Assembly: GCA_017538995.1 (NCBI GenBank) | Contig: JAFYHV010000143.1 | Span: 1-36,556, forward strand | Direction: 5' to 3' | Origin: Lachnospiraceae bacterium | GTDB lineage: Bacteria > Bacillota > Clostridia > Lachnospirales > Lachnospiraceae | DNA length: 36,556 bases | Shown here: piece after piece, positions 1 to 36,556 of the stretch | Layout: each line of letters starts with the position of its first letter | Numbering within the stretch: position 1 is the first letter of the stretch | Translations under genes and position numbers: made by a program | The notes under the pieces: generated by a model | Database searches by the model: none | The model's input: the letters and a program-made list of their open reading frames with translations, nothing else | What the model was told of the DNA's origin: nothing

Positions 1-173
1 CTGTTTTTAAGAGGCTTCTGACCGGGAAAAGAACCAAGAGTTTTTCTCCCCATAACAACTACTTTTCCTGTAGTGGTCTCTCTGAAAAACTTCTGATCGG
101 AAGGAATTCTTACAAGAAGTTCGTTTTTATATCCGATTCCCCAGTTGGAATCAACGCAGACAATTAAATTCAT
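1..173 (-). CDS. folA: Dihydrofolate reductase, N-terminal part (cut by window edge)
   Basis: Reduces dihydrofolate to tetrahydrofolate with NADPH, regenerating the folate that thymidylate synthase oxidises. Only the first 57 codons lie in the window. The translation opens MNLIVCVDSNWGIGYKNELL, which carries the family's strand A and the W-G-I-G Met20-loop region. It continues with an IPSDQKFFRETT helix, V-V-V-M-G-R-K-T and S-F-P. All are standard DHFR landmarks in the right order. The ATG at 171-173 follows an AAGGAG ribosome site with good spacing. It lies 12 bases downstream of the thyA stop, in the classic thyA-folA arrangement. Identification is firm despite the truncation. Confidence 0.9.
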   Translation of the reverse strand, partial: MNLIVCVDSNWGIGYKNELLVRIPSDQKFFRETTTGKVVVMGRKTLGSFPGQKPLKN

Positions 174-185
174 TTTCTTCTCCTT

Positions 186-1034
186 TTATATAGCGATGGG
201 AATATTCTCAATCTGAGGTCCCGTCACATAATTTTCAACCTTTACATCATCTCTCGTGAACTCATAAAAGTCATGAATATCCGGATTTAACCAGAATGTC
301 GGAGCGTCATATGTAGGTCTTTCAATTAATTCTTTTACGAGCGGAATGTGTCTGTCGTAAATATGAGCATCAGCAATTACATGAACAAGTTCGCCCACTC
401 TCATGTCACATACCTGAGCAAGCATATGAACAAGTACGGAATACTGAACAACATTCCAGTTGTTTGCCGCAAGCACATCCTGAGAACGCTGATTTAAAAT
501 CGCATTTAATGTAAGCTTGTCGTCGCCCTTCTTCTGAGTTACGTTAAAGGTCATGCTGTAAGCGCAGGGATAAAGGTTCATCTCATGTAAATCCTGATGA
601 ACGTAAATGTTGGTCATTATACGACGTGAAAAAGGATTGTTTTTAAGATCGTAGATAACTCTGTCGACCTGGTCCATCATGCCTTCTTTATACTGATGCT
701 TTACGCCAAGCTGATATCCGTATGCTTTGCCGATGGAACCGTTTTCGTCAGCCCACTCATCCCAGATATGACTGTGAAGATCATTGATATTATTGGACTT
801 CTTCTGCCAGATCCATAAAATCTCGTCAGTTGCGGACTTAAGCGCTGTTCTTCTTAATGTAATAAGAGGAAATTCCTTTGACAAATCATATCTGTTAACA
901 ACACCGAATTTCTTTATTGTGTAGGCACTAGTGCCGTCTTCCCAGTGAGGTCTTACTTTTTCGCCTTCTGTACTGGTACCGTTCTCAAGAATATCCTTGC
1001 ACATATTAATGAAAATCTGATCTGCGTAACTCAT
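186..1034 (-). CDS. thyA: Thymidylate synthase (ThyA)
   Basis: Methylates dUMP to dTMP using methylene-tetrahydrofolate, giving dihydrofolate for the neighbouring folA product. The protein has 282 residues, close to the family's usual 264-316. The catalytic cysteine is in L-Y-P-C-A-Y at about residue 157. SRRIMTN (about 136-142) gives the phosphate-binding arginines. QRSQDV is the equivalent of the family's QRSCDV block, and a histidine/tyrosine dUMP-binding segment (D-A-H-I-Y-D-R-H) follows. The residue after the catalytic Cys is Ala, where many family members have His. The substrate-loop region (AANNWNVVQYS) also differs from the E. coli type, so this is a divergent clostridial branch. The ATG has a GGAAAG site just upstream, 12 bases after the yigZ-family stop. 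Confidence 0.93.
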   Translation of the reverse strand: MSYADQIFINMCKDILENGTSTEGEKVRPHWEDGTSAYTIKKFGVVNRYDLSKEFPLITLRRTALKSATDEILWIWQKKSNNINDLHSHIWDEWADENGSIGKAYGYQLGVKHQYKEGMMDQVDRVIYDLKNNPFSRRIMTNIYVHQDLHEMNLYPCAYSMTFNVTQKKGDDKLTLNAILNQRSQDVLAANNWNVVQYSVLVHMLAQVCDMRVGELVHVIADAHIYDRHIPLVKELIERPTYDAPTFWLNPDIHDFYEFTRDDVKVENYVTGPQIENIPIAI

Positions 1035-1046
1035 TTCTTTCCCCTC

Positions 1047-1661
1047 TCATAAAGCATACATACATGCTGTTTCGTCTGTTTTTTCAACGCTTCCGTTAGT
1101 TATGTTAACCAAATCTGCATCTACTTCAGAATACATTTCTTTATCTAAAACTATCGTTATTTCAACGGCATCGGAATATTCGCTGTCCAGAACTTTTATA
1201 TCTTTATCTCTTAAATAAGAACTGATTCTGGCATCGAAATTATATCCGTATTTGTATTTTACGATTACCGCTTCTGTCTCGTTCTTAAAAGTACTTTTAT
1301 CGATTGCATCTTTTAGGGCGGCTGAATATGCCCTTACAAGTCCGCCTGTTCCTAAAAGAGTCCCGCCGAAATATCTGGTTACAACGCATAAAATATCAGT
1401 CAGGCCTTCTTTTTGAAGAATATCGAGCATCGGTCTGCCGGCTGTACCTGAAGGCTCGCCGTCATCGCTGCATTTAATATCCGAACCGTCATCACCCATT
1501 ACATAAGCATAGCAGTGATGTTTCGCATCGTAATACTTTTTCTTCTCGGCCTTAATGATTTCAGTCACTTCATCTGCGCTTGTCACAGTAAACAGATGAC
1601 AGATGAATTTAGACTTTTTTTCTATGTAAATACCTTCTTCGGATTCGACTAATTTTTTCAT
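1047..1661 (-). CDS. YigZ/IMPACT (UPF0029) family protein
   Basis: A 204-residue member of the YigZ/IMPACT family, whose bacterial role is still poorly defined; a link to translation control or proline-peptide handling has been proposed. The N-terminal domain has K-S-K-F-I-C, then A-K-H-H-C-Y-A-Y-V, D-D-G-E-P-S-G-T-A-G-R-P-M and V-T-R-Y-F-G-G-T-L-L-G-T-G-G-L-V-R-A-Y. Together these form the family signature. The C-terminal half (about 130-204) is the ferredoxin-like DUF1949-type domain. It is probably the first gene of a minus-strand yigZ-thyA-folA operon, starting in the gap that also holds the divergent PBP promoter. Family call is firm; the function is not known. Confidence 0.88.
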   Translation of the reverse strand: MKKLVESEEGIYIEKKSKFICHLFTVTSADEVTEIIKAEKKKYYDAKHHCYAYVMGDDGSDIKCSDDGEPSGTAGRPMLDILQKEGLTDILCVVTRYFGGTLLGTGGLVRAYSAALKDAIDKSTFKNETEAVIVKYKYGYNFDARISSYLRDKDIKVLDSEYSDAVEITIVLDKEMYSEVDADLVNITNGSVEKTDETACMYAL

Positions 1662-1730
1662 TTTAACCTCGAAGATAATTCTACCAAAGGGGAACCCTTT
1701 TTACAAGATTGAAACCGCCATTTGAAACTA

Positions 1731-1759
1731 TTAACAAATTTCCTATTTTATATTATAAT
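1731..1759 (+). promoter_or_regulatory. Predicted sigma-A promoter of the PBP gene
   Basis: TTAACA at 1731-1736 and a perfect TATAAT at 1754-1759 are separated by 17 bases, pointing toward the penicillin-binding protein gene. A start site near 1766 would give a leader of about 95 bases. The rest of the 1662-1860 gap is AT-rich and must also hold the divergent promoter of the yigZ-family operon, which I could not place with confidence. Confidence 0.65.
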
Positions 1760-1860
1760 ATATATTTGATTTTATATGTGCTAGTGAAATCAAACACCAA
1801 TATGTTGTGCAATACGACTTGAAAACGCCTTATTTAAGGCTACTTACGAAAGGATACAAC

Positions 1861-4440
1861 ATGAACTTTTCCAAGCTTGGAATTAAAAGAACATTAAGAC
1901 AGATGCGTTCAAAAGGTATTAAAGTTGCCAATCTTTTTAAGGTGTCTGCTCTTGAATTAATATTTATCGGATTTATCATCGGCTGTGTGCTTCTTTTATG
2001 CGTCGGCTTAGGCGCATTTAACGGAGTTCTGGCAAGTGCGCCCTTGGTCGATATGTCAGACCTTAAACCCAAAGGATACGCTTCGGTTGTATATGACAGC
2101 GAAGGTCATGAAATGACCAAACTTGTTTCGGCTAATGCTAACAGAAGTTATGTTGGTATTGATAAGATTCCTCAGGATCTCTGCGATGCTTTTGTTGCTA
2201 TCGAGGACGAACGTTTTTACGAGCATAACGGTATTGATATCAAGGCTATTGTCCGTGCGGGATTTGAAGGCATCAAAAACGGTCTTCATTTCAGCCAGGG
2301 TGGTTCAACCATCACTCAGCAGGTTATCAAAAACAACGTATTTGACGAAACCTGGGTAACCGAAACAAATCAGGTTAACAGATTTAAGAGAAAAATTCAG
2401 GAACAGTATATCGCAATCGATACCGAGAAAAAGATGTCCAAGACTGAGATTCTTGAGTATTACTTAAATACCATCAACCTCGGTCAGAATACTCTTGGTG
2501 TTCAGGCAGCTTCTCAGAGATATTTCGGAAAGCCTGTTTATCAGCTCACCTTATCGGAGTGTGCCGTATTGGCAGGTATTACCCAGAACCCTTCCAAGTA
2601 CAACCCTATTTCACATCCTGATAATAATGAAGAAAAAAGAGCGACTGTTCTTAAATATATGTACGAGCAGGGCTATATTACAAAAGATGAATGGACCGAA
2701 GCGCTTGCTGACGATGTATATTCCAGAATCAAAAAGAATAATGAAGTCGTTGCTTCAAAGAGCATTAACTCATATTTTGTTGACGAACTTACAGATCAGG
2801 TTACCAAGCATTTAATCGAAGTCGCAGGTTATACCGATAAGCAGGCATACGATCTGCTTTATTCCGGCGGTCTTAAAATTTATTCTACTCAGAATCCCGA
2901 GATTCAGGGTTACTGCGATGAAGTTTTCGGTAACGAAGAAAGCTATGCAGGTAAAACCAAATATCTTTTGGACTATAAGTTAACCGTAGATAAAGCTAAC
3001 GGTGACGTGGTAAACCACTCTACCGAAATGTTCCAGAGTTACTTCAAAGAGTTTAACAAAGATTTCAATCTTATTTACAATTCAGAAGAAGAAGCTTTGG
3101 CAGCTATCGAAGAATACAAAGCTGCAGTTATGGAAGAAGGCGATGAGGAAAGAGCCGAAACCTATAATCTCGTTCCCCAGCCTCAGGCATCCATCACCGT
3201 TATGGACCAGCATACAGGATATGTTCTTGCCATGGTCGGCGGACGTGGTGAAAAAATCGCAAGTAAAACTCTTAACAGAGCTTCAGATACAATGAGACAG
3301 CCGGGTTCAGTATTTAAAGTGCTTTCAACCTACGCTCCAGCTATTGATTCAGGCGAATTCACATTAGCTGACGTTCAGGACGATGCTCCTTTTACATACA
3401 AAAACGGACGTCCTATTTCAAACTGGTACGGACAGAATTATCGTGGAGTATGTTCATTACGAACAGGTATTAAGGATTCACTTAATATCGTAACCGTAAA
3501 AGTATTAACTCAGATCGGTCCTCAGGCAGGTTATGACAAACTGATTGATTTCGGTTTCACAACACTTGTAGACAGAGAAGTAACCAGAGACGGTCAGGTT
3601 ATGTCAGATATCAACCAGGCTCTCGCTCTTGGCGGTATTACACACGGTGTAACAAATATGGAAACAAATGCTGCATATGCAAGTATCGCTAACGGCGGTA
3701 TTTACAATCAGCCTCTTTTATATTCAAAGGTTACAGATGACGAAGGTAATATAATTCTCGACAGTTCAATGTTTGAACAGAAAAGAGTCTTAAAAGAAAC
3801 CACTGCATTCCTTCTTACAAGCGCTATGCAGGACGTTATCAGAAACGGTACCGCACATATGGTTGATTTCGGAAATATGTCTATTGCCGGCAAAACCGGT
3901 ACCACATCATCATATAACGATATCTGGTTTGCAGGTTATTCGCCTTACTACACCGCTACCGTATGGGTTGGTTTTGACAATAACGTAGACCTCGGCAAAG
4001 ACCAGCATGATATCGCTAAATATCTTTGGAAAGAATGTATGGCAAGAATCCATTCGAATCTTCCTAACGCATCTTTCGATATTCCTAACGGTATTACAAC
4101 CCGTGCTATCTGTTCAGAGTCAGGTAAGATACCCAATGAAGGCCTCTGCGACGACCATATAAGAACAGAATACTTCGAGGTCGGTACGGAGCCCACCGAA
4201 TACTGTGATGTGCATTACAAAGGCATTATATGCGCTTACGACGGCAAGATTGCCTGTGAAACATGTCCTTTCGCTGTAGAAGGCGTTGCTACTCTTCCTC
4301 TCAAGGAATCAGAGGCTCTTGATTACGGCAAGAACAATGTTGAAGATAACCACTGTATGCACAATTCAGCGTTCTATGCTCAGGAGAACTATCAGGATAT
4401 CTTAAATGCCCAGATGTGGGAAATTCAATCCAGACAGTAA
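1861..4440 (+). CDS. Class A penicillin-binding protein (PBP1A-type transglycosylase/transpeptidase)
   Basis: Polymerises lipid II into glycan strands and cross-links the peptides at the outer face of the membrane. I chose ATG 1861 (859 residues) because GAAAGGA lies just upstream; a GTG at 1807 has no ribosome site. The order is a basic cytoplasmic N-terminus, a membrane anchor at about 31-55, then a GT51 domain with E-D-E-R-F-Y-E-H at 115, Q-G-G-S-T-I-T-Q-Q, K-I-Q-E-Q and the L-S-E-C-A-L-A-G type block. The transpeptidase domain follows, with S-V-F-K (Ser483), an S-L-N motif and K-T-G (Lys678). The tail beyond about 745 has seven cysteines, including C-E-T-C-P, and is unlike E. coli PBP1A. 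It is the only protein gene on this strand and seems monocistronic, with its own promoter and terminator. Confidence 0.93.
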   Translation: MNFSKLGIKRTLRQMRSKGIKVANLFKVSALELIFIGFIIGCVLLLCVGLGAFNGVLASAPLVDMSDLKPKGYASVVYDSEGHEMTKLVSANANRSYVGIDKIPQDLCDAFVAIEDERFYEHNGIDIKAIVRAGFEGIKNGLHFSQGGSTITQQVIKNNVFDETWVTETNQVNRFKRKIQEQYIAIDTEKKMSKTEILEYYLNTINLGQNTLGVQAASQRYFGKPVYQLTLSECAVLAGITQNPSKYNPISHPDNNEEKRATVLKYMYEQGYITKDEWTEALADDVYSRIKKNNEVVASKSINSYFVDELTDQVTKHLIEVAGYTDKQAYDLLYSGGLKIYSTQNPEIQGYCDEVFGNEESYAGKTKYLLDYKLTVDKANGDVVNHSTEMFQSYFKEFNKDFNLIYNSEEEALAAIEEYKAAVMEEGDEERAETYNLVPQPQASITVMDQHTGYVLAMVGGRGEKIASKTLNRASDTMRQPGSVFKVLSTYAPAIDSGEFTLADVQDDAPFTYKNGRPISNWYGQNYRGVCSLRTGIKDSLNIVTVKVLTQIGPQAGYDKLIDFGFTTLVDREVTRDGQVMSDINQALALGGITHGVTNMETNAAYASIANGGIYNQPLLYSKVTDDEGNIILDSSMFEQKRVLKETTAFLLTSAMQDVIRNGTAHMVDFGNMSIAGKTGTTSSYNDIWFAGYSPYYTATVWVGFDNNVDLGKDQHDIAKYLWKECMARIHSNLPNASFDIPNGITTRAICSESGKIPNEGLCDDHIRTEYFEVGTEPTEYCDVHYKGIICAYDGKIACETCPFAVEGVATLPLKESEALDYGKNNVEDNHCMHNSAFYAQENYQDILNAQMWEIQSRQ

Positions 4441-4455
4441 TTAAGAATATAAACT

Positions 4456-4489
4456 AAAAAAGATTCGGATTTATTCCGAATCTTTTTTT
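4456..4489. terminator. Bidirectional Rho-independent terminator
   Basis: GATTCGGA (4462-4469) pairs with TCCGAATC (4475-4482) around a 5-base loop. It is flanked by an A-run on the left and a T-run on the right, so it can end both the plus-strand PBP transcript and the converging minus-strand SH3-gene transcript. Confidence 0.9.
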
Positions 4490-4509
4490 ATTGTTTGTTT
4501 CATTTTTAT

Positions 4510-5058
4510 CTAGTCTTCAGAAGACTCTTCAGAATTTTCATTGTTCTCTGTTTCTTCGCTTTCAAGTGCAGATGCATCATTTGAAGAATTATCTAATTCC
4601 ACATATTCCTCATATACACCTAAATCATTTAAGAACATCGGAACGATTTCAACATATTCTGCGTAAACATAAGCAGGCTTTCCGTCGTATTCAATCTTAA
4701 TCCATTCGGAGGTTTCTCCTGAGATAATTTTGAAATCATATCCTTTATACGCCGAACCGAGACGCTCATAATCTGTTCCCGGGCCCGATCTGATATTTAC
4801 ATTGTCTTCAATTAATCTTGCACGATTATGAATATCAAGCTGTACGACTTTATCCTGGCTTTCTTCTTTTTCCTTAACCTGCATCTGTATTTCTTCCATA
4901 TCGACCTTTTCTTTAACAGGAAGATAATAATTGGTGTCTTCTTTTACCACTGCAGGTCTGGTTGCTATTTTTACAACACAAAAGATAATTGCAATAGAAA
5001 GACAGATAATAACGCCATACATGATAGAAGTTCGTGACTTTTTATCCAGTAATGACAT
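4510..5058 (-). CDS. Membrane-anchored SH3b-domain protein
   Basis: 182 residues. A short basic N-terminus leads into one membrane segment (about 13-30, IMYGVIICLSIAIIFCVV), then an outer linker with a Glu/Lys-rich, possibly coiled stretch. A bacterial SH3 domain covers about 80-140, with N-I-R-S-G-P-G-T-D-Y at its core and S-E-W-I-K-I and A-Y-V-Y-A-E-Y as later strands. The acidic Ser/Glu/Asn-rich tail looks disordered. SH3b domains usually bind peptidoglycan or its peptides, so a cell-wall role at the outer face is likely; no enzyme domain is present. It lies 27 bases downstream of the zinc-ribbon gene and is probably cotranscribed with it. Confidence 0.8.
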   Translation of the reverse strand: MSLLDKKSRTSIMYGVIICLSIAIIFCVVKIATRPAVVKEDTNYYLPVKEKVDMEEIQMQVKEKEESQDKVVQLDIHNRARLIEDNVNIRSGPGTDYERLGSAYKGYDFKIISGETSEWIKIEYDGKPAYVYAEYVEIVPMFLNDLGVYEEYVELDNSSNDASALESEETENNENSEESSED

Positions 5059-5085
5059 TTAAGTTTACCTGTAATAAATATTTAA

Positions 5086-6324
5086 TTACTGCTTTGTTGC
5101 ATAGAAAGCTATTTCTTCGGTATAAGGAGTTTCCATATCGCCGTACTTAAAAGAAATAGTCATGTTTCCGGAAATATAATCTCCGTCAGCAACACCTACA
5201 ATATCAATTGTATAAGTACCTGATGTATCTTCAAATCCGAATAAAGAATTTGAAAGATAACCGTTTAAATCGGTATCGGTAACAGAAAGGCTGTAAGTAC
5301 CATTGTCTTTAACTATAATATCTCCGCCTTCATATTTACCCTTTGCATAATCGCTGTAAGTAATGAATGTCTTGTTGTTAAATCTCTGATATCCGAGATA
5401 ATCGCCCATATTAACGATCAAATCCCAAGCTGCGGGAGTTGTGTCAGAATCCTCATAAAGAGAAATTGCAAAATCGTCATAAGAATTGTCTGTATAAAGA
5501 TCTGTAACGTCAATAGTAACACCGTTTTCTGCAAGATAATCAGCAAGTTCCTGTGAACCGTATGTATTAACCACCTGACTTGTACCTGCATAATCACCAT
5601 AATATGAAGATGACATTGTGTAATCATTATTAGGCGTTGCTGTTCCTGTAAGTTTATCCTTAAATACAAAGAAAGCAATTAATCCACCGATTACAAGTAA
5701 AAGAACAAGGAGTAAAACGATAACTACAAAGATAATAGCAGCGATGAGACATCCTTTTCCTTTTTTCTTGGGCTTGTCTGCTTTTTCTTTTTTCTTCTTT
5801 TCTTTCTTATCTGCGACAGGAGCTGCAGGAGCAGGAGCGGGTGCAGGTGCAGGCTGAGGTTCAACTGCAGGTGCAGGTGCGGGCTCTTCAACTACAGGAG
5901 CGGGTGCTGGTGCAGGCTGAGGTTCAACTGCAGGTGCAGGTGCGGGCTCTTCTGCTACGGGAGCGGGTGCAGGTTCTTCTGCCTTAACTTCTTCTATAAC
6001 TTCAGCTACAGGAGCAACAGCCTCTTCTTTAACCTCGGCAACAGCTTCTGCAACTTCTTCTTTCTTCTCTTCTACAGTTTCAACAACTTCTTCCTTAACT
6101 TCGGTAACTGTTTCAACTGCTTCTTCCTTAACTTCTTCTACAGTCTGAGTAACCTCTTCTTTAACTTCAGTTGCTGTTTCAACTGCTTCTTCTTTAACCT
6201 CTGCTGCAGCTTCTGCAACTTCAGTTTTTACTTCTTCTACTGCTTCTGCAACAACCTTGGTTCCGCAGTTAGAACAAAACTGAGCGCCGTCTGCAAGTTT
6301 GGTTCCGCAAGTACTACAATACAT
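5086..6324 (-). CDS. Zinc-ribbon membrane protein with hendecad and Pro/Ala repeats
   Basis: 412 residues of modular build. Residues 3-20 form a treble-clef style zinc ribbon (C-S-T-C-G ... C-S-N-C-G). Residues 30-117 are eight back-to-back 11-residue units of the form x-E-V-K-E-E-x-V-x-x-V. Residues 118-169 are Pro/Ala/Glu-rich, with a 21-residue unit repeated. A Lys-rich stop signal precedes a long membrane segment at about 191-221, and about 190 residues follow on the other side. That last part has beta-rich, Tyr/Asp-rich character and matches no family I recognise. With the Lys-rich side facing in, the zinc ribbon and repeats would be cytoplasmic and the C-terminal domain outside. AAGGAG precedes the ATG. 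Function unknown; an envelope sensor or scaffold is one guess. Confidence 0.75.
   Translation of the reverse strand: MYCSTCGTKLADGAQFCSNCGTKVVAEAVEEVKTEVAEAAAEVKEEAVETATEVKEEVTQTVEEVKEEAVETVTEVKEEVVETVEEKKEEVAEAVAEVKEEAVAPVAEVIEEVKAEEPAPAPVAEEPAPAPAVEPQPAPAPAPVVEEPAPAPAVEPQPAPAPAPAPAAPVADKKEKKKKEKADKPKKKGKGCLIAAIIFVVIVLLLVLLLVIGGLIAFFVFKDKLTGTATPNNDYTMSSSYYGDYAGTSQVVNTYGSQELADYLAENGVTIDVTDLYTDNSYDDFAISLYEDSDTTPAAWDLIVNMGDYLGYQRFNNKTFITYSDYAKGKYEGGDIIVKDNGTYSLSVTDTDLNGYLSNSLFGFEDTSGTYTIDIVGVADGDYISGNMTISFKYGDMETPYTEEIAFYATKQ
5832..5957. repeat. 63-bp tandem repeat, two copies plus a partial third
   Basis: CAGGAGCGG recurs at 5832 and 5895, and a close variant at 5958, giving a 63-base period. 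The first two units are nearly identical over their whole length. The unit encodes a 21-residue Pro/Ala/Glu block in the zinc-ribbon membrane protein. The period is a multiple of three, so copy-number change would keep the reading frame. Confidence 0.85.
5974..6237. repeat. 33-bp coding minisatellite, eight units
   Basis: Encodes residues 30-117 of the zinc-ribbon protein as eight uninterrupted 11-residue units, such as EEVKEEAVETV and TEVKEEVVETV. The units differ by a few substitutions but keep length exactly. This argues for selection on the 11-residue period or recent expansion by slippage or unequal crossing over. Confidence 0.85.
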
Positions 6325-6399
6325 AACAATTCTCCTTTACCCATAATATAGCGAAATCGTTCATTTTAAATTGATTACGCTTATTTTTTCACAAATTTT

Positions 6400-6408
6400 A
6401 TTATACCA
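6400..6408 (-). promoter_or_regulatory. Predicted extended -10 promoter for the zinc-ribbon gene
   Basis: The minus strand reads TGGTATAAT, a consensus extended -10, about 75 bases upstream of the ATG at 6324. The -35 region is weak (TTGTAT-like at an 18-base spacing), which fits an extended -10 type. The gap between this gene and the tRNA holds divergent promoters. Confidence 0.5.
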
Positions 6409-6449
6409 TTTCAGACACTTCAAATACAACTCTAAATGAAACTATTTTA

Positions 6450-6477
6450 TTGACAAATTTTATACGCTTATGATAAT
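6450..6477 (+). promoter_or_regulatory. Predicted promoter of tRNA-Thr
   Basis: A perfect TTGACA at 6450-6455 and GATAAT at 6472-6477 have a 16-base spacer. A start near 6484 would lie about 12 bases before the mature tRNA 5' end, which suits a single-gene stable RNA unit. Confidence 0.65.
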
Positions 6478-6495
6478 ATATATCACGTTGCAAAT

Positions 6496-6568
6496 GCTGC
6501 TATGGCTCAGTAGGTAGAGCGTCGCATTGGTAGTGCGGAGGTCACGGGTCCGATTCCCGTTAGCAGCT
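6496..6568 (+). tRNA. tRNA-Thr (anticodon GGT)
   Basis: Full cloverleaf. The 7-bp acceptor stem is GCTGCTA with TAGCAGC, and the D-stem is GCTC with GAGC. The anticodon stem TCGCA/TGCGG has one T-G wobble and closes loop TTGGTAG, with anticodon GGT reading ACC/ACU. The T-stem is ACGGG/CCCGT. The discriminator is T and no CCA is encoded, so the 3' CCA must be added enzymatically. It stands alone, not in a tRNA cluster. Confidence 0.95.
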
Positions 6569-6571
6569 CTC

Positions 6572-6730
6572 GCGTTAAGCACAAGTAAAATAAAAATCAA
6601 AAAGCGCACCTCAAGTTTGCTTGAAAGGTGCGCATTTTTTATTTTTATTTGACGCCGCTCGCGGTGAAATAAATGCGTTAGCATTTATGAATGCGCGAGC
6701 AACTTGTGCTTAACGCTCGAATAATGAGCG
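6572..6730. repeat. Nested inverted-repeat cluster behind tRNA-Thr
   Basis: A 15-bp perfect inverted repeat (GCGTTAAGCACAAGT at 6572-6586, complement at 6702-6716) encloses two hairpins. One is the terminator at 6604-6640. The other is ATAAATGC/GCATTTAT around GTTA near 6669-6688. A further hairpin, CGCTC/GAGCG, follows at 6714-6730. The motif GCTCGC or its complement recurs several times. No plausible ORF is present. It could be a REP- or MITE-like element, a structured RNA, or recombination debris next to a tRNA. Confidence 0.6.
6604..6650. terminator. Rho-independent terminator (tRNA-Thr side, probably bidirectional)
   Basis: GCGCACC (6604-6610) pairs with GGTGCGC (6627-6633), extended inward by TCAAG/CTTGA around a TTTG loop. 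T-rich sequence follows on the right and A-rich sequence precedes on the left. It should end the tRNA transcript and also stop the minus-strand DUF3048 transcript. Confidence 0.85.
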
Positions 6731-6743
6731 AGCGCCTCGTGCT

Positions 6744-7919
6744 TTACTTCAGCTCTACCTTATCCCAGGAATCTGCAGGTACAAATGCAATGTATGTCTT
6801 ACCTGTGTTAAGTTCAATTTCATCACCTGATGATTTGTAGTAATAATGAGTGATACCTTCGGGTGTCGCCTTTGACCAAGTAATGGGAACTGCGATACCT
6901 CTGGATAAATAATATCCTTCATGTGATGTGGAATCTGTAACGTTATATGTAAGATATCCGTTAACGTCTAACTGTGTGAAAGAAATGCATTCAAGGATTA
7001 CATTTGTGAAGCTTGTTATCTCTCCGTCAAGAGCATCGATGTGAGCCTTGTCGTATTCGTAATACTCGTATACTTTCTTATCAGCGTTATACTTAAGCTG
7101 AGTTTTGTTGTGAGGGAAAGGTAAATCAACATCAACAACTTTCTTTCCGTCTTTGTTATCTTCTATCTTGTTGTCGCCCTTAGGAGCAAATTCCCAGTGC
7201 TTGCCTTCATAATACTTGTTATATTCAACAGAATATCCGGCCTTTTCGATTCTTTCACCCAAACCGCTGAATGATTTGCCTGTATTGGGATTGGTATATG
7301 ACTCGTATGTTACATATTCGGTGAATTCCGAAGGCTTGCCGTTTGAATATCTTGCAAAACCGCCTGAAAGGTTGTTGCAGTAAGGCATTCCGATATAGTT
7401 ATCGATATAGAAAGGTCCGCCATCGTGAACAAGGATTGCGTTCCATTCACCTGAAAGCATTACGTTTGTTGTACGTGTACTTCTGATACTTCCGAACTGC
7501 TCTATCTTTTCATAGTCCTTAACAAGGCACATGAGTCTGGTAATTCTTCCGTTAGCGGTTGAATTCATAAGTTCGTATACAACATCTGCCTGATTGACTC
7601 CATAGTGATCAAGAGCGGTAAGCTCATTATCGACCATAATTGCTACGGGTCTCTGCTTTTCAAGTTTCTCGTCAATCCATTCGTTTGTAAGTTCGCTTCT
7701 TACAAAACCTTCCTTGGTTTCTTCGTAAGTATCTTCTTCTTCAGACTCTTCCTCAACGGGAGTAATGATATCCGATTCAATTGTAACAACTGTTACAGGC
7801 TCTTCTTCCTCGGGAAGTCCTGTTAAATCAGGATCCTTTTTACATGCAATAGAAAATGCAAGGATTGAAATCATACTTGCGGATAAAGCCGCGATGGTTG
7901 TGATCTTCTTTAAATTCAT
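6744..7919 (-). CDS. DUF3048 (YerB-like) lipoprotein
   Basis: 391 residues with a lipoprotein signal: a basic start, hydrophobic stretch and S-I-A-C with the lipid-bearing Cys at 26. An acidic Glu/Thr-rich linker (about 36-70) follows. The DUF3048 core then begins with R-P-V-A-I-M-V-D-N and A-D-V-V-Y-E, and continues with G-R-I-T-R and G-S-I-R-S-T-R. H-D-G-G-P is followed by the C-terminal domain near F-V-P-A. The family is surface-attached; B. subtilis YerB is the reference member and has no settled function. GAAAGGA precedes the ATG. It has its own extended -10 promoter and probably ends at the terminator behind tRNA-Thr. Confidence 0.87.
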   Translation of the reverse strand: MNLKKITTIAALSASMISILAFSIACKKDPDLTGLPEEEEPVTVVTIESDIITPVEEESEEEDTYEETKEGFVRSELTNEWIDEKLEKQRPVAIMVDNELTALDHYGVNQADVVYELMNSTANGRITRLMCLVKDYEKIEQFGSIRSTRTTNVMLSGEWNAILVHDGGPFYIDNYIGMPYCNNLSGGFARYSNGKPSEFTEYVTYESYTNPNTGKSFSGLGERIEKAGYSVEYNKYYEGKHWEFAPKGDNKIEDNKDGKKVVDVDLPFPHNKTQLKYNADKKVYEYYEYDKAHIDALDGEITSFTNVILECISFTQLDVNGYLTYNVTDSTSHEGYYLSRGIAVPITWSKATPEGITHYYYKSSGDEIELNTGKTYIAFVPADSWDKVELK

Positions 7920-7966
7920 AAAGCTATCCTTTCAACATAAAACTTTGTGTAATAAAACACCCATAA

Positions 7967-7975
7967 ATTATATCA
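7967..7975 (-). promoter_or_regulatory. Predicted extended -10 promoter for the DUF3048 lipoprotein
   Basis: The minus strand reads TGATATAAT, an extended -10 match about 48 bases upstream of the ATG at 7919. The -35 region is poor. It lies between the end of the MoxR operon and the lipoprotein gene, so the gene need not depend on read-through. Confidence 0.5.
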
Positions 7976-8008
7976 CTTATATATCCAAAATAAAAGATTT
8001 TTCGCTAT

Positions 8009-9199
8009 TTAGTCATTAAACTGTCCGTATCTTTCTTTTTCGTACAAAGAATTAAGTTCGAAAATATCTTCATTCATTAGTTTTTGTATATCTTCGGCTC
8101 GCTCATGCGGGGTATGGTGTTTTTTCAGTTCGTAACCCTTTTTGATATTTTTCTCAATAGCCTTCTTGTATATTCTTCTAATCTTCGAAAGTTTTTCCTT
8201 TTTCACGTTTCTTTTACGAACAATCTTTTCTCTGATTTCTATCATGCCTTCATCTTCGATTGTCTGAGTCTGAATCTCTTTTCGGACAGACAGGGATTTT
8301 ATGACAGAAATCATGATCTTGACAAACACAAACAATAATACTAGCGCAAGAAAAACAAAGATTATTACCGAAATAATATTAAATACAGGATTGGCAGCAC
8401 TGTCAGTTACCTCAGGCTCTTCCATTATGGCTACAGGGATTTCTTCATCAGACCTTATAAGCAGATCAAATACCCATCCTATAAACTTAAGAACATATCT
8501 GAGAACAAATCTTAATCCGGCTGCAAATTTATCATATAAGAAAAGTGCTAAGCTATCCAGCTTTTCAATTTTGGCAACTACCATTATCACAAAAGACATT
8601 ACGATAAAAGGAATTGCCAGCTTGGAATCGTTTCGAAGCATATCATCGAGAGGCATCTTTTCGTTGTTTTTTCTCTCAATGGATAATAAATGTGCATTTG
8701 AGAAGAAAAGTCTGAAATAATACAGCATAACAAATGCCACACCTATTACAAAATATGCAAACATGGTTGTTCTTAACGAAAGAATGTCCGCAACAAGATA
8801 TCCGATTGCAGGAAGCAGTACCAGAACTACTCCGACGTATTCAAATCCCTGACCCTGAGCTTTAAAATAGCTCCTCATATTCGTAATAAATACGATAAAT
8901 AAAACAAATGCAAAAGCCATTTTCTGAAGCGGATCAATCGGAACGAATATAATACCCAGAACAAGGAATGCATGCGTTAAACCATAAACGGCAAAATTAT
9001 TCAAAAATGATTTCATTTTACCGAATATCATTCTGATAGCCAGTGAGAACAAAAGCATGATAACAGTTCCGGCCGGCAGGACGAAATTAAAAGGTACTTT
9101 ATACATTACATCCCAGATTTCGACCACTGAAATGTAAATCAGAATAACCATTATGAAATTGGCGGCTTCAGCCAGATTGTAATATCTTCTACTTTTCAT
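8009..9199 (-). CDS. Polytopic membrane protein with DUF4129-like tail (MoxR/DUF58 operon)
   Basis: 396 residues. About seven hydrophobic segments fill the first 230 residues and one more lies near 275-300. A basic cytoplasmic tail follows, ending K-H-H-T-P-H-E-R-A-E-D ... L-Y-E-K-E-R-Y-G. That tail resembles the DUF4129 region at the end of many transglutaminase-like membrane proteins, which form MoxR-DUF58-transglutaminase operons. The extracellular transglutaminase domain itself is absent: I see no Cys-His-Asp core. The start overlaps the DUF58 stop by 11 bases, indicating translational coupling. The family resemblance is my inference from the tail and the context; function is unknown. Confidence 0.7.
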   Translation of the reverse strand: MKSRRYYNLAEAANFIMVILIYISVVEIWDVMYKVPFNFVLPAGTVIMLLFSLAIRMIFGKMKSFLNNFAVYGLTHAFLVLGIIFVPIDPLQKMAFAFVLFIVFITNMRSYFKAQGQGFEYVGVVLVLLPAIGYLVADILSLRTTMFAYFVIGVAFVMLYYFRLFFSNAHLLSIERKNNEKMPLDDMLRNDSKLAIPFIVMSFVIMVVAKIEKLDSLALFLYDKFAAGLRFVLRYVLKFIGWVFDLLIRSDEEIPVAIMEEPEVTDSAANPVFNIISVIIFVFLALVLLFVFVKIMISVIKSLSVRKEIQTQTIEDEGMIEIREKIVRKRNVKKEKLSKIRRIYKKAIEKNIKKGYELKKHHTPHERAEDIQKLMNEDIFELNSLYEKERYGQFND

Positions 9200-10313
9200 A
9201 ATTTATTACCCATTTAAAGGTATCGTTTCCGTTTTCAGCAAAAGGAGTAATATCCGCATAATCAAAATCCGGAATAATAAGGCTTACATTGAGGCCTTCT
9301 CTTTTAAGCTCATAAAATATATCCGCAAAATCATTTTTCCTGTAATTGGAAATAAGAATATAATCATTGTCGGCTTCGCGGTCTATATGCTCTTCTATAA
9401 GGTCCACAAATGATGTACACACATCCTTTACCTGTATTCTTGCAAGCGCCATATCGATATTTCTTACATGACCGTCATCGCAACCTGCATCAACACCGAT
9501 AGGCTCTTCTGTTTCATAATCGGTTCCGTTGGAATACAAAGCAGTAGGAATCTGCTCGCCTACAAAATAATCCGCTAGACATGAAGCGATTTTAATAGAC
9601 CATTCAGCGAGTTCTTCTGCGTTTCTTATTAAGTTCATATCAAGGTTAAGGAGAATAACCACATGCTTTGTATTGGTTGAATTGAATGTGTTTACATGAA
9701 GTAAATCACTCTTTGCGGTTGCTTTCCAGTTAATATGGTTCATCGGATCGTACGGCTGGTACTCTCTGATAGAAGAAAACTCAAAAGGATCTTCGTTGAT
9801 TTTAATTCTTTTAACAACATCACCCGTAAATCTGATAATATCGTCGTTTATGTTTTCCCTTCTGATTCTTGCAGGAAGCACAAGTACAGTTGAATATTCT
9901 TCGGATGTGGCAAAATTGCTCTTATCCATAAAAATATCTTTACAGATAATATCGATGGAGGTGATTTTGTATTCACCTCTTTTAGAAGCCTGGAAGGCAT
10001 ATTTTCTGGTGATTATCTGAAAAGGTCTGCATGTAAAATAATCGTTTCTGTAATACTGGTCAGTTACGGCGGAGTTCTTTTCCTTGGGGAAAATAAAAGT
10101 TCTGGTAATGGAGAATTTAAGCTGTAAAACAGGCAATAAAAGAGCCTTGTCGTTTTTTATGACTTCGACAAGCGCATTTTTATCGCCCTCTCTTACGACA
10201 GGTTCTTCAAAATCAATATCAACTTGTAATCCTTTCAACCAGTTCTTTTTGTAAACTCTTCTCTGAATGAGAAACAAAATCAAACCGATTGCAAGCACTA
10301 AAAGCAATCTCAT
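9189..10313 (-). CDS. DUF58 domain-containing protein
   Basis: 374 residues. One N-terminal membrane segment (about 3-17) is followed by a beta-rich domain. The DUF58 signature lies at about 182-210 (I-R-E-Y-Q-P-Y-D-P, then H-I-N-W-K-A-T-A-K). A von Willebrand A-like C-terminal region follows, with V-I-L-L-N-L-D-M-N. DUF58 proteins are encoded beside MoxR ATPases and are thought to be their substrates or adaptors, in envelope or metal-insertion contexts. It starts 14 bases after the moxR stop and overlaps the next gene. Confidence 0.88.
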   Translation of the reverse strand: MRLLLVLAIGLILFLIQRRVYKKNWLKGLQVDIDFEEPVVREGDKNALVEVIKNDKALLLPVLQLKFSITRTFIFPKEKNSAVTDQYYRNDYFTCRPFQIITRKYAFQASKRGEYKITSIDIICKDIFMDKSNFATSEEYSTVLVLPARIRRENINDDIIRFTGDVVKRIKINEDPFEFSSIREYQPYDPMNHINWKATAKSDLLHVNTFNSTNTKHVVILLNLDMNLIRNAEELAEWSIKIASCLADYFVGEQIPTALYSNGTDYETEEPIGVDAGCDDGHVRNIDMALARIQVKDVCTSFVDLIEEHIDREADNDYILISNYRKNDFADIFYELKREGLNVSLIIPDFDYADITPFAENGNDTFKWVINYEK

Positions 10314-10327
10314 TGGTTAACTCCGGA

Positions 10328-11281
10328 TTATTGTTGATTAAATTCCTCGCTGGGAACTTCCACACGGCTTACAAGAGCATTCAAATACTGTTCCTTGGAT
10401 GTACGGTCTTTTCTGTTGATGAAAAGAATTCTGTGCATAAGAACGGGAACAATAAGGTTCTTAATATCGTCAGGAAGCACATAATCTCTTCCGTCGATAA
10501 GTGCAGATGTCTTTGCTGCTTTTAAAAGAGCCAGCGTACCACGTGGACTTACGCCCATATATGTACCGGAATCCGCTCTGGTTACTTCGCACACTCTTGC
10601 GATGTATTTGATTAAATCCTGATGGATTTTTACTTCTTTTAGGAGGCTTCTGATTTCGATAATGTCATCTGCTTCAATAACATTGCCTAAGGTCTCCAAA
10701 GGCTCATCGTTTTCGAATCTGTTGAGCATCTTAACTTCTTCTTCGAGTGTCATATTACCGATGGTTAATTCCATCATAAATCTGTCGAGTTCGGCCTCGG
10801 GAAGAGGGAAAGTACCTGCGGTCTCAACAGGGTTCTGCGTAGCGATTACAAAGAAAGGCGATTCAAGCTTTCTGCTCACACCGTCTACGGTAACCTGTCT
10901 CTCCTGCATTGCTTCAAGAAGTGCGGACTGGGTTCTGGGTGTCGCACGGTTAATTTCATCCGCAAGCAAAATGTTTGTAATAATGGGGCCGGGAACAAAA
11001 TTGAATTTCTCGCTCTGTCTGTTATATACGTTAAGACCAATGATATCGGCAGGAAGCAAATCGGGAGTAAACTGAATACGGCTGAACTTTGCATTAATGG
11101 ACTGTGACAAAGACTTCGCAAGCATGGTTTTACCTGTGCCTGGAAGATCTTCAAGAAGCACATGTCCATCAGCGATAAGGCAAATCAGCACATTTCTGAC
11201 AGTTTCGTCTTTTCCGACTATTACCTTTCCGATGTTCTCTTTGATTAAATCGACTTTAGCTTTTGCTTCTGCAATATTCAT
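10328..11281 (-). CDS. MoxR-family AAA+ ATPase
   Basis: 317 residues, full length for the family. Walker A is D-L-P-G-T-G-K-T (Lys51) and Walker B is L-L-A-D-E-I-N-R (Asp108/Glu109). The MoxR-specific A-L-L-E-A-M-Q-E-R and A-T-Q-N-P-V-E sensor 1 segments follow, and the C-terminal lid has S-P-R-G sensor 2. MoxR ATPases act as chaperone-like remodelers of DUF58/VWA partners. It is first of three genes with the DUF58 and membrane proteins. The ATG follows AAAGGAAAGGA; a TTGCAA/TATTGT promoter lies about 60 bases upstream. Confidence 0.92.
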   Translation of the reverse strand: MNIAEAKAKVDLIKENIGKVIVGKDETVRNVLICLIADGHVLLEDLPGTGKTMLAKSLSQSINAKFSRIQFTPDLLPADIIGLNVYNRQSEKFNFVPGPIITNILLADEINRATPRTQSALLEAMQERQVTVDGVSRKLESPFFVIATQNPVETAGTFPLPEAELDRFMMELTIGNMTLEEEVKMLNRFENDEPLETLGNVIEADDIIEIRSLLKEVKIHQDLIKYIARVCEVTRADSGTYMGVSPRGTLALLKAAKTSALIDGRDYVLPDDIKNLIVPVLMHRILFINRKDRTSKEQYLNALVSRVEVPSEEFNQQ

Positions 11282-11341
11282 AGCTCATTTCCTTTCCTTT
11301 TAAGTGAGTTTATTAAATATCTTGCGTAAACGGATACATTT

Positions 11342-11370
11342 ACAATATTGTTATCGGCATTTCTTTGCAA
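11342..11370 (-). promoter_or_regulatory. Predicted promoter of the MoxR operon
   Basis: On the minus strand TTGCAA (11365-11370) and TATTGT (11342-11347) have a 17-base spacer, placing a start near 11335 and a leader of about 55 bases. It sits directly downstream of the hairpin that probably ends the pheS operon. The 300-base gap 11282-11581 holds only this promoter, that hairpin and AT-rich sequence. Confidence 0.5.
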
Positions 11371-11386
11371 TATATTGATTTCAATT

Positions 11387-11425
11387 AAAAAAGTCATACT
11401 TGCAATATCTTACTGCAAATATGAC
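11387..11425 (-). terminator. Probable terminator of the pheS-queA operon
   Basis: On the minus strand GTCATA and TATGAC (6 bp) enclose a one-base mismatch and a TTGCA/TGCAA stem, followed at once by six T. It is AT-rich and so weak. It lies about 157 bases past the queA stop and just before the MoxR promoter, where a boundary is expected. It could also be an operator-like element, since TTTGCAATAT-like sequence occurs again near 11365. Confidence 0.5.
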
Positions 11426-11581
11426 ATATTTTAACAATAAAAACAACCGATATTTTATACTAAATTACTCGATAAATGACATAATTATTCAATATATAGT
11501 ATTAATTAGGTAAAAATAACCCATATATTTGTTTATATAATGGCATTTTGCCAAAACGCTCATAAAAAAGTGAACAAAAGC

Positions 11582-12619
11582 TTATTTGTCGTCTATAAAC
11601 ATAGCGTCGCCGAATGAAAAGAATCTGTATCTTTCTTTTACGGCTTCTTCATACGCTCTTAAAACATTCTCTCTTCCTGCAAGTGCGGAAACAAGCATAA
11701 TAAGTGTCGACTCAGGCAGATGGAAGTTTGTAATTAGGCAGTCTAAAACCTTAAACTTATATCCGGGATAAATAAAGATACTTGTATCCCTGCTCTCTGC
11801 TCTTACCGTTCCGTCATCATCCGCTGCGGATTCAATGGTACGGCAGCTCGTGGTTCCGACACAGATAATTCTGCCACCATTCTTCTTGGCTTCATTAATC
11901 GTATCAGCGGTTTCCTTGGTAACCTGATACCATTCGGAATGCATATGATGATCAAGGATATTATCTTCTTTTACGGGTCTGAATGTTCCGAGACCAACAT
12001 GTAAAGTTACATATGCTATCTTTACGCCCTTATCTTCTATTCTTTTAAGAAGTTCATTCGTAAAATGAAGTCCCGCCGTCGGAGCAGCTGCAGAACCGTC
12101 GTATTTCGCATATACGGTCTGATATCTGTTCTTATCCTGAAGTTTATGTGTTATATACGGAGGAAGCGGCATTTCTCCAAGCTTATCTAATATCTCTTCC
12201 CAAATTCCGTCAAACTCAAATCTTATGATACGGTTGCCTTCTGGAGTTATGTCAACCACTGTACTTTTTAATATACCGTCACCATAAGAAAAAGTATATC
12301 CGATTTTAGCTTTCTTACCGGGTTTAACCAGGCATTCCCAGTCTGTATCGGATAGTCTTTTAAGTAACAGAAACTCTACACTGGCTCCTGTGCCTTCTCT
12401 CACACCGAATAATCTCGCAGGAATAACCTTGGTGTTGTTAAGTACAAGGCAGTCACCTGGATTAAGGTAATCAATGATATCGCTGAAATGATGATGCGAA
12501 AATTCACCGGTATATTTATTCAGTTTAAGTAATCTCGATGAAGAACGGTCTGCCAGAGGGTCCTGAGCAATCAGTTCTTCGGGAAGATCGTAGTAAAAGT
12601 CAGATTTCTTTAATTCCAT
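11582..12619 (-). CDS. queA: S-adenosylmethionine:tRNA ribosyltransferase-isomerase (QueA)
   Basis: Transfers and isomerises the ribosyl group of SAM onto 7-aminomethyl-7-deazaguanine in tRNA, making epoxyqueuosine. The 345-residue length is normal. Hallmarks in order are [25 protein letters not shown], and P-L-P-P-Y-I. Then come [24 protein letters not shown] and [10 protein letters not shown]. It begins one base after the aminopeptidase stop and is the last gene of the Phe T-box operon. No other queuosine gene is in the window. Confidence 0.95.
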
Positions 12620-12620
12620 A

Positions 12621-14042
12621 TTACATGTTCTTCAAGAATGAAATGTATCCGCGATAAGTCTCGTAAATATCGGCCTTGCTGGTAGCTTCGTAAGGTGCAT
12701 GCATATTAAGAACCGCTACACCGCAGTCGATAACGTTCATGCCGTATTTTGCAAGCATATAAGCGATGGTTCCGCCGCCGCCAAGATCTACCTTACCAAG
12801 TTCTGCGAGCTGGAAGTCTACATTATCTTTTGCAAAAATGCTTCTTAACGCACCAAGGTATTCAGCATTAGCGTCATTAGAGCCCGATTTACCTCTGGAG
12901 CCTGTGAATTTGCAAAGCACCATTCCTTTTCCGAGATAAGCAACATTCTTCTTGTCAAAGCTTGATGCATATGAAGGATCGAATGCACTTGAAACATCAC
13001 TTGAAAGCATATTTGAATTTGCAAGCATTCTCTTTAATTTAATCTCAGAATAATCATCACAAAGATTTAAAAGTTCAGCCATTACATTTTCGAATAACTG
13101 TGACTGCATTCCTGTAGCACCTACGGAACCGATCTCTTCTTTGTCTGTAAGAATACATACTGCGGTTCTTTTAACCTTTTTAACCTTAAGCATTGATTTG
13201 TAAGAAGGGAATGCGCACACTCTGTCGTCCTGACCGTAACCAAGAACCATTGAGCGGTCTAAGCCTGCTTCTCTTGCTTTACCTGCAGGAACGATTTCAA
13301 GTTCCGCCGAAAGGAAATCTTCTTCCTCAATATCATAATATTTCTTTAAGATATCAAGAACAGACTTCTTAACCGCTTCTTTTTCTTCTTTATCTTCTTT
13401 TACGGTCTTTGCATTGGTTTTCTTATCTTCTTTTGCTGCAGGCTTATTGCCGATGATAATATCAAGAGCTTCGCCTTCGATTACTTTAGCTGCTTTCTTT
13501 TCAAGCTGTTCCTGTGAAAGATGAATTAAAAGATCCGAGATAAAGAATACGGGATCGGTATCTTCTTCGCCAAGATTGATGATTGCTGTTGTGCCGTCCT
13601 TTTTGGCAACTACGCCGTGAATTGCAAGGGGAATGGTTACCCACTGATACTTCTTAATACCGCCGTAATAATGCGTATCAAGATAAGCGATTCCGCTGTC
13701 TTCATATAAAGGATTTGCCTTAATATCAAGGCGGGGCGAATCGATGTGAGCGCCGAGGATATTTACACCGTCTTCAAGCTTGTCGCTTCCGACATTCATC
13801 ATGATGATGGACTTGTTCATCTTAACGGCATAAACCTTATCGCCGGCTTTTAGCTTCTTTCCTGCTTTGATTGCATTGTTAATATCGATATATCCTTCTT
13901 TTTCAATATCATTAACAATCTTTTCTACGCATTCTCTTTCGGTCTTACACTCGGATATAAAATTGATATAATCACTCGTAAAAGATTCGAGTTCTTTTAA
14001 CTGAGTTGCATTGTACTTATTCCATACACATTTATTATCCAT
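12621..14042 (-). CDS. M18-family aminopeptidase
   Basis: 473 residues. A zinc-dependent cytoplasmic exopeptidase that removes N-terminal residues from peptides. Metal-site motifs are present: G-A-H-I-D-S-P-R (first His), D-K-E-E-I-G (the catalytic Glu pair) and the late M-H-A-P-Y-E block. Typical M18 segments also include Y-G-Q-D-D-R and [12 protein letters not shown] Lys/Glu-rich insert of about 20 residues (near 203-225) sits in the lid region before V-L-D-I-L-K-K-Y. It looks disordered and lineage specific. The start overlaps the small membrane protein gene by 8 bases, and queA follows after one base. Confidence 0.92.
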
Positions 14043-14340
14043 GGTTTTCCCTCCGTAATCTCTCTATTTCCCGTTCATCATTTATTCTATCTATTTCTTT
14101 TATTTCTTCTTCCTTTTTTCGCTTATTTTTATTCTTTGATTGGACAATCAGAACTACTATAATTGTCGCAACAATTAGAAGCATCGTTAAAATCGAAAGA
14201 ACTATAGCACCGTCAATGATCAATCCGACGAAAAGAAATATTTCCCATCCGAAGAAAAGCATTAGAATTACTTCTTCCGTGCCTAAATTGCCATTGGCCA
14301 AAACCTGAATAAATAAAATAACGGATAAAACAGTAAACAT
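14035..14340 (-). CDS. Small membrane protein with charged coiled tail
   Basis: 101 residues with no recognised family. Three hydrophobic stretches can be seen (about 2-15, 25-43 and 44-67), consistent with two or three membrane passes. A highly charged tail (about 68-101) of Lys/Arg/Glu with heptad-like spacing follows. The start is 4 bases after the pheT stop, and the end overlaps the aminopeptidase start by 8 bases. That tight packing supports it being a real translated gene. Its role is unknown; nothing links it to aminoacylation except position. Confidence 0.65.
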   Translation of the reverse strand: MFTVLSVILFIQVLANGNLGTEEVILMLFFGWEIFLFVGLIIDGAIVLSILTMLLIVATIIVVLIVQSKNKNKRKKEEEIKEIDRINDEREIERLRRENHG

Positions 14341-14344
14341 ATTT

Positions 14345-16765
14345 TTAACTTCTTATATCAACATCCAGTTTATACTTAAGGTTACCGAGAATCTTCTTAA
14401 CATACTTATCTACAGAGTCTGCCTCGAAGTCTTCTTCACCGGGAGTAAATGTAATAGAAAATGCAAGGCTCTTCTTGTCGGAAGGAATATTTTCACCTTC
14501 GTAAATATCGAAGAGTTTAACATTTGTAACATACTTGCAGGCACCCTTAATAGTATCTTCAACGCTGCCACAAGAAACATCCTTGTTCATAAGAAGTGCA
14601 AGGTCTCTGTTAACAGATGCGAACTTTGATAAAGGCTTGAATGATGCCTTTGTATCAAGTGCATAGAGATAATCAAGATCAATCTCTAATATATAAGCAG
14701 CAGTTCTTAAATCAAGTTTCTCTGCCACTTCGTAAGCAACCTTTCCAAGATAACCGATTACGTTGTCGCCTTCTTTGATGGCTGCTGTCTGATAAGGATG
14801 AAGGAATGTCTTTTCTGCAGGCTCATATTTAAATTCTGTGAAGAATGAATCAGCTACTGCATTTGCAATTCCCTTAAGTGAATAGAAATCATATTTATCA
14901 CCGAAGATTGCAACACAGAGTGTCTGCTTTTCTTCAGGATACTCGGTTAAAGGAAGGCTCTTGGGGATGAATCTTGAAGCAACTTCGTAAAGTTTGCCTT
15001 CGAGATTGCCCTTCTTCTGGTTTCTTGAAACTGCATGAAGCATTGAAGGAGCCAGAGTTGTTCTCATAACCGACAAATCTTCGTTAATAGGATTTAAAAT
15101 CTTAATTGCTTTTCTCTCTTCTGCATCTTCAGCAAAGTTAAGAAGATTGAAATCAGAAGGTGAAATGAATGAATAATGGATACATTCATAAGCACCCTTT
15201 GCGCAAAGATCCTTTTTAAGCTTAAGTTCTTTTTTCTGCTTAGCGTTAAGACCGCCCATGGTAACCTGAGCATCGGGAAGAAATGTATCTACGATATGGT
15301 CGTAACCGTACATACGTATAACTTCCTCAGCTACATCGGGATAGCTTTCCATGTCTTCTCTGTATGCGGGAATCATAAGTGTAAGCTCGTCGCCGTTAAC
15401 CTTGGGATCAAATGAAAGGTTCTTTAAGATTCTTATAATATCATCTGTAGGAACTTCGATACCGAGTACTCTGTTAACCTTTGCAATGCTTACTTTCATT
15501 TCCTTAGGTTCAATAGAGTTGCCTGTATTTACATCAACATGAGTAGAGGAAACCTTGCCGCATTCAAGCTCTTCCACAAGGTGAAGTGCTCTCTTCATTG
15601 CGTTGAATGTAGAATATTCGTCAACACCCTTTTCATATTTTGCGGATGCATCCGTTCTCTTACCTAATGCTCTTGAAGTCTTTCTGATGTTGTCTCTTGC
15701 AAACTTTGCGGACTCGAATAAAACTTCCTTTGTGGTATCTCTGATCTCGGAATTAAGACCGCCCATAACACCTGCGATTGCAACAGGCTTAACACCGTCA
15801 CAGATTACAAGGTTGTTTGTAGTGAGTTCATATTCCTGCTCATCAAGAGTAACAATCTTTTCTTTATCTTCAGCACGTCTTACAACGATTTTGTTTCCTT
15901 CAATATAATCGCAGTCGAAAGCATGCATGGGCTGACCCATTTCAAGAGAAACATAGTTTGTAATATCAACCATGTTTGAAATAGGCATCTGTCCGACAAG
16001 TGCAAGTCTTCTCTGCATCCAGAGAGGTGACTCTTTAATAACTACATCATGAACATAATGTCCGATGTATCTGGGGCAGATATCGGGAGCCTTAACTTCT
16101 ACGGTGAAACCTTCTTTTACGGAAGCATCGGGTGTGAAATCAAGAGCAGGTGCTTTGTATTCTCTGTTTAAAACGGCAGCAACTTCTCTTGCGATACCTG
16201 TGATACACTGACAGTCAGGTCTGTTTGCAGTAATTGAAACATCGAAGAGATAATCATCAATGCCTACGATGGGCTTAATGTCTGCTCCGACTTCTGCATC
16301 ATCAGCAAGTAAAAGAAGTCCGTTATATGAAGCGCCGGGATACATACCGTCTGCTACACCGATTTCAATGCCTGAACAGAGCATACCCTGTGAATCATAT
16401 CCGCGAAGTTTGCCTGCTTTAATCTTCATAACGCCTTCAACGGTTTTATGGTCCTTTGCAGTTGCATATACGCTTGCGCCGTCTAATGCTACAGGGAATT
16501 TCTTGCCTGCTTCTACATTGTCTGCACCACAGCAGATCTGGAGTAATTCAGGTCCGCCTACATCAACTTTACATACATGAAGATGTGTGTCGGGAATGGG
16601 CTCACATTCTTTTACGAGGCCTACTACTACGCCCGAAACATCCTTGCCTACTTCAATTACTTCTTCTACTTCAAAACCGCATGAGAAGAGTTTTTCCTCG
16701 AGCTCTGCGGGAGTAATATCTTTTATATCTACATATTCGTTTAACCAGCTTAAAGGTACTAACAT
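14345..16765 (-). CDS. pheT: Phenylalanyl-tRNA synthetase beta subunit
   Basis: 806 residues, the usual bacterial length. It pairs with PheS as an alpha2-beta2 enzyme that charges tRNA-Phe. The order is an N-terminal start M-L-V-P-L-S-W-L-N-E-Y-V and a tRNA-binding OB fold (about 40-150, with D-T-H-L-H-V-C and C-G-A-D-N-V). The B3/B4 editing domain, the B5 domain (about 400-470) and a catalytic-like core follow. A C-terminal FDX-ACB domain begins near S-K-F-A-S-V-N-R-D-L-A. AAGGAG precedes the ATG, 27 bases after pheS. Confidence 0.96.
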   Translation of the reverse strand: MLVPLSWLNEYVDIKDITPAELEEKLFSCGFEVEEVIEVGKDVSGVVVGLVKECEPIPDTHLHVCKVDVGGPELLQICCGADNVEAGKKFPVALDGASVYATAKDHKTVEGVMKIKAGKLRGYDSQGMLCSGIEIGVADGMYPGASYNGLLLLADDAEVGADIKPIVGIDDYLFDVSITANRPDCQCITGIAREVAAVLNREYKAPALDFTPDASVKEGFTVEVKAPDICPRYIGHYVHDVVIKESPLWMQRRLALVGQMPISNMVDITNYVSLEMGQPMHAFDCDYIEGNKIVVRRAEDKEKIVTLDEQEYELTTNNLVICDGVKPVAIAGVMGGLNSEIRDTTKEVLFESAKFARDNIRKTSRALGKRTDASAKYEKGVDEYSTFNAMKRALHLVEELECGKVSSTHVDVNTGNSIEPKEMKVSIAKVNRVLGIEVPTDDIIRILKNLSFDPKVNGDELTLMIPAYREDMESYPDVAEEVIRMYGYDHIVDTFLPDAQVTMGGLNAKQKKELKLKKDLCAKGAYECIHYSFISPSDFNLLNFAEDAEERKAIKILNPINEDLSVMRTTLAPSMLHAVSRNQKKGNLEGKLYEVASRFIPKSLPLTEYPEEKQTLCVAIFGDKYDFYSLKGIANAVADSFFTEFKYEPAEKTFLHPYQTAAIKEGDNVIGYLGKVAYEVAEKLDLRTAAYILEIDLDYLYALDTKASFKPLSKFASVNRDLALLMNKDVSCGSVEDTIKGACKYVTNVKLFDIYEGENIPSDKKSLAFSITFTPGEEDFEADSVDKYVKKILGNLKYKLDVDIRS

Positions 16766-16792
16766 AATAATCTCCTTTTCTATATCGGTCTT

Positions 16793-17824
16793 TTAGTTAT
16801 CATCAATCTGCTTAAGTACATTCAGATCGGATTCAAATAACAGCTTGATATTGTTGATGCCGTATTTAAGCATTGCTGTTCTTTCAATACCGATACCAAA
16901 AGCAAGACCTGAATATTCGTCTGAATCAATACCGCAGTTTTCAAGTACCTTTTTATTAACGATACCTGCACCTAGAATCTCTATCCAGCCTGTTCCCTTG
17001 CAAAGCTTGCAGCCCTTACCGCCACATTCGAAGCAGCTAACGTCTACTTCAACGGAAGGCTCTGTGAACGGGAAGTATGAAGGACGAAGTCTCGTAGTTG
17101 TTTCTTCGCCGTAAATCTTTTTAACGAACACATCAAGCATACCCTTAAGGTCGCAAAGTGTAATCTTCTTATCTACTACAAGACCTTCCATCTGTGTGAA
17201 CATCGGTGAATGAGTAGCATCATCGTCGCTTCTGAATACCTTACCTGGTGATAAAATCTTAATGGGCGGCTTGGTATTTTCCATTACATGGATCTGACCT
17301 GAAGATGTCTGTGTTCTTAATAGAAACTCAGGCGATAAATAAAATGTATCCTGCATATCTCTTGCCGGATGATCCTGAGGAGTATTTAAAGCCGTGAAGT
17401 TGTAGTAATCGTTTTCGATTTCCGTTCCTTCGTAAATGGTAAATCCCATACCTGCGAAAACATCGATGAGCTGATTTCTCATCTGAGTGATAGGATGAAG
17501 ATTTCCCTTAGGCTCGCATTCGGCATCTATGGTAACATCTATCTTTTCTTTCTCATATCTTTCTTTTAATTCCTTTGCCTTCATCTTGGCATCGAGGTCT
17601 TCAAACACTTCGGTAGCCCAGTTTTTAAGTTCATTAACCTGCTTACCAAACTCTGCTTTTTCCTCGTTGGGAATGTTTTTCATCTCTTTCATGAGCTGAC
17701 CGATTTTGCCGGTTTTAGAATCAAGAAACTGCTTTCTTAACTCAAACGCAGTTGCTCTCGAAGTAGCCTGATTCTCAATACCGTCAAGAATCTCCTGTTT
17801 GATGGATGTTAATTTCTCGTTCAT
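16793..17824 (-). CDS. pheS: Phenylalanyl-tRNA synthetase alpha subunit
   Basis: 343 residues. Catalytic class II subunit. An N-terminal coiled-coil (about 1-90) precedes the core. Motif 2 ([12 protein letters not shown]) is followed by F-T-E-P-S-V-E-V-D and motif 3 (G-I-G-I-E-R-T-A-M). A four-cysteine cluster ([12 protein letters not shown]) lies between them. This cluster is common in clostridial and other Firmicute PheS. AAAGGAG precedes the ATG. The gene is first in the operon behind a phenylalanine T-box leader. Confidence 0.96.
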
Positions 17825-17853
17825 TTGAATCTCCTTTAAATAATCTAAGGTTT

Positions 17854-18113
17854 AAAAAAAGCCCCATATAAAGCATATGCTTTACATGGGACGTAATATA
17901 CGCGGTACCACCCAAATTCCTTTTATATATCATAAAAGGCACTCAATTAGTTATCGTACTGACTAACGTGCAGACCTACTCGTTGCCTTTCAGAATGCAG
18001 ACTCCGGTGTGAAATTAATCTTTTATCATTGTCTTAAGAAAGCTTTCAGCGCCTCACTTTCTCTCTCTGGAAGAATAATAAAGACTTTTGCACCATCTAT
18101 GCCGTATTAAATT
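17854..18113 (-). promoter_or_regulatory. T-box leader, phenylalanine specifier, upstream of pheS
   Basis: A tRNA-sensing riboswitch that lets transcription continue when uncharged tRNA-Phe binds. On the minus strand it has the Stem I core AGAGAG, then the specifier loop with TTC (18013-18011) followed by A and a CACC base-stem strand. The conserved T-box TGGTACCGCG is at 17901-17910. The terminator hairpin is at 17861-17892, CCCATGTAAAGCA with its complement, followed by seven T. The TTC codon lies nine bases before the GAGT after Stem I, matching the known glyQS layout. It controls pheS, pheT and, by position, three downstream genes. Confidence 0.93.
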
Positions 18114-18121
18114 CAAAATTT

Positions 18122-18151
18122 ATTATATTAGCAAATAATCCATAAAGTCAA
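18122..18151 (-). promoter_or_regulatory. Predicted promoter of the pheS operon T-box transcript
   Basis: TTGACT (18146-18151) and TATAAT (18122-18127) on the minus strand have an 18-base spacer, giving a start near 18115. It begins right after the stop codon of the BrkB-family gene. Confidence 0.65.
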
Positions 18152-18157
18152 TAAGAA

Positions 18158-19009
18158 TTATTCTATTTCGACTTCGGGAGGTTTGTTCTTTTCTTTTTCT
18201 TTCTTGTTAAAGTAAACATTTATGATTCCGCCGTACATAAAGAGCACTGACAGAGTGTAAACCCAGATAAGCATAATGATGACCGTTGCCATCGAGCCGT
18301 AAAGGTTAAATGTCGAATAATTCATCAGGTAGAAGTTAAACGCAAAGTTAAAAAGCGTCCATGTAGTACCCGTAAAAAGAGCTCCTCTCCACTGCTTTCT
18401 CGGTCTTGTTTTCTTGTCGGGAACCCATGCATATACAAATGTAAGTAAAAATGCATAGAAAATCCACTGAAGCAGGAAACGCAGATTAAAGATTGCTTCC
18501 AGCCATCCGAAATGGAAGCCGAAATATACTCCGAGCAAATCGTAAATGTAGTTGATGAACACTACAACCGCAACCATGATTACAATCGCTACCGCCAGTA
18601 TCAGTGAATATACAATTGCTTTTAATCGTAAAAGAATAAAATTCGAAAGTTCAGCACATCCGTTAATTACATTAAGTCCGCTCTTAATGCCCTGTATACC
18701 TTTTGCGGCAGACCATAAAAGAATTAAAGTTGTAATAGAGAGAATTGCAGGCGAATGGCCGTATAACTGCTTAATAATATTCAAAGTAAGCGAGTCGAGT
18801 GCTTCGGGAAGAACTTTCGCAAGGAAATCAAGTACACCTTCCTGTGTAAGAGGCGTAAAAGGAATTATAGAAAAAACTAAAAGAACGGTCGGAAATATTG
18901 CAAGAAATACAAAAAAGGCAACACTCGATGCAAACAGTCTCGCATTGGTTTGCCGATAAAGCATAGATATTTCCATGTAACCGTTAAAAAAAGCTTTAAT
19001 CTTCTTCAT
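18158..19009 (-). CDS. YihY/BrkB-family membrane protein
   Basis: 283 residues from ATG 19009; a TTG three codons upstream is possible but neither has a clear ribosome site. The family is a six-helix inner membrane protein, once mis-named RNase BN, with transporter-like roles proposed. Visible marks are the N-terminal amphipathic start, S-V-A-F-F-V-F-L-A-I-F-P-T, and L-L-W-S-A-A-K-G-I. P-D-K-K-T-R-P-R-K-Q-W-R-G-A-L-F-T-G comes later, and the last helix pair ends M-Y-G-G-I-I-N-V-Y-F. The Lys/Glu-rich tail is cytoplasmic. It follows the predicted 6S RNA by about ten bases and may be expressed from the same promoter by read-through. Confidence 0.88.
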   Translation of the reverse strand: MKKIKAFFNGYMEISMLYRQTNARLFASSVAFFVFLAIFPTVLLVFSIIPFTPLTQEGVLDFLAKVLPEALDSLTLNIIKQLYGHSPAILSITTLILLWSAAKGIQGIKSGLNVINGCAELSNFILLRLKAIVYSLILAVAIVIMVAVVVFINYIYDLLGVYFGFHFGWLEAIFNLRFLLQWIFYAFLLTFVYAWVPDKKTRPRKQWRGALFTGTTWTLFNFAFNFYLMNYSTFNLYGSMATVIIMLIWVYTLSVLFMYGGIINVYFNKKEKEKNKPPEVEIE

Positions 19010-19018
19010 AATAAACAA

Positions 19019-19190
19019 CCCGAAACATGATCTCGTATTTTGACTCCTAGCGAAAAGCTAGGTGGGTGTCCGCAAATATATTTCTGCCTTCCAACGGATA
19101 GAGCTTAAATTGGCCTGACATAGATATAAAGATATAAGAATCCCGTTTAAAGTGATGTAGGGTCAAAATAACAAGTCGTCATATTTCAGG
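19019..19190 (-). ncRNA. ssrS: Probable 6S RNA
   Basis: 6S RNA binds sigma-A RNA polymerase by imitating an open promoter. Here a minus-strand RNA of about 172 bases has its own promoter ending just behind tmRNA. Its two ends pair over 12 bases (CCTGAAATATGA at 19190-19179 with TCATGTTTCGGG at 19030-19019). Further pairs follow inward, including CTTG/CGAG and TATTTTGAC with GTCAAAATA. The inside has unpaired regions and a small CCTAGC/GCTAGG hairpin near the 3' side, fitting the rod-with-central-bubble plan. The size is right for 6S. The identity rests on shape and my memory of the CACCCACC segment, not on a covariance match. No T-run ends it. Confidence 0.7.
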
Positions 19191-19197
19191 TGCTTTT

Positions 19198-19226
19198 ATT
19201 ATACCTTAAATACGGTTAAAAATCAA
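19198..19226 (-). promoter_or_regulatory. Predicted promoter of the probable 6S RNA
   Basis: TTGATT (19221-19226) and a perfect TATAAT (19198-19203) on the minus strand have a 17-base spacer. The expected start at 19191-19190 coincides with the first base of the predicted terminal stem. The -35 box lies only a base or two past the tmRNA 3' end. Confidence 0.7.
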
Positions 19227-19227
19227 G

Positions 19228-19569
19228 TGGACCAGACGGGGGTCGAACCCGTGTCCAAAAGCAAATTCCCTCTCCTTCTCCTATCACAGTCAATCATCAG
19301 AATTCCCTTCCCTAAGAGATGCTTGACAATCTCTTAAAGTCGGTAGTCCCAAATACGCCCGTCAAGCCGGGACAAGCTTAACGTCGTTTCCTGTCGGTAA
19401 ATGATGCCCTAAGATATCAAGACAGGTACTGATACCACGGACACACTGCGATTAGGCAGCGAAAGCTAATGTTTTATTATCAGCGTTTATATTTAGGTTT
19501 GTGAACTGACGCGTCACGGACGGATAGCTTCTAAAGGTGCATTACCCCTGTCGAAACCAGTACTGGCCC
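19228..19569 (-). ncRNA. ssrA: tmRNA (SsrA)
   Basis: Rescues stalled ribosomes by acting as tRNA-Ala and short mRNA. The 5' end GGGCCAG pairs with 3' CTGGTCC in a 7-bp acceptor stem. The T-arm is ACGGGTTCGACCCCCGT and the 5' part has TACTGGTTTCGACAGGGG, the universal start of tmRNA. The tag reading frame at 19484-19452 encodes A-D-N-K-T-L-A-F-A-A and stops with TAA. Pseudoknot-forming GC blocks lie between the tag and the T-arm. CCA is not encoded. It lies 78 bases downstream of smpB, its protein partner. Confidence 0.95.
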
Positions 19570-19647
19570 TTATTAAATTGTGAAGGTTCATCCAATATTT
19601 ATATCGGATTTTCTTTTATAAAATAAACATTTTTTAAATGATTATTT

Positions 19648-20115
19648 TCAGTCATACTGCGAATTCTTGAATTCTCTTCTGGTCTCGCGTTCATAGTCTT
19701 TCTTTGCGATAGCATCTCTCTTATCGTAAAGTTTCTTACCTCTGCAAAGACCGAATTCCATCTTCGCCTTGCCTTTCGAGAAATATACTTTCAAAGGAAT
19801 TAATGTATAACCTTTTTCTTTTATCTTTCCCGTCAGTTTCATGATCTCCGATTTGTGGATTAAAAGCTTTCTGGTACGAAGCGGATCTCGGTTAAATATA
19901 TTACCCTTTTCGTAAGGAGAAATATTCATTCCGTATACGAAGATTTCGCCGTTATCTATACCTATGAAAGATTCTTTTATGGAGCATTTTCCCATGCGAA
20001 GGGATTTAACTTCCGTTCCGACCAAAACCAGTCCGGCTTCGAAGGATTCTTCCACAAAATAATCATGATATGCTTTTTTGTTGTTTGCAATTATCTTAAT
20101 GCTGTCATTAGACAT
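19648..20115 (-). CDS. smpB: SsrA-binding protein SmpB
   Basis: 155 residues from ATG 20115, which has GGGTGA just upstream; a further ATG at 20136 would add seven residues and is less likely. SmpB carries tmRNA to stalled ribosomes. Landmarks are A-Y-H-D-Y-F near the start and [18 protein letters not shown] follows, then H-K-S-E-I and [19 protein letters not shown] leads into the charged C-terminal tail that enters the mRNA channel. It lies between secG and ssrA. Confidence 0.95.
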
Positions 20116-20140
20116 ATCTGTCACCCATTTTGGCACTGTG

Positions 20141-20171
20141 TAAAAAAAGCGCCTCTTAAGAAGCGCTTTTG
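20141..20171 (-). terminator. Terminator between secG and smpB
   Basis: AAGCGC (20147-20152) pairs with GCGCTT (20163-20168), and the minus strand runs straight into seven T. It lies 25 bases before the smpB start, with no obvious promoter between them, so smpB probably relies on read-through or on a promoter inside this short gap. Confidence 0.75.
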
Positions 20172-20180
20172 TTTAAACAT

Positions 20181-20429
20181 TTATCCAAAGATAATCGGGA
20201 TATTTAAAAGCAAAGCAATTATCATAAAAGCTATTGCCAGGATTGTTGTGCTCTTTACAAGCACGCCTTCCATCGAACGGCCTTTGTTCTTGCCCCAGTA
20301 AGTATCAGCGATACCACCGATTGCTCCAAGTCCCTGCTGTTTACCTTCCTGCATAAGTACAAGGAATGTAAGCGCTACGCATACTAATATAAAAATTACC
20401 ATTACTATTATTTTTATTACCTGCTGCAT
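20181..20429 (-). CDS. secG: Protein translocase subunit SecG
   Basis: 82 residues; the small subunit of the SecYEG channel. It has two membrane segments (about 4-25 and 55-80) around a cytoplasmic loop with L-M-Q-E-G-K-Q-Q-G-L-G-A-I-G-G. That loop is the family's conserved Q-x-G-K-x-x-G-L-G block. Order secG-smpB-ssrA is familiar, as in the B. subtilis secG-yvaK-rnr-smpB-ssrA cluster, here lacking rnr. Confidence 0.93.
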   Translation of the reverse strand: MQQVIKIIVMVIFILVCVALTFLVLMQEGKQQGLGAIGGIADTYWGKNKGRSMEGVLVKSTTILAIAFMIIALLLNIPIIFG

Positions 20430-20485
20430 TTTACACCTTTAATTCTAAATTCAAATTATGGCTGCTAATTTACAACCGCTTTGTT

Positions 20486-20514
20486 ATCTTAACATAACGA
20501 TTGAGTTTTTGCAA
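20486..20514 (-). promoter_or_regulatory. Predicted promoter of secG
   Basis: TTGCAA (20509-20514) and TAAGAT (20486-20491) on the minus strand with a 17-base spacer, about 55 bases upstream of the secG ATG and directly after the gpmI stop. No clear gpmI terminator is visible in the same gap. Confidence 0.45.
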
Positions 20515-20519
20515 GATAT

Positions 20520-22073
20520 TTATACAAGAAGTGATTTACCTGTCATTTCCTTAGGCTGTTCCATACCCATAAGCTCGATGATTGTGGGAACGATATCTGC
20601 AAGGCATCCGCCCTCACGAAGCTTCTTTCCTTCGGGTCCGTTTACAAGGATGAAAGGAACGGGATTTGTTGTATGAGCTGTGAAAGGATCGCCTGTCTCA
20701 TAATCAATAAGCTGCTCTGCGTTACCGTGGTCTGCGCAGATGAACATTGTGCCGCCTACTTCTTTTACGAAGTTAACAACTTCGCCTACGCACTTGTCAA
20801 TTACTTCGATAGCTTCCGTAGCTGCTTCAAGAACGCCTGTATGACCTACCATGTCAGGGTTAGCGAAGTTACAGATGATTACATCGTATTTGGATGAGCC
20901 GTCTTCGTTCTTGGCTGTGATTGCTTCGCTTAATCTGTCACATACTGTGTAAGCGCTCATTCTGGGCTTCTTGTCGTATGTAGGAACGTACTTGGGTGAG
21001 TTAACAAGGATTCTGTCTTCGCCTTCGTTAGGAGTTTCTACACCGCCGTTAAAGAAGAATGTAACATGTGCATACTTCTCTGTCTCAGCGATTCTTGCCT
21101 GCTTAAGTCCGTTTGCTGCAAGCCACTCACCGAATGTGTTTGTAACTTCAACTTTATGGAATGCTACAGACTTGTTGGGAATTGTAGGATCGTATTCTGT
21201 GAAGCATACATATTTAATATCAAGTCTCTTTCTGTCAAAGCCCTTAAAATCATCATCGCAAAATGCTCTGGTGATTTCTCTTGCACGGTCAGGTCTGAAG
21301 TTAAAGAAGATGATTGAATCACCGTCTTTTACGATTGTACGGGGTTCGCCGTTGTCACAAACAACTGTGGGAACCATAAACTCATCTGTTACACCTTCGT
21401 CATATGACTTCTGAATAGCTTCAGATGCGCTTGTTGCTTTATTGCCTTCGCCCTTTGTAAGTGCGATGTATGCTTTCTCTACTCTGTCGTAGTTATTGTC
21501 TCTGTCCATTGCATAGTAACGTCCGCTGATAACGCCGACCTTACCTACACCGATCTCAGCCATCTTTGCTTCAAGTTCTTCAACGAATTCCTTACCGCTT
21601 GTAGGAGGTGTATCTCTACCATCGAGGAAGCAGTGAACGAATACTTTATCAAGACCGTTTCTCTTTGCAAGTTCAAGAAGTCCGTATATATGTGTATTGT
21701 GGCTGTGAACACCGCCGTCGGATACAAGGCCGTACATATGAAGTGTGGAATTGTTCTTTTTACAGTTCTCTACAGCTTCCATAAGTCCGGGATTCTCAAA
21801 GAATGTACCGTCCTGGATTTCCTTGGTAATTCTTGTAAGTTCCTGATATACGATTCTTCCTGCACCCATGTTAAGGTGTCCAACTTCGGAGTTACCCATC
21901 TGTCCGTCGGGAAGACCTACTGCCATACCTGATGCATTACCTTTAACGAAAGGACACTCTTTCATGAGCTTATCCATGACAGGTGTCTTTGCAAGTGCAA
22001 CTGCATTGCCTTCTGTCTTTTCGTTTAATCCATAACCGTCCAAAATTAATAAAACTTTCGGTGCGTTTGCCAT
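20520..22073 (-). CDS. gpmI: 2,3-bisphosphoglycerate-independent phosphoglycerate mutase
   Basis: 517 residues. Interconverts 3- and 2-phosphoglycerate in glycolysis with two manganese ions and a phosphoserine intermediate. The nucleophile is Ser62 in M-G-N-S-E-V-G-H. The metal-binding L-D-G-Y-G near the start, H-C-F-L-D-G-R-D-T-P-P, and G-R-Y-Y-A-M-D-R-D follow in order. The late N-F-A-N-P-D-M-V-G-H-T-G and A-D-H-G-N-A blocks complete the metal site. AAGGAG precedes the ATG. It stands alone, without other glycolytic genes. Confidence 0.96.
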   Translation of the reverse strand: MANAPKVLLILDGYGLNEKTEGNAVALAKTPVMDKLMKECPFVKGNASGMAVGLPDGQMGNSEVGHLNMGAGRIVYQELTRITKEIQDGTFFENPGLMEAVENCKKNNSTLHMYGLVSDGGVHSHNTHIYGLLELAKRNGLDKVFVHCFLDGRDTPPTSGKEFVEELEAKMAEIGVGKVGVISGRYYAMDRDNNYDRVEKAYIALTKGEGNKATSASEAIQKSYDEGVTDEFMVPTVVCDNGEPRTIVKDGDSIIFFNFRPDRAREITRAFCDDDFKGFDRKRLDIKYVCFTEYDPTIPNKSVAFHKVEVTNTFGEWLAANGLKQARIAETEKYAHVTFFFNGGVETPNEGEDRILVNSPKYVPTYDKKPRMSAYTVCDRLSEAITAKNEDGSSKYDVIICNFANPDMVGHTGVLEAATEAIEVIDKCVGEVVNFVKEVGGTMFICADHGNAEQLIDYETGDPFTAHTTNPVPFILVNGPEGKKLREGGCLADIVPTIIELMGMEQPKEMTGKSLLV

Positions 22074-22095
22074 AATTAAATCTCCTTTATAAAAA

Positions 22096-22107
22096 CACTT
22101 ATAAGTG
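22096..22107. promoter_or_regulatory. 12-bp palindrome in the gpmI leader
   Basis: CACTTATAAGTG is a perfect palindrome 23 bases upstream of the gpmI ATG. A second inverted repeat, TTAGTT/AACTAA, lies at 22115-22128. These may be an operator or a small leader structure. No regulator is assigned. Confidence 0.3.
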
Positions 22108-22202
22108 AATACAATTAGTTTTAACTAACTAACCTTTAAACCAACGATAATATACTAACACATTGATAAATAAATATCTATCATTTTTTTTAAATTAGTT
22201 TG

Positions 22203-22257
22203 AGCCAAACGGGGACGGTTCCGTTTTGGCTTTTTTTACCAAAACGGAACCGTCCCC
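22203..22257. repeat. 19-bp perfect palindrome of the GGGGACGGTTCC type
   Basis: GGGGACGGTTCCGTTTTGG (22211-22229) and its exact complement (22239-22257) flank a 9-base CTTTTTTTA loop. An alternative fold pairs AGCCAAAC-GG (22203-22212) with CCG-TTTTGGCT, followed by a T-run, giving a plus-strand terminator shape. Similar GGGGACGG...CCGTCCCC hairpins occur across Firmicute genomes as dispersed REP-like elements. It lies 10 bases past the CoA-ligase stop and may also end that transcript. Confidence 0.8.
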
Positions 22258-22266
22258 AAATGGTCA

Positions 22267-24567
22267 TTATCTTAAATCTACTCTTCTGATCTTTCCGGAA
22301 ATAGTCTTGGGTAATTCATCTCTGAATTCGACGATTCTCGGATACTTGTAAGGAGCTGTATGCTCTTTAACGTATGTCTGGATTTCTTTCTTAAGTTCTT
22401 CAGTTCCGACTGTTCCCTTTGTAAGAACGATATTGGCCTTTACAACCTGGCCTCTGATTTCGTCGGGAGCTGCAACAACAGCACATTCAAGAACATAAGG
22501 AAGTTCCATGATAACAGATTCGATTTCGAAGGGTCCGATACGGTAGCCGGATGACTTGATAACGTCATCGACACGACCGACATACCAGTAGAATCCGTCT
22601 TCGTCTTTCCATGCTGTATCGCCTGTATGATAGAACCCGTCATGCCATACTTCTTTGGTCTTCTCTTCGTCTTCGAAGTAACCCTGGAACAAACCATTAG
22701 GTACACCGTTCTGAGTACTGATAACGATTTCACCTGTTTCACCGACCTTGCATGGATTGCCGTCGGGATCAACGATATCGATATCGTATAAAGGTGAAGG
22801 TCTTCCCATTGAACCAACCTTGTTGCTTTCGCCTACGAAGTTTGCAATTGAAAGTGTAGTTTCTGTCTGACCGAAGCCTTCCATAATACGTACGCCTGTT
22901 GCTTTAAGGAACTGGTTGTAAACCTCAGGGTTCATAGCCTCGCCTGCAACTGTTGCATACTTGATGGAACTTAAATCATATTTGGTAAGATCTTCTTTTA
23001 TGAAGAATCTGTACATTGTTGTAGGTGCACAGAATGTAGTTATGTTGTACTGCTTGAATAAAGGAAGAATATCTTCAGCTTTAAATTTCTCAAAGTCATA
23101 AACAAATGTAGCTGCTTCGCACATCCACTGTCCGTAGAGTTTGCCCCAGAGTGCTTTACCCCAGCCTGTATCGGCGATTGTGAAGTGAAGTCCGTTAGGG
23201 TCTACATTGTGCCAGAACTTTGCTGTGGGGAAATGTCCCAAAGGATATTTGAAGTTATGAGCAGCAATCTTAGGATATCCTGTAGTTCCGGATGTGAAGA
23301 ACATAAGCATTGTATCGTCGCCGCAAGCAAAATCTTCGGGCTTTTCGAATTCTTTTGAGAATGTCTTAAATTCTTCGTTGAAGTTATGCCAGCCTTTTCT
23401 CTGAAGCCCGTCTACGCATATTTTAATTTTAAGGTCAGGGCATCTTTTAGCAGCAAATTCAGCCTGGTCAGCTACATCGCCCGTACCTGTACAAACGATT
23501 GCCTTGCAGTGAGCTGCATTAAATCTGTATTCAAAATCATGATCCTTTAAAAGATGTGTTGCAGGAATGATGATTGCGCCTAATTTGTGAAGTGCAAGGA
23601 TTGTGAACCAGAACTGATAATGTCTCTTTAATACGACAAGAACCTTATCGCCCTTGCCGATTCCAAGAGACTTAAAGTAGTTTGCAGTCTGGTTGGAATA
23701 TTCGGACATTTCCTTGAAGGTAAATCTTCTTGCTTCCTTAAGCTCGGAAAGATAAACCATTGCCGTCTTGGAAGGATTCTTCTTTGCCATTTCGTCTACA
23801 ATGTCGTAAGCAAAGTTGAACTTCTCTGTATTCTTATATTTGATTCCGTTGAAGATACCGTTTTCATCAACTGTTGTTTCAACAAACTTCTCGTATACGG
23901 GATTTTTGATCTTAGCAAGATCAGTATTGGTAACAGTATGTGTTCTTACTTTATCCTTAACTTCGGAAAGACCCTTCTTCTCAGGGTTCATAACAACTGC
24001 ATAGATTTCACAGTCTTCACCGCCGAGAGCGATTTCGTTGTGAGGAGTGGATGAATCATAGTAGATTGCATCGCCTTCGTGAAGGATTTCTACGGAATCA
24101 CCTACCATCATCTTAAGGTTGCCCTTGATGACAATATCCATTTCCTGACCGACATGTGTATTGAAGTGGTAAGGAGGATTAAGTGCTTCCTCTGAGTAAG
24201 GAATCTTTACGTAAAAAGGCTCAGCGAGTTTGTTCTTAAAATTGGGAGCAAGGTTCTGATACATAAAACCTTCTCTTCTTACGATCTCGCTTCCTTCGCC
24301 TTTTCTTGTTACAACATATTCTGAAAGTGCGGGTGATTCACCTGTTAAAAGGTCATTCATATCAACCTTACAGGTATTTGCAATTTTGTAGATAAATGTG
24401 AAAGGAAAGTCTTCCTCACCTGATTCGTATCTTACGTACTGATCGTAATCAAGACCTATCTTCTTTGCAAGTTCCTGCTGGGAAAGGTTCATAGCCTCTC
24501 TCAAATCAACGATTCTTCGTGCGACCTCATGAATTTTAAATTCAAGATTCTGATTGTTTTCGCTCAT
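22267..24567 (-). CDS. XRE-cupin-acyl-CoA synthetase fusion (AMP-binding family)
   Basis: 766 residues with three modules. Residues about 10-72 are a Cro/CI helix-turn-helix (L-S-Q-Q-E-L-A-K-K-I-G-L). Residues about 115-195 are a cupin, with His138, Glu142 and His176 as likely metal ligands. Residues about 245-766 are an acyl-CoA synthetase that activates a carboxylic acid through acyl-AMP. That module has T-S-G-T-T-G-Y-P-K at 425, G-F-G-Q-T-E-T, Y-H-T-G-D-T, K-S-S-G-Y-R-I-G-P and the catalytic lysine in S-G-K-I-R-R (Lys759). It resembles acetyl-CoA or medium-chain synthetases; the substrate is not readable. XRE-cupin pairs normally bind DNA and a small ligand. AAGGAG precedes the ATG. A T-box leader lies upstream. 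Confidence 0.9.
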   Translation of the reverse strand: MSENNQNLEFKIHEVARRIVDLREAMNLSQQELAKKIGLDYDQYVRYESGEEDFPFTFIYKIANTCKVDMNDLLTGESPALSEYVVTRKGEGSEIVRREGFMYQNLAPNFKNKLAEPFYVKIPYSEEALNPPYHFNTHVGQEMDIVIKGNLKMMVGDSVEILHEGDAIYYDSSTPHNEIALGGEDCEIYAVVMNPEKKGLSEVKDKVRTHTVTNTDLAKIKNPVYEKFVETTVDENGIFNGIKYKNTEKFNFAYDIVDEMAKKNPSKTAMVYLSELKEARRFTFKEMSEYSNQTANYFKSLGIGKGDKVLVVLKRHYQFWFTILALHKLGAIIIPATHLLKDHDFEYRFNAAHCKAIVCTGTGDVADQAEFAAKRCPDLKIKICVDGLQRKGWHNFNEEFKTFSKEFEKPEDFACGDDTMLMFFTSGTTGYPKIAAHNFKYPLGHFPTAKFWHNVDPNGLHFTIADTGWGKALWGKLYGQWMCEAATFVYDFEKFKAEDILPLFKQYNITTFCAPTTMYRFFIKEDLTKYDLSSIKYATVAGEAMNPEVYNQFLKATGVRIMEGFGQTETTLSIANFVGESNKVGSMGRPSPLYDIDIVDPDGNPCKVGETGEIVISTQNGVPNGLFQGYFEDEEKTKEVWHDGFYHTGDTAWKDEDGFYWYVGRVDDVIKSSGYRIGPFEIESVIMELPYVLECAVVAAPDEIRGQVVKANIVLTKGTVGTEELKKEIQTYVKEHTAPYKYPRIVEFRDELPKTISGKIRRVDLR

Positions 24568-24646
24568 GTTTTCTCCTTCATCATAAAAAATGTAATCAAC
24601 GATACGCGTTGAAATCTTAGAGAATTGAGATTAAGGTTTTTACATT

Positions 24647-24900
24647 AAAAAAACCCGTCTCAATTGCTTGAGACGGGCTAACCCGCGGTACCACTCAAAT
24701 TGCATCACTGAAGATGCCTCCTCTTCTGACTCCAACAAGCCAAGTGCCTTAACGTGGCATAACGGGAATTGTCTACTCTTTTCATTTCGGAATTCCAACT
24801 CGGAAGGGATAGCTGAAAGAATTGAATTATCGCCTCACACCAGCCGGCGACTCTCTGAAAATTCGACATCTGACGCAGTCTTCGTCACAGTTTTTAAAAA
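24647..24900 (-). promoter_or_regulatory. T-box leader upstream of the XRE-cupin-CoA ligase gene
   Basis: On the minus strand the Stem I core AGAGAG-TCGCC-GGCTGGTGTGA-GGCGA is clear. The linker AAAAGAGTAGAC follows, then the T-box AGTGGTACCGCGGG (24682-24695). The terminator CCCGTCTCAA/TTGAGACGGG is at 24654-24677 with seven T. The specifier is less certain. By the nine-base spacing to GAGT it is ATC (24810-24808, isoleucine), but C and not a purine follows. GCT (Ala) is a weaker alternative. The leader ends 80 bases before the CoA-ligase ATG, with no gene between. Confidence 0.92.
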
Positions 24901-24921
24901 TAATTTTCAATTGCTTTTTTT

Positions 24922-24950
24922 AAACTAACACTATTTTTTTATTATGTCAA
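24922..24950 (-). promoter_or_regulatory. Predicted promoter of the second T-box leader
   Basis: TTGACA (24945-24950) and TAGTTT (24922-24927) on the minus strand with a 17-base spacer. The -35 is perfect and the -10 is poor. It starts 8 bases past the rpiA stop. Confidence 0.5.
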
Positions 24951-24958
24951 CAAAAAAA

Positions 24959-25654
24959 TTATTTGTTTTCAAATATTTTTACACCATCATCAGTCCCTAC
25001 AATGATACGATTGCACATATTTAAGAACTGACCCGTTTCCAATACTCCTACGGTATTGTCGAGTTTTTCTTTAATATCTTTTACATCGACAGGAGCAGAC
25101 ATATGAAGATCTGCTATATAATTGCCGTTATCCGTTACGTACAGTTCATTGTTCTTTAAACGCATTACAGGATTTAATCCAAGGTCTTTAAGTCTTTTCA
25201 AAGTTACCTTATATCCGTAAGGCAGTATCTCGACAGGTAAAGGAAAATCTCCGATGGCATCAACGAGTTTGCTGTCATCCATTATCCAGATAACTTCTTT
25301 CGAAAGACTTGCAACTATTTTTTCTCTGAAAAGCGCACCGCCGCCACCTTTAGTAGCATTAAAATCCTTGTCGATTTCATCAACTCCGTCTATAGCTATG
25401 TCTAAGTACTCAACTTCATTTACATCAAGTAAAGGAATGCCCAGTTCACGAGCCTGTTCTTCTGTAGCCTTTGATGTAGCGACAGCCTGAATCTTTAATC
25501 CGTCTTTTACAAGTTCTCCTACTCTCTCAACAAGATATTTAGCTGTCGAACCCGTACCAAGACCGACAATCATTCCGTCTTTTATATATTCCGCTGCTTT
25601 TATACCTACAATCTTCTTTTTGTTTTCCTGCATATCTTTTACCATTGTTATCAT
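24959..25654 (-). CDS. rpiA: Ribose-5-phosphate isomerase A
   Basis: Interconverts ribose 5-phosphate and ribulose 5-phosphate in the pentose phosphate pathway. 231 residues from ATG 25654; in-frame ATGs at 25645 and 25633 are also possible, and none has a clear ribosome site. Motifs are G-L-G-T-G-S-T-A near the start, D-G-V-D-E-I-D (catalytic Asp region), K-G-G-G-G-A-L-F-R-E-K and I-M-D-D-S-K. P-V-E-I-L-P follows. It is last in the ten-gene run and starts two bases after the previous stop. Confidence 0.94.
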   Translation of the reverse strand: MITMVKDMQENKKKIVGIKAAEYIKDGMIVGLGTGSTAKYLVERVGELVKDGLKIQAVATSKATEEQARELGIPLLDVNEVEYLDIAIDGVDEIDKDFNATKGGGGALFREKIVASLSKEVIWIMDDSKLVDAIGDFPLPVEILPYGYKVTLKRLKDLGLNPVMRLKNNELYVTDNGNYIADLHMSAPVDVKDIKEKLDNTVGVLETGQFLNMCNRIIVGTDDGVKIFENK

Positions 25655-25656
25655 AT

Positions 25657-26814
25657 TTATTTTTGATATAAAGTTACAGATTGATTATTTTTTCTAAAGC
25701 TGTGGTATTTTACAAAACTTACTTCTGATTTACTGAAAATATCCGTGATTACATCGGTTACAGTTTTTAGGTCATATGCAACAAAATCCAGATAACCATA
25801 ATTAACGCCTGTAGCTCCACCAAGGAAACAAAAACATTCTTTACCGCATGTCTTTTCAATCTCATCAATCACAGAATCTCTGAAATCAAGAATCTTTGCT
25901 GAGCGATTATTGCCGGTTGCCCAGTCCAAAGGATAAAAGATATAACCCGCAGAAATGCCGTCTTTTTCAAACGAATCAACAATATATGTTTTATTATTCC
26001 TAAAATCATTTATGACAGGGATAAGGCAGGATGAACCGCCAAATACATCTCTTCTGAGGCCATCTGTTGCATTTTCATCAGGCTGCAACTGATAAACACT
26101 GTACAAATCTATATACCTTTCGGCATCCATCAGTTCTTCTTTTGAAAGAGAAAGATTTGTAATAAAATCATCCAGTAAACCATCCAGTTTCAAAGGAGTT
26201 TCGTTCTTAGGATTATCCAAAAAATCGATTGAAGCTATATATTTCATTTCGGCGAGTTCACCGACAGCCTGATCCAAAAGAATAAACATTAACTGAAACG
26301 CCTGCGATCTGTCATTCTTAATTAGCGGAAGCATATTCTTGCAGTATATTTCCAAATCAACATATCCGTTTTGCCAATTACTCCAAATATCAATATCTTC
26401 CGCACTGACGGAATTATTGCCAAGTCTAAGTTCAAATCTGTTTATCGCCTGTCCGTTTGACCGTCTTCCGACAATAATATTCCAATTATCATAAACCTCA
26501 GCAGGAGCCATTCTCTTAAAATACGCAAGAGAAAACAGTCTGGACCAATCTCCTTCTAAGTTTAGTATCAAATCATGTTTTTCACCGTTAAATCCAACTT
26601 CGGCATATACATTTTCAAAAGCAATACCGAATATTTTATTTAATTCATCGCAGATTGCATTTGCACCTGCTTTTGAATCAATCAGATTTCTGAGATTAAC
26701 TTCTTCGGTAAGAAAATAATCCCAGCAGTCTTTTACTCTTTTACGAAATGGTACATCAAATAAAGGTAAATCTTTACCTTGATTTTTCTCTTCTTTCTTT
26801 TTAAACAATCCCAT
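25657..26814 (-). CDS. Conserved-looking protein of unknown function
   Basis: 385 residues from ATG 26814, chosen because GAGGGGG lies 7-8 bases upstream; an ATG at 26829 overlaps that site. The start is M-G-L-F-K-K-K-E-E, a charged cytoplasmic-looking lead. No signal peptide, membrane segment or known catalytic motif is visible. Tryptophans and mixed helix/strand content suggest a folded globular protein. A possible internal repeat of aromatic residues is not convincing. It lies between the acyl-CoA ligase and rpiA, close to both, so it is probably cotranscribed. I do not recognise its family. Confidence 0.6.
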   Translation of the reverse strand: MGLFKKKEEKNQGKDLPLFDVPFRKRVKDCWDYFLTEEVNLRNLIDSKAGANAICDELNKIFGIAFENVYAEVGFNGEKHDLILNLEGDWSRLFSLAYFKRMAPAEVYDNWNIIVGRRSNGQAINRFELRLGNNSVSAEDIDIWSNWQNGYVDLEIYCKNMLPLIKNDRSQAFQLMFILLDQAVGELAEMKYIASIDFLDNPKNETPLKLDGLLDDFITNLSLSKEELMDAERYIDLYSVYQLQPDENATDGLRRDVFGGSSCLIPVINDFRNNKTYIVDSFEKDGISAGYIFYPLDWATGNNRSAKILDFRDSVIDEIEKTCGKECFCFLGGATGVNYGYLDFVAYDLKTVTDVITDIFSKSEVSFVKYHSFRKNNQSVTLYQK

Positions 26815-26836
26815 TGCTATCCCCCTCATTTATAAA

Positions 26837-28549
26837 TCATTCTTTGTTAGCGCTTTTAGCCTTCTCTTCTTCAATCAATTGAGTAAACGCTACTTTACCC
26901 ACAAGAGTTTTTGGTAGTTCTTTTCTGAACTCATATTCGAAAGGCCAGGAATACTTTGCAAGATTCTTCTCGCAAACATCTCTAATCTTTTGTCTTATCT
27001 CATCTGTGGGCTCATATCCTTCGCGAAGAACGATAAAGGCCTTGGCAACCTGAACCTTAAGCGGATGGTCGATTCCGATGACGCATGATAAAAGTACTTC
27101 AGGTACAGAGTCAATTATATTCTCAAGATACTGAGGATAAATATTATAACCTGAGGAGATTATCATTCTCTTGATTCTCTGCTTAAAGAATAAGAATCCG
27201 TCCTCGTCCATATATCCTAAATCGCCCGTATGAAGCCATACCTTACCGTCCTTGTGTAATCTTAAGGTATTGGCGGTTTCTTCAGGCTCGTTTAAATAGC
27301 CCTTCATAACGGTAGGACCTGATAAAACAATCTCTCCGTCCTCACCGTAAGGCATTTCTTCAAGTGTCTCGGGATTAATGACTTTATAAAATGTATCGGG
27401 ATAAGGGATACCGATACTTCCGGCTTTATATTTGTTAACAGGTATTAAACAGCTTCCTGTAACGCATTCTGTCAGACCGTAACCCTCTCTTACCTTTGCA
27501 TCCGAACCATGCTCTTCGAGGAATTTATCCACCTTTAACTTAAGGCTCTCCGAAAGTGAATCACCGCCGCTTATTACAAGGTGTAAGAATGAAAGATCCA
27601 CACCTTCCATTCTTTTGTTCTTAAGCATTACTTCAAAAAGCGAAGGCACGCCTGCTATAATATTGGGTTTATATTTGGTAAGAAGCTTATCAAATTCAGC
27701 CGCATTAAACTGAGGCTGAATAACTGCCGTTGCACCTAAATACAAAGCCGTATGAATGCAGATTCCGAGTCCGAAACCGTGGAATACAGGCATAATAGAA
27801 AGTATTCTGTCGCCCTCGTGCAAAGTCTTACAAATCTCTACACTCTGAAGCGCAAGCGCATTGAAGTTAAGGTTTGTAAGTTCAATACCTTTCGGAAAAC
27901 CGCTGGTACCGCCGGAGTAAAGTATCGCTGCGGTATCATCTTTGTCAGGCTTATATAAAGTCTCGCCCGTATACTGCTTTCCGTTCTTTATAAAATCACT
28001 CCACTTAATGTTAATGTCACATTTTTCGAAATGAAGTTTTCTGCCCTTCTTAACAAAATATCCAACGATTATGGGCATCGGCATAGAATCTGCCACACTT
28101 ACCTGAATAATCTTTTCAAGTTTGGTTTCGGGTAAAATATGAATAATTTTATTTAATGCAAGATCTACAGTTACAATAATCTTACTTTCAGTCAGGTTTA
28201 CATAATATTTTATTTCATTCTCAGCCGACAGAGGATGAATCATATTTGCAACTGCGCCGATTTTATTAATTGCATAAAAAGAAATAAGAGCTTCGGGAGT
28301 ATTGGGCATACACACACTGATAATATCTTTCGGTTTTACACCCATAGCTATAAAAGAACGTGCAGCAGAATCAATCTGCTCTAAAAACTCTTTAAAAGTT
28401 GCAGTCTTACCAAAGTAATTATATGCATTGAGACTTTCTCTCTTTTTTGATGCCTCTTCCAAAAACTGATATATCGAATAATCTGGATATTCCAGATGTT
28501 GTCTTACTCCGTCATATGACGAATACCAGGGTGTCTTAACCTGTTCCAT
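26837..28549 (-). CDS. AMP-dependent acyl-CoA ligase (fatty-acid type)
   Basis: 570 residues. Activates a carboxylic, probably fatty, acid to its CoA thioester via acyl-AMP. The ATP-binding loop is Y-S-G-G-T-S-G-F-P-K-G. G-Y-G-L-T-E is motif A5, L-H-T-G-D-L-G-Y is A7, and R-M-I-I-S-S-G-Y-N-I-Y-P precedes the mobile C-terminal domain, with catalytic lysine in L-V-G-K-V (Lys552). Unlike the other ligase in this window it has no regulatory domain. AGAAGGA precedes the ATG. It lies 15 bases after the acyltransferase gene, suggesting acyl activation and acyl transfer for membrane lipid. Confidence 0.88.
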   Translation of the reverse strand: MEQVKTPWYSSYDGVRQHLEYPDYSIYQFLEEASKKRESLNAYNYFGKTATFKEFLEQIDSAARSFIAMGVKPKDIISVCMPNTPEALISFYAINKIGAVANMIHPLSAENEIKYYVNLTESKIIVTVDLALNKIIHILPETKLEKIIQVSVADSMPMPIIVGYFVKKGRKLHFEKCDINIKWSDFIKNGKQYTGETLYKPDKDDTAAILYSGGTSGFPKGIELTNLNFNALALQSVEICKTLHEGDRILSIMPVFHGFGLGICIHTALYLGATAVIQPQFNAAEFDKLLTKYKPNIIAGVPSLFEVMLKNKRMEGVDLSFLHLVISGGDSLSESLKLKVDKFLEEHGSDAKVREGYGLTECVTGSCLIPVNKYKAGSIGIPYPDTFYKVINPETLEEMPYGEDGEIVLSGPTVMKGYLNEPEETANTLRLHKDGKVWLHTGDLGYMDEDGFLFFKQRIKRMIISSGYNIYPQYLENIIDSVPEVLLSCVIGIDHPLKVQVAKAFIVLREGYEPTDEIRQKIRDVCEKNLAKYSWPFEYEFRKELPKTLVGKVAFTQLIEEEKAKSANKE

Positions 28550-28564
28550 GTTTAAGTCCTTCTT

Positions 28565-29200
28565 TTAAATAAATTTATCTTTATGTTTTACGAATTTTTC
28601 TTTACGTGGTTTGAAATTGTTTTCAATCATCATTTGCTTTACCGTATCATACAAAAGCTGATTGGCTTCTTCAACGGAAAGATCTTTTATATCAAGCGGT
28701 TCGCCGTATGTAATCTTTAATGTACGGCTTCTGAATTTGTACTCGCCGGTTACTGCATACGGTATCAGCTTACAGCCCGTCCTTTGTGCCATAACAACGG
28801 CTCCGGGCTTAAAAGGAAGCAGTGTTTCTTCGGTAAAGTTTCTCTTTCCTTCAGGAGATACATTTATCGCATAGCCTTTGTTTAAATAATCAATAGCGGC
28901 ATTTAAAGCACCGCCGTTATGTTTTGCCTTTGTATCTACGGGTATCGAGCCTATCGATTTAAACAGCCATCCGAATTTGCCGTCATGCAGTTCCTTGTTT
29001 GCCAGCGAATGCACCACTCTCGGTGTGGATGTGTAGACATATATCGGATCCAGTATGCAGTTGTGATTACCCGCTATTACGCAGGGCTCTTTTTTCGGTA
29101 TTACAGATTTATTCACGTATTTAGGATTGTACAAAAACCAGAAAAGAATCGTAAACAGCGGCTGAAAAAATCTGTAAACAAGCGCGTCGGATGCTTTCAT
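28565..29200 (-). CDS. plsC: 1-acyl-glycerol-3-phosphate acyltransferase (PlsC family)
   Basis: 211 residues. Transfers an acyl group to lysophosphatidate during phospholipid synthesis at the cytoplasmic membrane. It has the H-x4-D motif as N-H-N-C-I-L-D near residue 46 and S-P-E-G-K-R-N for the F-P-E-G-T-R-S motif, with Lys replacing the usual Thr. L-I-P-Y-A-V-T-G follows. An N-terminal hydrophobic stretch (about 10-22) may dip into the membrane. Its ATG overlaps the stop of the upstream gene by four bases (ATGA), implying coupled translation. Substrate could also be another lyso-lipid, since family assignments are loose. Confidence 0.88.
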   Translation of the reverse strand: MKASDALVYRFFQPLFTILFWFLYNPKYVNKSVIPKKEPCVIAGNHNCILDPIYVYTSTPRVVHSLANKELHDGKFGWLFKSIGSIPVDTKAKHNGGALNAAIDYLNKGYAINVSPEGKRNFTEETLLPFKPGAVVMAQRTGCKLIPYAVTGEYKFRSRTLKITYGEPLDIKDLSVEEANQLLYDTVKQMMIENNFKPRKEKFVKHKDKFI

Positions 29201-30270
29201 GAAAAGTTTTCTTCCCTGTTCTTCGCGAACATATCTTTATATCTTTGAATCTCTTCGGATACTTCTTTAATCTTTTCTCCGGTTGTATCAATTTCTGCAA
29301 GCATTTCTTTTAAGTCTTTTTTGGTATCGTCGATTCCAAGTTTTTCCGCAACAAACAAAGCAAAATTCGAATCTGAAATATACGGAAGTTTTGTAATGAA
29401 ATTAATTAAATGAATGATTACCACTATTCCGGTAATCATATAGAAAACGACTGTGACTATACGAAGCACGGGAGCCAGTTCAGGCTCGATGAAATTAGAA
29501 GCAATCATAAAAGCAACAATCGTTGCAACATGAAGAAGAACCAGCAGTGAACACCATATTATGCTCTGCTTGCATTTATCCTCGTTGTAAATCATGTCTT
29601 CAACATCTTTTTCGAGAACTTTTTTACGATTGGATAATTTCAGATGTTCAACTTTAAGTTTGTTGAATTCAATCCATTCGTTGGTAACTTCAATGTACGA
29701 ATTATATGCATCAAAATTAAAATCGGGCTTTCTTTTACCCGAAGCAATTTCTTCGTCAAAAATCCTGTCGTTCTTTTCCTTAAGTTCAAAATACGCAGCG
29801 GTATTTTCATCAAGAGATTTTCGATTATTACTGATATTCTGTTTAAGATTTGATAATTTGGCAAGATTGGATGTCTCTTTCATATCAAGATTGTCCACGC
29901 CGATTTTTTCCGCTATAGTAGTCCAGAAATCCGACTTTGATGTGGCGGCAAAAAACTTTATTAAATAAAAAATAGTATAAACAAGAAAGCCGAAAGCAAA
30001 AAATCCGAGTCCGCCTGAACCGAGATAAATTGCCATGGTAAGGCGCCAGTCACCTTTAATGTTAATAAGATAGCCTGAAGAAAGAATAATTAAAAAAGCG
30101 CAAACAAATATAACGGTAAATAATTTAACCGTATATCTCCTCCTCTGTTCGCGAACCCCCTTCGCCTCTGATTCACAGAGCATTACTTCATTTTCCAAAT
30201 TGTAAATATCGGTTTCATAAAACGATATTTTCTGAAGAAGTCTGTCTTCTTCTTCGGTGGCAACTCTCAT
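29197..30270 (-). CDS. Membrane protein with duplicated TM-pair/coiled-coil module
   Basis: 357 residues, no known family. A coiled N-terminus (about 5-45) precedes two membrane segments at about 49-70 and 79-106. Next comes S-D-F-W-T-T-I-A-E-K-I-G-V-D (113-126) and a long charged helical stretch (about 130-235). The same plan repeats: membrane segments at about 236-258 and 268-293, S-N-F-A-L-F-V-A-E-K-L-G-I-D (301-314), and a coiled tail. The two halves look like an ancient internal duplication. It overlaps both neighbours by one and four bases, so it is a firm coding gene. Confidence 0.75.
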   Translation of the reverse strand: MRVATEEEDRLLQKISFYETDIYNLENEVMLCESEAKGVREQRRRYTVKLFTVIFVCAFLIILSSGYLINIKGDWRLTMAIYLGSGGLGFFAFGFLVYTIFYLIKFFAATSKSDFWTTIAEKIGVDNLDMKETSNLAKLSNLKQNISNNRKSLDENTAAYFELKEKNDRIFDEEIASGKRKPDFNFDAYNSYIEVTNEWIEFNKLKVEHLKLSNRKKVLEKDVEDMIYNEDKCKQSIIWCSLLVLLHVATIVAFMIASNFIEPELAPVLRIVTVVFYMITGIVVIIHLINFITKLPYISDSNFALFVAEKLGIDDTKKDLKEMLAEIDTTGEKIKEVSEEIQRYKDMFAKNREENFS

Positions 30271-30497
30271 TAAACCTGTCCCGCTAATCCCCTGATTAAT
30301 TCAACATCTTCTTTGGTAAGTTTTATATTTGACTGAAATACTTCACCGTTAGGCATGGTAACTTTCATGTCTATTATACTTCCTTCGGCAACCCCCTGGT
30401 TTTTAAGTGCTGCTAAAAAAGACACAAATCTGGGGTGTCTGCCTGAAAACTCGTCCCATTTTTTCTTAAAAGTAAGTAAAGCAGCCGGATTGACCAT
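30270..30497 (-). CDS. Small protein of unknown function next to sigH
   Basis: 75 residues. The N-terminal 35 residues look helical and basic (F-K-K-K-W-D-E-F, R-H-P-R-F). The rest reads like a small beta domain with N-G-E-V-F-Q-S-N-I-K-L-T-K. It has no cysteines or membrane segment and is not a known anti-sigma type. It begins at the base next to the sigH stop and overlaps the following gene by one base. That packing argues for a real gene. Its order next to sigH suggests coexpression, not a proven partner. Confidence 0.6.
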   Translation of the reverse strand: MVNPAALLTFKKKWDEFSGRHPRFVSFLAALKNQGVAEGSIIDMKVTMPNGEVFQSNIKLTKEDVELIRGLAGQV

Positions 30498-31106
30498 TTA
30501 TCTTTCCTCCAGATATTTACGTATTTTGTTCTTAGCCCTCTGAAATGCATTGTCCGTGGTCTTTTCGTTCTTTCCCAAAACCTTTGCTATTTCAGATGTT
30601 GTAAGACCGATAATGTAAAGGTCCATTACCTGATATTCAAGCTTGGACAGTTCCTTGCTCATAAAAGCAATTATTTCATCGTATTTTTCTTTGTTTATAA
30701 GATTGTCTTCGGGATTGTAAATCTCAGATAATCCCAAATCTTCAGTCGATAAATTGTTATATTCATCATCCGAAGCATCGGTATGTGATATCGAAAGACC
30801 TTTGTTTAATGGCTCGTTCTTCGGAGAGTTTGAATTTGTAATTGCTGTATAAATATTTCTCTTCACACAGATCTGCGCAAAAGTAGAAAACTTTATGTTC
30901 TTATGCTCATCGAAGTCTCTGACAGCTTTAAAAAGCCCTATCATGCCTTCCTGAACCAGATCCTGATCGTCACCGCCAAGTATGAATAAAGATTTTGAAC
31001 ACGCAAGAACCACGCCTTTATACTTGTTTAAAAGAAAGTCCATGGCCCGGTCGTCGTCCTTGCTTAATCTGACAAGTTCCTCGTCGGTTAAGGTATTTAA
31101 ATCCAT
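30498..31106 (-). CDS. sigH: RNA polymerase sigma factor, SigH (sigma-H) type
   Basis: 202 residues, near the 210-218 of sporulation sigma-H. Region 2 (about 12-85) has D-L-V-Q-E-G-M-I-G-L-F-K-A-V-R-D-F and F-S-T-F-A-Q-I-C-V-K-R-N-I, matching the B. subtilis SigH blocks. Region 4 (about 140-200) has L-S-K-L-E-Y-Q-V-M-D-L-Y and a helix-turn-helix T-T-S-E-I-A-K-V-L-G-K-N-E-K-T. It lies behind cysS, mrnC and rlmB, the usual Bacillus/Clostridium order except that the yacP (rae1) gene is missing. SigH directs post-exponential and early sporulation genes; it does not prove sporulation here. Confidence 0.87.
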   Translation of the reverse strand: MDLNTLTDEELVRLSKDDDRAMDFLLNKYKGVVLACSKSLFILGGDDQDLVQEGMIGLFKAVRDFDEHKNIKFSTFAQICVKRNIYTAITNSNSPKNEPLNKGLSISHTDASDDEYNNLSTEDLGLSEIYNPEDNLINKEKYDEIIAFMSKELSKLEYQVMDLYIIGLTTSEIAKVLGKNEKTTDNAFQRAKNKIRKYLEER

Positions 31107-31137
31107 TTTTATTTTTCCCCAATTTACAATTAGTTTC

Positions 31138-31878
31138 TTACTGCATTCTCTGTCTTACGATTTCAAAACAGAGAATTCCTGCGGCAACGGATGCATTAAG
31201 CGAATCAATCTGACCTTTCATGGGGATTGATGCGACAAAATCACATTTCTCTTTTACGAGTCTTGAAACACCCTCTCCTTCGGAACCGACTACAACGCCG
31301 ATAGGTCCCTTTAAGTTAAGGTTATACATTGTTTCTCCGTCCATATCCGCACAGACAAACCAGAGGCCTTCTTTCTTTAAATCCTCAATGGTTTTGGAAA
31401 GATTGGTCACTTTGGCTACAGGAATATAGTTAAGTGCACCTGCAGATGTTCTGGCAACTGTTGCGGTAAGACCTACCGCTCTGTTTTTTGGAATAATAAC
31501 TCCGTGAGCGCCTGCCTGATGTGCACTTCTTATAATTGCACCCAAATTGTGAGGATCCTCGATATTGTCCAAAAGAACTATGAAAGGATCTTCACCCTTG
31601 TCTTTGGCAATATCAAGTATATCTGAAACTTCAGCATAATCATATGCAGCCGTAACCGCGATTACGCCCTGATGCTTCCCTGTTTCGGACATATTGTCAA
31701 GAAGCTGCTTGTCGACATATTTAATTAAACTGCCGGCTTTCTTGGCTTCTCTTTTAATCGTTAAAACCGGTCCGTCCTGACATCCGTCAAGAACATAAAT
31801 CTTATCGATGCATTTGCCCGATCTGTATGCTTCTAAAACGGCATTTCTGCCTTCAATCATGGATTCGTTGTATCCCAT
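31138..31878 (-). CDS. rlmB: 23S rRNA (guanosine-2'-O-) methyltransferase, RlmB/TrmH family
   Basis: 246 residues. Methylates a guanosine ribose in 23S rRNA using SAM through a SPOUT (knotted) fold. The N-terminal substrate domain opens I-E-G-R-N-A-V-L-E-A. The knot has D-N-I-E-D-P-H-N-L-G-A-I-I-R-S-A, then G-V-V-V-G-S-E-G-E-G and S-L-N-A-S-V-A-A-G-I. These are the three SPOUT motifs. AAGGA precedes the ATG. It sits 11 bases after mrnC and 31 before sigH. The exact target nucleotide is assumed from the family. Confidence 0.92.
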   Translation of the reverse strand: MGYNESMIEGRNAVLEAYRSGKCIDKIYVLDGCQDGPVLTIKREAKKAGSLIKYVDKQLLDNMSETGKHQGVIAVTAAYDYAEVSDILDIAKDKGEDPFIVLLDNIEDPHNLGAIIRSAHQAGAHGVIIPKNRAVGLTATVARTSAGALNYIPVAKVTNLSKTIEDLKKEGLWFVCADMDGETMYNLNLKGPIGVVVGSEGEGVSRLVKEKCDFVASIPMKGQIDSLNASVAAGILCFEIVRQRMQ

Positions 31879-31889
31879 AAAATTCCTTT

Positions 31890-32315
31890 TTATTCTTCAA
31901 TCTTTTCAAGTGCAGTTTTTAAAAGTTCAAGACATCTGTCAAGATTGCCCGTCAGATATAAATATCCGAATACGGCCTCAAGTCCTGTGGCTCTGTGATA
32001 TTCACTGTAAGCTGCACTCTTTGAATGATTGGCGGTCTTGGCATTCTTGCCTCTTCTGTAAATATCAGCTTCTTCTTCGGTGTAATACTCTGTCAGTATT
32101 TCTGCGATACGGCTCTGCGTTTTTGCGTTTACCAATCTGTTTTTATCCTTGGCAAGCGCATTGACACTCTTATTGCCTTTTGAAATAACCATCGTTCTTA
32201 CAATGATCTCGTATACACTGTCACCGATAAAGGCCAGCGTCAGAGGATTGTAAGTATTGATATCTGTATCTTTTATATCAAACTGTTCTTTTATCTTTTC
32301 AGGTAAATCCGTCAT
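31890..32315 (-). CDS. mrnC: Mini-ribonuclease III (MrnC)
   Basis: 141 residues. Trims the ends of 23S rRNA in Gram-positive bacteria. It has only the RNase III catalytic domain and no double-strand RNA-binding domain. Conserved A-F-I-G-D-S-V-Y-E contains the catalytic acids, and R-R-G-K-N-A-K-T and G-L-E-A-V-F-G-Y-L-Y-L-T-G follow. It starts right after the cysS stop, in the usual cysS-mrnC-rlmB order. Confidence 0.93.
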   Translation of the reverse strand: MTDLPEKIKEQFDIKDTDINTYNPLTLAFIGDSVYEIIVRTMVISKGNKSVNALAKDKNRLVNAKTQSRIAEILTEYYTEEEADIYRRGKNAKTANHSKSAAYSEYHRATGLEAVFGYLYLTGNLDRCLELLKTALEKIEE

Positions 32316-33722
32316 TTACGCTCTCTTCCACTTAACGCCTTCACGTGTATCTTCAAGCACGATTCCTTTTTCGAGAAGCTCGGCTCTTATTGCATCAGCC
32401 TTGGCAAAATCCTTGGCCTTCTTGGCTTCCTTACGTTCCTCGATCTTAGCCTCAACATAAGCCGTGAGTTCATCATCAGCACCGCTGTCAGCGGTTTCTG
32501 CGTCTGCTTTTAAAAGATCAAGGCTTAATACATAGTCAAAATCATTTATAACCGCACGCTTTGTGGAGCCGTTTAAATCGGTCTTTAAAACGTCGTAAAG
32601 AAGCGTAATGCCCATTGCGGTATTAATATCATTGCCTACGGTTTCAGCGAATTTATCGTGCCATTCTTTTACGATTGCTTCATCAACTTCGCCCTCTTCC
32701 TTTATGGTGGCAATTCTGTTCTTTAATTTCCTGTAAGTTACGGTTGCCTGATCAAGTGCTTCATAAGAGAATGTGAGGGGCTTGCGGTAATGCGACTGAA
32801 GTGCAAAGAATCTGTACGCAAGGGGATTGTAACCCTTCTCTTCAAGAAGAGATACGGTTAAAAATTCGCCCTTACTCTTGCTCATCTTGCCTGTCTCGTC
32901 ATTTAAATGATGTACATGGAACCAGTAGTTGCACCACTTGTGTCCGAGGAATGATTCGCTCTGCGCGATCTCGTTGGTGTGATGAGGGAAAATATTATCC
33001 ACGCCACCGCAGTGAATATCCATATATTCACCAAGGTGTTTCATACTGATGCATGAGCATTCAATATGCCATCCGGGATAACCTACGCCCCAGGGGCTGT
33101 CCCATTTAAGGGCCTGGTCCTCGAATTTGGACTTGGTAAACCAGAGCACGAAATCGTTCTTGTTTTTCTTGTTTGTATCCTCTGTAACGTCATCACGTAC
33201 GCCGACTTTAAGGTCATCCTCTGACTGATTGCCGAAGACATAATATTCCTTAAGCTTGGAGGTATCAAAATAAATATTCTCACCTGCTTTGTAAGCATAA
33301 CCCTTCTCAAGCAGAACTTTAATCATATTGATGAATTCATCGATGCAGTTGGTCGCAGGTTCAACAACATCGGGAGTCTTGATGTTAAGCTTTGCGCAGT
33401 CGCTGAAGAACGCATCGGTATAGAATTTGGCAATTTCCATAACCGTCTTGTGTTCTCTCTTGGCACCCTTTAACATCTTGTCTTCACCGGTATCGGCATC
33501 GGATGAAAGATGTCCGACGTCTGTAATATTCATTACTCTCTTAACGTCATATCCGCTGTAACGCAGTGTCTTTTCAAGCACATCCTCCATAAGATAGGAT
33601 CTTAAGTTACCGATATGCGCAAAATGATAAACCGTAGGTCCGCAGGTATACATTGAAACCTTGCCTTCCACATTGGGTTTAAATTCTTCAACTCTTTTAG
33701 TAAGCGTATTGTAAATTCTCAT
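32316..33722 (-). CDS. cysS: Cysteinyl-tRNA synthetase
   Basis: 468 residues, usual length. Class I enzyme that charges tRNA-Cys. The zinc ligand Cys is in Y-T-C-G-P-T-V-Y, and the HIGH box is H-I-G-N. Later zinc-site residues are in H-I-E-C-S and H-H-T-N-E. The KMSKS loop is G-K-M-S-K-S-K-G. The C-terminal domain ends V-K-W-K-R-A. The leader of about 30 bases is too short for a T-box, unlike many clostridial cysS genes. A TTGAAA/TATTAT promoter lies directly upstream. Confidence 0.96.
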   Translation of the reverse strand: MRIYNTLTKRVEEFKPNVEGKVSMYTCGPTVYHFAHIGNLRSYLMEDVLEKTLRYSGYDVKRVMNITDVGHLSSDADTGEDKMLKGAKREHKTVMEIAKFYTDAFFSDCAKLNIKTPDVVEPATNCIDEFINMIKVLLEKGYAYKAGENIYFDTSKLKEYYVFGNQSEDDLKVGVRDDVTEDTNKKNKNDFVLWFTKSKFEDQALKWDSPWGVGYPGWHIECSCISMKHLGEYMDIHCGGVDNIFPHHTNEIAQSESFLGHKWCNYWFHVHHLNDETGKMSKSKGEFLTVSLLEEKGYNPLAYRFFALQSHYRKPLTFSYEALDQATVTYRKLKNRIATIKEEGEVDEAIVKEWHDKFAETVGNDINTAMGITLLYDVLKTDLNGSTKRAVINDFDYVLSLDLLKADAETADSGADDELTAYVEAKIEERKEAKKAKDFAKADAIRAELLEKGIVLEDTREGVKWKRA

Positions 33723-33759
33723 TTTTTATCTCCGTTTTCTATCGTTTCACAACTATTCT

Positions 33760-33788
33760 ATAATACAATAAATGACATAAACTTTCAA
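33760..33788 (-). promoter_or_regulatory. Predicted promoter of the cysS-rpiA run
   Basis: TTGAAA (33783-33788) and TATTAT (33760-33765) on the minus strand with a 17-base spacer. A start near 33753 gives a leader of about 30 bases. The -35 box lies directly after the apbE stop. Confidence 0.65.
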
Positions 33789-33789
33789 A

Positions 33790-34752
33790 TCAATAAAATA
33801 TAGCCTGAGCATTATATTTTTCGAGTATATCCTTTGATTTTTCCTCGCCTAAAATAAGGCAGATAGTCGATAAAGCATCTCCTTCAAGTGACGAATCTGA
33901 AATAATCGTTACACTCTTCACATCCGTTTTAACAGGGTATCCTGTATTGGTATTTAAGATATGATGATATTTAACACCGTCATACTCTACGAAGCGTTCG
34001 TAAGTTCCGCTTGTTACAACCGATTTGTTGCTGACAGAGATACTGTCGATTATACCCTCAGGATTGTCCGGATCTTTTATACCTATTTTATAATCGCTTC
34101 CGTCAGGTTTTGAACCTATTACAACAACGTTTCCGCCGAGAGAAATAATTGCACTCTCAACATTGTTATCTACAAGGTATTCTTTTAACTTATCTGCCAC
34201 AAAACCTTTGGCAATAAATCCCAAATCAACTTGAACACCCGATTCATTAATCTTTACACGGTTCCCTTCATAAAGTTTGACTTTTTTATAATTCACCTTC
34301 TTAAGTGCCTGTCTTATTTCGAGGTCTGAAGGCTTCCTGTCCGTTAAAGTATTGCCTTTTGCATCATGTGTAAAGCCCCATATATCAAGCAGGGGGGCAA
34401 TCGTTATATCAACCGCGCCGTTTGTCTCCTCACAGAATTCAAGTGCTCTTTCGAAAAGATAATATGTATCGTCGCTGACATCAACCCCGGCATATGCCTG
34501 CTGGTTAATCATCGTCATTTCGCCTAAGTTTAATCTTCCTAAGGAGTTATCATACTTTTCGCACATTTCCATACAATCTTCAAGAAGATTAAGATCTTTC
34601 ATGGAATAAACGGTGATTGAAACATACGTATCAAAATAATATCCGTCACGAGTGTAGGTTTTACCGTTGTTTCCCCAAAGAATTGCAAGGACTACAAGAG
34701 GAGCCAGAATACAAAGAACTATTAATACTTGTAAAATTCGTTTTTTTACCAT
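33790..34752 (-). CDS. apbE: FAD:protein FMN transferase (ApbE)
   Basis: 320 residues. Attaches FMN to a Thr/Ser in target proteins such as RnfG and RnfD, outside the membrane, with magnesium and FAD. An N-terminal membrane or signal stretch (about 5-25, basic start V-K-K-R-I-L) anchors it. Then come F-D-T-Y-V-S-I-T-V, V-D-L-G-F-I-A-K-G-F-V, S-L-G-G-N-V and V-T-S-G-T-Y-E-R. H-H-I-L-N-T-N-T-G-Y-P follows, and the C-terminal S-L-E-G-D-A-L-S-T carries the family's D-A-L/S-T motif. It follows rnfB, as expected for an Rnf-maturing enzyme. Confidence 0.93.
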   Translation of the reverse strand: MVKKRILQVLIVLCILAPLVVLAILWGNNGKTYTRDGYYFDTYVSITVYSMKDLNLLEDCMEMCEKYDNSLGRLNLGEMTMINQQAYAGVDVSDDTYYLFERALEFCEETNGAVDITIAPLLDIWGFTHDAKGNTLTDRKPSDLEIRQALKKVNYKKVKLYEGNRVKINESGVQVDLGFIAKGFVADKLKEYLVDNNVESAIISLGGNVVVIGSKPDGSDYKIGIKDPDNPEGIIDSISVSNKSVVTSGTYERFVEYDGVKYHHILNTNTGYPVKTDVKSVTIISDSSLEGDALSTICLILGEEKSKDILEKYNAQAIFY

Positions 34753-34781
34753 CTGAAATACTCCTGTAATACTCAGATTAC

Positions 34782-34810
34782 ATCATAAAAGAACAAAAAG
34801 GTACCGACAA
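34782..34810 (-). promoter_or_regulatory. Predicted promoter of apbE, overlapping the rnf terminator
   Basis: TTGTCG (34805-34810) and TATGAT (34782-34787) on the minus strand with a 17-base spacer. The -35 box is in the loop of the terminator behind rnfB, so apbE could be transcribed apart from the rnf genes. Confidence 0.45.
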
Positions 34811-34825
34811 ATGCCGATACCTTTT
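34796..34825 (-). terminator. Rho-independent terminator after rnfB
   Basis: AAAAGGTA (34796-34803) pairs with TACCTTTT (34818-34825), plus an inner CG/CG pair and one mismatch. The minus strand continues into a T-rich run. It separates rnfB from apbE. Confidence 0.8.
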
Positions 34826-34850
34826 ATTTTTAATCATTACTAAAAATACA

Positions 34851-35648
34851 TTAATGTTCTGCGATACAGCCTTTTTTACATTTCTCAACGCAGGTTCCGC
34901 AACCTACACATTTGCTGTAATCAATCTTTGCATGAAAGTCTGTAACTTCAACAGCTTCCGCAGGACAGTTCTTCTTACATAAACCGCAGCCGATACAGCC
35001 GTTTGTACATTCTTTCATTGTAACCGGGCCTTTCTCCTTTGAAGAGCAGGCTACGGCATACTTAGCAGAATAAGGTATCAGTTCTATTAAGTGCTGAGGA
35101 CATACAGCAATACATTTACCGCATGCTTTACACTTTTCTTTATCAACTTTTGCTACTCCGTTTTCTACATGAATAGCATCAAAAGGACAGGCCTTTACGC
35201 AGCTTCCGAAGCCCTGACAGCCGTGGTTACAGGCTTTCGGTCCTTTGTTCGGAACGAACATAAGCATCTGACAGTCTTCCTGACCTACATATTCGTAGTT
35301 CATCTTGGAAGCTTCACAGTCGCCGTTACATTTTACGAATGCAACCATTCTTTCGGATTCGACTGCGTCTACGCCCATTATTTCAGCTACTTTTTTGCCA
35401 ACTTCTTCGCCCCCTACGGGACATCCGTTTACGGGAGCTTCGCCTTTAACAATAGCAGCTGCAAGACCCGAACATCCGGGATAACCGCATCCGCCACAGT
35501 TATTGCCGGGAAGAACTTCAACGATTTTCTCTTCTCTCTCGTCTACGCTGACTTTGAAGATAACCGAAGCTATTCCCAAAAATATTCCTATAAACAAACC
35601 TACTGCAGCTACAATGCCTACAGCAAGCAGTATACCTGTTAAACTCAT
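34851..35648 (-). CDS. rnfB: Rnf complex subunit RnfB
   Basis: 265 residues. Iron-sulfur subunit on the cytoplasmic face that accepts electrons from ferredoxin. An N-terminal membrane anchor (about 5-32) is followed by the Fe-S domain N-N-C-G-G-C-G-Y-P-G-C (51, 54, 59) with Cys76. Four ferredoxin-type cysteine groups follow: 140/144/150/154, 173/176/179/183, 214/218/221/224/228 and 247/250/253/257. Clostridial RnfB proteins commonly carry more ferredoxin clusters than the two of Proteobacteria, so this is consistent. It starts about 10 bases after rnfA. Confidence 0.94.
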   Translation of the reverse strand: MSLTGILLAVGIVAAVGLFIGIFLGIASVIFKVSVDEREEKIVEVLPGNNCGGCGYPGCSGLAAAIVKGEAPVNGCPVGGEEVGKKVAEIMGVDAVESERMVAFVKCNGDCEASKMNYEYVGQEDCQMLMFVPNKGPKACNHGCQGFGSCVKACPFDAIHVENGVAKVDKEKCKACGKCIAVCPQHLIELIPYSAKYAVACSSKEKGPVTMKECTNGCIGCGLCKKNCPAEAVEVTDFHAKIDYSKCVGCGTCVEKCKKGCIAEH

Positions 35649-35658
35649 ATCTGTCTCC

Positions 35659-36249
35659 TTAAATCAAACCCGAAAATCCGCAGAATGCTATTGCCATAAG
35701 ACCGGCAGTAACAAGTACGATGGGCATTCCCTTCATGTATTTGGGTATATTGTTGTATTCCATCTTTTCTCTTAAACCAGCAAGGATAACGATTGAAATC
35801 GCAAAACCTGTAGCAGTTGCAAAACCGTTTACAACGCCTGTAAAGATATCATACTCAAGGTTAACGTTATTGATAGCCACACCCAAAACCGCACAGTTGG
35901 TAGTAATCAAAGGGAGATATACACCAAGTGCCTGATAAAGGGACTTCATGTACTTCTTTAAGAAAAACTCTACAAACTGAACCAGTGCTGCAATAATCAA
36001 AATGAAAACGATTGTTTTCAGATATTCGATATTTAAAGGTCTTAAAATAAACTTGTAAATAAGTCCCGCAACAAGTGATGAAAGTGTGATGACGAAAATA
36101 AGCGCACCACCCATACCTGCGGCTGTCTTAACTTTCTTTGAAACTCCTAAGAAAGGACAGAGTCCTAAGAACTGGCTCAATACAACGTTACTGATTAAGG
36201 AAGAGCCGATGGCTATAACAATGATGTTTCCGATATATGTTCCGTTCAT
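35659..36249 (-). CDS. rnfA: Rnf complex subunit RnfA
   Basis: 196 residues, six membrane segments, no large loops. RnfA is an integral membrane subunit of the ion-pumping Rnf complex and, with RnfE, forms its symmetric core. Family blocks are visible: V-L-S-Q-F-L-G-L-C-P-F-L-G-V-S near the start, L-P-L-I-T-T-N-C-A-V-L-G-V-A in the middle and A-T-A-T-G-F-A late. Cys in each half-helix pair supports the known Fe-S site between RnfA and RnfE. The ATG directly follows the stop of the upstream probable rnfE. Confidence 0.95.
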   Translation of the reverse strand: MNGTYIGNIIVIAIGSSLISNVVLSQFLGLCPFLGVSKKVKTAAGMGGALIFVITLSSLVAGLIYKFILRPLNIEYLKTIVFILIIAALVQFVEFFLKKYMKSLYQALGVYLPLITTNCAVLGVAINNVNLEYDIFTGVVNGFATATGFAISIVILAGLREKMEYNNIPKYMKGMPIVLVTAGLMAIAFCGFSGLI

Positions 36250-36556
36250 TTATTCGCCCTCCTTCTCTTCTGCTTTATCTGATTCTTCTTTAAGATCTTC
36301 ATCTGTTTCATCAGAAGCAAGGATGTCATTAAGTTCAGTATCTTCCGTTGCCGTTACTTCAACTTCTTCTTTCTTCTCTTCAACAGTTTTTTCTTCTTTA
36401 ACTTCTTTTGCAGGGGCTTCTTCTTTTACGGTATTGTCTACCATTCTTCTTGCACAGCCCATATCCGAGCAGTTCATACAGTCGCTTGAACAGCCTGAAC
36501 CGATCTTGGATGTGTCTTTTCCTGCCTTTGCACCTTTGTCTTTTATGACGTTCTGA
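36250..36556 (-). CDS. rnfE: Probable RnfE C-terminal tail (cut by window edge)
   Basis: About 102 codons at the right edge, open to the window end. The readable part begins Q-N-V-I-K-D-K-G-A-K-A-G and has a Cys cluster, G-C-S-S-D-C-M-N-C-S-D-M-G-C. A long Glu/Lys/Val/Asp-rich acidic tail of about 75 residues follows. No membrane segment is included. Position directly upstream of rnfA suits rnfE in the usual C-D-G-E-A-B order, and clostridial RnfE often ends with a Cys-rich tail in my memory. An internal ATG at 36477 has no reason to be the start. Identity rests on order more than on sequence. Confidence 0.55.
   Translation of the reverse strand, partial: QNVIKDKGAKAGKDTSKIGSGCSSDCMNCSDMGCARRMVDNTVKEEAPAKEVKEEKTVEEKKEEVEVTATEDTELNDILASDETDEDLKEESDKAEEKEGE

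Follow-up and report, generated by a model that had tools for sequence, protein, structure and literature searches.

A T-box leader with an isoleucine specifier upstream of an HTH-cupin-acyl-CoA synthetase gene: probable control of isoleucine synthesis from 2-methylbutyrate in gut and rumen Clostridia

The locus and its fused ligase gene

The window analyzed here is a stretch of 36,556 nucleotides (contig JAFYHV010000143.1) from a Lachnospiraceae bacterium. Its minus strand carries a T-box leader RNA, which is followed by the gene for a multidomain acyl-CoA synthetase (Table 1). A preliminary description had placed an XRE-cupin-acyl-CoA synthetase fusion downstream of the leader, and Pfam finds all of these domains in one open reading frame (ORF) of 766 amino acids (a.a.). 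The predicted model of the protein has a mean pLDDT of 73.5, with most of residues 76-210, as well as residues 466-471, below 50. Elsewhere in the window, another AMP-binding ligase (570 a.a.) adjoins an acyltransferase-family ORF (PF01553) at 26837-29200, on the same strand and upstream of rpiA. A second T-box (18108-17884; 105.3 bits) with the specifier UUC (Phe) lies directly before an ORF that appears pheS-like by eye, which is an ordinary arrangement.

Table 1. Features of the leader and the ligase gene, and loci of related genes referred to in the text
Feature	Position or loci	Strand	Evidence
T-box leader RNA, Stem I to antiterminator	24666..24897	-	RF00230, 98.0 bits
Stem I AGAGAG motif	24851..24856	-	Sequence and Rfam alignment
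Specifier AUC (Ile)	24808..24810	-	Rfam specifier position; ATC in 65/66 aligned leaders
T-box core GUGGUACCGCG	24684..24694	-	Rfam alignment
Intrinsic terminator, 12 bp stem followed by U tail	24652..24679	-	Terminator scan and folding energy
HTH-cupin-acyl-CoA synthetase, 766 a.a., read as 2-methylbutyryl-CoA synthetase	22267..24567	-	ORF, Pfam, NCBIfam, PDB match
HTH_3 domain, residues 21-73	24349..24507	-	Pfam PF01381, 39.5 bits
Cupin domain (Cupin_2), residues 137-191	23995..24159	-	Pfam PF07883, 37.5 bits
AMP-binding domain, residues 258-631	22675..23796	-	Pfam PF00501, 209.7 bits
GKALW, residues 470-474 (G470 splits Ile- and Val-type copies; W474 = MacsMa Trp259)	23146..23160	-	Alignments
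AMP-binding_C domain, residues 681-759	22291..22527	-	Pfam PF13193, 80 bits
T-box-free fused loci	L070, L072-L074, L077-L079, L081-L084, L086-L090, L093, L097
Loci with a downstream ACT gene	L054, L057, L063, L076, L101, L115, L116

The leader RNA

According to a search of the whole window with all Rfam models (cmscan), the leader matches the T-box family (RF00230) at 24897-24666 on the minus strand, scoring 98.0 bits where the gathering score is 93 (E-value 1.4e-20), and its alignment covers model positions 1-219 completely. The preliminary description had proposed a full T-box leader with the Stem I AGAGAG motif, a T-box sequence and a terminator, and had named this covariance model as a check; the match, together with a terminator stem of 12 pairs, bears the proposal out. 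Its extent of 24568..24950 was drawn too wide, however, as the element starts at about 24897 and not at 24950. The UGGU of a T-box pairs with the ACCA at the 3′ end of the tRNA, and the UGGU within the core at 24684..24694 is presumably the partner in this pairing. Beside the specifier, the window has AGCU where the RF00230 consensus is GAAa, and relatives are variable at that place; the GAA beside a T-box specifier has a loop E role.

Three terminator-like sites lie in a 501-base stretch, against a mean of 0.3 in shuffled sequences. The terminator segment has a folding energy of -21.0 kcal/mol (z -3.0), which none of 200 shuffles equals. The competing antiterminator reaches -9.9 kcal/mol (z -1.0), a value that 29 of 200 shuffles equal or better, and by itself is not better than shuffles. 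In the folded structures, the 5′ arm of the terminator is used by the antiterminator, and the two exclude each other. Stem I folded alone matches shuffles (z +0.5), so that its support comes from the covariance model and from conservation. From the end of the terminator stem to the ATG at 24567 there are 84 nt, with a GAAGGAG site recognized by eye, and a sequence scan of the minus strand found no sigma-70-like promoter.

The specifier codon

The leader specifier is AUC (Ile). The preliminary description had made tRNA-Ile its best guess, from ATC at 24810-24808, and this triplet indeed coincides with the specifier in the Rfam alignment. We aligned 66 leaders with MAFFT (the window, seven from a sample of its family, and 58 of the 59 T-box loci among the best 80 of 367 relatives, L039 being excluded with a cut leader); 65 of them have ATC in the specifier columns, and the exception, with GTA, is L013, a second copy that precedes a gene of its own. 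A specifier differing between close relatives had been named as what would refute the proposal, and L013 is the only departure among these leaders. At least three assemblies are present twice (L008/L051, L009/L062, and L011/L103), both in the 66 leaders and in the set of 56 genomes used for ilvC below. The columns were read with no preference for any codon; an earlier script had favored AT[CT]. The bases flanking ATC vary (5′: T 54, C 10, G 2; 3′: C 39, A 26, G 1), and on this ground Tyr (UAU) and Ser (UCC) were dropped as specifiers. A class-wide search, in which overlap with the named loci is likely, fetched 30 loci including the window; an in-register AUC is present in 27 of the 29 others, and of the remaining two, L200 has no T-box and L210 is cut by the contig start.

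Distribution of the fused ligase and its T-box

Full-length fused copies occur in 7 of 150 genomes sampled from the family, and one of these genomes (G075) has two. All seven fused copies of this sample besides the window's have a T-box (74.1 to 99.2 bits, E-value < 1e-13). At an E-value of 0.001, no T-box was found at the three two-ORF relatives in this sample, nor at any of 15 scanned relatives without the fusion (from the 19 loci L014-L031 and L036, of which L031 alone has the fusion, minus L028-L031). In a class-wide sample of 392 genomes, the fused protein, here an open frame of at least 450 a.a., is present in 75, across 23 family codes.

Two peptide patterns found 367 relatives, and the best 80 of these were treated as named loci. 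A T-box core (at most one substitution) lies upstream in 59 of these 80. Among the 21 loci with no core, three have less than 310 nt upstream, and the other 18 (15 Ruminococcus, two Oscillospiraceae and one Alistipes record; Table 1) point to a T-box-free clade of fused ligases in mostly Ruminococcus-labelled records. Several T-box-free fused ligases adjoin CAP/dockerin-type proteins, and some of the same assemblies also have a T-box copy. In seven of the best 80 of 367, the next gene downstream of the ligase, 3 to 461 nt off, encodes an ACT protein (Table 1); in the one that was scanned, the ACT part is similar to the small subunit of AHAS, and an additional part is metallo-beta-lactamase-like by eye. 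Two tandem Clostridiales-1 RNAs (RF01699) lie directly behind the Ile-type ligase of G075 (L148 10209-10526).

A sister branch with valine specifiers and linked vor and ilvE genes

Valine specifiers precede 22 more ligases, and 21 of them form one sister branch. One of the two fused copies of G075 is behind an AUC T-box and the other behind a GUA T-box; downstream of the latter, on the same strand, are ilvE (483 bits, cut-off 307), a P-loop ATPase and three VOR subunits. Within the genus of G075, GUA is found in G211 and in G206, whose contig ends inside the ligase, and GUC in G208. GUA is the specifier in 18 of 20 second-copy regions of other genomes (17 read by script and L237 by eye), and the remaining two are Ile-type. 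A FastTree tree of 138 ligases, 88 of them labelled Ile and 22 Val, requires two changes of label, or one when the G208 copy with GUC is set aside, and the split may go back to one old duplication. Nine matches with an in-frame stop had been removed from this set, seven of which were spans across two separate ORFs, and for six ligases with a T-box that the script overlooked or failed to read, the specifier was assigned by hand before the tree was built. In G208 (L183 9874-7297), the GUC T-box precedes an Ile-type ligase, downstream of which come a Val-type ligase, ilvE and vor; this arrangement is apparently a specifier switch.

The vor genes and a Val-type copy lie on one strand in G075, G211, G208, G209, G526, G243, and G403. 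Here ilvE is found with them in six of the seven, that is, in all but G526, whose fetched piece stops behind vorG, and T-box, ligase, vor and ilvE all lie on one strand in G075, G211, G208, G243, and G403. About 1.9 kb of uncharacterized sequence separates ligase and ilvE in G209, where the T-box is not in view, and G202 is cut within vor. Four of the 20 second-copy regions have vor near the ligase (L227, L230, and L237 on the same strand, L238 divergent), three of them together with ilvE, and the other 16 have none nearby. No Ile-type gene from the group to which the window belongs was seen in an operon with vor.

Relatives of the ligase and its acyl pocket

Among solved structures, 3etc, the Macs enzyme of Methanosarcina acetivorans (MacsMa), is closest in sequence and matches residues 241-766 with 666.7 bits (E-value 4.1e-199). 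The window ligase is likewise an AMP-forming acyl-CoA synthetase, with the pocket Trp and Gly aligned; MacsMa, on the other hand, is archaeal, and its match leaves the HTH-cupin part uncovered. MacsMa favors 2-methylbutyrate as a substrate, has Trp259 as an acyl-pocket residue, and has been studied at Trp259, Tyr460, Arg490, Tyr525, and Tyr527 (PMC10455477). With the offset taken from gap-free alignment blocks and from a motif at 431-435, the counterparts of these five residues in the window are W474, Y675, R705, Y740, and Y742. The top NCBIfam match is MbcS (NF047394; 457.3 bits, below the equivalog cut-off of 850), a model that spans the ligase part only. In Staphylococcus aureus, MbcS acts on 2-methylbutyrate and isobutyrate and supplies fatty acid synthesis, a role unlike the one considered here, from external acids (PMC10026030). 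Judged from these relatives, the substrate of the Ile-type ligases is probably 2-methylbutyrate.

An alignment of the ligases separates the two types at residue 470, which is Gly in 88/88 Ile-type and Ala in 21/21 Val-type copies, and at residue 473, which is Leu in 88/88 Ile-type copies against Met (17), Ala (3), and Ser (1) in the Val-type. Fourteen more columns split the types at 80% or above, including residue 61 in the HTH (Lys in 88/88, Arg in 21/21). The GUC copy of G208 (L183_7297), which was kept outside the Val set of this comparison, has Gly at 470 and Leu at 473, and MacsMa has Gly and Val at the aligned positions. A bulkier side chain at residue 470 would be as expected for the smaller acid, although a single old duplication could also give the pattern.

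The T-box could mainly control the HTH-cupin part, acting as a transcription factor for other operons, with the ligase activity secondary; retention of the HTH and cupin in eight aligned copies, where the cupin residues H138, E142, and H176 are invariant, agrees with this, as does an unfused HTH-cupin protein in a VOR operon of the window's own genome. Yet the position of MacsMa Trp259 is Trp in all 109 ligases compared and other CoA-site residues of MacsMa are kept, and the distant matches of the HTH-cupin profile include not only the regulator 1y9q but also the enzyme 1zz6. Because HTH and cupin occur together in such enzymes, DNA binding should not be assumed, and we regard a primarily regulatory purpose as quite unlikely.

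Related genes in the same genome

The genome to which the window belongs has six T-box matches, including the Ile leader and the pheS leader. By inspection, further ones are of the Thr type (L003), of the Trp type before trpE-like and trpB-like ORFs, and of the Leu type (CUC) before a LeuA-like ORF. Three components of a route from 2-methylbutyrate to isoleucine are present in it: the ligase, a ferredoxin-dependent 2-oxoacid oxidoreductase (VorB, 544 bits, cut-off 399), and an aminotransferase (ilvE, 380 bits, cut-off 250). The oxidoreductase genes lie in an operon of the order ATPase-vorB-vorA-vorC-HTH/cupin-ligase, in which HTH/cupin and ligase are unfused and the ligase has Ala at residue 470; no T-box was found there on its 8.9-kb contig. 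The order vor genes, HTH/cupin, ligase recurs in six of seven other regions (G039 of these with no ATPase; G120 and G160 probably are one assembly), and the seventh, G134, has no vor. G039 also has an ilvB-like ORF 121 nt behind its T-box ligase. The genome retains an ilvB/ilvN-like pair (L245 3259-5382, G000:C102; ilvN by eye).

Two more ligases of this genome were seen in other surroundings. A third homologue (L153 4283-9285, G000:C19) lies behind genes that are fabK-, fabG-, fabF-, and fabZ-like by eye, and has Ala and Ser at residues 470 and 473. At L154 4652-8908 (G000:C138), a Leu (CUC) T-box is followed by a LeuA-like protein, which is below the NCBIfam cut-offs listed, and then by an AMP-binding ligase fused to a xylose-isomerase-like TIM barrel. 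In G209 and G204, fused ligases have a similar pair immediately upstream.

With MbcS as the best NCBIfam match, and with its feeding of fatty acid synthesis from external acids, the ligase could instead make 2-methylbutyryl-CoA as a primer of anteiso fatty acids, in which case the T-box would merely report a shortage of isoleucine, the usual source of this primer. Such a role is unlikely in our view: the Val-type sisters adjoin ilvE and vor, the homologue behind the fab-like genes is a better candidate for the task, and the genome has no match to ilvC and none to ilvD.

Association with missing ilvC and ilvD

The fused ligase is associated with loss of the classical branched-chain amino acid (BCAA) genes. 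In the family sample, where absence means no match better than 1e-5 (11 of 150 genomes), ilvC is absent in 7/7 carriers and in 4/143 others (Fisher p 1.1e-9), and ilvD is also absent in all seven carriers. Across the class sample, 56 of 75 fused carriers lack ilvC, as do 115 of 317 others (p 1.5e-9); both tests ignore phylogeny, and some genomes are incomplete. Within one genus, ilvC is present in 0/7 carriers and 2/8 non-carriers, a comparison that tells nothing either way. A match to ilvC over the cut-off occurs in 17 of 56 carrier genomes, mainly Ruminococcus and Oscillospiraceae records, and ilvD was detected in 11 of 48; G156 (L046), a Lachnospiraceae carrier, has both genes. Since these 17, including G156, keep ilvC, the ligase route is not solely a substitute, and a strict rule of ilvC replacement is ruled out.

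VOR enzymes are reversible, and the oxidoreductase and the ligase could thus serve the breakdown of amino acids, with 2-oxoacids oxidized to acids and the ligase only recycling the acid. IorA is over its cut-off in 52 of 53 genomes searched, as degradation would have it, but this number comes with no control frequency and therefore is not used as evidence. A T-box raises expression when its amino acid is scarce, the opposite of what degradation would call for; the ligase belongs to the AMP-binding type, and such ligases spend ATP; and the seven family-sample carriers lack the ilvC and ilvD genes. Taken together, a degradative role is highly improbable.

Proposed control of isoleucine synthesis

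It is quite likely, in our judgment, that the T-box senses isoleucine starvation and switches on the activation of 2-methylbutyrate, which then feeds isoleucine synthesis by reductive carboxylation and transamination. On isoleucine shortage, uncharged tRNA-Ile would pair with the AUC specifier and, through its 3′ end, with the UGGU. From the known action of T-boxes, the bound tRNA-Ile would stabilize the antiterminator, the terminator at 24679-24652 would not form, and the ligase would be made. The enzyme could then convert 2-methylbutyrate, ATP and CoA to 2-methylbutyryl-CoA, with the acid presumably drawn from excretion by amino-acid fermenters. A ferredoxin-dependent 2-oxoacid oxidoreductase of the VOR or IOR type would reductively carboxylate 2-methylbutyryl-CoA to 3-methyl-2-oxovalerate, and IlvE would transaminate this to isoleucine; we infer these two steps, and the direction of flux, from the linkage of the sister copies to vor and ilvE and from the loss of ilvC and ilvD. 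The HTH-cupin part may tune expression or activity. The sister genes with a Val switch appear to provide valine from isobutyrate in the same manner. With the switch and the ligase, Clostridia of gut and rumen can probably use 2-methylbutyrate excreted by their neighbors to make isoleucine.

Counted against this reading are the shortfall of the MbcS match below its cut-off, the empty promoter scan, the T-box-free clade, the apparent specifier switch in G208, the second-copy regions and the Ile-type genes with no linked vor, the carriers that keep ilvC, the ilvC statistics that ignore phylogeny, the single duplication that may underlie the Ile/Val split, the pocket difference read from alignment in a poorly modelled segment, and the retained ilvB/ilvN-like pair. 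The preliminary description had suggested that charging of tRNA-Ile controls acid activation, perhaps of branched-chain acids made from that amino acid; the evidence speaks for tRNA-Ile and for acid activation, but the acid would be a precursor of isoleucine and not its product. That description does not include the Val-type sister branch, the linked vor and ilvE genes, or the loss of ilvC and ilvD.

Relation to known systems and a possible modular system

Rumen bacteria reportedly form isoleucine and valine from 2-methylbutyrate and isobutyrate, as Robinson and Allison in 1969 and Allison and Peel in 1971 are said to have described. Precursors, products and habitat are the same as those proposed here; that work is known as physiology, and the assignment of genes and of T-box control are proposals of this analysis. 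In rumen physiology, 2-methylbutyrate counts as the isoleucine precursor and isobutyrate as the valine precursor (PMC7356843). The ligases would offer candidate genes for the activation step of a physiology that has been known for decades. The RNA codon would tell which acid each ligase copy uses, with residue 470 as a one-residue correlate in the pocket.

The RNA itself is a T-box, and shares Stem I, the AUC specifier, the UGGU core and the terminator/antiterminator with other Ile-class leaders (RF00230). Its target, in contrast, is an HTH-cupin ligase and falls outside the tRNA synthetases, classical biosynthetic genes and transporters. What is new is that a known switch controls a different kind of gene, and that specifier and pocket change together. 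The words "CoA", "cupin", and "indolepyruvate" are absent from the main text of a survey of T-box targets (PMC2494555), and among openly licensed full texts none was found that links T-boxes with the HTH-cupin ligase or with the isoacid route.

A wider system of modules has, in our estimate, an even chance of being real: an Ile T-box with a 2-methylbutyrate ligase, a Val T-box with an isobutyrate ligase, and a Leu T-box with a LeuA-like protein and a ligase would make BCAAs from excreted isoacids in gut and rumen Clostridia, often replacing lost ilvC and ilvD, and the HTH-cupin part would sense the acid or its CoA ester, as a second sensor next to the T-box, which reads the tRNA of the product. 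The Val module here is the one with VOR and IlvE in several genomes, and the ligase of the Leu module is the one fused to a TIM barrel in the window's own genome. If the modules exist, many genomes now classed as auxotrophic would belong to prototrophs that depend on isoacids, since the route often stands in for the lost genes. Where isoacids are available, BCAA auxotrophy called from the genomes of gut Clostridia may be mistaken.

In G251, all three modules lie within an 18-kb stretch, the third ligase there being a match of 26% only. A LeuA-like gene with a Leu T-box is located between the Val and Ile modules of this genome.
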